Position numbers and translations under genes: made by a program | Notes under the pieces: model-generated | Database searches by the model: none | Told to the model about the DNA's origin: nothing | Seen by the model: only the letters and a program-made list of their open reading frames with translations | NCBI GenBank assembly: GCA_017307865.1 | Contig: JAFKGE010000025.1 | Span: forward strand, 1-64,000 | DNA: 64,000 bases | Reading direction: 5' to 3' | Source of the DNA: Burkholderiales bacterium | GTDB taxonomy: Bacteria > Pseudomonadota > Gammaproteobacteria > Burkholderiales > Burkholderiaceae_C | Shown here: in pieces, positions 1 to 64,000 of the stretch | How the letters are laid out: every line of letters begins with the position of its first letter | Position numbering within the stretch: the first letter of the stretch is position 1

Positions 1-75
1 CGGCCCTCCCCCAGCGGGGGAGGGAGAAATGCCGCCCTCACCCCTGCCCTCTCCCGCAAGCGGGAGAGGGAGCGA
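1..75. repeat. GGGAGAGGG/CCCTCTCCC palindromic repeat lying in frame inside the methylase gene
   Basis: Two short hairpins lie side by side: a C-run/G-run hairpin at 5-24 and a CTCTCCCGC/GCGGGAGAG hairpin at 51-70, joined by GCCGCCCTCACCCCTG. The same joined unit occurs at 17629-17735. It encodes low-complexity Leu/Pro/Gly-rich sequence in the methylase frame. Confidence 0.75.
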
Positions 76-1659
76 AACCGCGTCCTTCATGTAGCGCGCG
101 GCCTTGACGTACCAGGCGGCGACGAAGTCGAGCAGGCCGGCGTTGGGGATGCCGTCGAACACGGCGCGGGTGTCTTCGCGCTGCGCGTCGTTCATGAACT
201 TGGCGCCGACGAAGGGCGGATTGCCCAGCACATGGCTGCACTGCGCTGCCGGCAGCACCTCGCCCCAGTCCAGCGTGAGCGCGTTGCCGTGCACGATGCG
301 CGGGCGGGTGACGAGCGGGATGCGGGCGAAGTACTGGCCGAATTCCTCGCTGACGCGCAGGTTCATCTGGTGGTCCACCAGCCACAGCGCGACCTGGGCG
401 ATCTGGGCCGGAAACTCCTCGATCTCGATGCCGTAAAACTGATCGACGTTGATGCCGATGAGCTGATGCACGTCGACGCTGCGCTGGCCGGCGTGGCCTT
501 GCAGCAGCGCGGCGGCGCGCAGCACGTCGAGCTCGAGCGCGCGCAGTTCGCGGTAGCTGATGACAAGGAAGTTGCCGCAGCCGCAGGCGGGGTCGAAAAA
601 GCTGAGCGCGCGCAGCTTCTTGTGAAAGTCGAACAGGCGGTTGCGCTGGCCCTTGACCTTGTCGAACTCGGCGCGCAGTTCATCGAGGAACAGCGGGCCG
701 ATGAGCTTGAGGATGTTCTCTTCTGACGTGTAGTGCGCGCCCAGGTTGCGGCGGGCCTGCTCGTCCATGATGCTCTGGAACAGGCTGCCGAAGATGGCGG
801 GGCTGATGGCCGACCAGTCGAGCGCGCAGGCGTCGAGCAGGGCCTCGCGCGTGAGGGCGTCGAAGTCGGCAATGCGCAGGTTCTCGTCGAACAGCTTGCC
901 GTTGACGTAGGGGAAGGCGCGCAGCTGCTCGTCGAGGTTCTTGCTGCGCACGCCCTCGGGCTGGTTGAGCACCTGGAACAGCTGTTCCAGCCGCGGGCCG
1001 GTGTCGCTGCCGTCGGGCGCGGTGCGCTCTTCGATGAAGGCGCGAAAGCCCTGCGCCGGAAAGATGGCGGTGTCGTCGGCGAACAGGCAGAACAGCAGGC
1101 GCACCAGCAGCACTTCGAGCGGGTGGCCGCTGTAGCCCGATTTCTTGAGCGCGTCGTGCAGGCGGCCCATGCGCTCGGCCGCCTTGATGTTGACCGGGTC
1201 TTGCGGCGTGATGGTCTGCGCCTGGTAGCCGGCGATGAAGCCGAACCAGCGCACGTGCTTGTGCAAGTCCTTCAGCGCAAACGTGATCTCGCGCCGCGCA
1301 TCGAGGTCGATGACGCGGAAGGTGGCGAAGTCGCACACCACCAGGGTGTGCGGCAAATCGCGCTCGGGCAGGCCGGGGAAGTAGCCCATGGCCTGGTCAT
1401 AGGCCGGCTGCAGCGGCTTGCCGCGCGACTTCTGCTCGACCAGCAGCTGGCCGGGCCAGAACAGGTCGACATAGCCCTGGCCGCCGCCGTGCTTCTTGAC
1501 CGCGTGCTCGAAGCTGGCGACGCGCCGGTTGCCGATGCCGAAGACGTCGAAGAAGTCGATCCAGAACGGGATGGACTGCTGCTTTTCGTCGGCCGCGTCT
1601 TCCCACTGGCGGCTGAAGGCCAGGGCGCGGGACTTGATTTCGTTCCAGGACAGGGGCAT
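1..1659 (-). CDS. DNA methyltransferase / type IIG-like restriction-modification enzyme, 5' part only
   Basis: The gene runs off the left edge; 553 codons are present and the C-terminal half is missing. Starting from ATG at 1659, the first 100 residues carry a PD-(D/E)XK-like pattern (D65, then E75-x-K77 in LLVEQKS), suggesting an N-terminal nuclease. SAM-binding motif I is FFDPACGCGNFL (D356 to N363) and the catalytic amino-methyltransferase motif is NPPF at 480-483, so it should methylate adenine N6 (or cytosine N4). Helicase motifs were not seen. The order nuclease, spacer, methyltransferase resembles the MmeI-like single-chain family. It is divergent from the LysR gene with about 70 bp between them. 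Close to the window edge the frame passes through a dispersed palindromic repeat without a stop. Whether the product is still active cannot be judged without the rest of the gene. Confidence 0.8.
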   Translation of the reverse strand, partial: MPLSWNEIKSRALAFSRQWEDAADEKQQSIPFWIDFFDVFGIGNRRVASFEHAVKKHGGGQGYVDLFWPGQLLVEQKSRGKPLQPAYDQAMGYFPGLPERDLPHTLVVCDFATFRVIDLDARREITFALKDLHKHVRWFGFIAGYQAQTITPQDPVNIKAAERMGRLHDALKKSGYSGHPLEVLLVRLLFCLFADDTAIFPAQGFRAFIEERTAPDGSDTGPRLEQLFQVLNQPEGVRSKNLDEQLRAFPYVNGKLFDENLRIADFDALTREALLDACALDWSAISPAIFGSLFQSIMDEQARRNLGAHYTSEENILKLIGPLFLDELRAEFDKVKGQRNRLFDFHKKLRALSFFDPACGCGNFLVISYRELRALELDVLRAAALLQGHAGQRSVDVHQLIGINVDQFYGIEIEEFPAQIAQVALWLVDHQMNLRVSEEFGQYFARIPLVTRPRIVHGNALTLDWGEVLPAAQCSHVLGNPPFVGAKFMNDAQREDTRAVFDGIPNAGLLDFVAAWYVKAARYMKDAVSLPLPLAGEGRGEGGISPSPAGGGP

Positions 1660-1728
1660 GTCGAAGGGGGCGGTTGGCGGTGGGCGGCCCCGCGTTTATA
1701 CCGGGGCGGCTTGCCACACAATGCCGCC

Positions 1729-2727
1729 ATGGCCGAACCCGACGCCCCCGATGCCGCCGCCCCGCCCGCGCGGCCGGCGCATTCGCGCGCCTCGCTGGCG
1801 CGGCGGCTGCGGCTGCAGCAGCTGATGATCTTCGAGCAGGTGCGGGCCTCGGGCTCGCTGCTGGCGGCGGCGGGCGAGCTGGCGATGACGCAGCCGGCCA
1901 TCAGCAAGGCGCTGCGCGAGCTGGAGTCGCAGGTGGGCGGCGCGCTGTTCGTGCGCGGCAAGCGTGGCGTGACGCCGACCGAGCTGGGCCGCCGCTTCGA
2001 GCCGCACGCCGCCAGCATGCTGGCCGAGCTGCGCCTGTTGGCCGAGACGCTGAACGCCACCCAGGCGGGCACGCGCGGGCAAGTGGTGGTGGGCACCTTG
2101 ATCAGCGCCTCGGCCGCGCTGCTGCCCGAGGCCATCGAGCGGCTGCGCCGCGCCGCGCCCGACGTGGTGGTGACGGTGCGCGTGGGGCCCAACACGCTGC
2201 TGTTTCCGCTGCTGGCGCGCGGCGAGCTGGACGTGGTGGTGGGCGCCCTGCCCGGCGCGGCGGCGGTGGCCGGCGCCGAGGCCGCCCGCCTGGCCAGCCG
2301 GCCGCTGTACGACGAGGCGCTGCGCGTGGTGGTGGGCGCGCAGCACCCGCTGGCGCGGCGGCGCAAGCTGGCGCTGGCCGAGTTGATGGCGCTGGACTGG
2401 ATCGTGCCCACGCCCGACTCGATGGCCTGGCCCTCGGTGCGCGCCTTCTTCGGCGCGGCGGGGCTGCCGGCGCGGCGCACCGAGTCGGTGTCGATCCTGA
2501 CCAACCTGGCGCTGCTGGCCGGCAGCACGCGGGTGGCGCTGATGCCGCAGGCCGCGGCCGAGCGCTTTGCCCAGGGCGGCCAGCTGGCGGTGCTGCCAGT
2601 GCGCGGGCTGGGCGCGTTCGGCGCCGTGGGCTACACGGTGCGCGCCGACCGCGCGCCCAGCGCCGCCACCGAGCGCTTTCTGGCGGCGCTGCGGGCGGCC
2701 GGCGAGCGCCTGGGGCGCGGGCGCTGA
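1729..2727 (+). CDS. LysR-family transcriptional regulator
   Basis: This is a 332-residue LysR-type regulator. After an Ala/Pro-rich lead of about 25 residues comes the winged helix-turn-helix (LQQLMIFEQVRASGS, then MTQPAISKALRELE), followed by a substrate-binding-like effector domain (from about residue 115, QVVVGTLISAS). The ATG at 1729 is the first in frame that gives a LysR-like N-terminus; the frame stays open upstream only as antisense of the methylase. The gene lies 77 bp upstream of, and in the same direction as, the 3-hydroxyanthranilate operon, so it probably controls that operon. The effector is unknown; a pathway intermediate is the obvious guess. Confidence 0.85.
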   Translation: MAEPDAPDAAAPPARPAHSRASLARRLRLQQLMIFEQVRASGSLLAAAGELAMTQPAISKALRELESQVGGALFVRGKRGVTPTELGRRFEPHAASMLAELRLLAETLNATQAGTRGQVVVGTLISASAALLPEAIERLRRAAPDVVVTVRVGPNTLLFPLLARGELDVVVGALPGAAAVAGAEAARLASRPLYDEALRVVVGAQHPLARRRKLALAELMALDWIVPTPDSMAWPSVRAFFGAAGLPARRTESVSILTNLALLAGSTRVALMPQAAAERFAQGGQLAVLPVRGLGAFGAVGYTVRADRAPSAATERFLAALRAAGERLGRGR

Positions 2728-2730
2728 ACT

Positions 2731-2804
2731 ATTCCTCTTGGTTATAACAAAGGGCAAATTCTTCGCTTGTAAGGCAAGCGTGCGCGGCCTAGACTGGGCC
2801 TGAC
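2731..2804 (+). promoter_or_regulatory. Probable promoter/operator of the 3-hydroxyanthranilate operon
   Basis: The gap between the LysR gene and the dehydrogenase holds a perfect palindrome GTTATAAC (2741-2748) and a perfect inverted repeat CGCTTG-N5-CAAGCG (2764-2780). A TAGACT -10-like hexamer follows at about 2791. The dyads are candidate LysR sites; the assignment is inferred from position. Confidence 0.5.
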
Positions 2805-4292
2805 ATGACCGAACGCTTCGCCCTGCCCCCTTCGCTGGCCGAGACCCGCAACTACGTGGACGGCGCCTTCGTCGCCAGCGGCCGGACCTTCGACAACGTC
2901 AGCCCGCTCACCGGGCGCGTGCTGGCGCGGGTGCACGAGGCCGACGCCGCGCTGGTGGACCGCGCCGTGGCCGCCGCGCGCCGGGCGCTGGACGAAGGCC
3001 CCTGGGGCCGCTCGACGGTGGCAGAGCGCGCTGCCGCGCTGCACCGCGTGGCCGACGTGATCGAGCGGCGCTTCGACGACTTCCTGGCCGCCGAGATCGC
3101 CGACACCGGCCGCCCGCTGGCGCAGGCGCGCCAGCTGGACGTGTACCGCGGCATCGCCAACCTGCGCAGCTTTGCCGATTTGGGCAAGACGGCGCACGGC
3201 GACTTCTTTGAAACCCACCTGGCCGACGGCAGCCAGCTGATCAACTACACCACGCGCAAGCCGCTGGGCGTGGTGGCCAGCATCTCGCCGTGGAACCTGC
3301 CCATCCTGTCGCTGACCTGGAAGGCCGCGCCGGCGCTGATCTGCGGCAACGCCCTGGTGTGCAAGCCGTCGGAGGAAACCCCGTCGTCGGCCACCCTGAT
3401 CGCCGAGGCCTTCGACGAGGCGGGCGTGCCGCCGGGCGTGTTCAACGTGGTGCACGGCTTTGGCCCCGGCTCGGCCGGCGAGGCGCTGACCACGCACCCC
3501 GGCATCGACGCCGTGACCTTCACCGGCGAGTCGCGCACCGGCGCCGCCATCATGCGGGCGGTGGCCGACGGGGTGAAGGAGGTGTCCTTCGAGCTGGGCG
3601 GCAAGAACGCGGCCATCGTGTTTGCCGACTGCGACTTCGACGCCGCGGTGGAGGGCATCGTCCGCTCCAGCTTCACCAACACCGGCCAGGTGTGCCTGTG
3701 CTCGGAGCGCGTGTATGTGGAGCGGCCGATCTTCGAGCGCTTCGTGGCGGCGCTGAAGGCGCGGACCGAGGCGCTCAAGATCGGCTGGCCCGACGAGCCG
3801 GACGTGGACCTGGGCTCGCTGATCTCGCGCGAGCACCGCGAGAAGGTGCTGTCGTACTACAAGCTGGCCGTCGAGGAAGGCGCCACCGTGGTCACCGGCG
3901 GCGGCGTGCCGCACTTTGGCGACGAGCGCGACGGCGGCGCCTTCGTGCAGCCCACAATCTGGACGGGCCTGGCCGACGGCGCGCGCTGCCTGAACGAGGA
4001 GGTGTTCGGCCCGGTGTGCCACATCGCGCCCTTCGACAGCGAGGACGAGGCGATCCGGCGCGCCAACGCCAGCGACTACGGCCTGGCCGCCAGCGTGTGG
4101 ACGACGAACCTGTCGCGCGCGCACCGCGTCGGCCCGCGCCTGCACGTGGGCATCGTGTGGGTCAACACCTGGTTCTCGCGCGACTTGCGCACGCCCTTTG
4201 GCGGCGTCAAGCTGTCGGGCATCGGCCGCGAAGGCGGGCGCTGGTCGCTGGACTTCTATAGTGAAACCAGCAACATCTGCATCAAAGTCTGA
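2805..4292 (+). CDS. amnC: 2-aminomuconate 6-semialdehyde dehydrogenase
   Basis: This is a 495-residue NAD-dependent aldehyde dehydrogenase that should oxidise 2-aminomuconate 6-semialdehyde to 2-aminomuconate in the cytoplasm. The active-site set is present: N164 (SPWN), general base E263 (FELGGKN) and nucleophile C297 (NTGQVC), all offset by five from the characterised Pseudomonas enzyme (N169, E268, C302). 2-Hydroxymuconic semialdehyde dehydrogenases are close relatives; the operon partners (deaminase, 3-HAO, ACMSD) decide for the amino-substituted substrate. It is the first gene of the operon and its stop lies 11 bp before the deaminase. The name nbaE is used for the equivalent gene in 2-nitrobenzoate degraders. 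Confidence 0.88.
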
Positions 4293-4303
4293 GGACATCA
4301 CGC

Positions 4304-4735
4304 ATGAGCAACCCATCCAGCACCGCCACGGTGGTTCAAGGCAAGGCCACGCCGCGCGGCAAGTTTCCGCACGTCAAGCGCGCGGGGGATTTCTTGTATG
4401 TGTCGGGCACCAGCTCGCGCCGGCCCGACAACAGCTTTGCCGGCGCCCAGGCCGACGCGCTGGGCGTGACCACGCTGGACATCCGCGTGCAGACGCGCGC
4501 GGTGATCGAGAACATCCGCGACATCTTGCGCAGCGCCGGCGCCGAGCTGGGCGACCTGGTGGAGGCGCAGGCGTTTCTGGTCAACATGAACGACTTCGGC
4601 GGCTACAACGAGGTGTGGGGCGAGTTCTTCGACTACGACGGCCCCACCCGCACCACGGTGGCGGTGCACCAGCTGCCGCACCCGCACCTGCTGATCGAGA
4701 TCAAGGCCGTGGCCTACAAGCCGGTGCAGGCTTGA
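4304..4735 (+). CDS. amnD: 2-aminomuconate deaminase, RidA/YjgF fold
   Basis: This is a 143-residue RidA-superfamily protein. It should hydrolytically release ammonia from 2-aminomuconate to give 4-oxalocrotonate. The family is recognised from [12 protein letters not shown] near residue 30, the central [12 protein letters not shown] helix and the C-terminal [12 protein letters not shown]. Generic RidA enamine deaminases are usually about 130 residues, and this longer N-terminal form matches the AmnD/NbaF group. It is second in the operon, between the dehydrogenase and 3-hydroxyanthranilate dioxygenase, and an AGGAC sequence precedes its ATG. The operon context makes the pathway role more certain than the sequence alone. 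Confidence 0.85.
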
Positions 4736-4766
4736 CGCGGCCGCTTCACAACCCAGGAGACACAGC

Positions 4767-5330
4767 ATGAACCCCAAATACGGACTGCCCAAGAACCTGA
4801 TGGGCTGGGTGGACGCCAACCGCGCCAGCCTGCGGCCGCCGGTCAACAACGCGGCGCTGTTTCCGGACGGCAACTACATCATCAACATGGTGGGCGGAGG
4901 CAACACGCGCACCGACTTTCACGACAACCCGACCGAGGAAATTTTCCACCAGATCAAGGGCACGGCCTACCTCAACATCTGGGACCGTGGCAAGTTCGAG
5001 CGCATCGACCTGAAGGAAGGCGACGTGTGGCTGATGGAGCCGCACCTGCAGCATTCGCCGCAGCGCCCCGACCCCGACGGCCTGTGCTTTCTGGTCGAAA
5101 TGAAGCGCCCCAAAGCCGCCATCGACTCACTCAACTGGTACTGCCCCCAGTGCGCCAGCCTGGTGTGGGGCGCCAGCATGGAGCTGACCGACCTGGTGGC
5201 CGACCTGCCGCGCACCTTCAAGACCTTTTATGCCCTGAGCGACGCCGAGCGCACCTGCAAGCATTGCGGCACCGTGCACCCGGGCAAGGACTACGCCGCC
5301 TGGCACGCGATTCGGCAGGCCCACGCATGA
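4767..5330 (+). CDS. nbaC: 3-hydroxyanthranilate 3,4-dioxygenase
   Basis: This 187-residue cupin dioxygenase opens the ring of 3-hydroxyanthranilate to 2-amino-3-carboxymuconate 6-semialdehyde. The iron ligands are visible as H52, E58 and H96, and the substrate-binding residues as R48, R100 and E111, each offset by one from the Cupriavidus enzyme. The C-terminus has two CxxC pairs (CPQC at 126-129 and CKHC at 164-167) that form the rubredoxin-like second metal site of bacterial members. A good ribosome site (CAGGAGA) precedes the ATG. Its TGA overlaps the ATG of the next gene (ATGA), so translation is probably coupled. Confidence 0.93.
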
Positions 5331-6322
5331 TCGACATTCATTCGCACTTCTTCCCGCGCATCAGCCAGGCCGAGGCGCGCGCGGTCGACGCCGAGCGCGC
5401 GCCCTGGCTCGCGGTCGATGCCGACGGCAAGACCGGCCAGATCATGCTGGGCGACAAACCGTTTCGCCCGGTGCACGACGAGCTGTGGGATTCGGACGCG
5501 CGCGTGCGCGGGCTGGACGCGGCGGGCATCGCGCTGCAGATCGTCTGCGCCACGCCGGTGATGTTCGGCTACGCCTGGGAGGCGCCGCGCGCCGCCGATT
5601 GGGCCACGCGCATGAACGAGAAGGCGGCGGCCTACTGCGCGCCCCACCCCACGCGGCTGCGCTGGCTGTCGCAGGTGGCGCTGCAGGACGTACCACTGGC
5701 CACCGCCGAGGCCGCGCGCGCGATGAAGGCCGGCGCCGTGGGCGTGCAGATCGGCAACCACATGGGCCAGAAGGATCTGGACCACCCGGACATGGTGGAC
5801 TTCCTGATCTTCTGCGCCGACAAGGCCATCCCGGTCTTCGTCCACCCCTGGGACATGATGACCGACGGCCGCATGAAGAAATGGATGATGCCCTGGCTGG
5901 TGGCCATGCCGGCCGAGACGCAGCTGGGCATGCTGTCGCTGATTTTGTCGGGCGCGCTGGAGCGCATTCCCAAGTCGCTGAAGATCTGCTTTGCCCACGG
6001 CGGCGGCAGCTTTGCCTACACCCTGGGCCGGGTCGACAACGCCTGGAAGCACCGCGACATCGTGCGCCAGGACTGCCCCGAGCTGCCTTCCAGCTACGCG
6101 CGGCGCCTGTACACCGACAGCGCCGTGTTCGACCCCGGCGCGCTCAAGCTGCTGACGGACGTGATGGGCTCCGACCGCGTGATGCTGGGCACCGACGCGC
6201 CCTTTCCGCTGGGCGAGCAGCAGCCGGGCTCGCTGGTGCGCGCGTGCGACTTTCTGGGCGCCGAGGGGCAGCGGCGCATCCTGGACGGCAACGCGCGCGC
6301 GTTTTTCGGTTTGGCCGCCTGA
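5327..6322 (+). CDS. nbaD: 2-amino-3-carboxymuconate-6-semialdehyde decarboxylase (ACMSD)
   Basis: This 331-residue amidohydrolase-superfamily enzyme decarboxylates ACMS to 2-aminomuconate 6-semialdehyde, which the dehydrogenase at the head of the operon then uses. The metal site is visible as D3-I-H5-S-H7 (the HxH motif), a central VHPWDMM histidine, FAHGGGSF and the C-terminal GTDAPFP aspartate. The start at 5327 overlaps the stop of the dioxygenase gene. It is the last gene of the operon. With its three upstream partners it takes 3-hydroxyanthranilate as far as 4-oxalocrotonate; genes for the later meta-cleavage steps are not in the window. Confidence 0.92.
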
Positions 6323-6367
6323 TACGGCGTCGCATTCGGAAAGGCAATACTTGCCAGCTGTGGGGTG

Positions 6368-6623
6368 GGATCCCGCCGTCGGGGCGCCCGGCTCCGTTCA
6401 TGTCCCCCACCGGCCTGCGGCCGGCTCCGCCTTCACTTCACTGCGCCGGGCACCCCGACGACGGGATCCGAGGCATCGCGGGCCGAGCAGGCCGCTTGGT
6501 GTGTGAGCGCCGCATCCCGCCAAGGGGCTTGGGTGGGCAGCGCAGCGAGGTCAAGGAGGAGATGGCCGTCGCAGACGGACAGCGGGGGACAGGAGCGGAG
6601 CTGCCCACCCATGCCCCTTGGCG
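6368..6623. repeat. Composite non-coding element: two homologous long hairpins in opposite orientation
   Basis: The 358 bp between the ACMSD and ClC genes hold no gene but two long inverted repeats. Unit A has 25-bp arms at 6368-6392 and 6445-6469 with two mismatches. Unit B has 24-bp arms at 6518-6541 and 6600-6623 with one mismatch. Each encloses an inner hairpin with the same GCA triloop on its own strand: 6410-6424 in A read on the minus strand (CCGGCC/GGCCGG) and 6566-6578 in B (CCGTC/GACGG). Read in that orientation, the two flanking single-stranded segments match between units (18 of 22 and 16 of 19 bases) while arm sequences differ and stay paired. This looks like a conserved structured RNA or a folded-DNA mobile repeat. 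No open frame or transposase accompanies it. Confidence 0.75.
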
Positions 6624-6680
6624 CGCCACCGCCCCCCGCGGTCTCAACGCGCTGCTTGCAATTTGGTATGAACCGGCTGC

Positions 6681-8057
6681 TCAACGGCGGCGCAGGCGCT
6701 CGCGCACGCGCCGCCACGTGGGCAGCACCACCTCGCGCCACCAGCGCAGCAAGCCGTAGGACAGCTGCACCTTCTCGTGCCCCACCGGCTGGTCGGCCGG
6801 CGCGGTGAACCAGGCGGCCTTGGGGTAGGCCAGCTGCTGCGCCGGGTACACGCTGCGGTGGCCGACCATCAGATAGGCCGACACGCAGGCGCCCGCCACG
6901 TACAGCGTGGAGCCGCCGCCGAACAGCTCCACCCCCATCAGCACCGCCGCCACCGGCGTGTTGGAGGCCGAGGCGACCACCGCCACCAGCCCCACCGCCG
7001 CGCCCTGCGCCGCGTGCATGCCCAGCAGTGGCGCCAGCGCCCCGCCCAGCACCGCGCCGATGACGAACTGCGGCGTGACGATGCCGCCGTAAAAGCCCGA
7101 GCCCAGGGTGACCGCCACCAGCACGATCTTGAACGCGAAGCCCAGCCAGGGCATGGCCTCGCCCTGCAGCGCGCGCTCCATCACCGGCAGCGACAGGCCC
7201 ATGTACTCGCGCGGCAGCACGGCCAGCAGCAGCGCCAGCAGCACCCCGCCCAGCAGCGGCAGCAGCGGCGGCCACAGCGCCCAGCGCCGCCCCAGCCAGC
7301 CGAAGCCCTGGCGCGCCAGGTGCAGCGCCTCGACGAACCACGAGGCGGCCACGCCGCACAGCACGCCGATCAGCACGGTCTTGAGAAACAGCAGCTCGGT
7401 GAAGCCGGCGTCGAAGGCGATGTGATATTCGGGATACGGCACGCCCCAGAAGCGGCTGACGACAAAGGCCGTGACGCCGGCCACGATGCCCGGAAACAGA
7501 AAGTCGTGCCGGATGCGGCCGATGGCCAGCATCTCCACGCCGTAGATCGCGCCGGCAATCGGCGTGCCGAACACGCTGGCGAAACCGGCGCTCACGCCGC
7601 AGGCCACCAGGCGCTTGCGCAGCTCGGCGTTCAGCCGCAGCGCCTGCCCCACCCCGGCGGCCACGCCGGCGCCGATGTGCGAGCACGGCCCCTCCTTGCC
7701 GGCCGAGCCGCCGCAGCCCAGGGTGATCAGCGCGGCGACGGGCTTGATCCACAGCGTGGTCAGCGGCATGCGGCCCTGCTGCTCGTTGACGGCCTCGATC
7801 GGCTCGTCCTTCAGGCCGCTGGTGTTCAGCCGATAGCCGTAGTGCAGCAGCAGGCCGTTGGCCAGCCCGGCCGCCGGCAGCAGCGCGGCCAGCAGCGCCC
7901 AGGGCGCGCCGTACAGGCGCCCCTCGCTGGCGAACAGCAGGTGCAGAAACACGCTGCACGCCGAACCCACCAGCGCGCCGGTGAGCATGGCCAGCACCAG
8001 CCACAGGGCAATGGTGGCCAGCATGACCAGGGGTTCGGCGGGGGACAGGCGGCGCAT
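6681..8057 (-). CDS. ClC-family chloride channel / antiporter
   Basis: This 458-residue protein is a ClC-family integral membrane transporter with about ten hydrophobic segments. The gating-glutamate motif is GSAGKEGP (E122), the second anion-site motif is GSGFYGGIVTP, and two helix motifs typical of the family are SVFGTPIAGAIYGVEM and SASNTPVAAVLMGVE. The GSGIP motif expected around residue 80 is replaced by SGLKDEP, so anion selectivity may differ from the E. coli type. The ATG at 8057 was chosen because the in-frame extension upstream is intergenic-looking and would add 74 non-membrane residues. It is divergent from the RND operon with about 200 bp between them; no regulator is adjacent. 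Confidence 0.85.
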   Translation of the reverse strand: MRRLSPAEPLVMLATIALWLVLAMLTGALVGSACSVFLHLLFASEGRLYGAPWALLAALLPAAGLANGLLLHYGYRLNTSGLKDEPIEAVNEQQGRMPLTTLWIKPVAALITLGCGGSAGKEGPCSHIGAGVAAGVGQALRLNAELRKRLVACGVSAGFASVFGTPIAGAIYGVEMLAIGRIRHDFLFPGIVAGVTAFVVSRFWGVPYPEYHIAFDAGFTELLFLKTVLIGVLCGVAASWFVEALHLARQGFGWLGRRWALWPPLLPLLGGVLLALLLAVLPREYMGLSLPVMERALQGEAMPWLGFAFKIVLVAVTLGSGFYGGIVTPQFVIGAVLGGALAPLLGMHAAQGAAVGLVAVVASASNTPVAAVLMGVELFGGGSTLYVAGACVSAYLMVGHRSVYPAQQLAYPKAAWFTAPADQPVGHEKVQLSYGLLRWWREVVLPTWRRVRERLRRR

Positions 8058-8259
8058 GGGCGGGATCGGCTGGGCCCGAAAGACGCCGGGCGTGCCGATT
8101 CTAGGAGGCGGCGCAAGCCCAGGCGTCGGCGTGATGGACCGCACACTGTTACCTGGCAGGTCATGGAGTGCGCCACCCAATACCCCCATAATTTGCAGTT
8201 CTTTTGACTCGCGCCTCGTCGCCGGACCGCCACGAACGGCCCGGCTGGAGCCGGCGATC

Positions 8260-9807
8260 ATGAACACCTCTTGCACCACCCCCTTGCAAGCGCGCCGCCC
8301 TGCGGCACACCCCTTGGCCTGCTTGGGCCTGCTGTTCAGCCTGGGCCTGGCTGGCTGCGCCGCGGTCGGGCCCGACTTTCATCCGCCCGAGGTGCCGGCC
8401 GCTGCGCGCGGCCCCGACTACACGGCCAGCCCCCTGCCCGCGCAAACCGCCCAGGCGCCTGGCGCCGCGGGCGTCGCGCAGCAATGGGCCGTGGGCGCCG
8501 ACATCCCGGCGCAGTGGTGGGCGGTGTTTCATTCCCCCGCGCTCGACGCGCTGATTCGCGATGCACTGGCGCGCAGCCCCAGCCTGGCCGCCGCCCAGGC
8601 CACCTTGCGCCAGGCGCAGGAAGGACTGGCCGCCCAGCAAGGCAAGCTGGCGCTGCCCAGCGTGGACGCACAGCTAGGCGCACAGCGCGAGCGCGCCTCG
8701 GCCGTGCAGACGCAAAAGGCCGGCGGCCAAGTGCTGACGCTGTTCAACGCCCAGGTCAACGTCAGCTACAACCTCGATCTGTTCGGCGGCGTCCGCCGCC
8801 AACTGGAGGGCGCCCAGGCCCAAGTGGACGCCCAGCGCTACCAGGTCGAGGCGACGCAACTGATGCTGACCGGCAACCTGGTCACCACCGCCATCCGCGA
8901 GGCCGGCTTGCGCGCCCAGCTGAAGGCGGTGCGCGAGGTGCTGCGGGCGCAGCAGGAGCAACTCGGCATCCTGCAAAAACAGTTCGATCTGGGCGCCACG
9001 CCGCAGTCCGTGGTGCTGGCGCAGCGCGCGCAGGTCGCCCAGACGCAGGCCGCGCTGCCGGGGCTGGACAAGGCGCTGGCGCTCACCCGCCATCAGCTGG
9101 CGGTCTACGCCGGGCGCCTGCCCAGCGAGCCCGATCTGCCCGAGTTCACGCTGGAGCAGTTGAGCCTGCCGCAGACGCTGCCGCTGTCCCTGCCGTCCGA
9201 GCTGGCGCGCCAGCGCCCCGACGTGCGCGCCGTCGAAGCGCTGCTGCATCAGGCCAGCGCGCAGGTGGGCGTGGCCACGGCCAACCTGTATCCGCAGATT
9301 CAACTGAGCGCCACGCTGGGCAGCACGGCGCTGGAGCTGAGCGACTTGTTCAAGGGGCCCTGGACCTTCTGGAGCCTGGCCGGCGGGCTGGTGCAGCCGC
9401 TGTTTCATGGCGACGCGCTCCAGGCCCAGCGGCGCGCCGCCATCGCCGGCTTCGACGCCGTCGCGGCGCAGTACCAGGGCACGCTGTTGCTGGCGTTCCA
9501 GAACGTGGCCGACGCGTTGCGCGCGCTGCAGTTCGACGCCGACACGCTGGCCGCCCAGGCCGACGCCGAGCAGGCCGCGCGCCAGTCGCTCGACATGAGC
9601 ACGGCGCAGTACCAGAGCGGCGCCGTGAGCTACGTGCAGTTGCTGAACGCCCAGCAGGCCTGGCTGCAGACGCACACCGCGCTGGCCCAAGCGCAGGCCG
9701 CGCGCTACGCCGACACGGCCGCTCTCTTTCAGGCCCTGGGCGGCGGCTGGTGGAACCGAGCTGCGCTGGCCGATGCGGCCGCCCCGGCCACCCAAACCGT
9801 GCAATGA
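8260..9807 (+). CDS. Outer-membrane efflux lipoprotein, NodT/OprM family
   Basis: This 515-residue protein is the outer-membrane channel of a tripartite RND pump. The signal peptide ends in the lipobox LAGC (Cys about residue 33), so it is lipid-anchored. The mature part begins VGPDFHPPEVP, a hallmark of the NodT family, and has the two repeated coiled-coil halves of TolC-like channels (ARSPSLAAAQATLRQAQ; ANLYPQIQLSATLG). It opens an operon with the adaptor (36 bp downstream) and the permease. The start at 8260 follows about 200 bp of intergenic sequence that must hold the promoter; no clear operator was seen there. Confidence 0.9.
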   Translation: MNTSCTTPLQARRPAAHPLACLGLLFSLGLAGCAAVGPDFHPPEVPAAARGPDYTASPLPAQTAQAPGAAGVAQQWAVGADIPAQWWAVFHSPALDALIRDALARSPSLAAAQATLRQAQEGLAAQQGKLALPSVDAQLGAQRERASAVQTQKAGGQVLTLFNAQVNVSYNLDLFGGVRRQLEGAQAQVDAQRYQVEATQLMLTGNLVTTAIREAGLRAQLKAVREVLRAQQEQLGILQKQFDLGATPQSVVLAQRAQVAQTQAALPGLDKALALTRHQLAVYAGRLPSEPDLPEFTLEQLSLPQTLPLSLPSELARQRPDVRAVEALLHQASAQVGVATANLYPQIQLSATLGSTALELSDLFKGPWTFWSLAGGLVQPLFHGDALQAQRRAAIAGFDAVAAQYQGTLLLAFQNVADALRALQFDADTLAAQADAEQAARQSLDMSTAQYQSGAVSYVQLLNAQQAWLQTHTALAQAQAARYADTAALFQALGGGWWNRAALADAAAPATQTVQ

Positions 9808-9843
9808 CGAGGTGCGGCCCAAGCGCCGCAGGAGACTGAAAAG

Positions 9844-11034
9844 ATGACCAAGCGCATGCTGATCATGATCGGCGCGGTGATCGTACTGATCGCCGTGCTG
9901 GCGGGCGGCAAGTACCTGCAGATCAGGAAGCTGATCGCCTCCATCCCCAAGCCGCACCCCGAAACCGTGTCCACCATCGTGGCGCAGAAGCTGCCCTGGC
10001 AGCCCCAGCTGACGGCCGTGGGCACGCTGACGCCCGTGCGCGGGGTCGATCTGGCCAGCGAAGTGGCGGGCCTGGTGCACGGCGTGCATTTCAAGTCCGG
10101 CCAGGACGTGGCCGCCGGCGCGCTGCTGGTGCAGCTGAACGCCGACACCGACGCGGCGCAGCTGCAGGCCCTGCAGGCCGCGGCCGACCAGGCCGCCACC
10201 GCGCTCAAGCGCGACCAGGCCCAGCTGGCGGTGCGCGCCGTGAGCCAGGCCCAGGTGGACGCCGACACCAACAACCTGAAGGCCGCGCGCGCCCAAGTGG
10301 CGCAGCAGGCGGCCAGTCTGGCCAAGAAGTCCATCCGCGCGCCCTTTGCCGGGCGCCTGGGTATCAGCGCGCTGCAGCCGGGGCAGTACCTCAATGCCGG
10401 CGCCGTGCTGGTCACGCTGCAGACGCTGGACCCGATCCGCGTCGACTTCTCGCTGCCGCAGCAGCAGCTGGCCGGCCTGGCGCCGGGACAAAAGGTGAGC
10501 CTGACGGTGGATGCCTTTGCCGGCCAAAGCTTTGCCGGCACCATCAACGCCATCAACCCCAAGGTAGATGCGGCCACGCGCAACGTGCAGGTGCAGGCCA
10601 CCGTGGCCAACCCCGCGAAGCAACTGCTGCCGGGCATGTTCGCCCAGGTGAGCGTGGACGTGGGCGGGCCGCAGGAGCAACTGACGCTGCCGCAAACGGC
10701 CATCACCTACAACCCCTATGGCTCGACCGTGTTCGTGGTCGAGAAGGCCAGCGCCGCGCCGGCCCAGGGCGCGGCATCGGGGGCCCCGGCGGCGCCGGCG
10801 CCCGCTGCCCCGGCCTCGGGTGCCGGCGCCGAGGGCGAGCAGCTGGTGGCACGCCAGGTGTTCGTGCAGACCGGCGCCACGCGCGGCGACCAGGTGGCCG
10901 TCACCCAAGGCGTCGAGCCGGGCCAGCAGGTGGTGACCAGCGGGCAGCTCAAGCTGAAGAACGGCACGACGGTGGTCGTCGACAACCGCGTGCAGCCGGC
11001 CAACAACCCCAGCCCGACGCCACAAGAAAAGTAA
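9844..11034 (+). CDS. RND efflux periplasmic adaptor (membrane fusion protein)
   Basis: This 396-residue HlyD/AcrA-type adaptor links the inner-membrane RND permease to the outer-membrane channel. An N-terminal membrane anchor (MLIMIGAVIVLIAVLAGG) lacks a lipobox. A split biotinyl-lipoyl domain flanks an alpha-hairpin (LQALQAAADQAATALKRDQ), followed by a beta-barrel domain (IRVDFSLPQQQLAGL). Between about residues 300 and 325 there is an Ala/Pro-rich insertion that is longer than usual and probably a flexible loop. A CAGGAGA ribosome site precedes the ATG at 9844, and the stop lies 10 bp before the permease. Confidence 0.9.
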   Translation: MTKRMLIMIGAVIVLIAVLAGGKYLQIRKLIASIPKPHPETVSTIVAQKLPWQPQLTAVGTLTPVRGVDLASEVAGLVHGVHFKSGQDVAAGALLVQLNADTDAAQLQALQAAADQAATALKRDQAQLAVRAVSQAQVDADTNNLKAARAQVAQQAASLAKKSIRAPFAGRLGISALQPGQYLNAGAVLVTLQTLDPIRVDFSLPQQQLAGLAPGQKVSLTVDAFAGQSFAGTINAINPKVDAATRNVQVQATVANPAKQLLPGMFAQVSVDVGGPQEQLTLPQTAITYNPYGSTVFVVEKASAAPAQGAASGAPAAPAPAAPASGAGAEGEQLVARQVFVQTGATRGDQVAVTQGVEPGQQVVTSGQLKLKNGTTVVVDNRVQPANNPSPTPQEK

Positions 11035-11044
11035 GAGACGGGCC

Positions 11045-14000
11045 ATGAAATTCACCGACACCTTCATCCGCCGGCCCGTGCTGGCGATGGTGATCAGCCT
11101 GCTGCTGGTGGTGCTGGGGCTGCGCGCCGCCGGCAGCCTGCCGATCAACCAGTACCCCAAGACGCAGAACGCCGTGGTCACCGTGACCACCGCCTACTTC
11201 GGCGCCGACGCCGCCACCGTGGCCGGCTTCATCACGCAGCCGCTGGAGGCCGCCATCTCGCAGGCGCAGGGCATCGACTACCTGTCGTCGTCCAGCAGCC
11301 TGGGCGTGTCCGTCATCACCGCCACGCTGCGCCTGAACTACGACGCCAACCGCGCGCTGACCGAGATCAACACCCAGGTCGCCTCGGTGCGCAACCAGTT
11401 GCCCGCGCAGGCGCAGCAGCCGGTGCTGGCGGTACAGACCGGGCAGACCACCGACGCGATGTACATCGGCTTCTACAGCAACAAGATGCCCAACAACAGC
11501 ATCACCGACTACCTGGTGCGCGTGGTGCAGCCCAAGCTCAATTCCATCGAGGGCGTGCAGACCGCCGAAATCCTGGGTGCGCGCACCTTCGCGCTGCGCG
11601 CCTGGCTCGATGCCTCGAAGATGGCCGCCGTGGGCGTGACCGCGGCCGACGTGGCCGGCGCGCTGGCCGCCAACAACTACCTGGCGGCGGTGGGCCAGAG
11701 CAAGAACGACATGGTGACGGTGCCGATGAACGCCAGCACTTCGCTGCACAGCGTCGACGAGTTCAGGCAGCTGGCCGTCAAGAGCGCGGGCGGCGCCATC
11801 GTGCGGCTGCAGGACGTGGCCACCGTGACGCTGGGCTCGGAGAACTACAACTTCAACGTCGCATTCAACGGCGTGCGCTCGGTGTTCATCGGCATCAAGG
11901 TGGCGCCCGAGGCCAACATCCTCACCGTGGCCGACAGCGTGCGCAAGGCCTTTCCGGAGCTGCAGGCGCAGCTGCCGGCGGGGCTGACAGGCAAGATCGT
12001 CTACGACTCCACCGACTTCATCAACAGCTCGATCACCGAGGTGGTCAAGACCCTGCTGGAGGCGCTGCTCATCGTCACCGTCGTGATCTACCTCTTCCTG
12101 GGCACGCTGCGCGCCGTGGTGGTGCCGGTGATCGCGATGCCGCTGTCGCTCGTCGGTACTTTCTTCGTGATGCTGCTGCTGGGCTACTCGATCAACCTCT
12201 TGACGCTGCTGGCGCTGGTGCTGGCCATCGGCCTGGTGGTGGACGACGCCATCATCGTGGTCGAGAACGTGGACCGCCACATGCGCGAGGGCAAAAGCCC
12301 GTTCCAGGCGGCCTTGATCGCCGCGCGCGAACTCGGCAGCCCCATCCTGGCGATGACGGTGGTGCTGGTGGCGGTGTACGTGCCGATCGGCTTTCAGGGC
12401 GGCCTGACGGGCGCGCTGTTCACCGAATTTGCGTTCACGCTCGCGGGGGCGGTCACGGTGTCCGGTCTGGTTGCATTGACGCTGTCGCCGATGATCTGCT
12501 CGCGCATCTTCAAGCCCGAGCAGGACAGTGGCAAGTTCGCCACGCTGATCGAGCACCTGTTCGAGCGCGTGCACGGCGGCTACACGCGCCTCCTGAGCAG
12601 CCTGCTGAAGACCTGGCCGGTGCTGATCGTGATGGGCGTGATCCTGATCGGCTGCCTGGGCATCATGTTCAAGATGTCCAAGTACGAGCTGGCGCCCGAG
12701 GAGGACCAGGGCATCGTGCTGGGCATGGTGCAGGGCCCCGCCACCGCCACCATCGACCAGATGCAGACCTACGCCGACCAGGTGTTCCAGCAGGCCAAGG
12801 CGCTGCCCGAATACGAGCAGATGTTCCAGCTGACCGGCGCGCCCGCGCCCAACAGCGGCATCGGCGGCGTGCTGCTCAAGCCCTGGAACCAGCGCACGCG
12901 CAGTGCCCACGAGGTGCAGATGGAGCTGCAGCAGCGCTGGGGCCAGATTGCCGGCGCGCGCGTGGCGGCGTTTCAGTTTCCGCCGCTGCCCGGCTCCTCG
13001 GGCCTGCCGGTGCAGTTCGTCATCAAGACCACCGAGCCGTTCCAGAACCTGAACACCCTGGCGCAGCAGCTGATGGACAAAGCGCGCGCCGACGGCAAGT
13101 TCTACTACATCGATGCCGACCTGAAGTACGACCTGCCGCAGGCCACGCTGGAGATCGACCGCGACAAGGCCGCCGCCCTGGGCATGACGCAGCAGGACGT
13201 GGGCAACGCGCTGACGGCGGCCTTGGGCGGGGGCTATGTCAATTATTTCGCCATCGCCGGGCGCTCGTACAAGGTGATCCCGCAGGTGCTGCAGACGGAC
13301 CGCCTGAACCCCGCCAACGTGCTGAACTTCCACATCAGGACCCCCGCCGGCCTGGTGCCCGCCAGCACTGTGGCCAGCCTGAAGACCTCGGTCGAGCCGT
13401 CCACCATCAACCACTTCCAGCAGCTCAATTCGGTCACCATCTCGGGCGTGCCCAGCGGCTCGCAGGGCGACACGCTGACCTACCTGCGCGAGCAGGTGGC
13501 CCAGCTGGCGCCCGGTGGCTATCAGATGGACTATGCCGGGCCCTCGCGCCAGTTCGTGCAGGAGTCGGGCGGCTTTGCCCTGACCTTCGCCTTCGCCCTG
13601 ATCGTGGTGTTTCTGGCGCTGGCGGCGCTGTTCGAGAGTTTTCGCGATCCGGTGGTGATTTTGGTGTCGGTGCCGATGGCCCTGTTCGGCGCGATGATCT
13701 TCGTGTTTCTCGGTTTTTCGTCGATGAACATCTACACCGAGGTCGGCCTGGTCACGCTGATGGGCCTGATCAGCAAGCACGGCATCCTGATCGTGGAGGT
13801 GGCCAACAACCTGCAGCGCGAGGGCCGCTCCAAGTTCGACGCCATCGTCGAGGCCGCCGGCATCCGCCTGCGCCCCATCCTGATGACCACCGCCGCCATG
13901 GTGTTCGGCGTGGTGCCGCTGGTGATCGCCTCGGGCGCCGGCGCCGCCGGCCGGCAAGCCATGGGCATCGTGATCTTCACCGGCATGGCCATCGGCACGC

Positions 14001-14122
14001 TGTTCACGCTGTTCGTGGTGCCGGCGATGTACCTGTTCCTGGCCAGCGACCGCAGCCGCAAGGCCCAGGCTGAAGACCCCCTGACGATGGCCGCACCGCA
14101 AGCCGCGCCCGACGCCACCTGA
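11045..14122 (+). CDS. RND multidrug efflux permease
   Basis: This 1025-residue permease is the proton-driven inner-membrane pump of the system. It begins with the typical FTDTFIRRPVLAMVISL and the GSLPINQYPKTQNAVV stretch, and transmembrane helix 4 has the proton-relay pair in GLVVDDAIIVVENVDR (about residue 400). The two homologous halves are visible, the second beginning near YELAPEEDQGIVLG. The sequence resembles the MexI/MexQ branch of the hydrophobe/amphiphile family. Substrate range cannot be read from sequence. It ends the operon; no TetR- or MarR-type regulator is adjacent, so control is by a distant regulator or constitutive. Confidence 0.92.
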   Translation: MKFTDTFIRRPVLAMVISLLLVVLGLRAAGSLPINQYPKTQNAVVTVTTAYFGADAATVAGFITQPLEAAISQAQGIDYLSSSSSLGVSVITATLRLNYDANRALTEINTQVASVRNQLPAQAQQPVLAVQTGQTTDAMYIGFYSNKMPNNSITDYLVRVVQPKLNSIEGVQTAEILGARTFALRAWLDASKMAAVGVTAADVAGALAANNYLAAVGQSKNDMVTVPMNASTSLHSVDEFRQLAVKSAGGAIVRLQDVATVTLGSENYNFNVAFNGVRSVFIGIKVAPEANILTVADSVRKAFPELQAQLPAGLTGKIVYDSTDFINSSITEVVKTLLEALLIVTVVIYLFLGTLRAVVVPVIAMPLSLVGTFFVMLLLGYSINLLTLLALVLAIGLVVDDAIIVVENVDRHMREGKSPFQAALIAARELGSPILAMTVVLVAVYVPIGFQGGLTGALFTEFAFTLAGAVTVSGLVALTLSPMICSRIFKPEQDSGKFATLIEHLFERVHGGYTRLLSSLLKTWPVLIVMGVILIGCLGIMFKMSKYELAPEEDQGIVLGMVQGPATATIDQMQTYADQVFQQAKALPEYEQMFQLTGAPAPNSGIGGVLLKPWNQRTRSAHEVQMELQQRWGQIAGARVAAFQFPPLPGSSGLPVQFVIKTTEPFQNLNTLAQQLMDKARADGKFYYIDADLKYDLPQATLEIDRDKAAALGMTQQDVGNALTAALGGGYVNYFAIAGRSYKVIPQVLQTDRLNPANVLNFHIRTPAGLVPASTVASLKTSVEPSTINHFQQLNSVTISGVPSGSQGDTLTYLREQVAQLAPGGYQMDYAGPSRQFVQESGGFALTFAFALIVVFLALAALFESFRDPVVILVSVPMALFGAMIFVFLGFSSMNIYTEVGLVTLMGLISKHGILIVEVANNLQREGRSKFDAIVEAAGIRLRPILMTTAAMVFGVVPLVIASGAGAAGRQAMGIVIFTGMAIGTLFTLFVVPAMYLFLASDRSRKAQAEDPLTMAAPQAAPDAT

Positions 14123-14134
14123 GGCCCCGGCGCT

Positions 14135-14668
14135 TCAGGCGTCGAAGCCGGCCAAGTCGCGCTCGCCGCGCTCCAGCGCCAGCAGCCAGGTCTTGCGCGG
14201 CAGGCCGCCGCCATAGCCGGTCAGGCTGCCGTCGCTGCCGATCACGCGGTGGCAGGGCACGACGATGGACACCTTGTTCTGTCCGTTGGCCGCCGCCACG
14301 GCGCGCGTGGCGGTGGGCCGGCCGATGCTGCGCGCCTGCTCGCCGTAGCTGCGCGTCTGGCCGTAAGGGATCTTCAGCAGCGCCTGCCACACCTGCTGCT
14401 GAAACGGCGTGCCCACCAGGTCGAGCGGCACGTCGAAGTGCGTCAGCCGGCCCTTGAAATAGGCCGCGATCTGCTCGCCCAGCGCGCGCGTGCGCTCGTC
14501 CTCGCCCGGCGTGGCCGCCGCGCCCGCGTGGCGCTCCACGTCCCGCCATTCGAGCGACAGGCCCTTGGTGTCGACGCCGAATTCGAGCAGGCACAGGCCG
14601 CGGGGCGAAAACAGCGCGACCATGTCGCCCAGCGGGGTCGGGTAGGTGTGGGAAATCAGCTCAGACAT
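14135..14668 (-). CDS. ogt: Methylated-DNA--[protein]-cysteine S-methyltransferase
   Basis: This 177-residue suicide repair enzyme removes O6-methyl groups from guanine onto its own cysteine. The active site is PCHRV with C139, preceded by the helix-turn-helix region GTPFQQQVWQALLKIPYGQT and the RAVAAANGQN segment. It is convergent with the RND permease, with 12 bp between the stops. Length and the absence of an Ada N-terminal domain fit the Ogt type. Confidence 0.93.
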   Translation of the reverse strand: MSELISHTYPTPLGDMVALFSPRGLCLLEFGVDTKGLSLEWRDVERHAGAAATPGEDERTRALGEQIAAYFKGRLTHFDVPLDLVGTPFQQQVWQALLKIPYGQTRSYGEQARSIGRPTATRAVAAANGQNKVSIVVPCHRVIGSDGSLTGYGGGLPRKTWLLALERGERDLAGFDA

Positions 14669-14713
14669 GAGCTCGCCATCCTACCCCGCTCAATCCGCCA
14701 GCTGGGCGTGGGT

Positions 14714-15508
14714 TCAAGCCGCCCGCTCCAGCTCACGCGGCAAGGCAATCCACTGCCCCTGCACCGGGTGCACGCCGATGCGGCCGTCGAAGGCGGCCAC
14801 CAGCGCGCGGTGCGTTTCGGCGGCGTCGCAAGGGCCGTGGTGCAGCAGCCGGCCGGCCTGGATGATGAGCAGCTCGTCGGCGCGCAGCGCCATGTTCAGC
14901 TCGTGCAGCACGCTCACCACGGTGCCGCCGGCGGCGACCTGGGCACGCACGGTGGCCAGCCAGTCGGCCTGGTGCGGCGGGTCGAGGTGGGCCAGCGGCT
15001 CGTCCATCAGCAGCACCGGCGCCTGGGTGGCCAGCAGGCGCGCCAGCAGCACGCGCTGGCGCTCGCCGCCCGACAGCGCGCCCAGCCGGCGCGCGCGCAG
15101 CTCCCACGCCTGGGTGGCCTGCAGGGCCTGGGTGACGGCGGCCTGGTCGCGCTCGTCGGGCGCGGCCAGCCAGGCGCGGTGCGGCAGGCGGCCCAGCATG
15201 GCGACGTCCCAGGCCAGCAGGTCTTCGCCGCCGGTCTCGGCCTGGCCCAGCCAGGCCAGCTGGCGCGCCCGCTCGCGCGCCGGCCAGTCGCCCAGGGCGC
15301 GGCCCTGCAGCCGCACCTGGCCGTGGCAGGGCAACAGGCCGGCCAGCACGCGCAGCAGGGTCGACTTGCCGGCGCCGTTGGGGCCGACGATGGCGCACCA
15401 GCGGCCGGCCGGCAACTGCAGGTCGATGCCGTGCAGGATTGGGCTTTTTCCGATGCTCGCGCTCACGCCGTGTGCGCTGACCGCTATATTTTGCATAGCG
15501 TCGGACAT
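14714..15508 (-). CDS. btuD: Cobalamin/heme-type ABC transporter ATP-binding protein
   Basis: The protein is an ABC ATPase of about 264 residues. The Walker A motif is VGPNGAGKST, the signature is LSGGERQRV, the Walker B motif is PVLLMDEPLAHLD and the switch histidine is in VVSVLHELNMA. It should energise import through the BtuC-like permease just upstream. The frame also offers a GTG at 15517 that overlaps the btuC stop, but ATG at 15508 follows directly after that stop and a G-rich stretch, so it is preferred. A third ATG lies at 15496. It is the last gene of the riboswitch-controlled B12 operon. FecE/HmuV homologues are hard to separate from BtuD by sequence; the operon decides for cobalamin. 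Confidence 0.85.
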   Translation of the reverse strand: MSDAMQNIAVSAHGVSASIGKSPILHGIDLQLPAGRWCAIVGPNGAGKSTLLRVLAGLLPCHGQVRLQGRALGDWPARERARQLAWLGQAETGGEDLLAWDVAMLGRLPHRAWLAAPDERDQAAVTQALQATQAWELRARRLGALSGGERQRVLLARLLATQAPVLLMDEPLAHLDPPHQADWLATVRAQVAAGGTVVSVLHELNMALRADELLIIQAGRLLHHGPCDAAETHRALVAAFDGRIGVHPVQGQWIALPRELERAA

Positions 15509-15509
15509 C

Positions 15510-16592
15510 TCACGCACCCCCGCCCAGGCCGGCGCGCCGGTGCATCAGCCACAGCAGGTACAGACCGCCCAGCACGGCCGTCAGCACGCCCACCGGCAAC
15601 TCCTGCGGCGCGATGACGAGCCGCGCCGCGATGTCGGCAAGCATCAGCAGCAGCCCGCCCACCAGCGCCGACAGCAGCACCAGCGGCCCGTGCGTGCTGC
15701 GCGCGCGGGCCCGCGCCAGGTGCGGCGCCACCAGGCCGACAAAGCCGATCAGCCCGGTCTGCGCCACGGCCGCGCCGGTGGCCAGCGCCAGCACGGCGAT
15801 CAAGAGCGCGCGCAGCGGGCCCAGCGGCAGGCCCAGGCTTTTGGCCGTGGCCTCGCCCAGGCTCAGCGCGTCGAGCACGCGTGCCAGCGCCCAGGCCAAC
15901 AGCAGCAGCGGCGCCAGCACGGCGGCCATCAGCGCGCAGGCGCCCCAGCCCACCATGCCGGTGATGCCCAGGGTAAAGCCCTGCATGGCCTGCAGCACGT
16001 CGGGCTGGGCCAGTTGCACCAGGTCGCGCAGGGCGCCCAGCACGAAGCCGACCACCACGCCGGCCAGCAGCAGGCGCAGGGTTTGCTGCACGCCGCGCGC
16101 CAGCACCAGCGCCAGCAGCACGCCGCCCAGGGCGCCGACAAAGGCCGCGCCGGTCAGGCCCAGCCGCGCCAGCCCCGGCGATGCGGCCTGCAGCAGCGCC
16201 ACGCCGCCGGCACCGCCCACCAGGCTGCCGGCACCCAGCGCGGCGTAGACCAGGGCCACCGCCAGCGCCGCGCCCGAGGCGCTGCCCAGCAGGAACGGGT
16301 CGGCCAGCGGGTTGCGAAACAGGCCCTGCGCCACCGCGCCGGCCAGCCCCAGCAGCGCGCCGGCCAGCCAGGCGCCCAGCGTGCGCGGCAGGCGAATGTC
16401 CCACACAATCTGCCAGGCCACCGGGTCGTGGCGCGCGCGCAGCAGGCTGTCCACTCCCGTGCTGCCCACACTGGCGCCCCAGGCCAGGCCCAGCAGCGAC
16501 AGCGCCAGCAGGCCTGCCGCCAGCGCCCACACGCGGGTGCCGCCGTGGACCGTGGCGGGCGTTGTGGCATGGACAGCGCAAGCGGGGGGCAT
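15510..16592 (-). CDS. btuC: Cobalamin ABC transporter permease
   Basis: This FecCD/BtuC-family permease of about 360 residues has roughly ten transmembrane segments. Family landmarks are IRLPRTLGAWLAGALLGLAG, QGLFRNPLADPFLLGSASGA, the coupling-helix GLPLGPLRALLIA and the C-terminal GLVAPHLARA. The frame is open further upstream into a repeat-rich region, but ATG at 16592 gives a normal N-terminus (a cytoplasmic lead, then the first helix at WALAAGLLALSLLGLAWG). It overlaps or abuts btuD at its 3' end. The gap to the upstream btuF gene is 158 bp and filled with a repeat. Confidence 0.88.
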   Translation of the reverse strand: MPPACAVHATTPATVHGGTRVWALAAGLLALSLLGLAWGASVGSTGVDSLLRARHDPVAWQIVWDIRLPRTLGAWLAGALLGLAGAVAQGLFRNPLADPFLLGSASGAALAVALVYAALGAGSLVGGAGGVALLQAASPGLARLGLTGAAFVGALGGVLLALVLARGVQQTLRLLLAGVVVGFVLGALRDLVQLAQPDVLQAMQGFTLGITGMVGWGACALMAAVLAPLLLLAWALARVLDALSLGEATAKSLGLPLGPLRALLIAVLALATGAAVAQTGLIGFVGLVAPHLARARARSTHGPLVLLSALVGGLLLMLADIAARLVIAPQELPVGVLTAVLGGLYLLWLMHRRAGLGGGA

Positions 16593-16617
16593 CAAGCTCT
16601 GAATGGGTTCAAGAAAA

Positions 16618-16737
16618 AACAGCCGAACGCAGAGGACGCAAAGGATTCGCAGAGGACGCAAAAGAGACCCAAGAACAAATCTTCGATTTCACCTTTTGCG
16701 TCCTTTGCGCTTTTTTTGCGTCCTTTGCGTCCGGCAT
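16618..16737. repeat. GAGGACGCAAAGG repeat array in inverted arrangement
   Basis: Between btuF and btuC the unit CGCAGAGGACGCAAA occurs twice on the plus strand (about 16627-16661) and its complement TTGCGTCCTTTGCG occurs twice further on (about 16695-16732). The halves can pair to a long stem. No other content is seen in this gap. Such units are common as intergenic repeats in Burkholderiales. Confidence 0.65.
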
Positions 16738-16750
16738 TTTCATGGGCGCC

Positions 16751-17770
16751 TCATTTTTCCGCGGGCGGGCGATGCGCCGCGCAGTCGGCCATCAACTGCG
16801 CGGCCTCGGCCATGCGCGGGCCGGGGCGCACCAGGATGTCGCGCTGGGCAGCGTCGAAGGCGCACACATGGCCCTGGCGCAGCGCGCGCATCTGCGCCCA
16901 GCCGGGGCGGCGCGCCAGATCGAATGCGCCCTGCCGGCTGATCATGATCAGGTCGGGGTCGGCACGCACCACCCACTCGGGGTTGATCTTGGGGTACGGC
17001 CCCATGTCGGCATCGACGATGTTGACCAGGCCCAGCGCCGTCAGCAGCTCGTCGATGAAGGTGCCGCGGCCGGCCGCGTGCGGCGCGGCGTCGACCTCGA
17101 AGTACACGCGCTGGCCGCGCGCGGCGCCGGGCACCGACTGCGCGGCGGCCTGCACGCCGGCGTCGATGCGGCGCAGCAGCGCGTCGGCCGCCTGCGGCTG
17201 GCGCAGCAGTTCGCCCAGGCGCTCGGTCACGCGGCGCAGGTCGGCCAAGGTGCGCGGCTGCAGCGCCACTACCTTCAGGCCCAGCGCGCGCAGGCGCGCG
17301 GCGGCCGCGCGCGCGGAACTGTCCATCAACACCACGTCGGGGCGCAGCGCCACCACGGCCTCGACGCTGGGGTCCAGCCCGCCACCGACTTTGGGCAGCC
17401 GCTGCACGGGCGGCGGCCAGTTGGCGTAGCGGTCCACGCCCACCAGCCGCTCGCAGGCGCCCAGTGCGCACACCGTCTCGGTCAGCGAGGGCAGCAGGCT
17501 GACGATGCGCGCGGGCGGCGTGTCGAAGCGGGTGACTTGGCCGGCGTCGTCATGGATGGCGTAGGCCTGGGCCAGGCCGAACGTCGCCGCCAGCAACGCG
17601 CCCAGGGCGGCCCGAGTCCAGGCGGCCTTGCTCCCTCTCCCGCGGGCGGGAGAGGGTTGGGGTGAGGGCATGGCCCGTGGCAAGGGAGCCGCCGCCGCCC
17701 TCACCCCTGCCCTCTCCCGGAGGGAGAGGGTGAAAGCGCGCATCCAGGCCATGAAACGGCGCTCACGCAT
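16751..17770 (-). CDS. btuF: Periplasmic cobalamin-binding protein with repeat-expanded signal peptide
   Basis: This helical-backbone metal-receptor protein (TroA/BtuF class) is 339 residues long if started at ATG 17770, which overlaps the stop of the upstream gene. The mature domain starts near YAIHDDAGQVTRFDTPP and continues with RIVSLLPSLTETVCALGA, the BtuF fingerprint. The hydrophobic core of the signal peptide is AALGALLAATFGLAQAYA. Residues 12-47 before it are encoded by two copies of a palindromic repeat, so the n-region is unusually long. A shorter start at ATG 17671 (MPSPQPSP) is possible and also lies inside the repeat. It would deliver corrinoid to BtuCD. Confidence 0.82.
   Translation of the reverse strand: MRERRFMAWMRAFTLSLRERAGVRAAAAPLPRAMPSPQPSPARGRGSKAAWTRAALGALLAATFGLAQAYAIHDDAGQVTRFDTPPARIVSLLPSLTETVCALGACERLVGVDRYANWPPPVQRLPKVGGGLDPSVEAVVALRPDVVLMDSSARAAAARLRALGLKVVALQPRTLADLRRVTERLGELLRQPQAADALLRRIDAGVQAAAQSVPGAARGQRVYFEVDAAPHAAGRGTFIDELLTALGLVNIVDADMGPYPKINPEWVVRADPDLIMISRQGAFDLARRPGWAQMRALRQGHVCAFDAAQRDILVRPGPRMAEAAQLMADCAAHRPPAEK
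17629..17735. repeat. Two copies of the GGGAGAGGG palindromic repeat inside the btuF 5' region
   Basis: Hairpins of the type CCCTCTCCCGC/GCGGGAGAGGG lie at about 17633-17653 and 17709-17730, with GGTTGGGGTGAGGGC and GCCGCCCTCACCCCTG between them. The second unit matches the copy at 31-75. The whole stretch is read in frame by btuF. Confidence 0.75.
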
Positions 17771-18605
17771 GGCGGTCCATCCAATCCATCACGATGCGAT
17801 GCAGGGCCTCGGCGCCATCGGTCAGCGCGGCCGGGCCGGGCTGCAGGATTTCGGGCGACTTGATCTCGAACAGCTGGCCACCGCGCACGGCGGGCACGTC
17901 CTGCCAGCCGGCGCGCGCGGCCACCTGCTCGGGCCGAAATTTCTTGCCGCACCAGGAGCCGATGATGAGATCGGGCGCGCGCCGCACCACCTCGAGCGGG
18001 TCGGCAATGATGCGGCCCTTGGCCATCGGCTGGGCCCCCAGCTCGGCAAAGCAGTCCTCGCCGCCGGCAATCTCGACCAGCTCGGACACCCAGCGGATGC
18101 CGCTGATCTGCGGCTCGTCCCATTCCTCGAAGTACACGCGTGGCCGGCGCCCGCCTTGTGCCAATCGGGCCTGTACCGCTTGCTGCATCTGCGCCAGGCG
18201 TTCCCGATATTTCAGCAGCAGAGCGCGCGCCCGATCCTGCGCACCGACCAGCGCCGCCACCTGACCCAGCACCTCGAAGATTTCGGCCACGCTGCGCTGG
18301 TTGAACACCATGGTCGGCACGCCGGCGCGAATCAGCTCGGCCGCGATGTCGGCCTGGATGTCCGAAAAGCCCAGCACCAGGTCGGGCTTGAGCGCCACGA
18401 TCTGCCCGATGCGCGCGCTGGTGAAGGCGCTGACCTTGGGCTTTTCCTGCCGCGCGCGGCGCGGGCGCACCGTGAAGCCGCTGATGCCGACGATGCGCCG
18501 CTCCTCGCCTAGCAGGTACAGCCACTCGGTGGTTTCCTCGGTCAGGCAGACGATGCGCTCGGGGCCCTTGTATGCCGCGGGGAGCAGGGACGCTATATCG
18601 TTCAT
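17763..18605 (-). CDS. BtuF-like cobalamin-binding protein without signal peptide
   Basis: This 280-residue protein has the same helical-backbone binding fold as BtuF (GPERIVCLTEETTEWLYLLG at the start; RPRVYFEEWDEPQISGIRWV in the second half). It begins MNDIASLLPAAYKG and has no hydrophobic leader, so it should stay in the cytoplasm unless the start is wrong. An IIGSWCGKKF segment near residue 210 carries a conserved-looking cysteine. Its ATG overlaps the stop of the cobB-type gene (ATGA) and its stop overlaps the next start, so it is co-translated within the B12 operon. Its role may be corrinoid handling rather than import. Confidence 0.75.
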   Translation of the reverse strand: MNDIASLLPAAYKGPERIVCLTEETTEWLYLLGEERRIVGISGFTVRPRRARQEKPKVSAFTSARIGQIVALKPDLVLGFSDIQADIAAELIRAGVPTMVFNQRSVAEIFEVLGQVAALVGAQDRARALLLKYRERLAQMQQAVQARLAQGGRRPRVYFEEWDEPQISGIRWVSELVEIAGGEDCFAELGAQPMAKGRIIADPLEVVRRAPDLIIGSWCGKKFRPEQVAARAGWQDVPAVRGGQLFEIKSPEILQPGPAALTDGAEALHRIVMDWMDRHA

Positions 18606-18652
18606 AGCTGTTCGCGCTGGTTGGGCGCGGGCTGGAGGCCAAAATCGTTTGA
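18586..18652 (-). repeat. AGCTATC-type interspersed repeat at the cobB/binding-protein junction
   Basis: Read on the minus strand this has TTTTGGCCTCCAGCCCGCG and GCGCGAACAGCTATGAA, the two halves of the interspersed repeat also seen near 28727, 31740, 48308, 52478, 54661 and 63026. It supplies the last residues of one protein and the start codon of the next. Confidence 0.6.
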
Positions 18653-19987
18653 GAACAGCGCGGCCGTGGCCGACGGGCTGGAGGCGAACCAGGCATGAAA
18701 GTAGCTGGCGCGCACCGCACCCTTTGCGTACACCGCCTCGCCTTGCGTGCGCGCGCTGCCGGGCGCGGCCGTGGTGCAGGCCAGCGGCGCCAGCGCGGTC
18801 TGGCAGGCCGAAAAATGAAAGCTGTGGCCGCGCAGCGCCGGCGCCGCTTCGGTCGGCGCCCAGGACTGCAGGCCCAGGCCCATCAGCCGGTCTTGCATGC
18901 GCACGCGGCCGGGCAGCAGGCCCCACATCGGGTGCGCGGCGCCGTCGCGCGTGATCAGCTCGTCGAACAGGCCCATCATGCCGCCGCACTCGGCCCAGAC
19001 CGGCCGCCCGGCCTGCGCGTGGGCGTGCAGCTGCGCGCGCAGCTCGGTGCGCGCGGCCAGCACCGGGGCATGCAGCTCGGGATAACCGCCGGGCAGCCAT
19101 ACGGCATCGCAGGCGGGCAGCGCGTCACCGGCCAGCGGCGAGAAAAACACCACGCGCGCGCCCAGCGCCCGCAGGCACTCGAGGTTGGCCGCGTAGACAA
19201 AGGCAAACGCCGCATCGCGCGCCACCGCCACCGTGCGGCCGGCCAGCAGCGGCGCCGGCGGTGCCACGGCGAGCGGTGCCTCGAAGGCGACGCTCCAGCG
19301 CGCGCGCCAGTCGGCCAAATCCATGCCGCCGAGCGGCGTGGCCGCCAGCAAGTCGGCAGCTGCGTCGAGCCGCGCCAGCGCCGCGGCCTCGCCCAGCTCG
19401 TGCGCGGCGACCAGGCCCAGGTGCCGCTCGGGCAGCTGCATGGCCTCGCTGCGCGGCAAGGCGCCGAGCCAATGCGCCGGATCGTCCAGCGACGCGCGCA
19501 GCAGCGCGGCATGACCTGCGCCGGCCACGCCGTTGGCCAGCACGCCCGCCCAGGGCAAGGCGCCGTCGCGCGCGCTGCGATAGTGGCGCAGGCCGTGGGC
19601 GATGGCGCCCAGCGTCTGCGCCATGGCGCCGGCCTGCACCACGGCCAGCACCGGCAGGCCCAGCACGCGCGCCAGGTCGGCGCTGCTGGGCGTGCCGTCG
19701 TGCAGACCCATCACGCCTTCGACCAGGATCACGTCGGCCGCGCCGGCGGCCGCATGCAGGCGCGCGCGGGCGTCGGCCTCGCCGGTCAGCCACAGGTCGA
19801 GGTTGTGCACCGGCTGGCCGCTGGCCTGCTCATGCCAGAAGGGGTCGAGAAAGTCCGGCCCGCACTTGAACACCCGCACCCGCGCGCCGCGCCGCGTGAG
19901 CAGGCGCGCCAGCGCTGCCACCACCGTGGTCTTGCCCTGGCCCGAGGCCGGGGCCGACACCAGCAGCGCGGGGCAGCGCGCGTTCAT
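18602..19987 (-). CDS. cobB: Cobyrinate a,c-diamide synthase
   Basis: This 461-residue enzyme amidates the a and c side chains of cobyrinate using glutamine and ATP. The N-terminal P-loop domain has SAPASGQGKTTVVAAL and the FKCGPDFLDPFWHEQASG substrate loop; the C-terminal glutamine amidotransferase domain has the nucleophile C334 in AECGGMMGL and a downstream SFHFS histidine. Aerobic CobB and anaerobic CbiA are the same family and cannot be told apart here. It starts at an ATG that shares one base with the btuB stop. No other corrin-ring genes are in the window, so it may serve salvage of incomplete corrinoids or be one part of a pathway encoded elsewhere. Confidence 0.9.
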   Translation of the reverse strand: MNARCPALLVSAPASGQGKTTVVAALARLLTRRGARVRVFKCGPDFLDPFWHEQASGQPVHNLDLWLTGEADARARLHAAAGAADVILVEGVMGLHDGTPSSADLARVLGLPVLAVVQAGAMAQTLGAIAHGLRHYRSARDGALPWAGVLANGVAGAGHAALLRASLDDPAHWLGALPRSEAMQLPERHLGLVAAHELGEAAALARLDAAADLLAATPLGGMDLADWRARWSVAFEAPLAVAPPAPLLAGRTVAVARDAAFAFVYAANLECLRALGARVVFFSPLAGDALPACDAVWLPGGYPELHAPVLAARTELRAQLHAHAQAGRPVWAECGGMMGLFDELITRDGAAHPMWGLLPGRVRMQDRLMGLGLQSWAPTEAAPALRGHSFHFSACQTALAPLACTTAAPGSARTQGEAVYAKGAVRASYFHAWFASSPSATAALFSNDFGLQPAPNQREQL

Positions 19988-21852
19988 CAGCGCCCCGTCC
20001 AGCGCAGGCCGACGAAGAAGGTGCGCGGCGGCGTGGCGTAGCCGCGGGCCAGCTGGTAGCTCTTGTCGCCCAGGTTGTCGATGCGCGCCAGCAGGTCCCA
20101 CTGGCGGGCGATGCGCGTGCTGGCGTACAGGTTGACCAGGCCGTAGCCGCCCAGGCGCTGGGTGTTGGCCGCGTCGTCCCAGCGGTGGCTGACGGCCTGC
20201 CACTCGGCGCCCAGCGTCCAGTCGAGCGACCCGGCGGCCACGCGCGTGTCGGCCGCCAGCTTGAGCAGGCGCTGCGCGCGCCGTGCCAGCAGCTGTCCCG
20301 TCTGCCGGTCCTTGGGCTGCTGCACACCCAACGAGCCGCTCAGGTTGACGGCGCCCACGCGGTGCGCGCCGGTCAAGGTCACGCCCTGCAGCACGGCGCG
20401 CCCGGCGTTCTCGTAACAGCCGAACATCCCGGCGCAGGGGCCGGGGGCGCCGAAGTTGATCAGGTTGGTGACGCGGTTGCGATAGGCCGTCACGCCAAAC
20501 CGGCTGGCGCCCTGCGCCCAGTGCAGGCCCAGTTCGACGTTGCGGCCCTTTTCGGGCTGCAGGGCCGGCTGGCCGTATTCGGAAAAGCGCTGGTACAGCG
20601 TGGGCACGCGAAACGCGGTGCCGACCGCCCCGGTCACGCGCCAGCCGGGCGCGAAGGCGTAGCCATAGGCCACGCCGCCGGTGGTCTGGCCGCCGAACTC
20701 GCTGTCGCGGTCGTGGCGCAGGTTGAGCTGCAGCGTGTGCGGCCCGCCGGTGTAGCCGTAGCCCAGGGCCACGCCGTTCTGGTGGCGGCCGCGGTCGATC
20801 GGGTCGTTGACCAGCGCGTCGCCACGCCGCTCCAGCGCGGCGGTGAAGCGGTGGTCGCCCTGGTGCCATTCGCTGTGCAGCAGCAGGTTGCGCAGCGTCG
20901 TCTCGGTGCGGTAGGTGTCGGGGCGCATCTCGTAGCGCTGCTGCGACTGGCTGACGGACAGGCGCGTGCTCCAGGCCTTGCTCCACTGCGCCGACCAGCT
21001 GGCGCCCAGCGTGTCCAGGCGGTTCAGGCCGTGGTCGTCCTGGCCGGGCATGAAGCCGTCATACTGCGCGTCCATGTCGGTGTGGGTGCCGGTCAGGTCG
21101 ATGCGGTGCGCGGGGTTGATCTGCAGCCCCAGCCGGCCGCTGGCCGAGCTTTGGCGGTAGCCGTCGCGGTCGGGGTTGGCGCCGGGCTTGCTGTCGAAGC
21201 CGCGGCTGACCTCGCGCGCCGCGCCCAGCGAATAGTCCAGCGCGCCGCCCGCGCCCGAAAAGCCCGCTTCCAGCTTGCCGGTGCGGCGGCTGCCCGCGCC
21301 GATGCCCACGTAGGGCGTGAACGGGCCCTCGCCCTTGCGGGTGAAGATCTGCACCACGCCGGCCACGGCGTCCGAGCCGTACACGGCCGCCGCCGGGCCG
21401 CGCACGATCTCGATGCGCTCGACCTGCGCCAGGCTGATGGCCTCCCAGGGCGCGCCGCCGGTGGCCTGCGAATCGACGCGCACGCCGTCGATGTAGACGG
21501 CGGTGAAGCGCGAGTCGGCGCCGCGCAAGAACAGACTGGTGGCCGTGCCCGGGCCACCGCTGCGCGACAGTTCCAGCCCCGGCTGGCGCGCCAGCAGGTC
21601 GCTGATGGTGACGGCGCCGCTGTCCTCGATGTGCGGGCGGTCGATCAGCGTCACGTCGGCCAGCACGTCGGTCAGCGGCTGTGCCACCCGCGCGGCGGTA
21701 ACCACGGTGTCGGGCAGGTTGACGGCGTTCAGTTGCGCCACGGTGGTGGCCTCGGGCAGCGCTTGCGCGCCCACGGAGGCAGCGCCCGCGAGCGCGCACG
21801 ACAGGGCCAGCGGCAGCGCGGCCGGCCGGCAAAACGAAAACCCAGGATTCAT
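19987..21852 (-). CDS. btuB: TonB-dependent cobalamin receptor
   Basis: This 621-residue outer-membrane receptor has a signal peptide (ALPLALSCALAGAASVGAQA), a TonB-box-like segment (DTVVTAARV), the plug domain (ISDLLARQPGLELSRSGG; IEIVRGPAAAVYGSDAVAG) and a 22-strand barrel ending in an aromatic-rich LRWTGR terminus (TFFVGLRW). The start at 21852 gives a standard leader. The long leader upstream carries a cobalamin riboswitch, which fixes the ligand as a corrinoid better than sequence alone could. It is the first gene of the operon. Confidence 0.92.
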   Translation of the reverse strand: MNPGFSFCRPAALPLALSCALAGAASVGAQALPEATTVAQLNAVNLPDTVVTAARVAQPLTDVLADVTLIDRPHIEDSGAVTISDLLARQPGLELSRSGGPGTATSLFLRGADSRFTAVYIDGVRVDSQATGGAPWEAISLAQVERIEIVRGPAAAVYGSDAVAGVVQIFTRKGEGPFTPYVGIGAGSRRTGKLEAGFSGAGGALDYSLGAAREVSRGFDSKPGANPDRDGYRQSSASGRLGLQINPAHRIDLTGTHTDMDAQYDGFMPGQDDHGLNRLDTLGASWSAQWSKAWSTRLSVSQSQQRYEMRPDTYRTETTLRNLLLHSEWHQGDHRFTAALERRGDALVNDPIDRGRHQNGVALGYGYTGGPHTLQLNLRHDRDSEFGGQTTGGVAYGYAFAPGWRVTGAVGTAFRVPTLYQRFSEYGQPALQPEKGRNVELGLHWAQGASRFGVTAYRNRVTNLINFGAPGPCAGMFGCYENAGRAVLQGVTLTGAHRVGAVNLSGSLGVQQPKDRQTGQLLARRAQRLLKLAADTRVAAGSLDWTLGAEWQAVSHRWDDAANTQRLGGYGLVNLYASTRIARQWDLLARIDNLGDKSYQLARGYATPPRTFFVGLRWTGR

Positions 21853-21962
21853 GATGAGAAACACAAGACAAGCGTCCCGGCCGGCTTCCCCGCCAGCAAT
21901 GGGACCCACATGGCCGGGCGCCGGCCATCGCTTGCGCGACGGGCAGCGCCAAGCCGCCTTGT

Positions 21963-22196
21963 TGGCCGGTATCCGGGCTGACGGATGAGGTGTCGGCGCC
22001 TCGCCTTCCCGGTTGCGTGTTTCAGCGCAGCCAGTGGCTTGATGAGGAACCGGTCGGCACCCCCGGACGAACCGCGGGCGCCGCATCCGCTTACCGTTGC
22101 GGGGGCAGCGCAGGTTGGGCAACGCTCGTGGCGAGGGGCCCTCCTGCTTCCCGTTGAACTGCGGCCGTGCGAACCACGGCGCGCGAGCACCAACAG
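21963..22196 (-). promoter_or_regulatory. Cobalamin (B12) riboswitch
   Basis: On the minus strand, downstream of a start near 22196, the leader shows the ordered elements of the class: GGTGCT at 22191-22186, CAACGGGAAGCAGG, the core GCTGCCCCCGCAACGGTAAG, AGCCACTG, ACCGGGAAGGCG, and the B12 box GTCAGCCCGGATACCGGCC at 21984-21966. The aptamer ends about 110 bp before the btuB start. High adenosylcobalamin should switch off the operon by terminating transcription or hiding the ribosome site; which mechanism is used is not clear. Confidence 0.93.
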
Positions 22197-22202
22197 CGGT
22201 CG

Positions 22203-22231
22203 ATTGTATCGGCGCTGCGGCGCCGAACGCG
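22203..22231 (-). promoter_or_regulatory. Candidate promoter of the B12 operon
   Basis: A TACAAT hexamer (22208-22203, minus strand) is a good -10 element and puts the transcript start at about 22196, at the first conserved bases of the riboswitch. The -35 region (CGCGTT at about 22231-22226) is poor. Confidence 0.5.
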
Positions 22232-22267
22232 GCCGAACGCGGCGCCTGGAGGTGCGTCGGTGGACGA

Positions 22268-22891
22268 TCAGGTTCGGGCCACGCCGAATTCGGACGCAAG
22301 CGCCTCGCGGTAGCCCGGTTGGTCGAACAATTCGGGCTCATCCAGAAACTGCGAGGCCCACGGCACCGTATCGCTGCCCCAGAAAATGCGGCCCCGCACC
22401 ACCAGGGTAGAAACACCGAACACGCCCGACGCGATGGCATCCTCGGTGTTGGCGATCAACTGCTGCTTGACGGCAGGCTGGGCGATCAGCTGGTCGCCGT
22501 CCGCATGGCCCAGGCGCTGGCACAGCGCAGCGATATCCAGTTCGGGGTCTCGGCCGTCGCCATAGACAAAATCAAAAGCGGACTTGACTGCCTGATCGGG
22601 CGCGCCAAGCGCCACCAACAAGCGCTGCGCCGCCAGTGAATTGAACGGATGGCGCGCAGGCATGTGAAATGGCAGATTTTGCTGGGCCGCCGCCCAGACG
22701 CAGTACTGGTAGGTGTGCAGCCGCTTGGGCGGCACCTCGGCCGGGCCCTTGTTTCCCCAATGTTTGAGCAGACCGGCAAACAGCACCGGCACCGGCTGAA
22801 TCTCCAGCCGATCACGCAGGGGCAGAAGGCGGTGGTAATGCAGGTAGGCGAACGGCGAGATCAGGTCGAAATACCAACGGGCCATTTCCAT
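22268..22891 (-). CDS. 2-hydroxychromene-2-carboxylate isomerase-like / kappa-class GST (DsbA fold)
   Basis: This 207-residue protein belongs to the HCCA isomerase (NahD) group of the thioredoxin/DsbA superfamily, which uses glutathione as cofactor. It begins MARWYFDLISPFAYLHYHRL, where the SPFAY serine corresponds to the glutathione-activating serine, and has SGVFGVSTLVVRGRIFWGSD near the C-terminus, the usual cis-proline region replaced by ST-L. The start at ATG 22891 gives a normal N-terminus. It is divergent from the enoyl-CoA hydratase gene across a 151-bp gap that holds a palindromic operator. The true substrate is unknown. Confidence 0.8.
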   Translation of the reverse strand: MEMARWYFDLISPFAYLHYHRLLPLRDRLEIQPVPVLFAGLLKHWGNKGPAEVPPKRLHTYQYCVWAAAQQNLPFHMPARHPFNSLAAQRLLVALGAPDQAVKSAFDFVYGDGRDPELDIAALCQRLGHADGDQLIAQPAVKQQLIANTEDAIASGVFGVSTLVVRGRIFWGSDTVPWASQFLDEPELFDQPGYREALASEFGVART

Positions 22892-22954
22892 GGTGGCGTC
22901 CTTCTTGCAAAAGAGGTGTTGAGTGCGATTTTGGGTGGTGTCCACCCGCTTTTC

Positions 22955-22972
22955 TTGTCTTCGCAACGACAA
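22955..22972. promoter_or_regulatory. CRP-geometry palindrome upstream of the enoyl-CoA hydratase gene
   Basis: TTGTC-N8-GACAA is a perfect inverted repeat, equivalent to TGTCT-N6-CGACA in CRP spacing. Its centre is 41.5 bp before a start predicted from the TAGACT -10 hexamer at 22993-22998. A related site lies at 26962-26979. A GGGTGG-N3-CCACCC dyad lies just upstream (about 22933-22947). Confidence 0.55.
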
Positions 22973-23042
22973 CATGATCGACCGGTGCGCCCTAGACTGG
23001 GATCGAACCAATCGTGGCGATCAAGCCTTCAGGAGACTCCAC

Positions 23043-23816
23043 ATGGCATGGGACATCAACGTCGTACAGGACTGCGCGGTGGTGCGCATGAACACCAACC
23101 CGGTGAACGTGCAAAACGACCGCTTCTTCGCCGATCTGCATGGCGCCTTCGACCGCCTGGAGCGGGAGTTCGGCGAATTGCCGGTGGTGTTGACCGGCCA
23201 GGGCAACGCCTTTTCCGCCGGCATCGACTTTCAATACAGCTTCGGCATCTTCGGCAGCGGCAATCCGGACAAGATCCGTGACTGGTACCGGGTCTACCGC
23301 GAAACCAATCTGCGCCTCTTCACCTACCCCCGACCGACGGTGGCCGCGGTGAATGGCCACGCCATTGCCGGCGGCCTGATCACCGCGCTGGACTGCGACT
23401 TCCGGGTGGCTGCGCGCAAATCGGCCAAGTTCGGCCTGAACGAGGTGCCGATCGGCATCCCCATGCCGGCTGCGTATGTGGAGATCATCAAGTACGCACT
23501 GGGCGACCAGGTGGGCGCGCTGACTACCCTGCGCGGCAAGCTGTACGACTTCGACGAAGCCGAGAAACTGGGGTTCTTCCACGAGGTCGTGACCGAGGAC
23601 CAGTTGATCGGCAAGGCCATCGAGTACGCCACCTGCATCACGCTCGACTGCAACACCGCCTACGCGATGTCCAAGAAGGCACTGCAAGACGGTGTGCTGC
23701 GCCAGATCGAGGAGCGCACCGTGGCGCTCGATGCGCATTTGCCCGCCGGCATGAGCGATGCGGGCAACCGCCGCGCGCAGGATCGCCGCCGGCAGGAAAT
23801 CATGAACAAACGCTGA
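23043..23816 (+). CDS. Enoyl-CoA hydratase/isomerase family protein
   Basis: This 257-residue crotonase-fold protein has the oxyanion-hole segments TGQGNAFSAGIDF and AAVNGHAIAGGLITALDCDFR. The first catalytic glutamate position is kept (FGLNEVPIGIP), but the following PGxGGTQ-like segment is replaced by PMPAAYVEII and I do not see the second hydratase glutamate, so it may be an isomerase, a thioesterase-like or otherwise divergent member. The ATG at 23043 is preceded by TCAGGAGA, a strong ribosome site. The next gene, a GST, begins 11 bp after the stop, so the three plus-strand genes form an operon. Confidence 0.83.
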   Translation: MAWDINVVQDCAVVRMNTNPVNVQNDRFFADLHGAFDRLEREFGELPVVLTGQGNAFSAGIDFQYSFGIFGSGNPDKIRDWYRVYRETNLRLFTYPRPTVAAVNGHAIAGGLITALDCDFRVAARKSAKFGLNEVPIGIPMPAAYVEIIKYALGDQVGALTTLRGKLYDFDEAEKLGFFHEVVTEDQLIGKAIEYATCITLDCNTAYAMSKKALQDGVLRQIEERTVALDAHLPAGMSDAGNRRAQDRRRQEIMNKR

Positions 23817-23827
23817 AAGGCGCTGCC

Positions 23828-24508
23828 GTGATCGATCTCTACAGCTGGTCGGCACCGAATGGACACAAGGTGCACATCCTGGTTGAGGAATTGGGCATCC
23901 CCTACCGCATCATTCCCATCAACATCACGGCGGGCACCCAGCACGAGCCGGCCTACCGCGCCATCAACCCCAACGGGAAAATCCCGGCCATCGTGGACCG
24001 GGCGCCACGGGATGGCGGCCCGCCGCACACGGTTTTTGAAACCGGGGCAATCATGGTTTATTTGGCCGAGAAGGAAAGGCGCTTTCTGCCCGAGGAGATG
24101 CGCCAGCGCAGCGAGGTGCTGCAATGGCTCTTCTGGCAGGTGGGCGGCTTGGGCCCCATGATGGGCCAGGCCCAGCACTTCTTTCGGTACGCATCGGAGC
24201 AGGTGCCCTATGGCATTGCCCGCTACCAGAAGGAAACGCGCCGTCTGCTTCAGGTCATGGACGAGCGCCTGACGCACCAAGAATATCTGGGCAGCACCTA
24301 TTCCATCGCCGACATGGCCTGCTTTCCGTGGGTCCGCATCCACAGGCTGACCGGCGTGACGCTCGACGACTTTCCGCACGTGCAGGCTTGGTACAGCCGA
24401 ATCAGGGCTCGGCCGGCCCTGGACCGCGCACTCGACCTGTTGCGCAATCAGTGGGTGGACGTGAGCCAATCCGGCGAGGCGAAACGCAATCTGTTCCAAA
24501 GGGGCTGA
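23828..24508 (+). CDS. Glutathione S-transferase, Nu/YghU-YfcG-like
   Basis: This 226-residue GST has an N-terminal thioredoxin-fold domain (IDLYSWSAPNGHKVHILVEE) and an alpha-helical C-terminal domain (ADMACFPWVRIHRL). The APNGHK motif and the INPNGKIPAI cis-proline segment are typical of Nu-class enzymes such as YghU and YfcG, which reduce disulfides or peroxides with glutathione. It sits between the enoyl-CoA hydratase and a second HCCA-isomerase-like gene, four bases from the latter, which suggests glutathione conjugation or removal in a shared pathway. Confidence 0.85.
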   Translation: MIDLYSWSAPNGHKVHILVEELGIPYRIIPINITAGTQHEPAYRAINPNGKIPAIVDRAPRDGGPPHTVFETGAIMVYLAEKERRFLPEEMRQRSEVLQWLFWQVGGLGPMMGQAQHFFRYASEQVPYGIARYQKETRRLLQVMDERLTHQEYLGSTYSIADMACFPWVRIHRLTGVTLDDFPHVQAWYSRIRARPALDRALDLLRNQWVDVSQSGEAKRNLFQRG

Positions 24509-24511
24509 CCC

Positions 24512-25141
24512 GTGCGTTCGCAACCCCGCACGAAGACGGTGGATGTCTTCATCGACCTGCGCAGCCCGTACTCCTACCTGGCCATCCAGCCGGCCCGCGA
24601 ACTGGCCCAGCGTCGCGGCGTGACGCTGGACTGGTGGCCCTTCATCACCGACTTCCAGTCGGCCTACGGCGGCGAGGTGGAGCAGCGCAGCCCCAGGGAC
24701 GTGGCGAAGCTGAAATACCTCTATATGGATTGCCGGCGCCTGGCCAAGGCGCAAGGTCTGACCATCCGGGCCACCACCAAACTGTGGGACGCTACGCTGG
24801 CCAGCCAGGCCATGCTGTTTGCCAAGAGCCATGACCGGCTGTGGGAGTTTTGCGACCCGCTGCTGGCGGCGTTCTGGCGCCGCGAGTTCGATCTGGCCTC
24901 GGACGACGCGCTCGGCAAAGTGCTGGCCGCTGCGGGATTGGACACCCGCGAGTGGCAGGCATGGCGCAATTCGCAGGCCCAGAGCGAGTTGGCCTCGGTC
25001 CTCGCGCGCGCCGAGCAGATCGGCGTTTTCGGCGCACCGACCTTCGTGTGGCAGGGCGAGCTGTTCTGGGGTGGTGACCGGCTGCCGCTGCTCGACAGCA
25101 CACTGGGCCAAGCGCCTCAGCCGGATTCGAATCCCGCCTGA
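24512..25141 (+). CDS. 2-hydroxychromene-2-carboxylate isomerase-like protein (second copy)
   Basis: This 209-residue DsbA-fold protein is closer to classical HCCA isomerase (NahD): VDVFIDLRSPYSYLAIQPAR with the SPYSY glutathione-site serine, WWPFITDFQ, and IGVFGAPTFVWQGELFWGGD with the cis-proline APT. The start is a GTG at 24512, four bases after the GST stop; no ATG lies before residue 70. Its 3' end overlaps the convergent Crp-family gene by 25 bp. It is not obviously a recent duplicate of the copy at 22268, which has a different active-site context. Confidence 0.85.
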   Translation: MRSQPRTKTVDVFIDLRSPYSYLAIQPARELAQRRGVTLDWWPFITDFQSAYGGEVEQRSPRDVAKLKYLYMDCRRLAKAQGLTIRATTKLWDATLASQAMLFAKSHDRLWEFCDPLLAAFWRREFDLASDDALGKVLAAAGLDTREWQAWRNSQAQSELASVLARAEQIGVFGAPTFVWQGELFWGGDRLPLLDSTLGQAPQPDSNPA

Positions 25142-25845
25142 CCCTCCGTCGTCACATAGACCCGCAACCGTTGGACGTCGACAAACAACATGCCCTTGTT
25201 GGGTTCGATGCCGACCAAACCCAGGCGCTTGAACTCCCCTAGCGCCACGTTCACCCGCTGGCGCGACAGGCCGCAGATCAGAGCCAATTCGTGCTGAGAC
25301 ACCGCCAGAGCCTGCAAGCCATCATCCCGCTCGTTGGCCACCATCAGCAGTCCGCGGGCGACCCGCAGTTCAGGCTTGAGCAGACGCGAGGCCACCAGCA
25401 TGGATACGAAGGCCCCCATGCGGGCGTTCATGATCTCCGACAGGAAGTGATTGAACGGGATCGATGCGTTGCGCAGGGCCTCGAAGGTCGGCGCGGGGAT
25501 TCGGCAGATTTGGGCCGTGGTGAGGGCACGCAGGTCATAGCGCCAAAGCTCTTTTTTCAGCAGCGAGCCGTCGCCACCCCATTCCCCGGTGCGCAGGCAA
25601 TAGAGGGTGGTTTCCGAGCCGTCGGAGCCGACCACGTACATCTGCAGATAACCTTGCAACAAGCCATACCAGTGGGTGCAGGGTGTTCCTTCGCGGGCGA
25701 CGTAGTCGCCGGGTTCTGCCCGCTGCTCGCTGGCCGTGCTGAGCGTCAGCGCACGCAGATTGGCCGGCAGCTGGCGGTACCAGGTCCAACTTTCCAGAAA
25801 GCGGGTGATGTCGTCGCTCGGCGGGGCGCTCATGTCGATGCTCAT
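25117..25845 (-). CDS. Crp/Fnr-family transcriptional regulator
   Basis: This 242-residue regulator has a cyclic-nucleotide-binding-like domain (EPGDYVAREGTPCTHWYGLL) and a C-terminal HTH (SQHELALICGLSRQRVNVALGEF). No FNR-type cysteine cluster is present, so it is not an oxygen sensor of that kind. In the recognition helix the arginine equivalent to CRP R180 is kept, but E181 becomes Gln and R185 becomes Val. ATG 25845 was taken; a second ATG at 25833 is possible. It lies inside the GST/isomerase cluster and probably controls it through the two TGTC-N8-GACA palindromes. Confidence 0.82.
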   Translation of the reverse strand: MSIDMSAPPSDDITRFLESWTWYRQLPANLRALTLSTASEQRAEPGDYVAREGTPCTHWYGLLQGYLQMYVVGSDGSETTLYCLRTGEWGGDGSLLKKELWRYDLRALTTAQICRIPAPTFEALRNASIPFNHFLSEIMNARMGAFVSMLVASRLLKPELRVARGLLMVANERDDGLQALAVSQHELALICGLSRQRVNVALGEFKRLGLVGIEPNKGMLFVDVQRLRVYVTTEGQAGFESG

Positions 25846-25919
25846 GCGATGTGGATCACCGCCGGATCGTAGTGGACATGAGCGTCGAGGGACAGTCCCC
25901 GATCTGATCGACGGCAGGT

Positions 25920-26915
25920 CTACAAAAAATCCATCGCTCCGCTGATGTGACCGCCCATGGCGTCGGACTCCGGCACAGGCCACCCCTCGGCTTGCCACGC
26001 CTTGCGCGCGCGCTGGCGCCGGGCCTCCTTGCCGAGCGACAAGAGCGGCTCATCGCGCCGCCAGCGACTGCGTCTTTCCGTGTCACTGCAGGCCCACAGG
26101 AACTCGGTCTCGTCGATGAGCTCGCCAGCGCCGGCCAGTACGCCGGTCGCCAGGACATGGGTGTCCGAACGCCGGGGATCGAGGGCGGCGCAGGCGTGAA
26201 GACCGCACAGCGCGGCCAGGCATTTCTGTGCCCAGCGGGCCGGCCAGGCTGCGGCTCGACCTTCACCGAACAGATACGCCAAGGTGCAAGCCGTCACGAA
26301 GATGTCTTCCCGCAACCGAAACGGCTTGGCATGGTCCGCGTACCCGTCGCCCGCTACAAGCTGTGCCGGCTCGATAGCCACTTCATCGAACCGAACCTCG
26401 GCATGCGGCAGCTCGGGCACCGGCCCCTGAGCACGTCCAGCCGACAGCGTGACACCGGCGGTGCGCAGCGGCAAGCGAACGCAAACCAGGCTGCCAGGAC
26501 CTTTGGCAGGACCTGTTGCCGTGCGGGCCAACACGAACAGCTGCAGATCGTTCACCCCGGCAAGGGTCCACGACTTGGCACCTTGCAAGCGCAGACCGCC
26601 TGCGCGCGAATGGAGCGCCGTGGCCAGTTCGGTGAGCTTGCGGCCGGACTCGTTGACGCAGAACGCACTGGCTCGCCCCATGCGCGCCTGGCTTGGAAAG
26701 GCGGCCTGGATCGCGCCCTGGTAGCCGCAAAAGAAGGCCCAGGCCAGACGGTCCGCGCGGCTTGCCGCCGTGACCGCCGCCACGAAGGGGCCGTTCTGTT
26801 CGTGGGCCGTCTGTTTGTCCAGCCAAAACGGCAGCCAGGCTGCAAGCTCGCAGCATTCACGCTGGACGAGATCGGCGGCCAGCATCTCCTCCAGAAGGCG
26901 TTCCATGGACATCAT
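25920..26915 (-). CDS. Short acyl-CoA dehydrogenase-like flavoprotein
   Basis: This 331-residue protein looks like an acyl-CoA dehydrogenase with a shortened C-terminus (normal length about 380). The middle beta-domain is recognised by LRLQGAKSWTLAGVNDLQLFVLART and VCVRLPLRTAGVTLSAG. The catalytic-base region and the usual GGxGY-like C-terminal segment are not seen, and the C-terminal third is Arg-rich and unlike the family. Two adjacent ATGs start the gene with GGAG upstream. It is 75 bp downstream of, and co-directional towards, the Crp-family gene. It may be a degenerate or specialised member; FAD binding is likely but not certain. Confidence 0.65.
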   Translation of the reverse strand: MMSMERLLEEMLAADLVQRECCELAAWLPFWLDKQTAHEQNGPFVAAVTAASRADRLAWAFFCGYQGAIQAAFPSQARMGRASAFCVNESGRKLTELATALHSRAGGLRLQGAKSWTLAGVNDLQLFVLARTATGPAKGPGSLVCVRLPLRTAGVTLSAGRAQGPVPELPHAEVRFDEVAIEPAQLVAGDGYADHAKPFRLREDIFVTACTLAYLFGEGRAAAWPARWAQKCLAALCGLHACAALDPRRSDTHVLATGVLAGAGELIDETEFLWACSDTERRSRWRRDEPLLSLGKEARRQRARKAWQAEGWPVPESDAMGGHISGAMDFL

Positions 26916-26961
26916 TCACTCCGGTTGAAGCCGGAATTTTTCCCCCGGCAGTGCAAACGAC

Positions 26962-26979
26962 CTGTCGTCACGATGACAG
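26962..26979. promoter_or_regulatory. CRP-geometry palindrome upstream of the acyl-CoA dehydrogenase-like gene
   Basis: CTGTC-N8-GACAG shares the TGTC-N8-GACA core with the site at 22955-22972; the wider 20-mer matches its own complement at 8 of 10 positions per arm. On the minus strand an AAAAAT -10-like hexamer (26941-26936) would place the start at 26929, again 41.5 bp from the centre. Confidence 0.5.
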
Positions 26980-27067
26980 GATGGCGCGCGGCAATCCTCG
27001 CTGCCACCCGTCTTGCCGCCAAACCCGGCTCGTACAATGCCAACTCCGCTGCGTGGCAAACCGCACC

Positions 27068-27310
27068 ATGACTCAAGCTCCCCTGACCGAACAAATCGCC
27101 GAGCGCGTCGAGCGGCTGCTCGTGCGGCACGCCGAACTGCATCGCACCAACGCGCTGCTGACGCAGCAGATCGAGGCGCTCACGCAGGAGCGCGACAGCC
27201 TGAAATCCCGCCTGCAGGCGGCGCGCGCGCGGGTGGACGCGCTGATCGACAAGCTGCCCACCTCGCCCGGCGCCCTCACCGCGCTGCCCGAGCCGGAGCG
27301 CCGGCCATGA
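27068..27310 (+). CDS. ZapB-like coiled-coil cell-division protein (TIGR02449-type)
   Basis: This 80-residue protein is an almost continuous coiled coil (IAERVERLLVRHAELHRTNA, then LTQQIEALTQERDSLKSRLQ). Proteins of this size and type directly before zapA are annotated as ZapB-like/TIGR02449 and are thought to act at the FtsZ ring. The start at 27068 leaves a compact coiled coil; its TGA overlaps the zapA ATG (ATGA), which supports a shared function. Confidence 0.8.
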   Translation: MTQAPLTEQIAERVERLLVRHAELHRTNALLTQQIEALTQERDSLKSRLQAARARVDALIDKLPTSPGALTALPEPERRP

Positions 27311-27636
27311 ACCAGCTCGAAGTGCGCATCATGGGCCAGGGCTACGTGCTGCGCTGCCCCGACGGCGGCGAGGCGCGCCTGACCGAGGCCGCGCAGCGCG
27401 TGGACGCGGCGATGTGCAGCATCCGCGACGCCGGCAAGATCCGCGCGCGCGACCGCATCGCCGTGCTGGCGGCGCTGAACCTGGCTTTCGAGCTGGGCGA
27501 GCCGGTCGCCGCCGAAGCGCCCGCTGCCGCCCCCGCGCCGGCGGCCAACGACGATGCCGCCGCGGACGACGCCACGCTCGCGGCGCTGCTGCAGCGCCTC
27601 GATCGCGCGCTGGGCGAAGACGGTCAGTTGCTTTAA
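27307..27636 (+). CDS. zapA: Cell-division protein ZapA
   Basis: This 109-residue FtsZ-ring-associated protein shows the ZapA fold: LEVRIMGQGYVLRCPDGGEA, then LTEAAQRVDAAMCSIRDAGK and RIAVLAALNLAFELGE. A low-complexity Ala/Pro linker (about residues 65-85) separates it from the C-terminal helix. It is translationally coupled to the ZapB-like gene. Its 3' end carries the promoter of the 6S RNA gene that follows, an arrangement conserved across Proteobacteria. Confidence 0.9.
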   Translation: MNQLEVRIMGQGYVLRCPDGGEARLTEAAQRVDAAMCSIRDAGKIRARDRIAVLAALNLAFELGEPVAAEAPAAAPAPAANDDAAADDATLAALLQRLDRALGEDGQLL

Positions 27637-27644
27637 AATGAGCT

Positions 27645-27823
27645 GGTCTGCGGTGCGCGCCGGACTTTATACTTCCTTGAACCAATGCTCGTATGAGCCC
27701 GGGCTTGGAACATCGTCTGGTCGGCGTGATCGTCTCGCGTCAGATGAACCCAAGACCAGTCTGACCTCGCCCACCTGAACCCCCGCGTTCAGGATGACGG
27801 TCCGGCGGCATTCGCAGACACCT
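27645..27823 (+). ncRNA. ssrS: 6S RNA
   Basis: The region after zapA folds as 6S RNA. The 5' strand GGTCTGCG..GCGCCGGAC (27645-27665) pairs with the 3' strand GTCCGGC..CGCAGACACC (about 27800-27822), the closing stem, and the 3' end GGCGGCATTCGCAGAC resembles the E. coli end. Length is about 180 nt. A TAAAAT -10 hexamer lies at 27634-27639 at the very end of zapA. 6S RNA sequesters sigma70 RNA polymerase in stationary phase by imitating an open promoter. Confidence 0.85.
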
Positions 27824-27832
27824 CTTGCTCAG

Positions 27833-27860
27833 GGCCGATCGCGCGATCGGCCTTTTGTTT
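27833..27860 (+). terminator. Rho-independent terminator after 6S RNA
   Basis: A perfect 20-bp palindrome (27833-27852, GGCCGATCGC/GCGATCGGCC) is followed by TTTTGTTTTG. It lies 10 bp after the 6S 3' end and 40 bp before the next start codon. Confidence 0.85.
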
Positions 27861-27894
27861 TGCCCCGGCCTTCAAGGCCGCCCCGACCCCGACC

Positions 27895-28719
27895 ATGCCC
27901 ATCGAGCCCCTGTTGATCCTCGAACTTGCCGCGCTCGGCCTCGCGACCGGTTTTCTGGCGGGCCTCTTGGGCATCGGCGGCGGCATGATCATGGTGCCCT
28001 TCATCTCGGCCATGCTGGGCGCGCGCGGCGTGGCGCCGGGGCTGGCGGTGAAGATGGCGATCGCCACCTCGATGGCCACCATCATCTTCACCTCGATGAG
28101 CAGCGTGCGCGCGCACCACCAGAAGGGCGCCGTGCGCTGGGACATCGTGCGCGCACTGGCGCCCGGCATCGTGGGCGGCGCCATGGTGGCCAGCCTGGGC
28201 GTGTTCAGCCTGCTCAAGGGCGCGGCGCTGTACTTCGTGTTCGCCAGCTTCGTCGCCTTCTCGGCGGTGCAGATGTTCCTCAATAAGAAGCCCGCCGCCT
28301 CGCGCCAGCTGCCCGGCACCGCCGGCCTGCTGGGCGCGGGCGGGCTGATCGGCTTTCTGTCGGGGCTGGTGGGCGCCGGCGGCGGCTTCGTGTCGGTGCC
28401 CTTCATGACCTGGTGCAACGTGGCCATCCACAACGCGGTGGCCACCAGCGCGGCGCTGGGCTTTCCGATCGCGCTGGCCAACGTGACGGGCTACATCGTG
28501 GCCGGCCACGGCCTGCACGACCTGCCGCCGCACTCCTTCGGCTACCTGTGGCTGCCGGCACTGATCGTCATCGCCAGTTGCAGCGTGCTGATGGCGCCGC
28601 TGGGCGCGCGCGCCGCGCACGCGCTGCCGGTCAGCAAGCTCAAGCGCGCGTTTGCCGTGGTGCTGATCGCGCTGGCGCTGTACATGCTGGGCAAGGGCAT
28701 CGCCGCGCTGGGCGGCTGA
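27895..28719 (+). CDS. TauE/SafE (TSUP) family permease
   Basis: This 274-residue inner-membrane protein has about eight transmembrane segments and the duplicated TSUP signature: GFLAGLLGIGGGMIMVPF in the first half and GLVGAGGGFVSVPFM in the second. TSUP proteins export sulfite, sulfoacetate or related organosulfur anions. No sulfur-metabolism gene is nearby, so the substrate is open. It follows the 6S RNA terminator and probably has its own promoter in the 40-bp gap or reads through. Confidence 0.85.
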   Translation: MPIEPLLILELAALGLATGFLAGLLGIGGGMIMVPFISAMLGARGVAPGLAVKMAIATSMATIIFTSMSSVRAHHQKGAVRWDIVRALAPGIVGGAMVASLGVFSLLKGAALYFVFASFVAFSAVQMFLNKKPAASRQLPGTAGLLGAGGLIGFLSGLVGAGGGFVSVPFMTWCNVAIHNAVATSAALGFPIALANVTGYIVAGHGLHDLPPHSFGYLWLPALIVIASCSVLMAPLGARAAHALPVSKLKRAFAVVLIALALYMLGKGIAALGG

Positions 28720-28726
28720 TGGCCGG

Positions 28727-28787
28727 TTTCAAGCAAAAAATGGTTGCAGCGCCCGCCAATCAAGCGCGAGCAGCTATCGTTTTCATA
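28727..28787 (+). repeat. AGCTATC-type interspersed repeat
   Basis: The stretch runs from TTTCAAGCAAAAAATGG through GCAGCGCCCGCCAATC to AAGCGCGAGCAGCTATCG and fills the gap between the two convergent TSUP genes. Confidence 0.65.
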
Positions 28788-28792
28788 CCGCG

Positions 28793-29476
28793 CTACGCCG
28801 CCGGCACCACGCACCAGGGCGCCTGATCGTGCGCCAGGCCCATCCACAGGGCCCAGGCCGAGGTCAGCACCAGCGCCAGCCCGGCAATGCGCATGCCCCA
28901 GGCGCCGCGCCCGCCGCGGCCCAGGCGCAGCAGCAACCAGGGGCCCAGCCACAGGGTAACGCCCGAGCCCAGCGCGAACAGCGCCATCACCGCTGCACCG
29001 CCAGCCACGCTGCCGGCCAGCGCCGCCACCATCACGGCCGAATACAGCAGCCCGCACGGCAGCAGCGCCCAGGCCACGCCCACGCCCAGCGGCGCGGCCA
29101 GGCCCCAGCGCTGCGTGGCGCCGCGCACGCGCGCCCACACGCGGCGCGCGCCCAGCTCCAGCCACAGCGGCTGGCGCGCCCAGATCAGCAGCATGGCACC
29201 CAGCAGCAGCGCCGCCACGTGCACCATGCTCCACACCGGGCGCAGCGCGGCCGACTGCACGGTGAGCCAGCCCAGGCCTTGCATGGACGCGGCGGCCAGC
29301 GCGCCCAGCAGCGCGTAGCCCGCGAGGCGCCCAAGCTGGAACAGGCCGATGCCCAGCTGGCCGCGCGGCGCCGCCGCCTGTCCGATGCCGGCGCAGGCCG
29401 CGCCGCACATGGCGATGCAATGCGGGCCGCCCGCCAGCCCCATGAGGACGGCGGTAACGGCCAACGACAAGGTCAT
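28793..29476 (-). CDS. SafE-like membrane protein of the HemN/FNR block
   Basis: This 227-residue protein has about six transmembrane helices and belongs to the sulfite exporter TauE/SafE superfamily in the UreH-like branch. The first helix carries GGPHCIAMCGAACAG, with two CxxxC-like cysteines and a histidine that could bind copper, and a later helix has LLPCGLLYSAVMVAAL. Members of this branch occur next to cytochrome cbb3 and FNR genes and are suspected in copper supply. Its ATG shares a base with the hemN stop, so it is in an operon with hemN. Confidence 0.8.
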   Translation of the reverse strand: MTLSLAVTAVLMGLAGGPHCIAMCGAACAGIGQAAAPRGQLGIGLFQLGRLAGYALLGALAAASMQGLGWLTVQSAALRPVWSMVHVAALLLGAMLLIWARQPLWLELGARRVWARVRGATQRWGLAAPLGVGVAWALLPCGLLYSAVMVAALAGSVAGGAAVMALFALGSGVTLWLGPWLLLRLGRGGRGAWGMRIAGLALVLTSAWALWMGLAHDQAPWCVVPAA

Positions 29477-30858
29477 CAGAGAATTCTAGAGAAGCGCGCG
29501 CGGGTCTGGGCGGCCTGCAGGTACTTGTCGAACACCATGGCCACGCCGCGCACGAAGAACCAGCCCATGGGCGTGACCTCGATGGCGCTGTCGGTGACGC
29601 GCACCAGCCCGTCGTCCTGCATCGCCGCCAGGCGCTTGAGCTCGGCGGCGAAGTAGCGCTTGAAGTCGACCAGCTGCGACAGCTCGATCGACTCGAACTG
29701 CACGCGGCCCTGGCACATCAGGCCCATGATGACGGCGCGGCGCAGCAGGTCGTCGCGCGTGACGGCCAGGCCGCGCACCACCGGCAGCTGGCCGTGGTCG
29801 AGCCGGTCCTGGTACTCGATCAGGTCCTTGGCGTTCTGGCTGTAGGTGGCGCCCACCTTGCCGATCGCCGACACGCCCAGGCCGATCAGGTCGGCGTCGG
29901 GCTGGGTGCTGTAGCCCTGGAAGTTGCGGTGCAGTCGGCCCTGGCGCTTGGCCACGGCCAGCGCGTCGTCGGGCAGCGCGAAGTGGTCCATGCCGATGTA
30001 GACGTAGCCCGCCTGCTCGAAGGCCGCCAGCGAGCGCGCCAGCATCGCCACCTTGGCGCTGGCCTGCGGCAGCTCGGCGGTGTTGATGCGCCGCTGCGAC
30101 TTGAAGCGCTCGGGCAGGTGCGCGTAGCCGTACAGGGCGATGCGGTCGGGCCGCAGGTCGGCCACCTGGGCCAGGGTGCGATCGAAGGACTCGGGCGTCT
30201 GCTTGGGCAGGCCGTAGATCAGGTCGACGTTGATGGAGTCGAAGCCGACCTCGCGCGCGGCGGCCACCAGGGCGAATACCTGCTCGGCCGGCTGCACGCG
30301 GTGCACGGCCTTTTGCACCAGCGGGTCGAAGTCCTGCACGCCGAAGCTCAGGCGGTTGAAGCCCAGGGTCTTGAGCGTGGCCAGGCGCGTCGGGTCGATG
30401 GTGCGCGGATCGATCTCGATGGAGTATTCGCCGCCCTCGGCGAAGGCGAAGTTGCGCCGCAGCATGCCCATCAGCTCGCCCAGCTCCTCGTCGCTGAGGA
30501 AGGTCGGCGTGCCACCGCCCAGGTGCAGCTGGCTGACGGCCTGCTGCGCGCCCAGGCGCTGCACGTGCAGGTCGACCTCGCGGCTGAGGTAGCGCAGATA
30601 GGGGCCGGTGCGGTCGTGGTGCTTGGTGATGATCTTGTTGCAGGCGCAGTAGTAGCACAGCGACTCGCAAAACGGCAGGTGCACGTACAGCGACAGCGGC
30701 TTGGCCGCCTGGCCCGAGCTGATGCGGCGCTGCTCGAGCGCGTTCAGGTAGTCGGCTTCGCCAAAGGCCTCGACGAAGCGGTCGGCCGTGGGATAGGAGG
30801 TGTAGCGCGGCCCGGGAACGTCGAAACGGTTCAGCAGTTCGGGGGTAATGACAGGCAT
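29476..30858 (-). CDS. hemN: Oxygen-independent coproporphyrinogen III oxidase
   Basis: This 460-residue radical-SAM enzyme makes protoporphyrinogen IX from coproporphyrinogen III without oxygen, for heme synthesis under low oxygen. The iron-sulfur motif CESLCYYC is at residues 64-71 followed by C73, and the SAM segment LHLGGGTPTFL is typical. The C-terminal HemN domain (VRGLAVTRDDLLRRAVIMGL) is present. It is divergent from fnr and an FNR box lies in the shared 160-bp region, so it is probably FNR-activated. Confidence 0.94.
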   Translation of the reverse strand: MPVITPELLNRFDVPGPRYTSYPTADRFVEAFGEADYLNALEQRRISSGQAAKPLSLYVHLPFCESLCYYCACNKIITKHHDRTGPYLRYLSREVDLHVQRLGAQQAVSQLHLGGGTPTFLSDEELGELMGMLRRNFAFAEGGEYSIEIDPRTIDPTRLATLKTLGFNRLSFGVQDFDPLVQKAVHRVQPAEQVFALVAAAREVGFDSINVDLIYGLPKQTPESFDRTLAQVADLRPDRIALYGYAHLPERFKSQRRINTAELPQASAKVAMLARSLAAFEQAGYVYIGMDHFALPDDALAVAKRQGRLHRNFQGYSTQPDADLIGLGVSAIGKVGATYSQNAKDLIEYQDRLDHGQLPVVRGLAVTRDDLLRRAVIMGLMCQGRVQFESIELSQLVDFKRYFAAELKRLAAMQDDGLVRVTDSAIEVTPMGWFFVRGVAMVFDKYLQAAQTRARFSRIL

Positions 30859-30914
30859 GACAGGCGAAAATCAAATGGCAGGACATACTGTCGGGCCGAA
30901 CCTTGCAATTGTCC

Positions 30915-30928
30915 TTGACGATCATCAA
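30915..30928. promoter_or_regulatory. FNR box between hemN and fnr
   Basis: TTGACGATCATCAA differs from the FNR consensus TTGAT-N4-ATCAA at one base. For hemN a CAGTAT -10-like hexamer (30890-30885) would put the box about 43 bp upstream of the start, which suits activation; for fnr it could mediate autoregulation. Confidence 0.75.
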
Positions 30929-31018
30929 GAAGATGGGGGCAAATGATTCGGGCAACACCCGACAAGCCAACTAGAATCAAGGCATTACTTCGCACGCGTC
31001 AAGGCGCCGAACACTCCG

Positions 31019-31738
31019 ATGACCCCAAAAGCCATCCAAGTCGCCTGTTCCAACTGCAACCTGCGCGAACTGTGCATGCCGGTCGACGTCACCGACCAGG
31101 ACATGGACAAGCTCGATTCGCTGGTGGCCACGCGCCGCAAGATCCGGCGCGGGGAATCGCTGTTTTCCAACGGCGACCGCTTCGACGCCCTCTACGCCAT
31201 CCGCACGGGCTTTTTCAAGACCCGCGTGACCACCGAGGACGGGCGCGATCAGGTGACGGGCTTTCAAATGGCCGGCGAGATCATCGGGCTGGACGGCATC
31301 GTGGGCGACCGCCACAGCTGCGACGCGGTGGCGCTGGAAGACGCCGAGGTGTGCGAGATGCCCTATGGGCGCATCGAAGAGCTGTCGCGCGAGGTACCGG
31401 CGCTGCAGACGCACGTGCACAAGATCATGAGCCGCGAGATCGTGCGCGAGCACGGCGTGATGCTGCTGCTGGGCAGCATGCGCGCCGAGGAGCGCCTGGC
31501 GGCCTTTTTGCTGAACCTGGTGCAGCGCCTGCACGCGCGCGGCTTTTCGCGCTCCGAGCTGGTGCTGCGCATGACGCGCGAGGAGATCGGCAGCTTTCTG
31601 GGCCTCAAGCTGGAGACCGTCAGCCGCACCTTCTCGAAGTTTGCCGAGGACGGCCTGATCGAGGTCAAGCACCGGCACGTGCGCATCCTGGACATCGAGG
31701 CCCTGCGCACCCTGGTCAACGCGCCCGAGGGGCGCTGA
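31019..31738 (+). CDS. fnr: Oxygen-sensing regulator FNR
   Basis: This 239-residue Crp-family activator senses oxygen with a [4Fe-4S] cluster. The cluster ligands are C10, C13 and C19 (CSNCNLRELC) plus C101 (RHSCDAV), the same spacing as E. coli FNR. The recognition helix LKLETVSRTFSKF has the E-x-x-SR specificity residues for TTGAT half-sites. It would switch on anaerobic genes such as the divergent hemN. The protein starts directly with the cluster region, with no N-terminal extension. Confidence 0.94.
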   Translation: MTPKAIQVACSNCNLRELCMPVDVTDQDMDKLDSLVATRRKIRRGESLFSNGDRFDALYAIRTGFFKTRVTTEDGRDQVTGFQMAGEIIGLDGIVGDRHSCDAVALEDAEVCEMPYGRIEELSREVPALQTHVHKIMSREIVREHGVMLLLGSMRAEERLAAFLLNLVQRLHARGFSRSELVLRMTREEIGSFLGLKLETVSRTFSKFAEDGLIEVKHRHVRILDIEALRTLVNAPEGR

Positions 31739-31739
31739 C

Positions 31740-31799
31740 TTTCAAGCCAAATCAGCCGCTGGCCCGCGCCCGGCAAGCGCGAGGCGCTATCAACATCAT
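31740..31799 (+). repeat. AGCTATC-type interspersed repeat
   Basis: TTCAAGCCAAATCAGCCGCT begins the element and GCAAGCGCGAGGCGCTATC ends it. It begins right after the fnr stop and reaches the end of the convergent DUF1178 gene. Confidence 0.6.
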
Positions 31800-32281
31800 T
31801 GCAAGGTGTTTTTCAGGCTGTCCGGAATCGGCAGCGGCATGACGGCGATGCCCTCCTCCAGCAGCTCCTCGGTCTGCTGGGGCGTGGCTTGGCCGCGGAT
31901 GCCGCGCTCGGCCGCCTCGCCGTGGTGAATGCGGCGCGCCTCGTCGGCAAAGCGCTCGCCCACGTCCTCGGTCTGCGCCAGCACGCGGCGCACCATTTGC
32001 AGCCAGGCCGCCTGCATGGCCTGCGGCGGCAGCGCCGCCACGGGACTGGCCTGCCCGCCTGCGCCCGCGGCGGCCGGGCGTGCTGCATCACGGGCTGGAG
32101 GCGGCTCGCTGCCGCGCCCCAGGTTGAGGCGCGGCGCGCTCAGCATCTTGCTGACCGCCGTGTCGCTGCACAGCGGGCAGGCCACCAGCTGGCGCGCCTG
32201 CTGGTCCTGAAAATCGTCCTCGGAAGCGAACCAGCCTTCAAAAACGTGGCCGCCCGAGCATTGGAGGTTGAGCACTTTCAT
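31796..32281 (-). CDS. DUF1178 family protein
   Basis: This 161-residue protein is a member of the DUF1178 family, of unknown function. It has an N-terminal zinc-ribbon-like segment (LQCSGGHVFEGWF, then CPLCSD), a variable Ala/Pro linker and a helical C-terminal part ending EELLEEGIAVMPLPIPD. It closes a co-directional series that starts with nuoA (nuoN, DUF2818, Nudix, DUF1178), with 10 bp to the Nudix gene. Confidence 0.85.
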   Translation of the reverse strand: MKVLNLQCSGGHVFEGWFASEDDFQDQQARQLVACPLCSDTAVSKMLSAPRLNLGRGSEPPPARDAARPAAAGAGGQASPVAALPPQAMQAAWLQMVRRVLAQTEDVGERFADEARRIHHGEAAERGIRGQATPQQTEELLEEGIAVMPLPIPDSLKNTLQ

Positions 32282-32291
32282 GGTCGGTCGA

Positions 32292-32876
32292 TCAGGTGGC
32301 GGGCACGTCCTGCCACGTCAGGGGCCACGCGCCGCCCAGCACATTTTGCAGCCACAGCGCGCCGACCATGGTCTTGGCGTCGGTCACCTCGCCGCCACGG
32401 CACCAGGCCTGCAGCTGGGCCGGGGTGGCGCTGAAGACTTCGAGGAACTCGCCGGCGTCGAGCGCGCGCTCGCCCGACACCAGGTGGCGCGCAAACCAGA
32501 TCTCGATCACCTCGGTGGAATACGACACCACCGGATGCAGCACGCCGGCGCGCGCCCACTGGCGGGCGACGTAGCCGGTCTCCTCGCGCAGCTCGCGCCG
32601 AGCGCAGGCCAGCGCCGACTCGCCCGCATCGAGCTTGCCGGCGGGAAACTCGATCAGCGTGCGCTGCACCGGGTAGCGGTACTGGCGCTCGAGCACCACC
32701 TCCAGCGTGCCGCCAGCGCGCTCCAGCAGCGGGATGATCATCACCGCGCCGGGGTGCAGGATGTATTCGCGCTCGGTCAGGCTGCCGTCGGGCAGGCGCA
32801 CGCGGTCGCGCCGGGCGTGCAGAAAGCCGCCCTTGAACAGCTCGCTTTCGTGCACCGGATGTTCGGTCAGGTCCAT
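32292..32876 (-). CDS. Nudix hydrolase, ADP-ribose pyrophosphatase type
   Basis: This 194-residue protein has the complete Nudix box from G80 to G101 (GKLDAGESALACARREL, then REETG). The preceding IEFPAGKLDAGE and the QYRYPVQRTLIEF context are typical of ADP-ribose pyrophosphatases (NudF type), which hydrolyse ADP-ribose to AMP and ribose 5-phosphate. The ATG at 32876 begins MDLTEHPVHESELFKGGF. It is 11 bp downstream of the DUF2818 gene, in the tail of the nuo operon. Confidence 0.88.
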   Translation of the reverse strand: MDLTEHPVHESELFKGGFLHARRDRVRLPDGSLTEREYILHPGAVMIIPLLERAGGTLEVVLERQYRYPVQRTLIEFPAGKLDAGESALACARRELREETGYVARQWARAGVLHPVVSYSTEVIEIWFARHLVSGERALDAGEFLEVFSATPAQLQAWCRGGEVTDAKTMVGALWLQNVLGGAWPLTWQDVPAT

Positions 32877-32887
32877 GGCGCGGCGCC

Positions 32888-33193
32888 CTACTTCTTGTGG
32901 CGCACCAGATAACGGTAGACGAAGCCCGGGAACGCCAGCGTGGCGAACAGGGCGCCGGTGACAGCGTAGAACTCCCAGCCCTGCGGGTAGTTCTGGCCGG
33001 CGGATTTTTCGAGCGCCATGCCGACCGCGCCGACGACGAAATACCACACCAGCAGTTCGAGCACGCGCCAGCCCAGCGCCTTGTGGCGGCCCGGCAGCGG
33101 CACCACGGCCAGCAGGCGCTCGTTGGCGAACGGAAGATTGGCGGCCACCAGCGCCAGCGCGATGACCAGCCAGATGCTGACGTCCGGCGCCAT
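32888..33193 (-). CDS. DUF2818 family membrane protein
   Basis: This 101-residue protein has three hydrophobic segments (WLVIALALVAANLPF; LVWYFVVGAVGMALE; FYAVTGALFATLAFPGFV) and matches the DUF2818 family found after nuoN in Burkholderiales. Its ATG shares a base with the nuoN stop, so it is translated with complex I. A role in complex I assembly is suggested only by position. Confidence 0.85.
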   Translation of the reverse strand: MAPDVSIWLVIALALVAANLPFANERLLAVVPLPGRHKALGWRVLELLVWYFVVGAVGMALEKSAGQNYPQGWEFYAVTGALFATLAFPGFVYRYLVRHKK

Positions 33194-34680
33194 CAGGTGG
33201 CCAGCATCTGCACGATGGCCTGGGCGCACAGGGACATCAGCGCGCCGGGCACCAGGCCCAGGATCAGCAGCAGCGCGCCGTTGACCGACAGCGTGGCGCG
33301 CATGTCCAGCGGCGCCTGGATCGGCTCGGCGCTGACGGCCGGGTCGAAATACATGACCTTGACCACGCGGATGTAATAGAACGCGCCCACCAGCGCCATG
33401 ACGACGGCGAACACCGCCAGCGCGATGAGGGCCGGCTGCTGGGTGCTGATCAGCGCCTGCAGCACCGACAGCTTGGCCTGGAAGCCCACCAGCGGCGGAA
33501 TGCCGGCCAGCGAGAACAGGCAGATCGCCATCAGGCCGGCGTAGAACGGGCTGCGCTGGTTCAGGCCGGCGAAGTCGGCGATCTGCTCGCTCTCGTAGCC
33601 GTCGCGCGCCAGCAGCAGGATGATGCCGAAGCTGACCAGGTTGGTCAGCACGTAGACCACGGCGTAGAACATGGCCGAGCTGTAGGCGTTGGCCGCCAGC
33701 TGCGCGTTGCCGTTGACCACCCCGGCCAGCAGGCCCATCAGCACGAAGCCCATGTGCGAGATGGTGGAGTACGCCAGCATGCGCTTGAGGTTGGTCTGCG
33801 CGATGGCCGCCACGTTGCCGATGATGAGCGAGGCCACCGCCAGCACCGCCAGCATGGGCTGCCAGTCGATCGCCAATGGCAGCAGGCCCTCGACCAGCAG
33901 GCGGATGGCCATGGCGAAGGCCGCGAGCTTGGGCGCGCTGCCGATGATCAGCGTGACCGAGGTGGGCGCGCCCTCGTAGACGTCGGGAATCCACATGTGG
34001 AAGGGCACGGCGCCGAACTTGAAGGCCATGCCGGCGACCACGAACACCAGCCCGAACACCAGCACCTGGTGTCTCACCTGCCCCGAGGCCACGGCCTTGA
34101 ACACGCCGCCGATGTCCAGCGTGCCGGTGGCGCCGTACAGCATGGACAGGCCGTAGAGCAGAAAGCCCGAGGCCATGGCGCTCAGCACGAAATACTTCAT
34201 CGCCGCCTCGACCGACACCACGTGGTCGCGGCGCAGCGCCACCAGGGCGTAGGCCGACAGGGCCATGCATTCGAGCCCCAGGTAGATCAGCACGAAGTTG
34301 TTGGCCGAGCACATGATGTACACGCCCAGCAGCGAGGTCAGGCTGAGCACGTACCACTCGCCCCCGCGCAGCATGCCGCGCTGGCCGACGTAGGTGCGGC
34401 TGTAGATGAAGATCACCAGCACCGCCAGCGACGAGAAGCACTTGAGCCAGTTGGCCATCACGTCGCTCACGGCCATGCCGCCAAAGCCGTACACGGTCTG
34501 GCCGCTGAGGGCGTACATCGCCGTCAGCACCACCAGCACCACCAGGGTGAGGTTGGACAGCCAGTAGGCCGCCAGGCGGCGCGGCCCGCGGTCGAGCAGG
34601 TCCACCAGCGTGACCACGCAGGTCATGGCCAGCAGCACGATCTCCGGATAGATGGCCATCCAACTGAATCGGTCAATCAT
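33193..34680 (-). CDS. nuoN: NADH-quinone oxidoreductase subunit N
   Basis: This 495-residue, 14-helix antiporter-like membrane subunit of complex I has the proton-channel landmarks of the Mrp-type fold (LGVYIMCSANNFVLIYLGLE with the conserved glutamate; AFKFGAVPFHMWIPDVYEGA). It is the last nuo gene, ten bases after nuoM. Length is normal. Confidence 0.95.
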   Translation of the reverse strand: MIDRFSWMAIYPEIVLLAMTCVVTLVDLLDRGPRRLAAYWLSNLTLVVLVVLTAMYALSGQTVYGFGGMAVSDVMANWLKCFSSLAVLVIFIYSRTYVGQRGMLRGGEWYVLSLTSLLGVYIMCSANNFVLIYLGLECMALSAYALVALRRDHVVSVEAAMKYFVLSAMASGFLLYGLSMLYGATGTLDIGGVFKAVASGQVRHQVLVFGLVFVVAGMAFKFGAVPFHMWIPDVYEGAPTSVTLIIGSAPKLAAFAMAIRLLVEGLLPLAIDWQPMLAVLAVASLIIGNVAAIAQTNLKRMLAYSTISHMGFVLMGLLAGVVNGNAQLAANAYSSAMFYAVVYVLTNLVSFGIILLLARDGYESEQIADFAGLNQRSPFYAGLMAICLFSLAGIPPLVGFQAKLSVLQALISTQQPALIALAVFAVVMALVGAFYYIRVVKVMYFDPAVSAEPIQAPLDMRATLSVNGALLLILGLVPGALMSLCAQAIVQMLAT

Positions 34681-34690
34681 GTTCGGGTTC

Positions 34691-36169
34691 TCAGTTCAGT
34701 TTGGAGACGGACACCTGCTGGACCAGCTTGGCCACCGAGGCCTGCATCACGTCGGTCATCGGCTTGGGATAAAGACCCATCCACAGCACCGCGATGGCCA
34801 GCACGGCCAGGGCGGTGCACTCGCGCCAGTTGATGTCGGGCATCTTCTTGCGCACGTTGTCGTTGGTGACGGCGCCGAAGTACACGCGCTTGAACATCCA
34901 CAGGCTGTAGCCCGCGCCCGAGATCAGCGCCGTGGCCAGCAGCAGGCCCAGCCAGAAATTGGCGCGCACGCTGGCCAGGATCACCATCCACTCGCCGACG
35001 AAGCCGGCCGTGCCCGGCAGGCCGCAGTTGGCCATGAAGAACAGCAGCGCGAAGGCGCCGAAGCGCGGCATGACGTTGATGACGCCGCCGTAGGCCGCGA
35101 TCTCGCGCGTGTGCAGGCGGTCGTACAGCACGCCGATGCACAGGAACATGGCGCCCGAGACGAAGCCGTGGGCGATCATCTGGATCAGGCCGCCGGAAAT
35201 GCCCAGGTCGCTGAAGATGAAGAAGCCCATGGTGACGAAGCCCATGTGCGCCACCGACGAGTAGGCCACGAGCTTTTTCATGTCCTTTTGCACCAGCGCC
35301 ACCAGGCCGACATAGATCACCGCGATCAGCGACAGCGCGATCATCAGCCAGGCCCACTGGCGCGAGGCGTCGGGCAGGATGGGCATGGAAAAACGCACGA
35401 AGCCGTAGGCGCCCAGCTTGAGCATGATGGCCGCCAGCACGATCGAGCCGCCGGTGGGCGCCTCCACGTGCGCATCGGGCAGCCACGTGTGCACCGGCCA
35501 CATCGGCACCTTGACGGCGAAGGCGGCGAACAGCGCGAAGAACAGCAGCGTCTGCGCCGTGCTGGACAGCGGCAACTGCTGCCACACCGCGATGTCGAAG
35601 CTGCCACCCGACTTGGCGTACAGGTAGATGAAGCCCACCAGCATCAGGAACGAGCCCAGCAGCGTGTACAGGAAGAACTTGAACGCCGCGTAGATGCGGT
35701 TGGGCCCGCCCCAGACGCCGATGATCAGGTACATCGGGATCAGCGTGGCCTCGAAGAAGAAATAGAACAGCACGCCGTCCAGCGCGCAGAACACGCCGAT
35801 CATGATGCCCGACAGGATCAGGAACGAGGCCATGTACTGGTTGACCCGGCGCTGGATCACCTCCCAGCCGGCGATCACCACGATGATGGTGATGAAGGCC
35901 GTCAGCAGCACGAACCACACCGACAGGCCGTCGATGCCCAGGTGGTAGTTGACGTTGAAGCGCTCGATCCAAGGCACGTTCTCGACGAACTGCATGTCGG
36001 CCGTGCCCAGCTTGAAGCCGGTGTACAGCGGCAGCGTGACCAGGAAGCTCACGATGGAACCCAGCAGCGCGATCCAGCGCGCCAGGTTCACCTGGCTGTC
36101 CTTTCCGAACAGCAGCAGCAGGGCGCCAATCACGATCGGCGTCCAGATGGCAAGGCTCAACCATCCCAT
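34691..36169 (-). CDS. nuoM: NADH-quinone oxidoreductase subunit M
   Basis: This 492-residue antiporter-like subunit takes part in proton pumping. Recognisable segments are GVLFYFFFEATLIPMYLIIG with its key glutamate, KVPMWPVHTWLPDAHVEAP and YSSVAHMGFVTMG. It lies between nuoL (19 bp upstream) and nuoN (10 bp downstream). Confidence 0.95.
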   Translation of the reverse strand: MGWLSLAIWTPIVIGALLLLFGKDSQVNLARWIALLGSIVSFLVTLPLYTGFKLGTADMQFVENVPWIERFNVNYHLGIDGLSVWFVLLTAFITIIVVIAGWEVIQRRVNQYMASFLILSGIMIGVFCALDGVLFYFFFEATLIPMYLIIGVWGGPNRIYAAFKFFLYTLLGSFLMLVGFIYLYAKSGGSFDIAVWQQLPLSSTAQTLLFFALFAAFAVKVPMWPVHTWLPDAHVEAPTGGSIVLAAIMLKLGAYGFVRFSMPILPDASRQWAWLMIALSLIAVIYVGLVALVQKDMKKLVAYSSVAHMGFVTMGFFIFSDLGISGGLIQMIAHGFVSGAMFLCIGVLYDRLHTREIAAYGGVINVMPRFGAFALLFFMANCGLPGTAGFVGEWMVILASVRANFWLGLLLATALISGAGYSLWMFKRVYFGAVTNDNVRKKMPDINWRECTALAVLAIAVLWMGLYPKPMTDVMQASVAKLVQQVSVSKLN

Positions 36170-36188
36170 GTTCTTATCCCGTTCTTGC

Positions 36189-38204
36189 TTATTGGGCGAG
36201 CCAGACGAAGTACGTCATCAGCACGAAGAGGCCCAGGATCATCGCCAGGGCGTAGTGATAGAGATAGCCCGACTGCAGCCAGCGCAGGGCGCCGGCGCTC
36301 CAGCCGACCAGACGCCAGGAGCCGTTGACCACCGCGCCGTCGATCAGGCCGGCGTCCACGCCCTTCCACAGGCCGACACCCAGCTTGCGCAGGCCGCCCG
36401 CGATGACCGTGATCCACAGCCAGTCCATGTAGTACTTGTTGTCCAGCAGCGTGTAGATGGGGCCGAACATCTTCTTGATGCGCGCCGGCAGCGCCGGGTT
36501 GACGATGTACAGGTAGTAGCTGAGCACCGCCGCGGCCAGCGCCAGCCAGGTCGGCAGCGCCAGCAGGCCGTGCACGCCCATGGCCCACCAGCCGTGAATT
36601 TCCTCGGCCAGCGCCGCCATCGCCGGGTGGCGCGTGGCATCGACCGTGATGGCCTTGGCGAAGAAGTCGCCGAACAGCATCGGCATCAGGGTCATCGCGC
36701 CGATGACGACCGAGGGGATGGCCAGCAGCACCAGCGGCACCCAGACCACCGCCGGCTGCTCCTTGGGCTTGCCGCCGTGGTCGTGCCCGTGGCCGTGGTC
36801 GTCGTGGTGCGCATCGGGGTTCTGGTCGTAGCGCTCCGGGCCGTGGAACACCAGGAAGTACAGGCGAAAGGAATACAGCGAGGTCACGAACACGCCCGCC
36901 ACCAGGGCGAAGTACGCGAAGCCCGTGCCCGGCAGGGTGCTGGCATGCACGGCCGCGATGATCGACTCCTTGGAATAGAAGCCCGAGAAGAACGGCGTGC
37001 CGATCAGCGCCAGCGTGCCCACCAGGAAGGTGATCCAGGTCCAGGGCATGTACTTGCGCAGGCCGCCCATCCAGCGGATGTCCTGGTTGTGGTGCATGGA
37101 CAGGATGACCGAGCCGGCGCCCAGGAACAGCAGCGCCTTGAAGAAGGCGTGCGTCATCAGGTGGAAGATCGCCGCCGAATAGGCCGAGGCCCCCAGCGCC
37201 GCCGTCATGTAGCCGAGCTGCGACAGCGTGGAATAGGCGATGACGCGCTTGATGTCGTTCTGCACCACGCCGACCAGGCCCATGAACAGCGCGGTGATGG
37301 CGCCGATGACCAGCACGAAGTTCAGCGCCGTGTCCGACAGCTCGAACAGCGGCGACATGCGCGCCACCATGAAGATGCCGGCCGTCACCATGGTGGCGGC
37401 GTGGATCAGGGCGGAGATGGGCGTCGGGCCTTCCATCGAGTCGGGCAGCCACACGTGCAGCGGAAACTGCGTCGACTTGCCCATGGCACCGACGAACAGG
37501 CAGATGCACATCACGGTGACCATCAGCCAGTCGGTGCCCGGAAACACGATGCTGCCCAGCGACTGCGCCTGGGCGAAGGTCTCGCTGTAGTTGAGCGTGC
37601 CGGCGTAGGCTGCCACCAGGCCGATGCCCAGGATGAAGCCGAAGTCGCCCACCCGGTTGATCATGAAGGCCTTGAGGTTGGCGAAGATGGCCGATTCGCG
37701 CTGGAACCAGAAGCCGATCAGCAGGTAGGACACCAGGCCCACCGCCTCCCAGCCGAAGAACAGCTGCAGGAAGTTGTTGCTCATCACCAGCATGAGCATC
37801 GAGAAGGTGAACAGCGCGATGTAGGAGAAAAAGCGGTTGTAGCCGTCGTCCTCGGCCATGTAGCCGATGGTGTAGATGTGCACCATCAGCGACACGAAGG
37901 TCACCACGCACATCATGGTGGCTGTCAGGCTGTCGACCATGAAGCCGATTTCCATCTTCAGCTTGCCCACCGTCATCCATTCGTAGATGGTGGCGTTGTA
38001 CGTGGCGCCGTTGACGACGTCGCGCAGCACGAAGGCCGAGACGATGAGGGCGATCAGCACGCCACCGATGGTGACGCTGTGCGAGGCGGTGCGGCCGATG
38101 CGGTTGCCACCGAAGGCCGTGCCCAGCAGGCCGGCAATCAGGGCGCCGGCCAGCGGTGCCAGGGGAACGGTCAGCAGCGCGGCCGTGGAAAGGGTTTGAC
38201 TCAT
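36189..38204 (-). CDS. nuoL: NADH-quinone oxidoreductase subunit L
   Basis: This 671-residue subunit is the largest antiporter-like subunit and carries the long lateral helix in its C-terminal part. Landmarks are FFGWEAVGLVSYLLIGFW, STQFPLHVWLPDSMEGPTP and the YSTLSQLGYM helix. A His/Asp-rich loop around residue 470 (HHDDHGHGHDHGG) may bind metal; it lies in a variable loop. It is normal in length. Confidence 0.95.
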   Translation of the reverse strand: MSQTLSTAALLTVPLAPLAGALIAGLLGTAFGGNRIGRTASHSVTIGGVLIALIVSAFVLRDVVNGATYNATIYEWMTVGKLKMEIGFMVDSLTATMMCVVTFVSLMVHIYTIGYMAEDDGYNRFFSYIALFTFSMLMLVMSNNFLQLFFGWEAVGLVSYLLIGFWFQRESAIFANLKAFMINRVGDFGFILGIGLVAAYAGTLNYSETFAQAQSLGSIVFPGTDWLMVTVMCICLFVGAMGKSTQFPLHVWLPDSMEGPTPISALIHAATMVTAGIFMVARMSPLFELSDTALNFVLVIGAITALFMGLVGVVQNDIKRVIAYSTLSQLGYMTAALGASAYSAAIFHLMTHAFFKALLFLGAGSVILSMHHNQDIRWMGGLRKYMPWTWITFLVGTLALIGTPFFSGFYSKESIIAAVHASTLPGTGFAYFALVAGVFVTSLYSFRLYFLVFHGPERYDQNPDAHHDDHGHGHDHGGKPKEQPAVVWVPLVLLAIPSVVIGAMTLMPMLFGDFFAKAITVDATRHPAMAALAEEIHGWWAMGVHGLLALPTWLALAAAVLSYYLYIVNPALPARIKKMFGPIYTLLDNKYYMDWLWITVIAGGLRKLGVGLWKGVDAGLIDGAVVNGSWRLVGWSAGALRWLQSGYLYHYALAMILGLFVLMTYFVWLAQ

Positions 38205-38214
38205 CGCTGGTCCC

Positions 38215-38523
38215 TCAGCCCTTCAACGCGTTGAGTTCGTCGACGTTGATGTTCGAGCGGGCGCGGAACAGCAGCATCAGGATGGCCAGGCCGATGGCCG
38301 ATTCGGCGGCCGCCACGGTCAAGATGAAGAACACGAACACCTGTCCGTGCATGTCGCCCAGGTAGTGCGAGAAGGCCACGAAGTTCATGTTGACGGCCAA
38401 GAGCATCAGCTCGATGGCCATCAGCAGCACGATCAGGTTCTTGCGGTTGAGGAAGATGCCGACCATGGAGAGCGCGAACAGGATCGCGCCCAGGGTCAGG
38501 TAATGAGCGAGCGACAGGGTCAT
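38215..38523 (-). CDS. nuoK: NADH-quinone oxidoreductase subunit K
   Basis: This 102-residue, three-helix membrane subunit has the two conserved buried glutamates, in [16 protein letters not shown] and [15 protein letters not shown]. Its start overlaps the nuoJ stop (ATGA) and it ends 11 bp before nuoL. Confidence 0.96.
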
Positions 38524-39194
38524 TTCTTTGCCTCCTCGGCAGCGGTGGCCGGCGCCGCCTCCACGGGAACGGGCGCTTGCGTGGGCGCCAGCTTGACGAG
38601 TTGCACGCGGTCGCGCGAGCGCACGCGCACCGCCAGCGAGGCGTCGATGGCCTTGTTGTCCTTGCGCCGTTCACGCAGCGTCAGGGCAATGGCCGCGACC
38701 ATCGCGATCAGCAGGATGACGGCGGCGATTTCCACCGGGTACAGGTACTGGGTGAACATCAGCACGCCCAGTTCCTTGGTGTTGGACGCCTGCGCCACCT
38801 GCCCCGCCACTTGGGCCACGGTGTCGGGCATGGGGCGCGCCTCGTTGACGCGAAAACCGCCGAACAGCACGGCCGCCATTTCCAGCGAAATCACCGCGCC
38901 GATGACCAGCGCCAGCGGAAAGTGGCGCCAAAAGCCCTGCCGCACGCTGTCGATGTGGATGTCCAGCATCATCACCACGAACAGGAACAGCACCATCACC
39001 GCTCCCAGATACACCAGCACCAGCACGATGGCGAGGAACTCGGCCTGCAACAGCAGCCACACGCCCGAGGCCTGCGAGAAGGCGAGCATCAGGTACAGCA
39101 CCGCATGCACCGGGTTGCGCGCGGTGATCACGCGGAATGCCGCGAACAGCATCACCAGCGAGAACAGATAGAAAAAGAAGGTCTTGACGTCCAT
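38520..39194 (-). CDS. nuoJ: NADH-quinone oxidoreductase subunit J
   Basis: This 224-residue membrane subunit has five hydrophobic helices, including the flexible [20 protein letters not shown] helix that forms the pi-bulge in complex I. The C-terminal 40 residues are an Ala/Pro/Thr-rich soluble tail, longer than in E. coli but common in Burkholderiales. It is coupled to nuoK by a 4-bp overlap. Confidence 0.94.
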
Positions 39195-39218
39195 GGTCGT
39201 GTGCGGGGTTGGGCGCCT

Positions 39219-39728
39219 TCAGCGGTAGGGAGCGTCGGCCGCGCGGGCGGCGGCGATCTCGGGCTCGTACTTGTCGCCCACGGCCAGCAGCATCTCCTTG
39301 GTGAAATACAGGTCGCCCCGCTTTTCGCCGTGGTACTCGAGGATGTCGGTCTCGACGATCGAGTCGACCGGGCAGCTCTCCTCGCAGAAGCCGCAGAAGA
39401 TGCACTTGGTCAGGTCGATGTCGTAGCGCGTGGTGCGGCGCGAGCCGTCGTCGCGCTCGGCCGACTCGATGGTGATCGCCACGGCCGGGCAGATCGCCTC
39501 GCACAGCTTGCAGGCGATGCAGCGCTCCTCGCCGTTCTCGTAGCGGCGCAGCGCGTGCAGGCCGCGAAAGCGCGGCGATCGCGGCGTCTTTTCTTCCGGG
39601 TATTCGATGGTCACCTTGCGCGCCAGCGCGTAGCGGCCGGTCAGGGCCATGCCCTTGAACAGCTCCACGAGCATGAAGCTCTTGAGAAAGTCACGCAGGG
39701 AAAAGGGGGAAGCGGTAACGGAAGCCAT
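39219..39728 (-). CDS. nuoI: NADH-quinone oxidoreductase subunit I
   Basis: This 169-residue peripheral-arm subunit holds two [4Fe-4S] clusters (N6a and N6b) through [12 protein letters not shown] and [12 protein letters not shown]. They hand electrons towards cluster N2 in NuoB. The N-terminal 50 residues include the amphipathic helix [18 protein letters not shown] that lies on the membrane arm. Confidence 0.96.
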
Positions 39729-39746
39729 GATTCAATCTCCCGTGGT

Positions 39747-40823
39747 TCAGTGCCAGATGTTCAGCGGGCTGTGCATCCACGCGCCCACCAGCAGCAGCCA
39801 GAACAGCGTCACGGGGATGAACACCTTCCAGCCCAGGCGCATGATCTGGTCGTAGCGAAAACGCGGGAAGGTCGCGCGAAACCAGATGAACATCGACACC
39901 ACCACGCAGGTCTTGATGCCCAGCCAGATCCAGCCCGGGATGAAGTCCAGCCACACCACCGGCGCCATCCAGCCGCCCAGGAACATGATGACGGCCAGGA
40001 TCGACACCAGCCACATGCTGGCGTATTCGCCCAGAAAGTAGATGGCGAAGCCCATGCCCGAGTACTCGACCATGTGGCCGGCCACGATTTCGGATTCGCC
40101 CTCGGCCATGTCGAAGGGGTGGCGGTTGACCTCGGCCACGCCCGAGATCATGTAGATCAGGAACACCGGCAGCAGCGGCAGCCAGTTCCAGGACAGGAAG
40201 GTCCAGCCGGCGTTGGCGGCCATGCCCTTGCCCTGCCCCGTCACGATGTCGGTCAGGTTCAGGCTGCCCGAGACCATCAGCACGATCACGAAGCAAAAGC
40301 CCATCGCGATTTCGTAGCTGACCATCTGCGCCGAGGCGCGCAGCGCGCCCAGGAAGGGGTACTTGGAGTTGGACGCCCAGCCGCCCACGATCACGCCGTA
40401 GATCTCGATCGAGGTGATGGCCATCACCAGCAGCAGGCCGGCGTTGACGTTGGCCAGCGCCAGTTCGGGACCGAAGGGCACCACCGCCCAGGCCGCCAGC
40501 GCCGGCATGATGGCCAGGCAAGGCCCCAGCAGGAACAGGCCCTTGGCCGCCGCCGTGGGCTGGATGATTTCCTTGGTCAGCAACTTGACCGCGTCGGCAA
40601 TCGGCTGCAGCAGGCCCCAGGGCCCGACGCGGTTGGGACCCTTGCGCACCTGCATCCAGCCCAGCAGCTTGCGCTCCCACAGCGTGAGGTAGGCCACGGC
40701 CACCAGCAGCGGCACCAGCACCACCACGATCTTGATCAGGGCCCAGATGACGGGCCAGACGACGCCAGTCCACCAAGGGCTGGCCAGCAGCCCCAGGCCG
40801 CCGTTGTAAATCGCGTCGATCAT
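39747..40823 (-). CDS. nuoH: NADH-quinone oxidoreductase subunit H
   Basis: This 358-residue, eight-helix subunit forms the quinone chamber at the junction with NuoB/NuoD. The conserved loops are [20 protein letters not shown] and [19 protein letters not shown], with acidic residues that couple quinone chemistry to proton pumping. It overlaps nuoG by 4 bp. Confidence 0.96.
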
Positions 40824-42934
40824 GCGGCCGCCCCCTCACGTCCGTCGGTCGTGCCCTGCAGCGAGGGCGCCCGGCGCACCAGACCATCGAGCTGGTAGAT
40901 GCCCACCGGCGCCAGCGCGGCCGGCCGCGCCGTCAGGTCGATCGCCGCCTGCGTGCGGTTGTCCAGGCGCTCGGGCGGGATGAACTCGAGCACCGTGCCG
41001 CCCAGTGCCTCGGCCAGCACCTCCTGCGTGCTCTGGTAGGCCGGTTGCACGACCTCCAGCATGTCGCCCAGCACGCGCAGCACCTTCCAGGCTGGGCGCG
41101 TGTCGCCCAGCGGCGCCACCACGGCGTGAAAGCTTTGCACCCGCCCCTCGGCGTTGACGAAGCTGCCCGAGGTCTCGGAAAACGGGGCGATCGGCAGCAG
41201 CACGTCGCTGACGTCCAGGTTCGCCTTGAAGGGGCTCAGCGTGACCACCATGTCGCAGCCGCTCAGGGCCACGCCGCGCGTGTCGGGCCCGGGCTCGCAA
41301 TTCAGCAGCAGTGCCGCCTTCAGGCCGCCGCCCAGCATGTGCGCGGCGTTCAGGCCACCAGGCCCCGGCAGCGCAGCCACCACCTGCGCGCCCACGGTGT
41401 TGGCCGCCTCGGTGAGGTAGCCCACGCTGGCGCCGCTCTGCTCGCCGATCCATTGCGCCAGCGCCAGCAGGCTGCTGGCGGCCGGGTGCTGCGCCGCCGC
41501 GTTGCCCAGCAGCACGGCCTTGCGCTCGCCCGAGAGCAAGGCCTTGGCCATGGCCTGCGCGGCCTCGCTGGCGGTGCCGGGCGCGGGGGCCGCGACGCCC
41601 TTGGCCGCCGCAAGGGCCGCCGCCACGTCGGCCAGCAGCTGGGGCCACTGGGCCGGTTCGCCCAGCGATGCCGCCGCCAGCGGCATGGCCCAGGCGTCGG
41701 CCGCGCGCAGCAGCGCCGGCGAGGTGAGCGCCGCCACCTGCGCGCCATGGCGCACGGCCTGACGGATGCGCGCGGCAAACAGCGGGTGGTCCTTGCGCAG
41801 GTTGGAGCCCACGACAAGCGCCGCCTGCAGCTGCCCCAGCGAAGCAATCGAGGTGCCCAGCCAGCGCACGCCCTCGGGCGCGGCCAACTCGGTGTGGCGC
41901 AGACGGTGGTCGATGTTCTGGCTGCCCAGCCCGCGCACCAGACGGCCGGCCAGGAACAGTTCTTCCAGCGTGCTGTGCGGGCTGACCAGTGCGCCGATGG
42001 CGCCGGCGCCATGCTGGGCGCGGATATCGTGCAGGCCGTTGGCGACGTATTCGAGCGCGGTCTGCCAGTCGACCTCCTGCCACTGGCCACCCTGCTTGAG
42101 CATGGGCTTGGTCAGGCGCTCGGCGCCGTTGAGCGCCTCGTACGAGAAGCGGTCGCGGTCGGCGATCCAGCACTCGTTGACGTCCTCGTTCTCGAACGGC
42201 ACCACGCGCAGGACCTTGTTGTTCTTGACCTGCATGATCAGGTTGGCGCCGGTCGAATCGTGCGGGCTGACGCTGCGCCGGCGTGCCATCTCCCAGGTGC
42301 GGGCGCTGAAGCGGAACGGCTTGCTGGTGAGCGCGCCCACCGGGCAGATGTCGATCATGTTGCCCGACAGCTCGGAGTCGATCGAGCTGCCGACGAAGGT
42401 CTCGATCTCGGCATGCTCGCCCCGGTTGGACATGCCGAGTTCCATGATGCCGCCGATCTCCTGGCCGAAACGCACACAGCGCGTGCAGTGGATGCAGCGC
42501 GTCATCTCCTTCATGGAGATCAGCGGGCCCACTTCCTTGGGCTTGACCGAGCGCTTTTCCTCGTCGTAGCGCGAGGCCGACCAGCCGTAGCCCACGGCCA
42601 GGTCCTGCAGCTGGCATTCGCCGCCCTGGTCGCACACCGGGCAATCCAGCGGGTGGTTGATGAGCAGGAACTCCATCACCGCGTTCTGCGCGGCGATGGC
42701 CTTGGCGCTCTTGGTGCGCACGATCATGCCCTGCGTCACCGGGGTGGCGCAGGCCGGCACCGCCTTGGGCGCCTTTTCCACGTCCACCAGGCACATGCGG
42801 CAGTTGGCGGCGATGGACAGCTTCTTGTGATAGCAGAAGTGCGGGATGTAGATGTCGGCCTCTTGCGCAGCCTGGATCACCATGCTGCCTTCGGGCGCCT
42901 GCACCTTCTTGCCGTCGATTTCGAGTTCAACCAT
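40820..42934 (-). CDS. nuoG: NADH-quinone oxidoreductase subunit G
   Basis: This 704-residue subunit carries a [2Fe-2S] cluster ([15 protein letters not shown] region), a His/Cys [4Fe-4S] cluster ([18 protein letters not shown]) and a further [4Fe-4S] cluster ([16 protein letters not shown]), followed by a molybdopterin-oxidoreductase-like domain that is structural in complex I. The C-terminal half is shorter than in E. coli (about 900 residues), in line with other beta-proteobacteria. Confidence 0.95.
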
Positions 42935-42958
42935 GAGATTCTTCCAACCGGCCCCGCA

Positions 42959-44311
42959 TCAGACGTAGGCAGGCACCACGCAGCACTTGTGCTCGACGTG
43001 ATGCTCGAATTCGTGCCGGAAATGCTTGAGCATGCCGCGCACGGGCATGGCCGCTGCATCGCCCAGCGCGCAGATGGTGCGGCCCATGATGTTGCCGGCC
43101 ACCGAGTCCAGCAGGTCCATGTCCTGCTGGCGGCCGTGGCCGTTCTCGATGCGCTCGACCACGCGCCACAGCCAGCCCGTGCCCTCGCGGCAGGGCGTGC
43201 ACTGGCCGCAGGACTCGTGCATGTAGAAGTAGGACAGACGCATCAGCGACTTGACCATGCAGCGCGAGTCGTCCATCACGATCACCGCACCCGAGCCCAG
43301 CATGGAGCCGGCCTTGGCGATGCTGTCGTAGTCCATGGTGCAGTCCATCATGATGGACGCGGGCAGCACCGGCGCCGACGAGCCGCCCGGAATCACGGCC
43401 TTGAGCTGGCGCCCGCCGCGCACGCCACCCGCCAGCTCCAGCAGCGTGGCAAAGGGCGTGCCCATCGGAATCTCGTAGTTGCCGGGGCGCTCGACGTCGC
43501 CGCTGATCGAGTAGATCTTGGTGCCGCCGTTGTTGGGCTTGCCGCACTCCAGATAGGCCTGCCCGCCGTTGCGCACGATCCACGGCACGGCGGCGAAGGT
43601 CTCGGTGTTGTTGATGGTGGTGGGCTTGCCATAGAGGCCGAAACTGGCCGGAAACGGCGGCTTGAAGCGCGGCTGGCCCTTCTTGCCTTCCAGCGATTCG
43701 AGCAGGCCGGTTTCCTCGCCGCAGATGTAGGCGCCGAAGCCGTGAAACGCGTGCAGCTGAAAGCTGAAGTCGCTGCCCAGGATGCGCTCGCCCAGGTAGC
43801 CTGCGGCGCGCGCTTCTTCCAGCGCCTCTTCGAAGCGCTCGTAGACCTGGAAGATCTCGCCGTGGATGTAGTTGTAACCCACGCTCGTGCCCATGGCGTA
43901 GGCGGCGATCGCCATGCCCTCGATCACGATGTGCGGGTTGAACATGAGGATGTCGCGGTCCTTGCAGGTGCCGGGCTCGCCCTCGTCGGAGTTGCACACC
44001 AGGTGCTTTTGCCCCGGAAACTGGCGCGGCATGAAGCTCCACTTCAGGCCGGTCGGAAAGCCCGCGCCGCCGCGCCCGCGCAGGCCCGATTCCTTGATCA
44101 TGGCGATCAGCTGCTCGGGCGTCATGCCCGCGCCGCCATCCTTGCCCAGCAGCTTCTTGAGCGCTTGGTAGCCGCCGCGCGCCTCGTAGTCCTTCAGGCG
44201 CCAGTTGGTGCCGTCCAGGCCGGCGTAGATCTGGGGCTTGATGTGGCGGCCGTGAAAGCAGGTTTCCACGCCTTGCGCGGCAAACTGCGACAACACCTGT
44301 TCGACCTTCAT
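42959..44311 (-). CDS. nuoF: NADH-quinone oxidoreductase subunit F
   Basis: This 450-residue subunit binds NADH, FMN and a [4Fe-4S] cluster and is the electron entry point. Landmarks are [19 protein letters not shown] (NADH/FMN site), [34 protein letters not shown] and the cluster motif [14 protein letters not shown]. The start at ATG 44311 overlaps the nuoE stop (ATGA) and gives [17 protein letters not shown]; the frame is open further upstream only within nuoE. Confidence 0.96.
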
Positions 44312-44832
44312 GGCGCCACCTCCGCGCCCTTCAGGCCGTCGACCAACTGCTGCAGCTTGTCGTCGCTCATGAAGCTGCACATGCTGCGGTCGTTGACCAG
44401 CATCACCGGCGCATCGGCGCAGGCGCCCAGGCACTCGCAGTGCTGCAGGGTGAACAGGCCGTCGGGCGTGGTGTCGCCGTCGACGATGCCCAGCGTCTTT
44501 TCGAGATAGGCCAGCGCCTGCGCGCCGCCGCGCAGCTGACACGGCAGGTTGGTGCACACGTTCAGCTTGAAGCGGCCCACCGGCTGCTGGTTGAACATGT
44601 TGTAGAAGCTGGTGACCTCGTGCACGGCGATGGGCGGCATGCCGAGGTACTCGGCCACGGCCTTTTCCATCGCCGGGCTGACCCAGCCCTGCTCCTGCTG
44701 GGCGATGGTCAGGCAGGCGATCACGGCCGACTGCTTGCCCTCGGCCGGATACTTGGCCACTTCGCGCGCAAAGCGCTCACGCATGGACTCGGACAGCGCC
44801 GCCACGGGCGCGTCGGCAAGGGTTGCGCTCAT
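44308..44832 (-). CDS. nuoE: NADH-quinone oxidoreductase subunit E
   Basis: This 174-residue thioredoxin-like subunit holds a [2Fe-2S] cluster through CTNLPC and CECLGAC. It forms the NADH dehydrogenase module with NuoF. Both ends overlap neighbouring genes by 4 bp (nuoD upstream, nuoF downstream). Confidence 0.95.
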
Positions 44833-46082
44833 CGATCAATTTCTCCAAACACGATGTCCAGCGTGCCAATGATGGCCACGGCGTCGGCCAGCATGTGGCC
44901 CCGGCACAGTTCGTCGAACGCGGACAGGTGGGCAAAGCCGGGCGGGCGAATCTTCAGGCGGTAGGGCTTGTTGGCGCCGTCGCTGATCAGGTAGATGCCG
45001 AACTCGCCCTTGGGGTGCTCGACCGCCGCGTAGGCCTCGCCCTCGGGCACGTGCATGCCCTCGGTGAACAGCTTGAAGTGGTGGATCAGGTCCTCCATGC
45101 CGTACTTCATGCGCTCGCGCTTGGGCGGGGCCACCTTGTGGTTGTCGATGATGACGGGGCCGGGGTTGGCGCGCAGCCAGTCGACGCACTGCTTGATGAT
45201 GCGGTTGGACTGGCGCATTTCCTCGACGCGCACCAGGTAGCGGTCGTAGCTGTCGCCCGTCTTGCCCACCGGAATGTCGAAATCGAGCTGGTCGTAGACC
45301 TCGTAGGGCTGCTTCTTGCGCAGGTCCCAGGCCACGCCCGAGCCGCGCAGCATGGGGCCGGTCAGCCCCAGGTTCATGGCGCGCTCGGCCGACACCACGC
45401 CGATGCCCACCAGGCGCTGCTTCCAGATGCGGTTTTCGGTCAGCAGCACCTCGTACTCGTCGACCAGCTTGGGAAAGCGCTGCGTGAAGTCCTCGATGAA
45501 GTCCAGCAGCGAGCCCTGGCGGTTGGCGTTGATGGCCGCCAGGCTGCGCGCCGAGCGCACCTTGCTGGCCTTGTACTGCGGCATGGTGTCCGGCAGGTCG
45601 CGGTACACCCCGCCCGGACGGAAGTAGGCGGCGTGCATGCGCGCGCCGGACACCGCCTCGTACATGTCGAACAGGTCTTCGCGCTCGCGGAAGGTGTAGA
45701 TCAGGACGGTCGAGCTGCCGCAGTCGTTGCCGTGCGAGCCCAGCCACATCAGGTGGTTGAGCAGGCGCGTGATCTCGGAGAACATCACGCGGATGTACTG
45801 CGCGCGCACCGGCACCTCGATGCCCAGCAACTTCTCGATCGCCAGGCAGTACGCGTGCTCGTTGCACATCATCGACACGTAGTCCAGCCGGTCCATGTAG
45901 GGCAGCGACTGAATGAAGGTCTTGTGCTCGGCCAGCTTCTCGGTGGCGCGGTGCAGCAGGCCGATGTGCGGGTCGGCGCGCTGCACCACCTCGCCGTCGA
46001 GTTCGAGCACCAGGCGCAGCACGCCGTGCGCGGCCGGGTGCTGAGGACCGAAGTTGAGGGTGTAGTTCTTGATCTGAGCCAT
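44829..46082 (-). CDS. nuoD: NADH-quinone oxidoreductase subunit D
   Basis: This 417-residue 49-kDa-type subunit forms the quinone-reduction site with NuoB. It begins [19 protein letters not shown], whose histidine lies in the quinone pocket, and later has [19 protein letters not shown] and [19 protein letters not shown]. NuoC and NuoD are separate genes here, unlike the fused form in E. coli. The start at ATG 46082 is five bases after nuoC ends. Confidence 0.96.
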
Positions 46083-46087
46083 GGTCT

Positions 46088-46696
46088 TCAGTGCAGCCCG
46101 CCGTAGTTGTCCTCGCGGATCACGCGCGGCACGACCTCGCGCGGCTCGATCGTGACGGGTTCGTAGATCACGCGCTGGCGCTCGGCGTCGTAGCGCATCT
46201 CGACGTGGCCCGACAGCGGAAAGTCCTTGCGGAAGGGGTGGCCGATGAAGCCGTAGTCGGTCAGGATGCGGCGCAGGTCGGTGTGGCCCTCGAACACGAT
46301 ACCGTACAGATCGAAGGCCTCGCGCTCGAACCAGTTGGCCGCGGCCCACAGGCCCTCGACGGACGGGATGACCGGGAACTCATCGTCGGGGCAGAACACC
46401 CGCACGCGCACGCGCTGGTTCAGGGTGACCGACAGCAGGTGCGTGACCACGGCAAAGCGCGGGCCTTGCCAGGCGCCGTCGCCGTAGGTGGAGTAGTCCA
46501 CCCCGCACAGGTCGATCAGCAGCTCGAAGCGGCAGGCCGGCGCGTCGCGCAGCGTCTGCATGGCCCGCAGGTAGTCGCCGGCCGCCACGATGGCGGTGAC
46601 CTCGCCGCGCGACACCGCCACGCTCTGCGCCAGCGCACCCAGGGCGGCGGCCACGTTGTCCTTCAGCGCCTCGGGCGCAATGGCATGTTCGGCCAT
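46088..46696 (-). CDS. nuoC: NADH-quinone oxidoreductase subunit C
   Basis: This 202-residue 30-kDa subunit of the peripheral arm shows the signature [20 protein letters not shown] and then [19 protein letters not shown]. It lies four bases downstream of nuoB and just before nuoD. Confidence 0.96.
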
Positions 46697-46699
46697 GGG

Positions 46700-47179
46700 T
46701 CACACCCTCGCGATCGTGTGGGTGCGGCGCACCTTTTGCTGCAACTGGATGATGCCGTAGAGCAGCGCCTCGGCCGTGGGCGGGCAGCCCGGCACGTACA
46801 CGTCCACCGGGACGATGCGGTCGCAGCCGCGCACCACCGAGTAGCTGTAGTGGTAGTAGCCGCCGCCGTTGGCGCACGAGCCCATGGAGATGACCCAGCG
46901 CGGTTCGGCCATCTGGTCGTACACGCGGCGCAGCGCCGGCGCCATCTTGTTGCACAGCGTGCCGGCGACGATCATCAGGTCGGACTGGCGCGGGCTGGCG
47001 CGAAACACCTCGGCGCCGAAGCGCGCGATGTCGTAGCGGGCGGCGGCGGCGTGCATCATCTCGACGGCGCAGCACGCCAGCCCGAAGGTGACCGGCCACA
47101 GGGAGCCGGTCTTGGCCCAGTTGACGGCGGCATCGATGCCGGTCAACACGAAGCCCTTTTGTTGAAACTGTTCATTCAT
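46700..47179 (-). CDS. nuoB: NADH-quinone oxidoreductase subunit B
   Basis: This 159-residue subunit carries the terminal [4Fe-4S] cluster N2 that reduces quinone. Cysteines are seen in [12 protein letters not shown] (the tandem pair), [12 protein letters not shown] and [12 protein letters not shown]. It is 36 bp downstream of nuoA. Confidence 0.97.
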
Positions 47180-47215
47180 GAGCGTATTTCCTGAAGCCGA
47201 GTTGGGACGAGACCC

Positions 47216-47575
47216 TCACTCCCAGTCCAGTGCTCCCTTCTTCCATTCGTAGACAAAGCCCACCACCAGGATCGTCAGAAAGATGACGACGGCGGCAAAG
47301 CCGGTCGCGCCGACCTCCTTGACCGTCACCGCCCACGGAAAAAGGAAGGCGATCTCGAGGTCGAACAGGATGAACAGGATGGCCACGAGGTAGTAGCGCA
47401 CGTCGAACTTCATGCGTGCGTCCTCGAAGGCTTCGAATCCGCATTCGTAGGGAGCGTTCTTGGCCGGGTCGGCCTTGTGGGGCTTCAGGAAGGCCCCCAT
47501 TCCGAGACAAAGGGCTCCGACGGCCAGACCCACCAATATGAACAAGAAAACGGGAAGGTAGTCGGCCAGGTTCAT
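47216..47575 (-). CDS. nuoA: NADH-quinone oxidoreductase subunit A
   Basis: This 119-residue, three-helix membrane subunit opens the 14-gene complex I operon. The matrix-side loop [20 protein letters not shown] with its cysteine and the second segment [16 protein letters not shown] are conserved. The promoter must lie in the roughly 60 bp between nuoA and the tRNA-Leu gene, or transcription may continue from the tRNA/secG side. Confidence 0.96.
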
Positions 47576-47635
47576 CGTGCGCTCTCGGTTGCGGTGCCGG
47601 GACTTCGATTATTGATCCCCCGACCCTTGCGTGTC

Positions 47636-47720
47636 TGGTGCCGTCGGCGAGACTCGAACTCGCACAGCTTTCGCCACTACCCCCTCAAGATAGCGTGTCT
47701 ACCAATTCCACCACGACGGC
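47636..47720 (-). tRNA. tRNA-Leu (anticodon GAG)
   Basis: The 85-nt gene on the minus strand starts GCCGTCGTGGTGGAATTGG at 47720 and ends with an encoded CCA at 47636. The acceptor stem GCCGTCG/CGACGGC is perfect, the anticodon loop is TTGAGGG within CTATC/GGTAG, the long variable arm of a class II tRNA is present, and the T arm reads GCGAGTTCGAGTCTCGC. Confidence 0.96.
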
Positions 47721-47849
47721 ATTGTCGTCCCGAGGTTTCGAGTGGTCTCGACCACCTGCAAAACACGCTTCGGACAACTGTAAGAGTTTACCCTGAAAAA
47801 TGTCCAGTTCCTGCAAACGACCCAGCGCGCAGGCCAGTTTTGCGATGCG

Positions 47850-48305
47850 TCAACGGGTCGGAATCTGCGCCGCGCCCGAGGCCGGCACGGCCGGTGCGGC
47901 CGGCACGTTCGCGCTGGCTGCGGCGGCCGCCGGCACGGCGGTCGGAATGCCGGCGGCGGGGCCGGTGGACGGGGCCGCCGGCGCCTGCGATGCCGCCGGG
48001 GCCGGCGCCGTCACGGCCGCGCGCTCGAGCACGCTGCCGCCGGTGGGCTCGCTGCTGCGAATGCTGAAGCCGAAGTAGGCCAGTGCCAGCGTGCAGACAA
48101 AAAACACCGTGGCCAGCACCGCCGTGGCGCGCGACAGGAAGTTGGCGCTGCCCGAGGCGCCGAACAGGCTGCCCGAACTGCCGCTGCCGAAGGCCGCGCC
48201 CATGTCGGCGCCCTTGCCGTGCTGCATCAGGATCAGGCCGACCATGGCCAGGGCCGAGACGATCTGCAGCACCAGCACCAGGTTCAATACGAAGTTCATT
48301 CCCAT
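47850..48305 (-). CDS. secG: Preprotein translocase subunit SecG
   Basis: This protein of about 150 residues is the small SecYEG subunit. Two membrane helices are visible (FVLNLVLVLQIVSALAMVGL, then ATAVLATVFFVCTLALAYFG) around the conserved QHGKGADMGAAFGSGSSGS loop. The C-terminal 65 residues are an Ala/Pro-rich tail, typical of beta-proteobacteria. Either ATG 48305 or 48299 could be the start. Confidence 0.93.
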   Translation of the reverse strand: MGMNFVLNLVLVLQIVSALAMVGLILMQHGKGADMGAAFGSGSSGSLFGASGSANFLSRATAVLATVFFVCTLALAYFGFSIRSSEPTGGSVLERAAVTAPAPAASQAPAAPSTGPAAGIPTAVPAAAAASANVPAAPAVPASGAAQIPTR

Positions 48306-48307
48306 TC

Positions 48308-48364
48308 AATCACTCCAAATTCAATAGCACGTTGCGCGTGCCAATCAAGCGGCGGCGCCAATAA
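48308..48364 (-). repeat. AGCTATC-type interspersed repeat (divergent copy) across the tpiA 3' end
   Basis: On the minus strand the element reads TTATTGGCGCCGCCGCTTG, ATTGGCACGCG and CAACGTGCTATTGAATTTGG. Its first third codes for the last residues and stop of tpiA, and the rest fills the gap to secG, supplying GGAG near the secG start. Confidence 0.5.
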
Positions 48365-49091
48365 TCGTCAAAAAGTCGGGCGCCTTCAGCGCCGCGCCGC
48401 CGATCAGCCCGCCGTCGATGTCGGGCTGCGCCAGCAAGGCTTGGGCATTGGCCGCGTTCATGCTGCCGCCATACAACAGGCGCACCTGGCGCGCCGCAGT
48501 GGCATCGGCGGCCGCCAGTTGCGCGCGCAGCAGCGCATGCACCTGCTGCGCCTGCTCGGGCGTGGCCGTCTGGCCGGTGCCGATGGCCCACACGGGCTCG
48601 TAGGCCACCACGATGTCGGCCAGGCGCGCCGCGTTGACGGCGATCGCCGCCGACAGCTGCCGCTGCACGATGAACCCGGTCAGGCCCTGCTCGCGCTCGA
48701 CCAGCGTCTCGCCCACGCACACAATGGGCGTGATGCCGGCGGCCAGCGCCTGCTGCGCCTTGCGCGCCACCAGCAGGTCGCTCTCGCCCTGGTACTGGCG
48801 CCGCTCGCTGTGGCCGACGATGGCGTAGCGCACGCCGAACTCGGCCAGCATCGCGGCCGACACGTTGCCGGTGTAGGCGCCGCCGGCCTGCTCGGACACG
48901 TCCTGCGCGCCCAGCGCGATGGCGTCGCAGCCCGCCAGCAGTTGCTGCACCTGGGCCAGGTAGGCCGCGGGCGGACACACCAGCACCTCGCAGGCGGGCG
49001 TGCCGACGCCGACGCGCAGCGCCTGCACCAGCGCCTGGTTGGCGGCCAGGCTGCCGTTCATCTTCCAGTTGCCGGCAATCAGCTTGCGCAT
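48345..49091 (-). CDS. tpiA: Triose-phosphate isomerase
   Basis: This 248-residue glycolytic enzyme interconverts dihydroxyacetone phosphate and glyceraldehyde 3-phosphate. Catalytic residues are in GNWKMNG (Lys), VGHSERR (His) and [12 protein letters not shown] (Glu). The start at 49091 shares a base with the stop of the quinone oxidoreductase gene. The C-terminal [10 protein letters not shown] lies in a repeat element. Confidence 0.96.
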
Positions 49092-50116
49092 CACTCGGCC
49101 TTCCAGGTCAGGACGATCTTGCCGACGTGCTGGCCGCCCTGCATCAGCGCATGCGCACGCGCGGCGCCGCTGGGCAGGCCGGCCGCCGGCTCGAGCGCGG
49201 CGAACTGCGCGTGCACGATGGGCTTGACGCGGCCCTGCTCCAGCCAGGGCCACACGCGCTGGCGCAACGCCTGCGCGATGGCGCCCTTGAAGGCCACGGG
49301 CCGCACGCGCAGGGTCGAGCCGGTGATCGTCAGGCGCCGGCGCAGCACCAGGCCGGCGTCGAACTGCGCCTTGACGCCTCCCTGCACCGCGATGATGACC
49401 AGGCGCCCCTCCTCGGCCAGGCACGCCACCTCGCGCGCCACGTAGTCGCCCGCCACCATGTCCAGGATGACGTTGGCGCCGCGCCCGCCGGTCAGGCGCA
49501 GCACCTCGGCGGCGAAGTCGGCGCTCTTGTAGTTGATGGCGTGGTCGGCGCCCAGGCTCAGGCAGGCGGCGCACTTCTCGTCGCTGCCTGCCGTGGCGAT
49601 CACGGTGGCGCCCGCCGCCTTGGCCAGCTGGATGGCCGTCACGCCAATGCCGCTGGTGCCGCCCTGGATCAGCAGCGTCTCGCCCGCCTGCAGGCGGCCG
49701 CGATCGAACACGTTGCTCCAGACGGTGAAGTAGGTTTCGGGCAGGCTGGCCGCCTCGACGTCGCCGAGGCCCTTGGGCACCGGCAGGCACTGCGGCACCG
49801 GGGCGACGCAGTATTCGGCATAGCCGCCGCCGGCCACCAGCGCGCACACGCGATCGCCCACCTGCAAGCCAGCGGCCTGCAGCGCGGCCGCGTCGCCGGC
49901 TTCGATGACGCCCGCCACTTCCAGGCCGGGCAGGTCCGACGCGCCGGGCGGCGGCGGATAGTGGCCCATGCGCTGCAGCACGTCGGGGCGGTTGACGCCC
50001 GACGCATGCACGCGAATCAGCGCCTCGCCGGCGCCGGCCACGGGCCGGGGGCGCTGCGCGGGCACCAGCACCTCGGGCGCGCCCGGCGTGCTGATTTCAA
50101 TGCAGTTCATCGTCAT
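49091..50116 (-). CDS. NAD(P)H:quinone oxidoreductase, PIG3-like medium-chain dehydrogenase
   Basis: This 341-residue zinc-independent medium-chain reductase reduces quinones or related enones with NADPH. The GroES-like domain begins [20 protein letters not shown], and the Rossmann domain has [20 protein letters not shown]. The TIG3/PIG3 type is suggested by the [20 protein letters not shown] segment. Two ATGs six bases apart (50116 and 50110) can start it. It is co-transcribed with tpiA and secG. Confidence 0.88.
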
Positions 50117-50167
50117 GTCGGTCAGGCGCCGCTGCGGCCCGGCGCGGGCCGCGCGGGCGCCTTGTGA

Positions 50168-52471
50168 TCAGGCCGCGGGATGCGTGGAGTCGTCGGCCGG
50201 CGTGTCGGCTGCCGGCGATTCGGCGCGGGGCGCGCGCTCCTCGCGCGGGGCACGCTCGCCCCGGTCTTCGCGCGGGCCACGGTCACCACGGTCACCGCGG
50301 TCGCCACGCGGCGGGCGATCGCCACGCTCGCGGTATTCGCGCGGCGGGCGGTCTTCCATGCCCTCGGGGCGATCCAGCAGCGCCTTCATCGACAGCTTGA
50401 TGCGGCCCTTGTCGTCGGTCTCCAGCACCTTGACGCGCACCACCTGGCCTTCCTGCAGGTAGTCGCTGACCTTCTCGACGCGCTCGTGCGCGATCTGGCT
50501 GATGTGCAGCAGGCCGTCCTTGCCGGGCAGGATGTTGACCAGCGCGCCGAAGTCCAGCAGCTTGGTGACCGGGCCCTCGTAGACCTTGCCCACCTCCGCC
50601 TCGGCGGTGATCTCGGTGATGCGGCGCTTGGCCTCGTCGGCCTTGGCGGCGTCGTTGCTGGCGATGGTGATGGTGCCGTCTTCGCCGATGTCGATCGTGG
50701 TGCCGGTTTCTTCCGTCAGCATGCGGATGGTGGCGCCGCCCTTGCCGATCACGTCGCGGATCTTCTCGGGGTTGATCTTCATCGTGTAGAGCTTGGGCGC
50801 CCACGAGCTGATCTCGGCGCGCGCCTCGCCCATGGCGTCCTGCATCTTGCCCAGGATGTGCATGCGCGCCTCTTTGGCCTGCGCCAGCGCCACCTGCATG
50901 ATTTCCTTGGTGATGCCCTGGATCTTGATGTCCATCTGCAGGGCGGTGATGCCGTTGGTGGTGCCGGCCACCTTGAAGTCCATGTCGCCCAGGTGATCCT
51001 CATCGCCCAGGATGTCGGTCAGCACGGCGAACTTGTTGTCCTCTTTGATGAGGCCCATGGCGATGCCGGCCACGTGCGCCTTCATGGGCACGCCGGCGTC
51101 CATCAGCGACAGGCAACCGCCGCACACCGAGGCCATCGAGCTGGAGCCGTTGGACTCGGTGATCTCGCTCACCACGCGGATGGTGTAGGGAAACTCGTCG
51201 CGCGCCGGCAGCAGCGGGATCAGCGCGCGCTTGGCCAGGCGGCCGTGGCCGACTTCGCGGCGCTTGGTCGAGCCCATGCGGCCCACCTCGCCGGTGGCGA
51301 AGGGCGGCATGTTGTAGTGGAACAAGAAGTGGTCCTCGAACTCGCCGGCCAGCGCGTCGATGCGCTGTGCGTCGCGGTCGGTGCCCAGGGTGGTGACCAC
51401 CAGCGCCTGCGTCTCGCCGCGCGTGAACAGCGCCGAGCCGTGGGTGCGCGGCAGCACGCCGTTGCGGATTTCGATGGGGCGCACGGTGCGCGTGTCGCGG
51501 CCGTCGATGCGCGGCTCGCCGGCCAGGATCTGGCTGCGCACGATGCGCGCCTCCAGGCCGAACATCAGATCGCTCACCTTGGCGGCGTCGAAGGCCACGC
51601 CCTCGGCCTTGAGCTGCTCCAGCACGCTGCTGCTTGCCTCGCGCAGGGCCTGGGTGCGGGCCTGCTTGCTGCGGATTTGATAGGCCGCGCGCAGCTTGGC
51701 CTCGGCTAGGCCCTCCACCTTGGAGATGAAGGCCTCGTCGCGGGCCTCGGGCGCCCAGGTGCCGTTGTCGACCCACAGCGGCTTGCCGGCCTCGCGCGCC
51801 AGCTCATGGATGGCGTTGATGGCGATCTTGCCCTGCTCGTGGCCGAACACCACGGCGCCCAGCATCACGTCCTCGGACAGCTGGTAGGCCTCGGACTCGA
51901 CCATCAGCACGGCCGCCTCGGTGCCCGCCACCACCAGGTCGAGCTGGCTGTTCTTGCGCGCGCTCTGGCCGGGGTTGAGCACGTATTCGCCGTTGATGTA
52001 GCCCACGCGCGCCGCGCCGATCGGGCCGTTGAACGGAATGCCCGAGATGGTGAGCGCCGCGCTCACGCCGATCATGGCGGCGATGTCGGCATCGACCTCG
52101 GGGTTGAGCGAGACGGTGTGGATGACCACGTGCACCTCGTTCAAAAAGCCCTCGGCGAACAGCGGGCGGATCGGGCGGTCGATCAGGCGGCTGGTCAGCG
52201 TCTCCAGCTCGCTGGGCTTGGCCTCGCGCTTGAAGAAACTGCCCGGGATCTTGCCCGCGGCGTAGGTCTTCTCGATGTAGTCCACCGTCAGCGGGAAGAA
52301 GTCCTGCCCCGGCTTGGCGCTCTTGCTGGCCACCACCGTGGCCAGGATGACGGTGCCGTCGATGTTGACCAGCACGGCGCCGGTGGCCTGGCGGGCGATC
52401 TCGCCCGTTTCCATGACGACCGTCTTGTCGCCCCACTGGAAGGACTTGGTGACTTTGTTGAACAAGCTCAT
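50168..52471 (-). CDS. pnp: Polyribonucleotide nucleotidyltransferase (PNPase)
   Basis: This 767-residue phosphorolytic 3'-5' exoribonuclease has two RNase PH-like domains (GRSVNPHDS-like first domain; [19 protein letters not shown] in the second), a KH domain ([20 protein letters not shown]) and an S1 domain ([20 protein letters not shown]). The C-terminal 70 residues are an Arg/Asp/Gly-rich tail with repeated GDR-type units that probably bind RNA or degradosome partners. It follows rpsO, as usual, but with a 214-bp gap holding the rpsO terminator and a repeat. Confidence 0.97.
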
Positions 52472-52477
52472 GTTTGC

Positions 52478-52530
52478 TCCTTGATTGATAGCTATTGGCG
52501 CAGATTACGTCTGCGCTGGAGCCGGATTCG
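52478..52530 (-). repeat. AGCTATC-type interspersed repeat in the pnp leader
   Basis: On the minus strand the element reads CCGGCTCCAGCGCAGACG, TAATCTGCGCCAATAGC and TATCAATCAAGGAG, ending with the AAGGAG ribosome site of pnp and the ATG seven bases on. Confidence 0.6.
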
Positions 52531-52629
52531 GTTCAGAACACGATGCCATTCCAGAAACGCCGCGCGCGGCGGGCGCCCGGCCTTGTGGAATGACACAGCT
52601 TCAGCTTCTGAACACCGCGATCCGGAGAA

Positions 52630-52670
52630 AAAAGACAAAAACGCCTGAGCCTTGGGGGCGTCAGGCGTTT
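52630..52670 (-). terminator. Rho-independent terminator of rpsO
   Basis: A stem of about 10 bp (AAACGCCTGA at 52670-52661 with TCAGGCGTTT at 52648-52639, minus strand) is followed by TTTGTCTTTTTTCTCC. It starts 16 bp after the rpsO stop. Confidence 0.85.
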
Positions 52671-52685
52671 GTCGTGCTCATGCGC

Positions 52686-52952
52686 TTACTTGCGCAGACC
52701 CAGCTTGGCGATCAGGGCCAGGTAGCGGTCGGCGTCCTTGCCCTTGAGGTAGTCCAGCAGCTTGCGGCGGCGGCTGACCATGCGCAGCAGGCCGCGGCGA
52801 CCGTGGTGGTCCTTGGCGTGCTCCTTGAAGTGCGGGGTCAGCTCGTTGATGCGGGCCGTCAGGATGGCCACCTGCACCTCGGGGCTGCCGGTGTCGTTGC
52901 CCGCGCGGGCGTTGTCCTTGACCACGGCGGCCTTGTTCTCTTTGGAGATCAT
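52686..52952 (-). CDS. rpsO: 30S ribosomal protein S15
   Basis: This 88-residue primary 16S rRNA-binding protein shows [40 protein letters not shown] and [13 protein letters not shown]. The ATG at 52952 is at the expected position; frames open further upstream lack a ribosome site. It precedes pnp as in most Proteobacteria. Confidence 0.97.
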
Positions 52953-53099
52953 TTCAATGTCCTTGTTCCAAATGATTTGACTTGCGCGGCGCGCCGGAAC
53001 TGCGCGCCGCGTGCGTTTGTGCGAAATGCAAAACCTGTGGATTATAGCCCGCAGGACACGGGCGACGCCCGGGAAACCCACGCGCCGCGCGCAGGCCCT

Positions 53100-54266
53100 T
53101 CAGCCCTGCCCCGCCAGCCAGTCGCGCAGGCGCTGCACGCCCTGCCCCAGCCGCGCCACGTCCTTGGACGCGAAGCACCAGCGCAGCCAGCCGTCGGCCT
53201 CGGGGGCGAAGGCCACGCCGGGGGCCAGGCCCAGGCCGGCCTCGGCCACCAGGCGCTTGGCCAGCGCCAGCGAATCGTCGAAACCGTCGATGCGCAAGAA
53301 GGCGTACATGCCGCCGGGCGCGGCGCAGGTAGTGACGCCCGGCACGGCCTGCAGCAGCGGCACCAGGGTGTCGCGGCACTGGCGCAGGTGGGCCACGATG
53401 CGCGGCGTGATGGTGTCGGTCTGCGCCAGCGCGGCCAGCGCCGCGCGCTGCACGAACACCGGCGCGCAGGAGGTGTTGAACTCCAGCAGCTTGCCCATCT
53501 GCGGCGTCATGGCGGGCGGCATGGTCAGCCAGCCCAGGCGCCAGCCGGTCATCAGGAAGGCCTTGGAAAAGCTCTGCACCGCCACCAGCCGGTCGTCGGC
53601 GCTGGCAATGTCCAGAAAGGACGAAGCCGCGCCGCTCGGCGTGTCGCCCCTGTAGTACAGGCGCTCGTACACCTCGTCGGCCAGGATCCAGGTGCCCGTC
53701 TCGCGGCAGCGCGCCAGGATGGCCTGCTGCTCGGCGCGCGTCAGCGTCCAGCCCGTGGGGTTGTTGGGCGAATTGACGATCAGCAGCCTGGTTTGCGGCG
53801 TGATGGCGGCCAGCAACGCGGGCAAATCCAGCGCCCAGGCGCCTTCGGGCTGCGGCTTGAGCGCCACGCAACGCAGGTGCGCGCCCAGGATCACCGGCTG
53901 CGCCGTCAGGTTGGGCCACACGGGCGTGACGGCGAGCACCTCGTCGCCGGCGTCCACCAGCATCTGCACCGCCAGCATCAGCGCGTTGACGCCGCCCGAG
54001 GTGATGGCGATGCGCTCGGCCGCGATCGGCCCGTGCAGGCGGCTGGCGTAGTCGGCCACGGCCTGGCGCAGCTCGGGCAGGCCCAGGTTGTGCGAATAAA
54101 AGGTCTCGCCCGCCTGCAGCGCGGCCACGGCGGCGGCGCGCACCGGCTCGGGCGTGATTTCGTCGCTTTCGCCAAACCAGAACGGCAACACGTCGGCGCG
54201 GCCCATGCCGGCGTTGGCCACTTCACGGATCTTGGATTCTTCGAGGTTCAGGATGGCTTGACGCAT
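53100..54266 (-). CDS. Class I/II pyridoxal-phosphate aminotransferase
   Basis: This 388-residue fold-type I aminotransferase has the PLP lysine in VQSFSKAFLMTGWRLGWLTM, the aspartate and tyrosine segment ILADEVYERLYY, and NSPNNPTGWTLT. The family includes aspartate, aromatic and N-succinyldiaminopimelate aminotransferases; the FWFGESDEITPEPVR start is typical of the general AspC/ArAT-like group. Substrate cannot be assigned. It is followed by rpsO with about 150 bp between, and is divergent from the small secreted protein gene. Confidence 0.88.
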   Translation of the reverse strand: MRQAILNLEESKIREVANAGMGRADVLPFWFGESDEITPEPVRAAAVAALQAGETFYSHNLGLPELRQAVADYASRLHGPIAAERIAITSGGVNALMLAVQMLVDAGDEVLAVTPVWPNLTAQPVILGAHLRCVALKPQPEGAWALDLPALLAAITPQTRLLIVNSPNNPTGWTLTRAEQQAILARCRETGTWILADEVYERLYYRGDTPSGAASSFLDIASADDRLVAVQSFSKAFLMTGWRLGWLTMPPAMTPQMGKLLEFNTSCAPVFVQRAALAALAQTDTITPRIVAHLRQCRDTLVPLLQAVPGVTTCAAPGGMYAFLRIDGFDDSLALAKRLVAEAGLGLAPGVAFAPEADGWLRWCFASKDVARLGQGVQRLRDWLAGQG

Positions 54267-54356
54267 GGCAGCACGGCTTTTCTAATGCAATGAAGCGCGT
54301 GAGCATCGCACACTTGAGGGCGCCGCGCTGGCCCACAACACCCGGGAGGACTCGCC

Positions 54357-54641
54357 ATGCAGCCCATCAACCGCCGACTCGCCGCCGGCACCCTGTTCTT
54401 GTCCTTGCTGGGCGCGCTGCCCGCCGCGCAGGCCGAGTCCACGCGCCGCAAGAAGGGCGGGACCAAGGCCGCATCGCGCAGCGGCGCCGGCTCGCGCGGC
54501 GTGCGCCTCAAGCCCTCGCCGCGCACCACCTACGCCAACGGCGACACCCCGGCCGAGCGCCAGCGCAACGAAGACGCCCGCCTGCGCCGCGAATGCCGCG
54601 GCCGGCCCAACTCGGGCGCCTGCCTGGGCTATACCCAGTAG
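54357..54641 (+). CDS. Small secreted basic protein of unknown function
   Basis: This 94-residue protein has a clear signal peptide (AAGTLFLSLLGALPAAQAES, cleavage after AQA at about residue 26). The mature part is strongly basic (STRRKKGGTKAASRS) and ends in a cysteine-containing NEDARLRRECRGRPNSGA segment with two cysteines (about residues 80 and 88). The ATG at 54357 is preceded by GGGAGGA, a good ribosome site, and codon use is like that of its neighbours. I do not recognise the family. It is convergent with degP across a strong terminator. Confidence 0.7.
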   Translation: MQPINRRLAAGTLFLSLLGALPAAQAESTRRKKGGTKAASRSGAGSRGVRLKPSPRTTYANGDTPAERQRNEDARLRRECRGRPNSGACLGYTQ

Positions 54642-54674
54642 CCGGGCGGCGCTCCGACCGCTCCTGAAAAAAGA

Positions 54675-54707
54675 GCTGCCGGCGCTTGATGCACAAGCGC
54701 CGGCAGC
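54675..54707 (-). terminator. Terminator of degP, formed by an interspersed repeat
   Basis: A perfect 14-bp stem (54675-54688 with 54694-54707, GCTGCCGGCGCTTG/CAAGCGCCGGCAGC, loop of 5) is followed on the minus strand by TCTTTTTTCAGG. The whole stretch 54661-54722 reads TTTCAGGTCAAATCGG through to AGCTCTTTTTTCAGGAG on the minus strand, the pattern of the AGCTATC-type repeat. Confidence 0.85.
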
Positions 54708-54727
54708 CGATTTGACCTGAAAGTCGA

Positions 54728-56221
54728 TCAGGCCAGAGGCACGGGCACGAACAGCTGCTGCCCGTCGCGTTCGATCAGCAGCGCCACCGACTTGCCGGAC
54801 TTGGCCAGCACGGCGCGCATCTGCTCGACGCTGGTGGCGGGCTGGCCGTTGATGGCCAGCACCACGTCGCCGGACTGCACACCGGCGGCGGCGGCGGCGC
54901 CTTCGGCGTCTTCCACCAGCAGACCGCCGGGGCCGGTCACGTGGGCTTCACGGCGCTCTTGCGGCTGCAGCGGGCGCAGCGCCAGACCCAGCTTGTTGCT
55001 GCTGTCCGAGCTGCCGGCCTGCGCCACCGCCTCGTCCGAGCCCGAGATGGCCTGCAGCGTGGCCGTGAGGTCCTCGGCCTTGCCGTTGCGCCACACCTGC
55101 ATCTGCAGTTTTTCGCCCGGCTTGGCCAGCGCGATGCTGGCCGGCAGGTCGCCCGAGTCGACGATGGTCTGGCCGTTGGCCTTCAGGATCACGTCACCGG
55201 GCTTCAGCCCCGCCTTGGCGGCCGCGCTGCCCGGCGTCACCTGGGCCACCAGCGCGCCTTCGGGGTTGGGCAGCTTGAAGGAATCGGCCAGCGCCTGGTT
55301 GACCTGCTGGATCGTCACGCCCAGGCGCGCGTGCTCGACCTTGCCATGCGCCACGATCTGCTCTTCGATGTGCGTGGCCAGCTCGATCGGGATCGAGAAC
55401 GACACGCCCATGAAGCCGCCCGAGCGGCTGTAGATCTGCGAGTTGATGCCCACCACCTGGCCCTGCGCGTTGAACAGCGGGCCACCCGAGTTGCCGGGGT
55501 TGACCGCCACGTCGGTCTGGATGAAGGGCACCGAGCTGTCGTCGGGCAGCGAACGCCCCAGCGCGCTGACAATGCCGGCGGTGACGGTGTTCTCGAAGCC
55601 GAAGGGCGAGCCGATGGCCAGCACCCAGTCGCCCGGCTGCAGCGCCTTGCTGTTGCCGATGGCCACCGTGGGCAGGTTGTGCGCGTCGATCTTCAGCACC
55701 GCGATGTCGGTGCGCGTGTCCATGCCCAGCACCTTGGCCTTGTACTCGCGCCGGTCGGTCAGCTTGACCGTCACCGTCTTGGCGTTCTTGACCACGTGCG
55801 CGTTGGTCATGATCAGGCCGTCCGGGCTGATGATGAAGCCCGAACCCAGGCCGCGCACCGGCACCGTCTGGCTGCCGCCGTTGGGCCCTTGCTGAAAGGC
55901 CTCGGGCGGAATGCCGAAGCGCTTGAGAAAGTCGCGCATGCCGGGGTCCATCGCCGCGCCGCCGCCGTCGCTCACCTTCTCGACGCCGCTCACGCTGATG
56001 TTGACCACCGCCGGCCCCTCGCGCGCCGCAATGGCGGCAAAGTTGGGCGCCGCCACCAGCGCATTGGCGCCGGTCGCCGCCGGCGCCGTCACCGCCGGGG
56101 CCGTCAGCGCGAAGGCCGGCGTCGACAAGCCGCGCACCGCCGTCACGCCGGCGCCGCCGAGCACACCCGCGGCCAGCAAAGCCAGCGCCAGGCGGGAAGT
56201 TTTGAATTTCAGGGAGCTCAT
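54728..56221 (-). CDS. degP: DegP/HtrA-type periplasmic serine endopeptidase
   Basis: This 497-residue periplasmic protease/chaperone has a signal sequence (LALALLAAGVLGGAGVTA). The triad is visible in LIMTNAHVV (His), TDIAVLKID (Asp) and NPGNSGGPLFN (Ser), and two PDZ domains follow (near VEHARLGVTIQQV and GLLVEDAEGAAAAAG). ATG 56221 has AAAGGA eight bases upstream and is preferred over an in-frame ATG at 56236. DegQ/MucD forms are hard to distinguish. A sharp drop in GC content begins just upstream of it. Confidence 0.93.
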   Translation of the reverse strand: MSSLKFKTSRLALALLAAGVLGGAGVTAVRGLSTPAFALTAPAVTAPAATGANALVAAPNFAAIAAREGPAVVNISVSGVEKVSDGGGAAMDPGMRDFLKRFGIPPEAFQQGPNGGSQTVPVRGLGSGFIISPDGLIMTNAHVVKNAKTVTVKLTDRREYKAKVLGMDTRTDIAVLKIDAHNLPTVAIGNSKALQPGDWVLAIGSPFGFENTVTAGIVSALGRSLPDDSSVPFIQTDVAVNPGNSGGPLFNAQGQVVGINSQIYSRSGGFMGVSFSIPIELATHIEEQIVAHGKVEHARLGVTIQQVNQALADSFKLPNPEGALVAQVTPGSAAAKAGLKPGDVILKANGQTIVDSGDLPASIALAKPGEKLQMQVWRNGKAEDLTATLQAISGSDEAVAQAGSSDSSNKLGLALRPLQPQERREAHVTGPGGLLVEDAEGAAAAAGVQSGDVVLAINGQPATSVEQMRAVLAKSGKSVALLIERDGQQLFVPVPLA

Positions 56222-56330
56222 GGTCAGTCCTTTCAAGCCATGTCCCGGGCTGGGACGATGGGTGGACTGTGAGCCGCGAGAGTTAGGTGAAACTTAAGGT
56301 TGGTCCACGCACCGACAAGCGAATGTGAGG

Positions 56331-59300
56331 CTACACACCACGCAACACACTGAATTCTCTGAAAAGGTGCGCAGGCAACGGCGTTTGCAGCTTCCAAACG
56401 ATGCTCATGGGTCGGTCGCCCTCCGCCGACTCCAACGCCACGGGACCGCAAGCGCGGTAGGCGTCCCCTTTGCACGGTCTCACAAAAAGCTGAAACTGCC
56501 ACCCATTGCCAGGACTTTCGAGATAGCGCCGGCCAACCGCCGTATCCGGCGCAGCGCTGTTTTGGGACTGCCAGTGAAACCGCTCCGCGCTGATCGCGTA
56601 GTCGTGATAGGCAATGCGATCGTGGTAGCCTTCGCTCTTGTCGAGTGTCACAAACAGCAGTTCGGCCTTGCGACTGTGCAAAGGCAAAGTTCCGGCCTGA
56701 AAAGGCACACGGCGCGACGCAGTCAGCCAGCCCACCGCGGTGAGAATTTCACGCGCCCCATAGGCCGCGTGAAGGCACAGAGGCGTGTCCTCAAGCCCTG
56801 GAACGGGGTGGGCGCCCAAGGTGCTGCGGGCCTGCAAGAGCGCCGACAACTCCACCAACTCGGCCGCAACGACGGGGTGACGTGCCACACGCTCAGCAAA
56901 CGCTTCGTGTCCTGCTGCCTGGTCATGTCGCCCATCAATTTGGTAGGCCAGCATTTGCGCAGCCAGCGCATCCTCGGTGCGCAGAGCCGTCCAATGGCCC
57001 CGCTGCTCACCCACTACTGCCATCACGTCCAATCGACGCGGATCGTTCACATGCAGCAGATCGCCGAATCGGCGGCTGAAGTAGTCTTCTTCGGGACCGG
57101 GTTCCGAGACGATCAAGCCCGCGTCGCGCTTCAAAGCGGTCCAACCGCTGCGCCCTTGACCCGTTGCGGTGCGATAAATATCTTCCAACTCCAACGCTTG
57201 GTCGTGCAGAAATTCGGCCAGTTGCACGCCCGAACGGCCACGCAGCGCCGCATAAGACTGCAACTCGGTCTTGAGCCGCCGCCAGTTCTGGGATGTCAGC
57301 GAGCGCAGGCCCTGCAACACCTGCTCTCGCGTCTGGCGCTGAAGATGAATGTGGCAGCCCGGCGGTAAGCTGCCGAAGCCCGCCTCGACACCCTCCACCA
57401 ATTCACGACGCGTCAAGCCAGTCAGGCTCGACAACAGGCGGTCGAACCGGAACTCGGCGCGGTGTTGACCCACAAAGTCGAGCACCAGGCAGCTCTCCTT
57501 GCCGGGCGCCAAGCGCAGACCCCGGCCGATCTGCTGCTGGAATAGTACCGGGCTTTGGGTCGGCCGCAGCAATAACAGCGTGTCAACCATCGGCAGGTCG
57601 ATCCCTTCGTTGTAGAGATCGACCGTGACCAGCGCGCACAACTCGCCGCTGCGCAGGCGTTGCGGCGCGCGGCGCCGTTCTTCACCTGCGGTTGTCCCGA
57701 CAACGCAGGCCGCTGGCAAGCCCGCGCGGTTGAGCCAATCGGTCATGAACTCGGCATGCGCCACCGAAACACAAAATACCAGCGCGCGCGAACGCCTTGC
57801 ATCAGACGCCAGGCGACGCCATTCACTCACCACCAACCGGGCGCGCACGTCGTTGCCGGTGACCAGGTTGTCCACCGCCTCGCGTTCGCCCGGTCGATCC
57901 CAAGGCACTGCCGAAAAGTCGGTGGCATCGTCGCAGGCGTAGTACTCAAACGGCGCCAGCAACTGCAAGTCCAGCGCATGCCACAGCCGCAACTCCACCG
58001 CCGGGCTGCCGTCGGGGCGGGCATCGAAGTACGGCGCAATGGGTTGGCCGTCGCTGCGTTCTGGCGTTGCCGTCAACCCAAGCAACACGCTCGGGCGAAC
58101 GGCTTTGGCAAAGGCGTCAAACCGATCGGCTGCGAGGCGGTGACACTCATCGATCACCACGGTGTGCCAATGCTCGGCGCCCACCGTGGCCACCAGGTCG
58201 CGGCTGCTTACGCTGTCGATGGTGGCAAACAGGTGGTCCCATCGCGCGGGCTGATGCGCCCCGGTGAGCAGTTCACCAAACTCGGGGTCGCGCAGCACTT
58301 CGCGATAGGTGCGAAGTGCCTGGCGCAGGATTTCATCGCGATGGGCCACAAACAAAAGGCGCGGGCGCCCGCCCTCCTTGCGGCAGGTATTGCGATAGTC
58401 AAATGCGGCCACCACTGTCTTGCCGGTGCCGGTGGCCGCAACCAACAAGTTGCGAGACCGACCGTGGGCGCGTTCGGTGTCCAGTTGCTCCAGCATCTCC
58501 TGCTGGTAGGTCTTGGGCTGGAGGTCAAAAAAACTGATCGTGGCAGCGGACTCGCCACCAAATGTCTCGCGCCCAAGCGCTGCCGCCAAGGCCTGCCGAT
58601 GCCCGGCGTCATCGGGGTCGTAGCGTTGAAATTCGCTGTCGGCCCACAGGGTTTCGAAATGAGCTACCGCGCGTGCAAACAGGGCCTCTTGCGCGCGCTG
58701 GGTCAGCTTAACCGTCCATTCCAGACCACCCGTCAGTGCCGCGCCTGATAGGTTGGCGCTGCCCACATAGGCCGAGCCGAAGCCTGTTTTGCGCTGGAAC
58801 AGCCAGGCCTTGGCATGCAGCCTGGTACGCCGGCCATCCAGCGACACACGCACCTCACAGCCCGGCAGACGCGCAAGCTCATCTAGCGCACGCGCCTCCG
58901 TCGCACCGGTGTAGGTGGTGGTCAGGATCCGAAGCCGCGTCGTCTGTTGATCCCGCCCTTGCTGATATGCGCCTTTGGCCGTGATCTGCTGCAGCACATC
59001 CTGCAGCTTGCGCACGCCGGACACGGTGATAAAACTGACCAGGATGTCCACCTGATCGCTCGAAGCCAGTTCACGGCGGATTTCCTGCAGTAACGAAGGC
59101 GAGCCTTTGCCGGCTGTGAACAGCCACGGGGCAGAGAGACCCATTTCGGGCGACGGGGAAAATTGCTGATCGCGCCGAACGGCCCGCAAGACGCGCAGCG
59201 GCGATGCCACGAGATCAACGACGTCACCCGAGCCACTGGCCTGCGCTTGACCCTGGTTTATGAGACGCTGCCGCAACATGACCAGCAAACCATTGACGAG

Positions 59301-59507
59301 TTCAAGTTGTCGCCTGGCCTTGTCGGCATCGTCGCCAGACAATTCATCAAGAATGCTTGCGAGTTGCCGCGTGACGACCTCGCTCAAGAAATCGGCGACC
59401 CCACCCTTTAATGCCGACACATCGGCGTGCGACGGATCGAGCCCCGCGAGTGATCGTGCCAGCCCCTCGGTCAGCAACAGGTCATAGAGACCATCGGGCA
59501 GTGTCAT
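56331..59507 (-). CDS. PLD-nuclease / superfamily 2 helicase / DUF3427 protein (probable defence gene)
   Basis: This 1058-residue protein combines a phospholipase D-like nuclease domain with an HxK motif at 231-233 (RLHAKAWLF) and a GSANLS segment at 249-254, a DEAD/DEAH-like helicase with Walker A (AATGTGKTVV, about 358-367), Walker B/DECH at 453-456, the TATPERSDG motif III and GRGLRLAPGK near motif VI, and a C-terminal DUF3427 domain from about residue 800. Proteins of this COG3886-COG1061-DUF3427 layout are often found in phage-defence islands. It stands alone on the minus strand, next to an AbiE toxin-antitoxin pair. The last 121 bp of its 5' region are duplicated just upstream. Its GC content is visibly lower than that of the nuo region. 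Confidence 0.85.
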   Translation of the reverse strand: MTLPDGLYDLLLTEGLARSLAGLDPSHADVSALKGGVADFLSEVVTRQLASILDELSGDDADKARRQLELVNGLLVMLRQRLINQGQAQASGSGDVVDLVASPLRVLRAVRRDQQFSPSPEMGLSAPWLFTAGKGSPSLLQEIRRELASSDQVDILVSFITVSGVRKLQDVLQQITAKGAYQQGRDQQTTRLRILTTTYTGATEARALDELARLPGCEVRVSLDGRRTRLHAKAWLFQRKTGFGSAYVGSANLSGAALTGGLEWTVKLTQRAQEALFARAVAHFETLWADSEFQRYDPDDAGHRQALAAALGRETFGGESAATISFFDLQPKTYQQEMLEQLDTERAHGRSRNLLVAATGTGKTVVAAFDYRNTCRKEGGRPRLLFVAHRDEILRQALRTYREVLRDPEFGELLTGAHQPARWDHLFATIDSVSSRDLVATVGAEHWHTVVIDECHRLAADRFDAFAKAVRPSVLLGLTATPERSDGQPIAPYFDARPDGSPAVELRLWHALDLQLLAPFEYYACDDATDFSAVPWDRPGEREAVDNLVTGNDVRARLVVSEWRRLASDARRSRALVFCVSVAHAEFMTDWLNRAGLPAACVVGTTAGEERRRAPQRLRSGELCALVTVDLYNEGIDLPMVDTLLLLRPTQSPVLFQQQIGRGLRLAPGKESCLVLDFVGQHRAEFRFDRLLSSLTGLTRRELVEGVEAGFGSLPPGCHIHLQRQTREQVLQGLRSLTSQNWRRLKTELQSYAALRGRSGVQLAEFLHDQALELEDIYRTATGQGRSGWTALKRDAGLIVSEPGPEEDYFSRRFGDLLHVNDPRRLDVMAVVGEQRGHWTALRTEDALAAQMLAYQIDGRHDQAAGHEAFAERVARHPVVAAELVELSALLQARSTLGAHPVPGLEDTPLCLHAAYGAREILTAVGWLTASRRVPFQAGTLPLHSRKAELLFVTLDKSEGYHDRIAYHDYAISAERFHWQSQNSAAPDTAVGRRYLESPGNGWQFQLFVRPCKGDAYRACGPVALESAEGDRPMSIVWKLQTPLPAHLFREFSVLRGV

Positions 59508-59576
59508 CGTTGTCTTTGCTCGCTTGGTTGATTGCTACGCTGGGGAAAACTGGGGGCAGATGAATATTTCCCCTGG

Positions 59577-59697
59577 CACATCGGCGTGCGACGGATCGAG
59601 TCCCTCGAGCGATCATGCCAGTCCCTCGGTCAGCGACAGGTCATAGAGCCCATTGGGCAGTGTCATCGTCGTGTTTGCTCACTTGGTTGAGTTCTAC
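59577..59697 (-). pseudogene. Decayed duplicate of the helicase 5' end
   Basis: This 121-bp stretch matches 59418-59538, the start of the helicase gene with its upstream bases, without gaps and at roughly 87 percent by eye. Its copy of the start codon (ATG at 59666) opens MTLPNGLYDLSLTEGLA and then a TGA replaces the CGA (Arg) of the intact gene, so it cannot be expressed as a longer product. Between the copies lies a GGGGAAA/TTTCCCC inverted repeat (59542-59548 and 59667-59673 do not overlap; the second arm is at 59567-59573). Confidence 0.85.
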
Positions 59698-59939
59698 ACC
59701 TTGTCCTGCACCTGCTCCCAGCAGGCGCCGCAACCCTTTCCGGTCGGCGCGATCCGACCGTCGGCCTTTATGGTACGCAAGACCACACGCACCATGTCAC
59801 GGCTGATGCCGGGGCAGGCCTCTTCAATCTCGGACATGGAAAGGGGCAGGGTTCTCTTGAGGATCTCGGCGTGCATGAGCTTGGCGGCCACGAAAGGGCA
59901 CAGCGACGTCAGCGATTTCAAATCACATGACTTGAACAA
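59694..59939 (-). CDS. Hypothetical small protein with winged-helix-like segment
   Basis: This 81-residue reading frame ends at the remnant of the helicase 5' end and starts at 59939, divergent from the AbiEi gene. It contains SMSEIEEACPGISRDMVRVV, then LRTIKADGRIAPTGKGCGAC, which resembles the wHTH tail of larger proteins. It could be a real small regulator, or the C-terminal leftover of a disrupted gene. There is no strong ribosome site. I do not recognise a full-length family. Confidence 0.4.
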   Translation of the reverse strand: MFKSCDLKSLTSLCPFVAAKLMHAEILKRTLPLSMSEIEEACPGISRDMVRVVLRTIKADGRIAPTGKGCGACWEQVQDKV

Positions 59940-59968
59940 ATGTAATGCAGATATTAAACTTCAAGACC

Positions 59969-60568
59969 ATGAACCAAAGCGGCCACATCCTCGAACTGGC
60001 GCGACGCCAAGGCGTCCTGCGGGCCGCAGATGTGCGTGCGCAGGGGTGGTCGCCACAACTTCTGATCCGGCTTCACCAGACCGGCAGGCTGCACAGGATC
60101 GCTCGCGGCCTGTATCAACTACCCGACGCCGAAATCACCGAACACCAGACCCTGATCGAGGTGTGCCAACGCGTGCCAAAGGCCGTTGTGTGCCTGCTGA
60201 CCGCACTGCAGTTCCATGAAATCGGCTCGCAATTGCCGCACGCGGTCTGGATCGCGCTGCCTGAGGGCACGCAGACTCCGGCGCTGCACTATCCGGCGCT
60301 GCGCATTACACGTCTGCGGGGCGAGGCCTATTCCGAAGGCATCCAGACCGTGACCGAACACGGTGCACCGATTCGCGTCTACAGCGCCGCCAAGACGGTT
60401 GCCGACTGCTTCAAGTTCCGCAACAAAATTGGCCTGGACGTGGCGCTGGAGGCCCTGAGAGATGCCTGGCGCAGCCGCAAGGTCACCATGGCCGAGCTGA
60501 GCCACTACGCCAAGATCAACCGCGTCGAACGTGTCATGCAGCCCTACCTGGAGGCGGTGACGCAATGA
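59969..60568 (+). CDS. abiEi: AbiEi-family antitoxin / transcriptional regulator
   Basis: This protein of about 199 residues has the AbiEi N-terminal winged helix (RRQGVLRAADVRAQGWSPQL, then GRLHRIARGLYQLPDAE) and the C-terminal AbiEi_1-like domain (VYSAAKTVADCFKFRNKIG). It is the antitoxin and autorepressor of the type IV AbiE toxin-antitoxin system. A start at ATG 59969 was chosen; an in-frame ATG at 59945 would add eight residues. Its stop overlaps the toxin start (ATGA), as usual for this system. Confidence 0.85.
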   Translation: MNQSGHILELARRQGVLRAADVRAQGWSPQLLIRLHQTGRLHRIARGLYQLPDAEITEHQTLIEVCQRVPKAVVCLLTALQFHEIGSQLPHAVWIALPEGTQTPALHYPALRITRLRGEAYSEGIQTVTEHGAPIRVYSAAKTVADCFKFRNKIGLDVALEALRDAWRSRKVTMAELSHYAKINRVERVMQPYLEAVTQ

Positions 60569-61470
60569 GCGGAAATCTGTCGGCATCCATCCTGGCCCGA
60601 CTGCTGACGCTTGCCAAGCAGCGCGGCGACGACTACAGCCTGCTGCTCAACCGCTTTGCGATGGAGCGCCTGCTGACTCGCGTCAGCGTGTCCCCGCATG
60701 CCGACCGCTTCCTGCTCAAGGGTGCCCTGCTCTTTGCATTGTGGTACGACACCCCGCACCGCCCAACCCGGGATGCCGACCTGTTGGGCTTCGGCCCCGA
60801 CAATGAGGCAAACCTGATCGCCACTTTTCGCGAAGTCGCCGCCATGGACCTGGGCGACGGGATCGTGTTTGACCCGGCATCCGTGAAGGCGGATGCCATT
60901 CGTGAGGACAACACCTACGGCGGCACCCGCATCACGCTGCTGGCACGCATCGGCTCCGCACGCTGCGCGCTGCAAATCGACGTGGGCTTTGGTGATGCCG
61001 TGACGCCAGGGCCACAAACCGCAACCTTTCCGACCATGCTGAGCGACTTCCCGGCCCCGACGTTGCGGGTCTATCCGGTCTACACCGTGATCGCCGAGAA
61101 ATACCAGGCCATGGTGATGCTGGGGCAAGCGAACAGCCGCATGAAGGACTTCTTCGATCTCGCGGTGATTGCTCGGCGCACGCACCTGGAAGCCGCGACG
61201 CTGGCCACTGCCATCGCCGCCACGTTTGCCCGTCGTCAAACTTTACTGCCTGCCGAGCGCCCGCTGGCCCTGACGAAGCAGTTCAGCGAAGACGCTGCCA
61301 AGTTGCGTCAATGGCAGGCTTTCCTGAACAAAAACCGCATCACCGCAGGCAGCCTGGGGGAGACTGTCGCGCTGCTGGACAAGTTGCTGTGGCCTCCCAC
61401 CAAGACTGCCATCACCAACCATTCGACAACAGCGACCTGGGACCCGGATTCTGTGCAGTGGCATTCTTGA
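60565..61470 (+). CDS. abiEii: AbiEii-family nucleotidyltransferase toxin
   Basis: This 301-residue protein has the nucleotidyltransferase-like fold of AbiEii: LLKGALLFALW (about 50-60) and RPTRDADLLGF (66-76) with D70 and D72 for metal binding, then a KYQAMVMLGQANSRMKDFFD segment with the conserved lysine and aspartate. AbiEii toxins inhibit growth, probably by modifying tRNA or nucleotides, and act in abortive infection. It is coupled to the antitoxin gene. The 224-bp region after its stop holds no gene; part of it is an LRxxLR-type repeat remnant near 61650-61695. Confidence 0.88.
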   Translation: MSGNLSASILARLLTLAKQRGDDYSLLLNRFAMERLLTRVSVSPHADRFLLKGALLFALWYDTPHRPTRDADLLGFGPDNEANLIATFREVAAMDLGDGIVFDPASVKADAIREDNTYGGTRITLLARIGSARCALQIDVGFGDAVTPGPQTATFPTMLSDFPAPTLRVYPVYTVIAEKYQAMVMLGQANSRMKDFFDLAVIARRTHLEAATLATAIAATFARRQTLLPAERPLALTKQFSEDAAKLRQWQAFLNKNRITAGSLGETVALLDKLLWPPTKTAITNHSTTATWDPDSVQWHS

Positions 61471-61694
61471 ACACTCGCCGCGAAGCCGGCTTTACAAACG
61501 AAGCGCGGTACACCGACGGCTCGAGGATCAGCCAGCTCGAAAGCGGCGGCTTGACCTGCAAAGCGTTCGGATCCCTGTCCCAGTCGCAGGGGCGAACGAT
61601 CCGAAAGTGATCCGTCGCTTCGTCTGCAATCGATCGGTCCACCCTGGAAAGGTATTCTTGGTCCTTCGATCTTCGGCATCTTTGTGCTCCGATT

Positions 61695-63095
61695 TCAGGC
61701 CACGGGCCAAACCACCCCCACCCGCGCCCCACCCAGCCCCGCCGATTCGCCCACCTCCACCCGCGCCCCATGCCGCCGCGCCACGGCCTGCACGATGGCC
61801 AGGCCCAGGCCGCTGCCGTGGCCGGCGGCGCCGGGCACGCGGTAGAAGCGGTCGAGCACGCGCTGGCGCTCGGACGGGGGGATGCCGGGGCCGCTCTCCT
61901 GCACCGCCAGCTCGGGCGCGCCGTCTGCGTCCCGTTGCGCAGTGACCTGCACCACGCCGCCGGCGGGGGTGTGCCTGAGGGCGTTGTCGATCAGATTGCG
62001 CAGCAGCACGGCCAGGGCGTCGGCCTGGCCTTGGACCGATACCTCGGCGGCGCCTTCGCCCGGGCCGCGCAGCTCGATCTGGTGCGCCTGCGCCTCGGGC
62101 GCGGCGTCGTGCACGGCGCGGCGCGCCAGGGCCGTCAGGTCGACCGGGGCGCTGGCGGCGGCGGCGGCGTCGCCGTCGTGGCGCGCCAGGGCCAGCAGTT
62201 GCTCGACCAGGCGGGTGGCGCGGTCGACGCCGGCCAACAGGCGCTCGGTGGCCAGATGGCGCGCCTCGGGCGTGTCGGCGCGCTGCAGGCTTTGCAGCTG
62301 CAGGCGCAGCGCGGCCAGGGGCGTGCGCAGCTCGTGCGCGGCGTCGGCGGTGAAGTCGCTCAGTTGCCGCCACGCGCCATCCAGCCGCGCCAGCAGGCCG
62401 TTCATCTCGGCCACCAGCGGCGCCACCTCGGCCGGCAGGCCGGCCACGGGCAGGGGCGCCAGGTCGCCCGCCGCGCGCGCGGCCAGCTGCCGGCGCAGGC
62501 GGCCGACGGGCGCCACGGCGCGGCCCACCACCCACCACACGATGAGCATCAGCACCGGCGCCAGCAGCGCCACCGGCAGCACGGCGCGCAGCGCCAGCTG
62601 GCCGGCCATGCGCCGGCGCGCCGACTGCGCCTGCGCGATCTGGATCACCTGCGTGGCGGTCTCCAGCGTGTACACGCGGTAGGGCTCGCCGGCGGCCAGC
62701 ACGTCCGAAAAGCCGATCACGGCCTGCGGCGGCAGCAGGCGCGCCGAGGGCGAGCGGTACAGCATGATGCCGTCGGCGCGCCACACCTGGATGATCAGCT
62801 CCTGCGAGCCGGGCGGGCCGTCGAGCACGCTGCCCTCCAGCACGGTGGCGGCCAGCCCGCCGGTGAGCGACAGGGCGATGCGCTGCATCTGGGCGTCGAA
62901 CACCGACTCGACCTCGGCGCGCGCGGCGCGCCAGGTGATGACGGCCTGCGCCAGCGCGGTCACCAGCACGGCCAGCAGCAGCAGCACGGTCAGGCGCCCC
63001 CGCAGCGAGGGCGCGCGCGGGTCGATTTTCAAGCCATTTTGGCCTTCAGCCCGCTTTGGACTTGCGCGGTCAGCTATCGATTCAGGAGTTTCCAC
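61695..63095 (-). CDS. Sensor histidine kinase, TctE/QseC-like
   Basis: This kinase of up to 466 residues has a first membrane helix at about 34-56 (LTVLLLLAVLVTALAQAVI), a periplasmic sensor of the 2CSK_N type, a second helix at about 168-191, a HAMP-like linker, the phospho-histidine H254 in AAHELRTPLAALRL, and an ATPase domain (NLIDNALRHTPAGG, SGPGIPPSER, GLGLAIVQAVARRHG). The annotated N-terminus begins at a GTG at 63095 and its first 24 residues come from a repeat; a TTG near 63032 is an alternative start. It overlaps the response regulator gene and forms a two-component pair with it; TctE homologues sense tricarboxylates, QseC homologues other signals. Confidence 0.88.
   Translation of the reverse strand: METPESIADRASPKRAEGQNGLKIDPRAPSLRGRLTVLLLLAVLVTALAQAVITWRAARAEVESVFDAQMQRIALSLTGGLAATVLEGSVLDGPPGSQELIIQVWRADGIMLYRSPSARLLPPQAVIGFSDVLAAGEPYRVYTLETATQVIQIAQAQSARRRMAGQLALRAVLPVALLAPVLMLIVWWVVGRAVAPVGRLRRQLAARAAGDLAPLPVAGLPAEVAPLVAEMNGLLARLDGAWRQLSDFTADAAHELRTPLAALRLQLQSLQRADTPEARHLATERLLAGVDRATRLVEQLLALARHDGDAAAAASAPVDLTALARRAVHDAAPEAQAHQIELRGPGEGAAEVSVQGQADALAVLLRNLIDNALRHTPAGGVVQVTAQRDADGAPELAVQESGPGIPPSERQRVLDRFYRVPGAAGHGSGLGLAIVQAVARRHGARVEVGESAGLGGARVGVVWPVA
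63026..63084 (-). repeat. AGCTATC-type interspersed repeat across the regulator/kinase junction
   Basis: Read on the plus strand it runs TTTTCAAGCCATTTTGGCC, TTCAGCCCGCTTTGG, ACTTGCGCGGTCAGCTATCG. It includes the stop codon of the regulator gene at its end and codes for the N-terminal residues of the kinase. Confidence 0.6.
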
Positions 63096-63777
63096 CGTCC
63101 GCCTCCCCGCCGTCCGCGGGCGACGGCGGCACCAGATAGCCCAGGCCGCGCACGTTCTCGATCAGGCCGGCGCCCAGCTTGCGCCGCACGCCGTGGATGT
63201 AGACCTCGACCGCGTTGCTGCTGATCTCCTCGCCCCAGGCGTAGAGCTTGTCCTCCAGCTGCTGGCGCGACAGCACGCGGCCGGGGCGCGCCAGCAGGGG
63301 CTCCAGCACCGCCCATTCGCGCGCCGACAGCTGCACCGGCTGGCCGCCGAGCGTGACCTCGCGCGTGGCCGGCACGATGCGCACGGCGCCCCAGGCGTAG
63401 GCCGGCTCGGCGCGGCCCTGGGCGCGGCGCAGCAGGGCGCGCACGCGCGCCAGCAGCTCGTCCAGGTCGTAGGGCTTGACGATGTAGTCGTCGGCGCCGG
63501 CGTCCAGCCCGGCCACGCGCTCGGCCACGGCGTCGCGCGCGGTGGCGATCAGCACCGGCAGGCGCCGGCCGTGGGCGCGCAGGGCACGCAGCACGTCCAG
63601 CCCGCTCTTGCGCGGCAGGCCCAGGTCCAGCAGCAGCAGGTCGTAGGCGGTGGTGGCCAGCGCGGTGTCGGCCTGGGCGCCGTCGCGCACCCAGTCGGCG
63701 GCATGGCCCTCGGCGCGCAGCGCGTCGTGCACCACCTCGCCGATCATGGCGTCGTCCTCGGCCAGCAGGATTCGCAT
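63082..63777 (-). CDS. OmpR-family response regulator
   Basis: This 231-residue regulator has an acidic pocket (LAEDD at the start), the phospho-acceptor D51 (LLLLDLGLPRKSG) and K101 (IVKPYDLDELL), then a winged-helix output domain (VQLSAREWAVLEPLLARPGR; SSNAVEVYIHGVRRKLG). It partners the downstream histidine kinase. Target genes are unknown. It is divergent from the Mrp-type antiporter gene, with 139 bp between, which may be its target. Confidence 0.93.
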   Translation of the reverse strand: MRILLAEDDAMIGEVVHDALRAEGHAADWVRDGAQADTALATTAYDLLLLDLGLPRKSGLDVLRALRAHGRRLPVLIATARDAVAERVAGLDAGADDYIVKPYDLDELLARVRALLRRAQGRAEPAYAWGAVRIVPATREVTLGGQPVQLSAREWAVLEPLLARPGRVLSRQQLEDKLYAWGEEISSNAVEVYIHGVRRKLGAGLIENVRGLGYLVPPSPADGGEADGGNS

Positions 63778-63916
63778 GGGGGCATTGTGACCGCTGACGC
63801 GGTTGCGCCGGCAGCTCCTGTTTTAATAGCTCGCAATCCATGGCCGGTGCTGACTGCCCGCCGTCGTCGGCTGTTATATTCGAGTGCTGTCCGCCTTCCC
63901 CGCAACCACCGCCTCG

Positions 63917-64000
63917 ATGGACCTGGTTTTTCTGCTCTTGCTGCCCTTTGCCGGCGCCCTGGTGGCGGCGCTGCTGCCCACGCACGCGCGCACGGCGGCG
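63917..64000 (+). CDS. Start of an Mrp/Pha Na+/H+ antiporter subunit A (partial)
   Basis: The 28 codons present (DLVFLLLLPFAGALVAAL, then LPTHARTAA) match the N-terminus of MrpA/PhaA subunits, which in full are related to NuoL. A TATATT -10-like hexamer lies about 40 bp upstream. The rest of the gene lies beyond the window, so the call is tentative. Confidence 0.55.
   Translation, partial: MDLVFLLLLPFAGALVAALLPTHARTAA

Follow-up and report, generated by a model that had tools for sequence, protein, structure and literature searches.

Inverted hairpin pairs with covarying stems and fixed loops, dispersed in betaproteobacterial genomes, as a candidate signal of folded single-stranded DNA

This study analyzed a window of 64 kb (the whole stretch of DNA under analysis, the first 64,000 nucleotides of contig JAFKGE010000025.1 of a Burkholderiales bacterium) in which two hairpins follow the 3-hydroxyanthranilate operon, as the initial annotation had placed them. 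The 3-hydroxyanthranilate 3,4-dioxygenase gene at 4767-5330 is followed by an amidohydrolase gene that ends at 6322, and the downstream neighbor is a convergent CLC channel gene with its end at 6681. Hairpin unit A occupies 6368-6469 on the minus strand and unit B 6518-6623 on the plus strand. An inverted-repeat search recovered both hairpins where they had been reported, as 6368-6397/6440-6469 (87% complementary) for unit A and 6518-6546/6595-6623 (90% complementary) for unit B. The borders originally given, 6368-6623, hold for the hairpins but are too narrow for the element as a whole, which extends from 6323 to approximately 6668 in the aligned genome copies. A covariance-model search of the 64-kb window returned only units A and B and a weak antisense image of B.

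The window copy is flanked by TGA triplets on the plus strand, which form a 3-bp repeat; the left member (6320-6322) is also the stop codon of the amidohydrolase gene, whose reading frame ends at 6322, and the right member lies at 6669-6671. Between them lie a left terminal repeat of MITE type (TACGG..CGCATTCG; 6323-6339, plus strand), which was defined from the aligned copies and has the same terminus as separate MITEs, and a strongly decayed right terminal repeat of this type (6656-6668, minus strand; p-distance 0.453 over 6656-6672, 36 pairs). The left outer segment (6340-6367; mean p-distance 0.241) and the right outer segment (6624-6655; p-distance 0.333) are little conserved among copies. 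The 48-nt spacer between the units (6470-6517) is likewise not conserved in sequence (p-distance 0.213), whereas its length class is conserved in the family.

Each unit comprises an outer stem of approximately 24 pairs, a long purine-rich internal loop with GNAGYGARGTNAAGGNGGAG on its 5' side and CGGGGGACANGARCGGAG on its 3' side, and an inner stem that ends in a GCA triloop; the triloops had been predicted for both units and were seen in the folds. In unit A, the outer arms (6368-6392 and 6445-6469) enclose, on the minus strand, the 5' loop motif GCAGTGAAGTGAAGGCGGAG (6425-6444), the inner stem with its C(GCA)G cap (6409-6424), and the 3' loop motif GGGGGACATGAACGGAG (6392-6408). The arms of unit B (6518-6541 and 6600-6623) enclose, on the plus strand, the 5' loop motif GCAGCGAGGTCAAGGAGGAG (6542-6561), the inner stem (6562-6582, with the C(GCA)G cap at 6571-6573), and the 3' loop motif CGGGGGACAGGAGCGGAG (6583-6600). 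Alignment of the minus strand of A with the plus strand of B revealed the GCGCAG and GGGGGACA blocks in both, which agrees with the opposite orientation and the matching interiors described at the outset. Before a short GY/RC stem, the units read GCAG, GGAG, AGAG, AAAG, or GTAG. In four variants (L219, L244, L070, and L171), Watson-Crick pairs such as those of GCGAAAT/ATTCGC take the place of the GAA/TGA portion of this loop, a hint that the usual form contains tandem G-A pairs.

Folding with RNA parameters gave z values of -5.25 (A, minus) and -4.79 (B, plus) against dinucleotide shuffles, and folding with DNA parameters gave -4.00 and -6.10, respectively. The complementary strands of A and B also fold (RNA z, -2.62 and -5.03; DNA z, -2.56 and -4.63); thus, folding energies alone do not choose the strand. 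A scan of positions 5900-7100 for intrinsic terminators identified two consensus sites, neither of them at the hairpins, and the terminator reading was rejected because no stem followed by a T-run was found there. In ten loci of the hairpin family, every Rfam family stayed below its gathering score, and all matches in the window region up to E = 10 were far below these scores, consistent with the earlier view that no known riboswitch accompanies the hairpins.

Beyond what one window could show, the element is multicopy in the host genome. Unit A was found in 15 copies (90-100% identity) and unit B in 13 (91-100%), corresponding to 13 places with both units and two partial copies with A alone. 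The copy alignment, which took in 14 of the 15 unit-A copies, revealed imperfect terminal repeats and ends that the copies have in common, near 6323 and 6668. Divergence was determined from 11 of these 14, since L004 lacks the left end and L006 and L031 lack unit B; divergence was 0-9% in the hairpin parts, 21% in the spacer, and 22-45% in the outer parts. The hairpins are therefore kept better among copies than the spacer and outer parts. Arms and loops follow the same order of divergence in three other genomes, G154 (5 of 8 loci), G194 (6 of 8), and G111 (5 of 7), the motifs of G111 having diverged by 8-14% versus 25% for the spacer. The contrast was weaker in G095 (5 of 6 loci), in which the spacer diverged by 10% (0.096), one arm by 9%, and the inner hairpin of A by 12% (0.122). 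In G111, G154, and G194, the inner hairpins vary as much as the spacers, as would be expected if only the inner fold matters.

The proposal that the stems covary while the loops are conserved was borne out at several levels. Among 22 units from five genomes, gathered with BLAST and a motif rule, both partners had changed in 30 of 35 pairs, compared with a shuffled mean of 22.2. Paired cells made up 95.4%, versus 66.8% after shuffling and 37-41% after sliding. The proportion was likewise 95.4% in 142 distinct units of named genomes, for which shuffles gave 61.9%, and 1484 cells were doubly changed versus 424.5. The number of doubly changed pairs in this larger set (32 of 35) is little above that of shuffles (mean 30.2; 16 of 500 reach 32), and its strong measures of covariation are the cells paired and the cells with double changes. 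Sets A3 and A6 were fitted to the model, and their counts lean towards it; A2 was not fitted.

Compensation was also observed at a single orthologous junction. At hpaE-hpaD, the arms of seven loci are on average only 57-59% identical, yet 328 of 336 cells pair, whereas arms of different species pair at only 67-71%; the loop motifs are 89-94% identical. Among 1008 comparisons, 355 have a change on each side with pairing preserved, and 46 are broken in one. Because the arms have diverged and still pair, compensation occurs in place. Template switching within the palindrome could be a way in which one arm is corrected from the other, helping the arms to covary. Taken together, the element is one composite unit that is dispersed and multicopy, with covarying stems and fixed loops.

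The identity of the mispairs in the outer stems indicates which strand is kept. On the motif strand, the named set contained 251 G-T versus 24 A-C, a second set contained 159 versus 35, and a set not chosen by the model contained 44 versus 4. This excess of G-T over A-C implies that the motif strand (GAAGTNAAGGAGGAG...GGGGGACATGA) is the one whose pairing is maintained. Strand asymmetry with tolerated G-U pairs would fit RNA as well as DNA, and an alternative reading is a two-way structure of 3' ends or intercistronic regions, in which a transcript from either side carries one sense hairpin; a host RNA-binding protein or RNase would recognize it and thereby protect or process the mRNA.

The loops of the inner hairpins argue in the other direction. 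In 203 inner hairpins (distinct per genome or locus, from 216 readable among 271 rows), the C(GNA)G cap occurred 112 times, GNRA 8 times, and UNCG once, whereas C(GNA)G accounted for 0.9% of shuffles. Since this count includes genomes under two names (G147/Albitalea terrae and G095/Comamonadaceae 2FH, with identical flanks), each inner sequence was also counted once, giving C(GNA)G in 90 of 178; 60 of the 80 named loci carry such caps. Control hairpins from the same loci (8520 strands, of mixed loop sizes) had C(GNA)G in 22 cases (0.3%; 22 of 1562 strands among control triloops), GNRA in 0.4%, and UNCG in 0.3%. GNA loops form very stable DNA mini-hairpins (PMC4686876), and for STAXI, UUCG loops were taken as a sign of RNA (PMC2864571). 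The strand asymmetry together with the DNA-type caps thus favors a fold kept as single-stranded DNA rather than as RNA, with the qualifications that the copies are related and that GNRA is mildly enriched as well. Of the two possibilities that the initial annotation had left side by side, a structured RNA or a folded-DNA mobile repeat, it is the second that these data favor.

The units are usually arranged in pairs. The 80 named loci, drawn from at least 120 matching stretches, contained 57 divergent pairs and a single convergent one, 14 other units were solo, and 11 lay at contig edges; these counts and the G-T counts omit two of 143 rows, which are weak antisense images (L168 and L172). The spacer measures 37-59 nt in 52 of 58 pairs (range, 22-118). 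The pairs of G199 are convergent in all four loci fetched, and G147 has a solo unit in 8 of 10 loci; both count against a strict pair design.

We surveyed the distribution of the element with strict filters. Of 150 genomes examined in the bacterial family, 70 had units, representing 67 of 141 genera, and 80 were without a match; at most 26 candidates were scored per genome, and copy counts are therefore lower bounds. By BLAST, only one of 28 same-genus relatives had a match. The combination of wide presence in the family with near absence among close relatives indicates frequent gain and loss. An order-wide draw of 200 genomes yielded seven matches; approximately 195 of these genomes, judged by reading, lie outside the family and account for four matches. 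Hosts among the matches listed include Hydrogenophaga, Rubrivivax, Rhodoferax, Variovorax, Aquabacterium, Caldimonas, Albitalea, Ramlibacter, Rhizobacter, Methylibium, Paucibacter, an Oxalobacteraceae, a Rhodocyclales, Sulfurisoma, and one MAG titled Gammaproteobacteria. Phages yielded no match to the element, and two plasmid records covered 30-38% of the query at 77-78%.

With respect to genes, the element lies at gene ends. Only 2 of 42 placed pairs occupied divergent junctions compared with 44 of 132 background gaps (Fisher p = 1e-4; 16 of the 58 pairs were not placed), and an earlier set (n = 64) included 23 convergent, 34 co-directional, and 3 divergent junctions. In the host genome, 8 of 14 copies sit between convergent genes; gene placement in the host genome and across the family was assigned by a crude GC3 rule. 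Avoidance of divergent junctions is what an RNA element would lead one to expect, as is the position at hpaE-hpaD between two co-directional genes. However, every transcript would also carry the antisense hairpin, at a conserved distance, and solo units of the named set in co-directional gaps were sense in four cases and antisense in one, too few to decide. Given also the dominance of C(GNA)G over UNCG caps and the lack of an Rfam match, we regard an RNA element as possible but less likely than folded DNA.

Furthermore, different genera keep the element at orthologous junctions, which indicates that much of its presence is vertical rather than due to recent movement. This retention, the placement at gene ends, and the constraint within genomes could also suit a site for nucleoid organization or topology that the host keeps where supercoils build, in the manner of E. 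coli BIMEs. In E. coli, BIMEs are bound by gyrase and IHF. The occurrence is nevertheless patchy, both in the family and among the 27 relatives of the genus that have no match, and the arms are lineage-specific; a host-kept topology site is accordingly improbable as an explanation.

The initial annotation had also set the element apart from a plain MITE, in which the hairpins would be passive cargo. This distinction holds for the core but not for the window copy, which lies between MITE-type terminal repeats. By eye, matching TGA/TCA triplets flank 6 of the 9 host-genome copies with both ends readable, and in 8 of 14 copies the gene entering from the A side stops at the terminal TGA, 43-47 bp from the hairpin. 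The hairpin pair of G095 has terminal repeats of the same kind. We then searched the 150 family genomes for the terminal pattern CTSATACGGTYTTGCATTCA with one mismatch allowed and found it in seven, with none for the reversed control among the matches listed. Most of the CTSATACGGTYTTGCATTCA matches belong to a MITE of approximately 102 bp with matching TSA flanks: 14 of 19 rows matched, three places being read from both strands, and the mismatches of L311 and L322 were judged by eye to be right ends misplaced by the script. The model detected a hairpin unit in none of 24 such loci (of 28; four at G095's own copies were left out), and L309, which scored nothing by model, was seen by eye to hold a recombined remnant of the hairpins.

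Conversely, the pair exists without such ends in G111 and G154, where the flanks outside the arms are near unrelated (p-distance, 0.64-0.67), and in G194 (0.45-0.48); single G111 copies show a TSATACGG-like remnant. With the ends found on a separate carrier and the pair found without them in other genomes, the pair is the core, and the window copy has probably travelled inside MITE-type ends that are now decayed. These ends have decayed while the hairpins are conserved, and passive cargo would not covary, as pairs without MITE ends do; a plain MITE is therefore a very improbable account of the hairpins. An autonomous parent in the host genome was also considered and rejected: the left-end pattern with up to three mismatches occurred at eight places, all at element copies. 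At the hemH site, the element was absent in 12 of 12 relatives shown; since their neighboring gene differs, the site is not a clean empty one.

The separate MITE of approximately 102 bp in Comamonadaceae relatives (L304-L331; for example, L312:1503-1620) deserves a note of its own. Its core matches a repeat of Neisseria gonorrhoeae at 84.7% over 57 nt, and that repeat occurs at 20-21 places in each of two records; the match is reminiscent of the Correia element.

We further examined candidates for a protein that moves the element. Inverted hairpin pairs that are dispersed, with conserved ends and a variable spacer, are what a classical REPIN moved by a RAYT (TnpA-REP) would present, and Y1_Tnp genes were found in 16 of 20 element-bearing genomes. 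No association emerged, Y1_Tnp being present in 54 of the 70 genomes that have units and in 58 of the 80 that lack them (Fisher p = 0.57). Nor was there linkage, as none of 21 Y1_Tnp loci had a unit within 1.5 kb on either side; four genomes that carry units (G111, G147, G154, and G194) gave no Y1_Tnp match. Because it was neither linked nor associated, RAYT was rejected as the mover, and a RAYT-moved REPIN is scarcely credible here. In G014, a relative from within the genus, Y1_Tnp matched 20 times, and several of these matches break into two frames at one and the same position of the profile. BLAST clustering of the ORFs within 1.5 kb on either side of 84 loci in 16 genomes identified no travelling gene: the clusters were mostly the element's own reading frames, and the widest other cluster (9 loci, 6 genomes) consisted of ABC-transporter ATPases, as read from their translations.

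Integron attC sites are hairpins of folded single-strand DNA in which the stems vary and certain unpaired positions are fixed. The present hairpins resemble them in these properties but form inverted pairs rather than same-direction arrays. The attC reading was rejected because no GTTRRRY box lies inside the element: the 3102 bases of L001 contain two RYYYAAC/GTTRRRY boxes (chance mean, 2.29), and positions 1501-1757, which hold the element, contain none. REP, REPIN, and BIME sequences, as described in PMC8266576, are inverted, mostly intergenic pairs of palindromes with a linker, and their HUH transposase reads folded single strands and distinguishes between strands. The element resembles them as a dispersed, intergenic, inverted palindromic pair with a linker. 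It differs in its units of approximately 100-130 nt, compared with 20-50 nt, in its long fixed internal loop, in the missing association with Y1_Tnp, and in lacking a constant GTAG ahead of the unit, GTAG being here one of five variants. Terminal repeats and a 3-bp flanking repeat are shared by the window copy with MITEs (PMC10969869), including those of Correia type, in contrast to which the covarying pair also occurs without such ends and stays conserved where they decay. STAXI (PMC2864571) is similarly a repeated structured motif of possible single-stranded DNA but consists of pseudoknot repeats with UUCG loops, in other taxa. The same paper lists a Burkholderiales-1 motif from Burkholderiales, ambiguous as to whether it is RNA and without an Rfam accession; compared through its Table 1 entry, it may be the same element as the hairpin pair.

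On the basis of these findings, the reading that we prefer, with a probability of roughly 0.55, is a REPIN-like, non-autonomous repeat that is recognized as folded single-stranded DNA without a RAYT. We infer that the functional fold is that of single-stranded DNA. When the strands part, during replication, repair, or supercoiling near gene ends, each strand would extrude one rod-like hairpin, capped by the stable C(GNA)G mini-hairpin, and a putative protein would bind the purine-rich internal loop. Two inverted signals approximately 45 nt apart may allow two subunits to act together, most likely in copying or moving the unit, as is thought of TnpA-REP with REPs. MITE-type ends (TACGG..GCATTC, with a 3-bp TSA target repeat) would have brought the pair in, landing at the stop codon of the upstream gene.

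Neither the literature searched nor Rfam yielded a catalogue entry or a description of the paired hairpins. More tentatively, and with some doubt, the element might be the first to be described in a class of single-strand-DNA recognition elements that work with a putative protein partner of their own and stand apart from the RAYT, integron, and IS200/IS605 systems. Dozens of betaproteobacterial genera would then maintain the element, which might contribute to replication, repair, or gene-end topology in addition to its own spread. The family is large and easily recognized within one bacterial family and has no Rfam match. It is also unusually clear in that its sequence statistics speak for a fold of DNA rather than RNA, with compensatory change in place at an orthologous junction. 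It thereby offers a direct handle for finding a new DNA-hairpin-binding protein.

Two minor observations were made among the loci. L221 (against L155) and L309 are single hairpins that resemble recombinants, with the arms of one unit and the inner hairpin of the other. In addition, a second dispersed palindrome of the genus, of the AGCTGCTTGCGC...GCGC..GCAGCT type, lies at gene ends and was seen at the left flanks of L002 and L029 and beside hemH in L276, L277, L282, and L285.
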